Shown here piece after piece: positions 1 to 8,068 of a stretch of 8,068 bases of DNA. Positions within the stretch are counted from its first letter, which is position 1, and each line of letters opens with the position of its first letter. The notes beneath the pieces are model-generated. The model searched no databases. It saw nothing but the letters and a program-made list of their open reading frames with translations, and had not been told where the DNA came from. The translations under genes were made by a program, and so were the position numbers. This stretch comes from an uncultured Beijerinckiaceae bacterium (GTDB lineage Bacteria; Pseudomonadota; Alphaproteobacteria; Rhizobiales; Beijerinckiaceae): NCBI GenBank assembly GCA_937863205.1, contig CALMGA010000086.1, positions 1-8,068 on the forward strand, given 5' to 3'.

Positions 1-37
1 CGGCGGGATCGCGCAGCGTCGCGGTCGGCGCCCTCAC
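1..37 (-). CDS. epmB: Probable 5' end of epmB (EF-P beta-lysylation lysine 2,3-aminomutase), cut by window edge
   Basis: Only twelve codons are visible. On the minus strand a GTG at 37-35 opens a frame reading VRAPTATLRDPA, and the GTG overlaps the TGA stop of epmA as GTGA (34-37). Such overlaps are typical of translationally coupled genes. Known context: EpmB is the radical-SAM enzyme that converts alpha-lysine to beta-lysine for EpmA, and in many alphaproteobacteria its gene lies beside epmA. A TLR-(D/S)-PA stretch near the N-terminus is, from memory, common in these proteins. The identification rests on context plus this short peptide, so it is tentative. The radical-SAM cysteine motif would lie outside the window. 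Confidence 0.4.
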   Translation of the reverse strand, partial: MRAPTATLRDPA

Positions 38-1134
38 CGGCCGGCCGCCTGGCCGGCGACCGGCAGCCACAGCACGTCCTCGATGGTGTCCGCCCCCGTC
101 GCCAGCATCACCAGACGGTCGAAGCCGAGCGCGATGCCGCCGGCGGCCGGCATGTCGGCGAGGCAGGCGAGGAAGTCCTCGTCGAGAGGATAGCTTTCGC
201 CGTAGATGCGCTGGCGCTCCGCCTCGGCGTGGGTGAAGCGGCGGCGCTGTTCGGCCGGGTCGGCGAGTTCAAGGAAGGCGTTGGCGAGTTCCACGCCGCA
301 AACGTACAGCTCGAAGCGTTCGGCATAGCGCGGATCGTCGGCGCACAGCTCAGCCAGCGCCGCCTCGCTGGCGGGATAGCGCCGCAGCACCGTGGCCCGG
401 CCCTGGCCGAGCCATGGCTCGACCTGGGACGCGAGAACCTTGGAGAAGAGGTCAGACCAGGTGTCGTCGGCAGCCACCCGAAGGCCGGCGTCCCGCACGA
501 TCCGGGCGAAGGACTCGACGCGGCCCGGCAGATGCGGACTGAGCACGTCGAGGTCGAGGCCGGCGTGACGGCGGAAGGCCTGCGCCACCGTGAGGAGTTC
601 CGGCTCGGCGGCGGGGTCGGCGCGAGCCTCGCGGTGACGCAGTTCCGCCGTGCCTGCCGCCGCCGCCGCGACCCTCAACAGCGCCACGGCATCGGCGGCG
701 AGGTCGTCCAGCGTGGCGCCGGCGCGGTACCACTCCAGCATCGTGAACTCGGGATGGTGCAGGCGACCGCGCTCGCGGTTGCGGAACACCGGCGCCAGGG
801 TGAACAGCTCCGGCACGCCGGCGGCGAGCAGCTTCTTGCAGGCCAGCTCCGGAGAGGTGTGCAGGTACAATCGGTTGACGTGACCGGCGGTATCGATCAG
901 TTGCGTCGCGAAGGCCGAAACATGCGTCTCGTTGCCCGGCGACGTTTGCAGCACGGGCGTTTCCACCTCCACGAACCCGCGATCGAGGAACCAGCGGCGC
1001 ACCGCCTCCTTGATCCGGCCGCGGGCGGCGAGGCGAGGCCAGCGAGCGGCGAAACGGTCGCGACGCCAGGACGCCGGCGAGGCCGTATCCGGAGCTGCGG
1101 CGGGACGTGGCGGCGGGGGATCGGCTGCATGCAT
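34..1134 (-). CDS. epmA: EF-P--lysine ligase EpmA (GenX/PoxA/YjeA), class II LysRS paralogue
   Basis: EpmA uses ATP to activate (beta-)lysine and attaches it to the conserved Lys34 of elongation factor P. The modified EF-P then relieves ribosome stalling at polyproline. The 366-residue protein is a LysRS catalytic core without the N-terminal tRNA anticodon-binding domain, as expected for EpmA. Visible landmarks are motif 1 (GFVEVETPVLQTSPGNE, 53-69), the substrate loop TSPE (93-96), motif 2 (FRNRERG then HHPEFTMLEWYR, about 117-137), the GVELANAFLEL stretch, and motif 3 (GGIALGFDRLVML, 332-344). The ATG at 1134 was chosen because it has a purine-rich AAGGGGG just upstream. An in-frame start further upstream (1284) would place the N-terminus inside the repeat element and is unlikely. 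The first 25 residues are Pro/Ala-rich and non-conserved, so a slightly later start is possible. Its substrate gene efp lies 780 bases away on the other strand. Confidence 0.93.
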   Translation of the reverse strand: MHAADPPPPRPAAAPDTASPASWRRDRFAARWPRLAARGRIKEAVRRWFLDRGFVEVETPVLQTSPGNETHVSAFATQLIDTAGHVNRLYLHTSPELACKKLLAAGVPELFTLAPVFRNRERGRLHHPEFTMLEWYRAGATLDDLAADAVALLRVAAAAAGTAELRHREARADPAAEPELLTVAQAFRRHAGLDLDVLSPHLPGRVESFARIVRDAGLRVAADDTWSDLFSKVLASQVEPWLGQGRATVLRRYPASEAALAELCADDPRYAERFELYVCGVELANAFLELADPAEQRRRFTHAEAERQRIYGESYPLDEDFLACLADMPAAGGIALGFDRLVMLATGADTIEDVLWLPVAGQAAGR

Positions 1135-1212
1135 CCCCCTTGCGCTGCCACATGTCGCCGGTTCTCGGCAAGGCTGCCGGGTAGACGCCGATGCGAACGG
1201 ATCGCGCCGCCG

Positions 1213-1314
1213 AAGCAGGTTCGCGTCGGCAGGCCAACGCTTCACCCGCTTCGCTTTCCGACAAGCCGCAGGTTTTGATCGCAAAACCGCGGGGCACTTT
1301 TGCGAAACCTGCTT
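1213..1314. repeat. 102-bp interspersed intergenic element, copy A
   Basis: One of three gapless copies in the window (others at 3025-3126 and 6222-6323). By hand count copy A matches copies B and C at 89 of 102 positions each. The left end reads aagcaggttcgcg; the right end reads gcgaaacctgctt, which is nearly its reverse complement (one base of slip). Inside are a quasi-palindrome gtcggc-ag-gccaac (a T:G wobble in RNA on the minus strand) and, strongest in this copy, ggttttg-atcg-caaaacc. The element lies between the response regulator and epmA. Its right edge supplies the TAA stop (1315-1313) of the response regulator. No transposase and no clear target duplication are seen. Confidence 0.9.
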
Positions 1315-1687
1315 AGAACGTCACGGAGTTCACGCGATCCAGAAGTTCGGTGCTGGTGAACGGTTTCTCGATGAAGTGCGTCGCGCCGCTGTCGCGCGCA
1401 ACCGCGCCGTAGCGCTTCTGCGACTTGGCCGTGGCCATGATGAAGGGAATCTTGGCGGTACGCGGCTGAGCCCGCAGCCTGAGCAGCAGATCCATGCCCG
1501 ACATCGGGCTCATGTTCCAGTCCGAGATCACCAGCCCGAAGGTCAGCCTGCCGGTCAGGGCAAGGGCTTCGCCCCCGTCCGCCGCCTCGTCGATGTTGGC
1601 GAAACCGCTGGCTTCCAGCATCCGGCGGATGATCTTGCGCGTCACGCGGCTGTCGTCGACGACGAGGATGCGGGCATAAGGCAGCAT
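1313..1687 (-). CDS. Single-domain CheY-like response regulator
   Basis: This 124-residue protein consists only of a receiver domain, so it should pass a phosphoryl signal to a partner by protein contact rather than bind DNA. The acidic pocket is Asp11-Asp12 and the phosphoacceptor is Asp56 in SDWNMSPMSG. The switch Thr is Thr86 (MATAKS) and the conserved Lys is Lys108 in EKPF. All active-site residues are present. The NMSPMSG version of the loop, with Pro one residue later than in CheY (NMPNMDG), is a variant I recall from receiver-only proteins of alphaproteobacteria. The start ATG at 1687 puts ILVVDDS at the usual distance. No histidine kinase or chemotaxis gene is nearby, so the pathway cannot be told. 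The gene runs towards epmA, with repeat copy A between, and diverges from efp. Confidence 0.92.
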   Translation of the reverse strand: MLPYARILVVDDSRVTRKIIRRMLEASGFANIDEAADGGEALALTGRLTFGLVISDWNMSPMSGMDLLLRLRAQPRTAKIPFIMATAKSQKRYGAVARDSGATHFIEKPFTSTELLDRVNSVTF

Positions 1688-1914
1688 GGTGGGCGATCTC
1701 GGTGGGCCGGCGACGAGGCCATGCGCCAGGGAGCAGTGACACCATCCGCTTACCTCTTCCTTTCGGGAAGATGCGGGATGGCGCGGCGAAGCGGGATGGC
1801 CATCGTCCGGCAGGCCGCGCTGCAATTTCACTTGATCGGCGACGGCTCGCTGGCTAGCCAGGAAGAAAGGCCGCCGCGCACCGCCGCCTTCCCCGCGTCC
1901 CCAAAAGGCTCCCC
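1688..1914. promoter_or_regulatory. Divergent intergenic region between the response regulator and efp
   Basis: These 227 bases must hold the promoters for both divergent genes. I see no convincing -35/-10 pair. A weak candidate for efp is ttgatc followed 17 bases later by tagcca. Symmetric sequences that could be operators are an inverted repeat tcttcc-tttcg-ggaaga (1755-1771) and a perfect 10-base palindrome gatggccatc (1795-1804). A 10-base direct repeat gcgggatggc occurs at 1773-1782 and 1791-1800. The efp ribosome binding site is aaaagg (1903-1908), six bases before the GTG start. Function is inferred from position only. Confidence 0.35.
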
Positions 1915-2484
1915 GTGAAAGTCATCGCCAGTTCGATCCGCAAAGGCAACATCCTCGAACGCGACGACGGCCAGCTCTACGTCGTGCTGACGGCGGAAAG
2001 CTTCCACCCCGGCAAGGGCACGCCGACCACCCAGATCGACATGCGCCGCCTCAGCGACGGCGTGAAGACCACCGACCGGTACAAGACGACCGAGCAGGTC
2101 GAGCGAGCCTTCGTGGAGGACTCGAACTTCTCGTACCTGTATCAGGACAGCGACGGCTACACCTTCATGAACCAGGACAGCTACGAGCAGGTGATCGTGC
2201 CCAACGAGGTACTCGGCACCCAGGCCGTGTACCTGCAGGAGGGCATGGTCTGCGTCCTGTCCATGTTCAACGGCACGCCGGTCGGCATCCAGCTCCCCGC
2301 GCGCGTGACCCTGGAGATCATGGACACCGAGCCGGCGATGAAGGGCCAGACGGCGTCCTCATCCTATAAGCCGGCGAAGCTGTCGAACGGCGCCCGCATC
2401 ATGGTGCCGCCGCACATCGCGACCGGAACCCGCGTCGTGGTGCAAACGGAGGACGGGTCTTATGTCGAGCGCGCGAAGGACTGA
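1915..2484 (+). CDS. efp: Elongation factor P
   Basis: EF-P binds between the ribosomal P and E sites and speeds peptide bond formation at polyproline motifs. The 189-residue length is typical. The N-terminal KOW-like domain carries the modification loop FHPGKGTP with Lys at position 34, the residue that EpmA lysylates. Two OB-fold domains follow (about 65-126 and 127-189). The last contains the family signature region [20 protein letters not shown]. The start is GTG at 1915 with aaaagg six bases upstream. This is the only clear plus-strand gene in the window. It diverges from the response regulator, and beyond that lies epmA, so substrate and modifying enzyme sit in one locus. An EF-P with Lys34 plus EpmA argues for the beta-lysine pathway rather than rhamnosylation, which uses Arg. 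Confidence 0.98.
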
Positions 2485-2533
2485 AGGGCGTTCGGCAGAA
2501 GCATGAGTTGCGCGCCGCCGCTGGATCAAGGCA

Positions 2534-2558
2534 GGAGGGCTCAGCCAGCACTCCCTCC
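2534..2558. terminator. Weak hairpin in the convergent gap after efp
   Basis: In the 160-base gap between the convergent efp and the small minus-strand gene, ggaggg (2534-2539) can pair with ccctcc (2553-2558) across a 13-base loop. No T-tract follows on either strand. The position suits a bidirectional terminator but the structure alone is weak evidence. The rest of the gap shows nothing recognisable. Confidence 0.2.
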
Positions 2559-2644
2559 GCGATCAGCAAGCGTGGGAAAGACGTCTGCAGGCCACATGCG
2601 CCGAAGCCGGCTCGGCAGATTCCGGACTCGGCAGGGCGCACGGT

Positions 2645-2950
2645 TCAGGCAGTGCGGACCGTGCGGCGGTCCAAAACCTTCAGAAGTTCGCCGATCTCCA
2701 GCGGCGTGTCCGATGGCAAATCGTACAAGCGCTCCAGCTTGCGACCGATCACGGTTGATGACGTCATGCCGAGACGAAACCCGACCATGTAGGGCGTCTC
2801 GAGGCGGGACACCTCCGACCTGATATCTACGGCATTATTCTTGTTCGGCATCATCTTCAGCCAGTTGTCGACGACCACCCCGATCCGGGACCCGGCTTGC
2901 TCCTTCACAGCCGACACCCATCCGTCGTGCCGAGAACAAAGAAAAGACAT
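2645..2950 (-). CDS. Small protein of unknown function with a faint NepR-like C-terminal segment
   Basis: I do not recognise this gene with confidence. From the ATG at 2950 it encodes 101 residues. Third codon positions are G/C-rich from about codon 8 to the end, which supports real coding. The protein is soluble-looking, with no signal peptide or membrane segment. The C-terminal part reads IGRKLERLYD, then LPSDTPLEIGELLKVLDRR. This resembles the pattern of NepR-type anti-sigma factors (IGxxLRxLYDxVVxEPVPDRxxxLLxxLD), but about two residues of the central PDR segment are missing and no phyR or ecfG gene is present. The start is uncertain: 2989 and 2854/2851 are alternatives, and the last would give a 68-residue protein of NepR size. 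An extension to 3049 would run into repeat copy B and is rejected. It follows mutT on the same strand, with repeat B between. Confidence 0.5.
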   Translation of the reverse strand: MSFLCSRHDGWVSAVKEQAGSRIGVVVDNWLKMMPNKNNAVDIRSEVSRLETPYMVGFRLGMTSSTVIGRKLERLYDLPSDTPLEIGELLKVLDRRTVRTA

Positions 2951-3024
2951 GATTGTTCCGGCCAAGGGCAGAATACGAACGTTTTGCATTGAAATCGTCG
3001 TAATCGCCGGCTGACGCGTCCACA

Positions 3025-3126
3025 AAGCAGGTTCGCGTTGGCAGGCCAACGCTTCACCTGCTTAGCCCTTTGCCATGCCGCAGGCTTGGATCGCAGAACC
3101 GCGGGGCACTTTCGCGAAACCTGCTT
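3025..3126. repeat. 102-bp interspersed intergenic element, copy B
   Basis: Same length and orientation as copies A and C; by hand count it differs from A at 13 and from C at 14 positions, with no gaps. The ends aagcaggttcgcg and cgcgaaacctgctt form the terminal inverted repeat. Inside is the perfect palindrome gttggc-ag-gccaac. The right edge forms the TAA stop codon of mutT (3127-3125). The left edge is about 75 bases from the likely start of the small protein gene downstream. Variation against the other copies is concentrated in the middle (element positions 40-52). Confidence 0.9.
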
Positions 3127-3568
3127 AGGACAGGGCGGCGATCAGCGCGGGGATCAACGGCGCATCGGCCGGGGGCATCGGCAGGGTCGCGAGGTCGCGT
3201 GGGGGCAGCCAGCGCGAAGCCTGTGCTTCCCGCCCCTGGGCCATGCCCTTCCAGCGCCGGCAAAGGTAGAGCGGCATCAGAAGGTGCACGTCGGGGTAGG
3301 CGAAACTGGCGAAGCTGAGCGGCGTCAGGCAGGCCTCGCCGACGATCAAGCCGAGTTCCTCCGCCAGTTCGCGCACCAGCGCCTGTTCCGGCCGCTCGCC
3401 CGCCTCCACCTTGCCGCCGGGAAATTCCCACAGGCCGGCCATCGCCCGGCCGTCCGGGCGCTGGCTGACAAGCACCCGCCCGTCCGCATCGACCAGCGCC
3501 GCCGCGACCACCAGAAGCAACCTCAGCGTCCAACCCTCCCGGCTGCCCGAGCCTTTCCGGCTGCCCAT
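3125..3568 (-). CDS. mutT: MutT-type Nudix hydrolase (8-oxo-dGTP diphosphatase)
   Basis: MutT cleaves oxidised nucleotides such as 8-oxo-dGTP to the monophosphate and so prevents A:T to C:G mutations. The 147-residue protein has a complete Nudix box, GX5EX7REUXEEXGU, at residues 52-74: Gly52, Glu58, Arg66-Glu67-Leu68, Glu70-Glu71, Gly73-Leu74. The preceding LWEFPGG is typical of MutT. Near the C-terminus PPADAPLI matches the PPANEPVI region of E. coli MutT, with Asp135 in place of the base-recognising Asn. I recall this as common in alphaproteobacterial MutT, so it is not necessarily a defect. The ATG at 3568 was chosen because upstream sequence in frame has no Nudix similarity and poor coding character. 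The first ten residues (MGSRKGSGSR) are unlike the family and the true start could be a little later. The stop codon is formed by the edge of repeat copy B. Confidence 0.92.
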   Translation of the reverse strand: MGSRKGSGSREGWTLRLLLVVAAALVDADGRVLVSQRPDGRAMAGLWEFPGGKVEAGERPEQALVRELAEELGLIVGEACLTPLSFASFAYPDVHLLMPLYLCRRWKGMAQGREAQASRWLPPRDLATLPMPPADAPLIPALIAALS

Positions 3569-3746
3569 GCCGCCGGCCGAGATGGGCCGCTGCGGGCCTT
3601 GGCGCAGCAAGCCAAGCCGGCAAACGCGCGGCATCGGACCGTGCAGCGAGTGGCACGGCCGCAGCTTAAAGCATCGCCAAGTCCAGCAGCAACTACGTTC
3701 GTGAGGGCACCGCACGTCGCTCCCGCGCTGAGATCGCCATCCCTGC

Positions 3747-4006
3747 TCAGAGAAAGTCGGGCTCGACGCGATCCTCGCGCTCCTCGACCGGTTGCACGAC
3801 CTGCGCGAGCGAAGGCCGAGACATCGGCCGGTGAGCATGCGGCCTCACCTCGTCCCCGGCATCGTACACCAGGTCGCATCCAACCTGCCGGGTCGGAAGG
3901 CGCCGATCTCCTCGCAGGAGCGGACGAAGCGCCGAAAAATGCGGTCGCTGTCAGCAAGTCGCGCGATCGTCAGCGGGCGCTCGAGGTTTGTCGACTGGAC
4001 TTGGTC
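3747..4006 (-). pseudogene. Possible frameshifted remnant in the gene-poor gap 3569-4118
   Basis: The 550-base gap between mutT and the hydrolase contains no intact gene that I recognise. On the minus strand one frame reads protein-like sequence from about 4006 to 3896 (DQVQSTNLERPLTIARLADS, then DRIFRRFVRSCEEIGAF). Another frame takes over from about 3905 to a TGA at 3749-3747 (QVGCDLVYDAGDEVRPHAHR, then PMSRPSLAQVVQPVEEREDR, ending VEPDFL). Both stretches have mostly G/C third positions. One frameshift would join them, which suggests a decayed gene, but no good start codon is visible and no family is recognised. Chance open frames in GC-rich DNA remain a real alternative. In 3569-3746 I see nothing. 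Confidence 0.25.
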
Positions 4007-4084
4007 GCGTCCATGAAGCCGCCCGTCATGGGGCCCTCGGCGTAGGTTGATACGTCGCGGACTGAAGCCGTTCCCACGCGTCAC

Positions 4085-4115
4085 GCCCGCCTGGATTCGG
4101 GATGGAGGCGCGGGC
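4085..4115 (-). terminator. Hairpin directly after the hydrolase gene
   Basis: Inverted repeat gcccgc (4085-4090) and gcgggc (4110-4115) with a 19-base loop lies three bases beyond the hydrolase stop codon. An alternative inner pairing cgcct/aggcg overlaps it. It is where the FAD-oxidoreductase/hydrolase operon should end, but no T-run follows on the minus strand, so intrinsic termination is only a possibility. Confidence 0.28.
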
Positions 4116-4118
4116 ACC

Positions 4119-5084
4119 TCACGGCATCGGTCCGCGCCGTTCCCGCCTGCTCTCGGGACCGATCGTCCGCTCGATGAAGCGAAGGGTTGCCGCGAACGCC
4201 CTCAGGTTGGCCGCCCGGCTTTCATCGGCCGTTCGCCCGGCCAGATTGTGATCGAGCCCCGGCATCACCACCAGTTCGCGAACGATGCCGGCGGCCTCCA
4301 GGCGTGCGGCCATCTCGACGCTCTGCTGGAAGGGAACGACGCGATCGCCGTCCCCCGTCACCAGCAGCATCGGCGGCGTCGAGGGCCCGACCGAGAGGGC
4401 GGGACTGGCCGAGCGCAGCAGGTCGGGATGGCAGGCCGGCCCCACGCAGCCGAGCAGCCGCCATTCCGGCGCGGTCGCGAGATCCCGCGACCCGGCGTGG
4501 GCGACGCGCGCCTGGTCGGCGATGGTTGTCATGTCGAACACGCCGTACCAGGCGACGGCACCCTCGATGCACCCCTCCCTGGCCCGCGCCCGTGATGCGC
4601 AGCCCGTGCCGGCGAGCGCCGCCAGCAGACCGCCGGCGGACTCGCCCCAGGCGACGATGCGGGTCGGGTCGATGCGGTCGGCGGGCTCGTCCGCGCCGCG
4701 ACGGAGGAACGCGATGGCGGCCGCGACATCGGCCATCTGGGCGGGGAACCGCGCTTCGCCGCTCAGGCGATAGTCGATCGAGGCGACGGCGTAGCCCCGC
4801 GTCGCCAGGGTCGTGAAGAATTCGAGGAACGGGGCTCCGACGTGCCGGTCGCCGGCGAGCCAGGCGCCGCCGTGGATGAACACCACCAAAGGCAGGCCCG
4901 TCGACGGAGCCGCCGGGTGCGCGGCCGGCGGCAGGTACAGATCGAGATGCAGCGGGCGAAAGCCTTCCACGGTCGCGTAGGTGATCCCGAACCGTTCGCG
5001 CACGCCGCCCGGCGTTGGCTCCCCCGCGCCGGCAGGGCCGGCCAGGGCGGCGGCGCAGAACGCGGCGGCCAAGCGCCCGATCAT
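4119..5084 (-). CDS. Secreted alpha/beta-hydrolase (esterase/lipase, BD-FAE/HSL-like)
   Basis: Serine hydrolase of the alpha/beta fold, probably a carboxylesterase acting in the periplasm or outside. Residues 1-21 (MIGRLAAAFCAAALAGPAGAG) form a signal peptide with an AGA-G-type cleavage site and no lipobox Cys. The oxyanion motif HGGAW is at 71-75. The nucleophile elbow GESAG is at 147-151, with Ser149. The acid is probably Asp247 in GDGDRVVP, and the His is His279 in GLDHN. Together these look like the hormone-sensitive-lipase/BD-FAE group. Four cysteines (162, 172, 213, 218) could form disulfides after export. The second ATG (5084) gives an ATGA overlap with the upstream oxidoreductase and is preferred. 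The ATG at 5090 adds only Met-Arg and is equally possible. The substrate cannot be read from sequence. Confidence 0.9.
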   Translation of the reverse strand: MIGRLAAAFCAAALAGPAGAGEPTPGGVRERFGITYATVEGFRPLHLDLYLPPAAHPAAPSTGLPLVVFIHGGAWLAGDRHVGAPFLEFFTTLATRGYAVASIDYRLSGEARFPAQMADVAAAIAFLRRGADEPADRIDPTRIVAWGESAGGLLAALAGTGCASRARAREGCIEGAVAWYGVFDMTTIADQARVAHAGSRDLATAPEWRLLGCVGPACHPDLLRSASPALSVGPSTPPMLLVTGDGDRVVPFQQSVEMAARLEAAGIVRELVVMPGLDHNLAGRTADESRAANLRAFAATLRFIERTIGPESRRERRGPMP

Positions 5085-6064
5085 CCGCATGGAGCGTCGC
5101 TTGCCAACATCCGCCGGGCGAGTCGGGTGCCCGACAACCACGCATCCTCGACCTCGGGGCCGAGCAGCCAGTCGCCGCACAGGCCGAGGCCGAGGGCAGG
5201 GTTCCAGAGGCTCACGCCCGAGCCGGACTCCAGCGCCCTGGCGTAACGCCAGCGATGCGCCAGCAATGCCAGCGGGATCGGCAAGGGTGCCCCAACCTCG
5301 CGAGCGAGAACGGCGAGCAGTTCGGCCGCCACGGCGCCGGCCTCGTGCTCCAGATGGGCGGTCGACCAAGTGGCCGAGGCGTGAACCACCCACACCTCGG
5401 CCTGCGACGAGCCCCGCCCCGGCTTGGCCGAGTCCCGCGCGGCCCAGAAGATGTCCGCCGAGGCCGGCAGAACGTCGCGGCCGCCCGGCAGGCGCTCGGC
5501 GAAGGCGGCGCCCAGCGTCCAGCACGGCGCCGAGCGCCGCTGCGCCGCCTGCGCGGCCAGACCGGGATCGTGCTGCGCCACGAGAAGCGCAGCCTGCTCG
5601 GCCGGCACCGCCACCGCAAGCGCGGTGAAGCCGGGCTCATCGAACCTTTCGCCGTCGATGCTCCAGGCGCCGTTGCGCCTTTCAAGCCGCTCGACACGGC
5701 TCGACCAGCGCACGTCCAGGCGGCCGGCCATGTCCGCCAGCGGCGCGCTCATCGCCGGCACGCCGACCCAGGCGCCCGGGACGGCCGGCCAGGGGGTCAC
5801 CAGACCGGCCTCGTGCCAGCGCGTGACCTGCCGGACGAAGTCGGCATCGCGCGCCGTGAAGCAGGGGGCGCCATGATCGGCGGCGGCCGGGCCGAGAGCC
5901 GTGTCCAGCACGCGAGACGACAGGCGGCCGCCGGGCCGGCGCCCCTTGTCGAACAAGATGACGGGACGTCCGGCGTCGGCCAGGACCTGCGCGCCGGCGA
6001 GGCCGGCCAAACCAGCCCCTACGATCGCGATCCCCCGCGAGGGCACGGCGGCAGCCATGCTCAT
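5081..6064 (-). CDS. Renalase-like FAD-dependent NAD(P)-binding oxidoreductase
   Basis: The 327-residue flavoprotein begins with a Rossmann dinucleotide-binding motif, GIAIVGAGLAG with GAGLAG at 16-21. An acidic residue for the ribose follows (Asp39 in VILFDKG), then the PGGRLSSR motif (44-51) seen in renalase and amine-oxidase-like flavoproteins. Near the C-terminus GLCGDW and then VEDAWLSGTRLA form the second FAD-contact region. There is no signal peptide, so it should be cytoplasmic. Bacterial renalase-like proteins may oxidise aberrant dihydro-NAD(P) isomers; applying that here is inference. The ATG at 6064 was chosen because it places the Rossmann motif close to the N-terminus with purine-rich aggtgagcagg upstream. 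Starts at 6085 (after ggaggag) and 6058 are alternatives. It overlaps the hydrolase gene by four bases, so the two are almost surely co-transcribed. Confidence 0.87.
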   Translation of the reverse strand: MSMAAAVPSRGIAIVGAGLAGLAGAQVLADAGRPVILFDKGRRPGGRLSSRVLDTALGPAAADHGAPCFTARDADFVRQVTRWHEAGLVTPWPAVPGAWVGVPAMSAPLADMAGRLDVRWSSRVERLERRNGAWSIDGERFDEPGFTALAVAVPAEQAALLVAQHDPGLAAQAAQRRSAPCWTLGAAFAERLPGGRDVLPASADIFWAARDSAKPGRGSSQAEVWVVHASATWSTAHLEHEAGAVAAELLAVLAREVGAPLPIPLALLAHRWRYARALESGSGVSLWNPALGLGLCGDWLLGPEVEDAWLSGTRLARRMLASDAPCG

Positions 6065-6195
6065 CGAGACCTGCTCACCTCGCATCTCCTCCCCGGCGGC
6101 GCTCCGCGATCGGCGGTGTCCGGGGCGGGAATAGAGGCCATGAACCGCGCAACGGCAAGGCCACCGCGGCATGGTCGGGCGCGGCCTGGAGAAGC

Positions 6196-6220
6196 GCGCC
6201 GGCTGACGACGAGCCGGCGC
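6196..6220 (-). terminator. Strong GC hairpin beside repeat copy C
   Basis: A perfect 9-base inverted repeat, gcgccggct (6196-6204) and agccggcgc (6212-6220), with a 7-base loop ends one base before repeat copy C. In a minus-strand transcript it would follow the element and precede the FAD-oxidoreductase gene. No clear T-run follows (gcttctcc), so it may be a pause or attenuator rather than a classic terminator. The 12 bases cgccggctgacg in this hairpin also occur near the same end of copy B (3005-3016). Confidence 0.4.
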
Positions 6221-6221
6221 C

Positions 6222-6323
6222 AAGCAGGTTCGCGTTGGCAGGCCAACGCTTCATCCGCTTAGCTTGTTGATTGGCCGCAGGTTTCGATCGCAGAACCGCA
6301 GGGCACTTTTGCGAAACCTGCTG
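6222..6323. repeat. 102-bp interspersed intergenic element, copy C
   Basis: Third copy, gapless against A and B (13 and 14 differences by hand count). The terminal inverted repeat is aagcaggttcgcg/gcgaaacctgct, with the last base g instead of t. The perfect palindrome gttggc-ag-gccaac is present. It lies between the small interrupted reading frame and the FAD-oxidoreductase gene. The TGA stop of the small frame (6331-6329) is only five bases from the element edge, so the stop-adjacent placement seen in copies A and B holds here too, though the element does not supply the stop. Confidence 0.9.
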
Positions 6324-6328
6324 AGCGG

Positions 6329-6484
6329 TCAGAAGGTGTCGAGATCGCGCCGCAGGGCGAGCGCGAGAATGGCCGTGAGAATGATGAGAGCCGAAAGGAT
6401 CATCTGGAACCGCCATCAACGGTGTTGTTGCAACCAAGACACAATCAAGCGGATTTGCGTCTTACGCAACTCATCCTTCGTCAT
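6329..6484 (-). pseudogene. Small membrane-protein reading frame interrupted by an in-frame TGA
   Basis: An ATG at 6484, preceded by AGGA at good spacing, opens MTKDELRKTQIRLIVSWLQQ-HR. A TGA follows at 6418-6416, and the same frame continues without a gap as WRFQ and MILSALIILTAILALALRRD-LDTF to TGA at 6331-6329. Read through, this would be a 51-residue protein with a charged N-terminal part and one clear C-terminal transmembrane helix. The CGT-TGA-TGG context could come from a CGA to TGA mutation, giving a recent pseudogene. Alternatives are two separate micro-ORFs (22 and 24 residues, the second starting at ATG 6403) or true readthrough. The first half has lower GC than its neighbours. The family is not recognised. 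It follows the RND adaptor gene at 206 bases. Confidence 0.38.
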
Positions 6485-6491
6485 AGATCCT

Positions 6492-6527
6492 AAGTCGTGC
6501 GGCGATGGTCCCAGGGCCTGACGACTT
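6492..6527 (-). promoter_or_regulatory. Inverted repeat directly upstream of the small reading frame's ribosome binding site
   Basis: The arms aagtcgt (6492-6498) and acgactt (6521-6527) are perfect 7-base complements separated by 22 bases that themselves contain a ccc/ggg pair. On the minus strand the second arm ends directly at the AGGA (6491-6488) of the 6484 start. A leader hairpin here could control access to that site, or the repeat could be a dimeric operator. Assigned by position only. Confidence 0.3.
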
Positions 6528-6617
6528 CAGCAGAAACGTCGGCGCCGTCGCGAGGGGAATGCCGCGAAGGCAAGCGCGAAGCCTTTGCGCCCGACGCGCC
6601 TTTCCCGCGCAAGGGCA

Positions 6618-6633
6618 GCCGCGTCTCCGCGGC
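6618..6633 (-). terminator. Short hairpin after the RND adaptor gene
   Basis: A perfect inverted repeat gccgcg-tctc-cgcggc lies 58 bases beyond the adaptor stop codon. There is no T-tract. It may help end the efflux operon transcript; evidence is structural only. The rest of 6528-6690 shows nothing recognisable. Confidence 0.25.
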
Positions 6634-6690
6634 AAGTCGTCGTGCGGGGGCTTGCCGGACAGGCTCTGCCGGATCGGTCGGCGCCTGGCG

Positions 6691-7680
6691 TCAGGGGCGC
6701 CCGGGCGAGCTGCGGTCGCCGCCGGCCGTTATCTGAGTGCTGCGGCCGTCGGGCGGCATTTCCATCGCGTGCACGCGGTCATCGTCGCGCAGGAAGGTGC
6801 CGGCGCGCGCGATCACCAGATCGTTCTCGGCCAGGCCGCTGGAGATTCCGATGCTGTTGCCGTCAAGCAGCCCCGTGGTGACGCTGCGCATGACGACGCG
6901 GCCGCGCTGCACGATGCCGACCACGGCGCCATTGGCTCCGTAGAGCAGCGCCGACAGCGGGACGGTGAGCCCGCAATTCTTGCCGACGTCGATCTCGGCG
7001 CGGGCGAACATGCCGACGCGCAAGTTGGCATTAGGAGCAACGCTCAGATGCAAGGTGCCGAGCTGCGTGGTCGCGTTGACGCCGTCCTCGATCGTCGCAA
7101 GACGGGCGTCAAGGTCGCCGAGGCCGATGACGCGCAGCTTGGCCTCCATGCCCGGGCGCAGGCGCGACAGGCCGGACGCCAGCAGCTCGGCCTTGAGTTC
7201 GAGTTCGCCGGCCTCCGCGATGCGGAACAGCGGGTCGGCCTGCTTGGGATCGACATAGGCGCCAACGGTGGCGGTCGCGGCAAGAAGGATGCCATCGACG
7301 GGCGCCCTGACGATCTCGGGCGAGCCCCCCTGCGCAGGAGCGAGCCGCGCCAGCACCTGGCTCCTGCTCACCAGGTCGCCCGGCTCCACCGTCAGTTCGC
7401 TCACCATCAAACCTTCGCGGTCGGAGCGGACCTCGACGTCGTGCCGGGCGACGAACACGCCGGACGCGGCGATGCGCTCCTTGAGGCAGCGCGGCACGGC
7501 CCTGACGACCGAAACGGTCAGGCCCGCGGAGGATCCGTCCTCGCCGCGCGCGCCGGCGCTCCCGGCCAGCACGACCGCGGCGGCGAGCAGGGCCGGAATC
7601 GCCCGTCGGGCGTCGAGCGGGAGGCGAGAACGGGGGGGAAACAGGGTCGGCGTCATCCGGGCAAGCGTCACGGCGCTCAT
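6691..7680 (-). CDS. RND efflux periplasmic adaptor (membrane fusion protein, HlyD/AcrA family) lacking the alpha-hairpin
   Basis: Adaptors of this family link an inner-membrane RND pump to an outer-membrane channel. The 329-residue protein has a signal peptide or anchor near residues 24-46 (RRAIPALLAAAVVLAGSAGA) with no lipobox Cys. The first lipoyl half follows (about 80-113, VEVRSDREGLMVSELTVEPGD), then the second (about 122-154, APVDGILLAATATVGAYVD). Next come a beta-barrel (RPGMEAKLRV onward) and a membrane-proximal domain (VPLSALLYG, then DGNSIGISSGLAENDLVI). The two lipoyl halves are separated by only about eight residues, where AcrA carries a long coiled-coil hairpin. The ATG at 7680 overlaps the pump stop as ATGA, so this start is firm. 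Pump-before-adaptor order is the reverse of acrAB. Confidence 0.9.
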   Translation of the reverse strand: MSAVTLARMTPTLFPPRSRLPLDARRAIPALLAAAVVLAGSAGARGEDGSSAGLTVSVVRAVPRCLKERIAASGVFVARHDVEVRSDREGLMVSELTVEPGDLVSRSQVLARLAPAQGGSPEIVRAPVDGILLAATATVGAYVDPKQADPLFRIAEAGELELKAELLASGLSRLRPGMEAKLRVIGLGDLDARLATIEDGVNATTQLGTLHLSVAPNANLRVGMFARAEIDVGKNCGLTVPLSALLYGANGAVVGIVQRGRVVMRSVTTGLLDGNSIGISSGLAENDLVIARAGTFLRDDDRVHAMEMPPDGRSTQITAGGDRSSPGRP

Positions 7681-8068
7681 TCCCCCGCGACGTGGGTCGG
7701 CTGCGGTTTCGCGCCGGTGGTGATCATGAAGCGCAGGCGGCGCGCGCAGAAGCGGCTGAAATCGTCCATCGCGAGAAACATCGCGGGCACGAAAATCAGC
7801 GACAGCAGCGTCGACACGATCAGGCCGCCGATCACGGCGATCGCCATCGGCGAGCGGATCTCGCCGCCGGCGCCGTGCGCGAAGGCGCTCGGCACCATGC
7901 CGGCGACCATGGCGATCGTGGTCATCACGATGGGCCGGGCTCGCTTGCGGCCGGCGTCGAAGGCCGCCGCCGAGCGCTCCTGCCCGCGCGCGATGGCGTG
8001 GATGGTGAAGTCAACGAGCATGATCGCGTTCTTGGTGACGATGCCCATCAGCATCAGCACGCCGATGA
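7677..8068 (-). CDS. RND efflux transporter (AcrB/HAE1 family), C-terminal 129 residues; 5' part beyond window
   Basis: C-terminal end of an inner-membrane proton-driven multidrug pump. The visible part covers the last transmembrane helices. IGVLMLMGIVTKNAIMLVDF matches the IGLSAKNAILIVEF helix of AcrB. ARPIVMTTIAMVAGMVPSAF matches the RPILMTSLAF helix, and PMAIAVIGGLIVSTLLSLIF with VPAMF is the last helix. A basic cytoplasmic tail (RFCARRLRF) ends the protein. The frame runs open to the window edge, so the start is not visible; the whole protein is normally about 1000-1050 residues. It precedes and overlaps the adaptor gene by four bases, indicating one operon. No outer-membrane channel or regulator gene is seen within the window. 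Confidence 0.95.
   Translation of the reverse strand, partial: IGVLMLMGIVTKNAIMLVDFTIHAIARGQERSAAAFDAGRKRARPIVMTTIAMVAGMVPSAFAHGAGGEIRSPMAIAVIGGLIVSTLLSLIFVPAMFLAMDDFSRFCARRLRFMITTGAKPQPTHVAGE

Follow-up and report, generated by a model that had tools for sequence, protein, structure and literature searches.

The window, by which we mean the whole 8,068-nucleotide stretch of DNA analysed, holds three copies of a short element on its minus strand, which also carries the neighbouring genes: EpmA, a response regulator, a NUDIX hydrolase, a hypothetical frame and an amine-oxidase-like FAD protein. The copies at 1213-1314, 3025-3126 and 6222-6323 are gapless, lie in the same orientation and have inverted repeats at their ends; 83 of 102 columns are identical across all three, and the pairwise identities are 89, 89 and 88 of 102. 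The sequence-only reading had arrived at this count by hand, and it was confirmed by a recount and by 20 mononucleotide shuffles of the window, in which the best match to copy 1 reached 46/102. The three copies were also recovered by a repeat search, as units of 130 nt of which the other two are 82% and 75% identical to copy 1. The length of exactly 102 bp given earlier holds for the aligned columns; the element proper is 100 bp, AGC...GCT, flanked by two TA target copies, with the boundary taken from an empty site at serB in relatives. Copies 1 and 2 each keep an intact TA at one end, and copy 3 at neither (Table 1).

Table 1. Elements, target positions and element-terminated genes in the window.
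Feature	Position	Strand	Details
Element copy 1	1214..1313	-	100 bp; model score 111.9 bits; hairpin A at high-coordinate end, hairpin B at low end
TA target copy, element 1	1314..1315	-	Completes, together with the first A of the element, the response-regulator gene's TAA stop (1313-1315)
Other target position, element 1	1212..1213		Sequence GA
Response-regulator receiver gene	1313..1831	-	PF00072; terminates in element 1
Element copy 2	3026..3125	-	100 bp; model score 103.6 bits
TA target copy, element 2	3126..3127	-	Part of the stop codon TAA (3125-3127) that ends the NUDIX hydrolase gene
Other target position, element 2	3024..3025		Sequence AA
NUDIX hydrolase open frame	3125..3838	-	Terminates in element 2; the true start is probably internal
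Element copy 3	6223..6322	-	100 bp; model score 105.8 bits
Target position, element 3	6323..6324		Sequence GA
Other target position, element 3	6221..6222		Sequence CA

The closest genome, identified with EpmA, is a Beijerinckiaceae MAG (locus L001, genome G001; 70% identity, partly syntenic). At L001, which is free of the element, the NUDIX gene stops at the same codon, with TGA, in an alignment read by eye. Apart from this stop, the window and L001 are too diverged for insertion junctions to be read, and the L001 alignment gave no clean empty site for the window's own insertions. A DNA search of 16 genomes returned matches in five, with 3 in G001 and 21, 15, 12 and 6 in four genomes of Methylobacterium.

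To extend the search, a covariance model (R1) was built from 22 copies, with 106 positions and 35 pairs. The search scored 65 to 101 candidates per genome, so that high counts may be underestimates, and single weak matches may be due to chance. At E values up to 0.001, 23 of 60 relatives of G001 gave a match, and at E up to 0.01 so did 30/40 and 27/39 further genomes. Full-length relatives are abundant in Methylobacterium, with at least 84, at least 64 and at least 40 R1 matches in three genomes, and other high counts were found in Mesorhizobium (at least 77 and at least 68), Bradyrhizobium (at least 72), Microvirga (at least 59), Rhizobium (at least 50), Ensifer (at least 45) and Mycoplana (at least 43). 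Matches were few in Caulobacteraceae. None was found in Aureimonas, Devosia, Ciceribacter and one Microvirga genome, and of 13 genomes titled with genera of the Rhodobacteraceae or with the family name, 12 were without a match and one had eight. Across Hyphomicrobiales, the distribution is patchy. The suggestion that the three copies belong to a high-copy family of non-autonomous mobile elements is supported by these copy numbers and by the empty sites in relatives.

The clearest empty site lies at serB in Methylobacterium, where seven of 30 returned loci could be aligned. The occupied locus L328 reads ..GAC TA-(100 bp)-TA GGTTGCG and the empty loci L332 and L330 read ..GAG TA GGTTGCG. The insertion in L328 duplicates the TA of the TAG stop codon, and the stop is rebuilt as TAA; serB ends in TAG in all five close relatives without the element of L327 and L328. 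Locus L327 has the element and has lost the second TA. In L329, this stop codon holds a member of another subfamily (41.2 bits) with TA at each side, as compared with L333. The Microvirga proC site is occupied in L429 (48.4 bits) and empty, at a TAG, in L430; one base of the second TA is changed, giving TC. PdhB ends at residue 366 in all 30 aligned loci (59 genomes searched), one of which uses the element's TAA as its stop. The TA copy is not clear in the Sinorhizobium chvI-exoS insert, nor at pckA, where a solo hairpin is present or absent (L219 vs L220). In these relatives, the element inserts at TA and duplicates TA. By analogy with them, the window's own copies would have been inserted in the same manner.

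Ends and stop codons were compared in a set of 99 elements, consisting of nine further elements and 90 of 110 model matches, after removal of ten that were duplicates or came second in a locus and of ten that were odd or scored low. The commonest ends consist of TA adjoining RAGC or AGC; 25 of 196 ends, which lack AGC, were excluded from the stop counts. The left ends most often seen in 98 distinct elements were CTAA (24), TAGA (17) and TAAA (12), and the most frequent right ends TTAG (40), TCTA (12) and CTAG (7), counted, like the stops below, over the matches returned per genome and not over a random sample. A long coding-like frame, as called with a GC3 heuristic, enters the element at 97 ends, and in 59 of them the gene's stop is the terminal triplet of the element. 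Of these stops, 52 are TAA or TAG and seven are TGA; among the other frames, 31 end upstream of the terminal triplet, at a distance of up to about 60 bases, and seven run past it. If random insertion near coding ends is taken to spread over three frames, 58/65 against an expected one third gives a binomial P of 9e-21 (59/66 in a recount). In the window, copies 1 and 2 supply the stops of the response-regulator and NUDIX genes. An exception is the Mesorhizobium locus L228, in which the exoS frame passes the element's end and stops inside the element.

On the minus strand, the predicted fold consists of hairpin A, a linker and hairpin B, the hairpins having 18 and 17 pairs. In the alignment, 97.1% of cells pair, and two-sided changes number 50, against 20.3 +/- 5.3 in shuffles, although kinship among copies inflates such numbers. 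The conserved internal hairpins exceed what a plain MITE needs. An RNA role is plausible because the modelled fold covaries and is better on one strand. This raises the alternative that the element is primarily a functional RNA, with a selected pair of hairpins in the 3'-UTR serving as stability element, processing site or terminator and with mobility being secondary. Besides the compensatory changes, such a role would account for a U-G pair close to the tip of hairpin A in 101 of 110 elements (in an alignment fitted to the model) and for a consensus fold of -50.6 kcal/mol on the minus strand vs -25.1 kcal/mol on the other. G-U pairs outnumber A-C pairs by 33 to 11 when two conserved G-U pairs are excluded, but this count is biased because the structure was chosen on that strand. 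Furthermore, the two ends serve as gene stop nearly alike (end A 31, end B 28) and therefore the better-folding strand is not favoured, and the window sequence has a T run after neither hairpin. We regard a primarily functional RNA as possible, though doubtful. The repeated structured RNA proposed in the sequence-only reading is compatible with the pair covariation and does not stand as a competing origin.

The search for a mobilizing enzyme also bears on a second alternative, a REPIN-like origin in which paired palindromes are spread on folded single strands by a RAYT (Y1 tyrosine transposase). Two hairpins within about 100 bp, with one strand folding better, fit such an origin, and Y1 matches were found in three high-copy genomes, G126 (at least 72 copies), G015 (at least 68; a frame with stops) and, weakly, G016 (at least 48). 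However, PF01797 matched in only 8 of 56 genomes, in five of them above the cut-off, and was missing from 9 of 12 tested genomes with at least 40 copies (G003, G004, G006, G014, G027, G093, G100, G125 and G128). A TA duplication as found at serB is also not expected of Y1 enzymes. RAYT/Y1 was rejected as the driver on its absence from 9 of the 12 tested high-copy genomes, the other three being exceptions, and we consider a REPIN-like origin very unlikely. Of the earlier label of MITE/REP-like, MITE is thus retained as the kind of element, and REP-like, in the sense of a RAYT-driven REPIN, is dropped. Local duplication of one copy inside the 5-kb region might be suspected from three copies in the same orientation and only three matches in the closest genome, but it is scarcely credible given the little conservation outside the element, the tens of dispersed copies in other relatives and the position of copies 1 and 2 at the stop codons of unrelated genes.

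IS630 transposases, detected as DDE_3 matches, were present in all ten genomes tested. Ends were analysed for 30 loci out of 47 listed DDE_3 matches. TA-flanked ends starting with GAGC were found in seven of these, representing six distinct elements since L363 equals L375; GTGT or GTGC ends occurred in seven, and other pairs or none in 16. Among 12 plasmid IS630 loci, chosen among 40 of 928 records, four have RAGC ends (Methylobacterium, two from Microvirga, and Azospirillum) and eight have none. The 1087-bp IS630 element at L369 (NCBIfam NF033545) has the ends GAGCGTTTTCGG, which agree in 11 of 12 bases with those of the element at L165. The window's exact end, AGCAGGTTTCGC, was carried by no IS630 among the 30 of 47 listed DDE_3 matches in the ten genomes. 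Judged by sequence, RAGC ends flanked by TA are shared by some IS630 transposons of related genomes and much of the wider element family. RAGC is a short signature, which counts against the IS630 assignment. Because IS711 of Brucella targets YTAR, an IS5/IS427-type transposase was considered as well; it was rejected, with RAGC as best end pair in 0 of 30 loci of the single Pfam family covered, PF13586.

The position and architecture of the element invite comparison with known repeats. RIME1, the Rhizobium-specific intergenic mosaic element of Osteras et al. in 1995, is reportedly 108 bp long with two large palindromes and lies at the chvI-exoS locus; the title of that work names an essential two-component system. 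We take the chvI-exoS (chvG) spacer to be the locus of the original RIME description. R1 matches were found in this spacer in Sinorhizobium (L278, 2451-2556, E 2.8e-5; of 33 Sinorhizobium/Ensifer loci) and in Mesorhizobium kowhaii (L228, 4735-4812, E 1.3e-6; of 14 loci), where the match lies two bases past the chvI stop. Locus L215 aligns with the L278 insert and gave no R1 match. Likenesses to RIME1, compared by its described features, are a length of about 106 bp, two palindromes, an intergenic position and abundance in Rhizobiaceae; the window matches span all 106 model positions, in line with RIME1-type length and two-palindrome architecture. In contrast to RIME1, the window copies come from a Beijerinckiaceae/Methylobacteriaceae relative, have other stem sequences and end in AGC instead of RAGC, and a restriction to Rhizobium and its kin is broken by model matches in Methylobacterium, Microvirga, Bradyrhizobium and, in small number, Caulobacteraceae.

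CIR, the Caulobacter CcrM-associated intergenic repeats, were reportedly described by Chen and Shapiro in 2003. They are about 110 bp long and have two arms with a linker, TA at the termini and a GANTC site in a loop; their mobility is unexplained (PMC2229807). The present elements have in common with this description the length of about 110 bp, the two arms, the linker and the terminal TA. GANTC, the CcrM site, occurs in 41 of 97 family elements, in 27 of those 41 at positions 76-80, which we would place in the loop of hairpin B or close to it. In contrast to CIR, the site is found in 0/3 window copies and 3/25 window-type elements. Bru-RS1 and Bru-RS2 of Brucella, reportedly described by Halling and Bricker in 1994, are presumably of similar length to the present element, as compared by description. 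These palindromic repeats are reported as preferred sites of the YTAR-targeting IS711 (PMC2266754).

RUP of Streptococcus pneumoniae is a proposed IS630-Spn1 MITE (PMC2229807, PMC3049150). Compared by description, it resembles the present element in length (about 107 bp), terminal TA, IS630-like ends and copy number (about 110). It differs in that arms and a linker are, according to PMC2229807, absent from repeats other than CIR, and in that stop-codon insertion does not appear in the descriptions consulted. RIME-type repeats are regarded as intergenic repeats of unknown function (PMC2573895), and among the open-licence papers listed in literature searches, no title or abstract linked RIME or CIR to IS630 or stop codons. 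Because the wider family joins features of RIME, CIR and RUP, and the window group is without GANTC, we file the window element as a variant within the RIME/CIR superfamily that is RUP-like in its working, and not as RIME1 or CIR proper. Its earlier description as undescribed is only partly right: it agrees with the Rfam search, in which no family was matched (one match at E up to 1, mir-981, with 17.3 bits vs a gathering score of 51), and yields to its position and architecture, which place it with RIME and CIR.

The element is, in our judgement, quite probably a MITE of IS630 (Tc1/mariner-like) type in the alphaproteobacterial RIME/CIR superfamily, and its subfamily lacks the CcrM site found in CIR. 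In relatives, an element of 100 bp, AGC...GCT, enters a TA, very often that of a stop codon, and duplicates it. As the first base of the element is A (other subfamilies have R), the stop is rebuilt there as TAR and the gene keeps its C terminus, with either end serving. Movement would occur in trans, by IS630 transposases acting on RAGC-type ends. The use of stop codons may follow from a target resembling YTAR, which is rare in coding DNA of high GC content, together with selection against intragenic insertions. The two hairpins and linker, kept by compensatory changes, would on transcription form a 3' tail of the mRNA.

A broader version, which we consider unlikely, extends this to an order-wide MITE superfamily comprising RIME, CIR and the window subfamily. 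Its ends would have evolved to rebuild a stop in either orientation, making insertion nearly harmless and providing an exchangeable structured 3' UTR, and the hairpin A motif would be a real RNA signal in many unrelated mRNAs of one cell. Should the RNA fold be active, many genes across a bacterial order that includes crop symbionts may receive common 3' tails from one mobile element. For the preferred IS630-type MITE, the TA-duplicating empty sites, the resemblance of some family members to IS630 in their ends and the precise stop-codon insertion together suggest a testable mechanism for RIME/CIR-type repeats, and stop-codon insertion offers a reason why such repeats sit behind genes.

Phage records gave no match to the element. 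Plasmid records gave 147 matches at E up to 1, of which 133 were from Rhizobium; matches covering 80% or more of the query numbered five, including four in Methylobacterium.

The stop codon of serB in Methylobacterium has been hit more than once. Locus L329 carries an element of a different subfamily from that in L327 and L328, inserted independently in the same stop codon; a single dinucleotide in serB is a target that was used at least twice.

In one Rhizobium genome (L219), a solo hairpin A lies immediately 3' of the pckA stop codon, whereas the relative L220 lacks it. This difference suggests that the two hairpins of the element may move separately or be lost separately.

Two elements were found in a single two-component operon of Mesorhizobium kowhaii (L228), one 3' of chvI and the other at the exoS end, and the exoS frame terminates within the latter. 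The chvI-exoS spacer of L278 (Sinorhizobium) and L266, as judged by eye from the alignment, contains more RIME-like inserts at other places, and these were not among the hits of the covariance model in that spacer.

The high-copy genome G006 has a weak remnant of an IS630 transposase domain (DDE_3), separated by about 170 bases from an element of the window's type; this remnant could be a relic of the autonomous partner.

In the closest genome (L001), the response regulator beside EF-P shows heavy decay or divergence (34% identity), although the neighbouring genes are conserved. Beside copy 3 in the window, a small hydrophobic ORF of 24 codons (MILSALIILTAILALALRRDLDTF) stops a few bases short of the element, and may be the true upstream gene of this copy.

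Coordinates of the elements and neighbouring features
Locus	Feature	Position	Strand
L329	Element in serB stop codon	2011-2115	
L219	Solo hairpin A	7176-7265	
L228	Element, exoS end	2868-2955	
L228	Element, 3' of chvI	4735-4812	
G006 C71	DDE_3 remnant	97464-97559	
G006 C71 (L104)	Window-type element	97730-97835	
L001	Response regulator	5025-5315	
Window	Small ORF	6329-6403	minus
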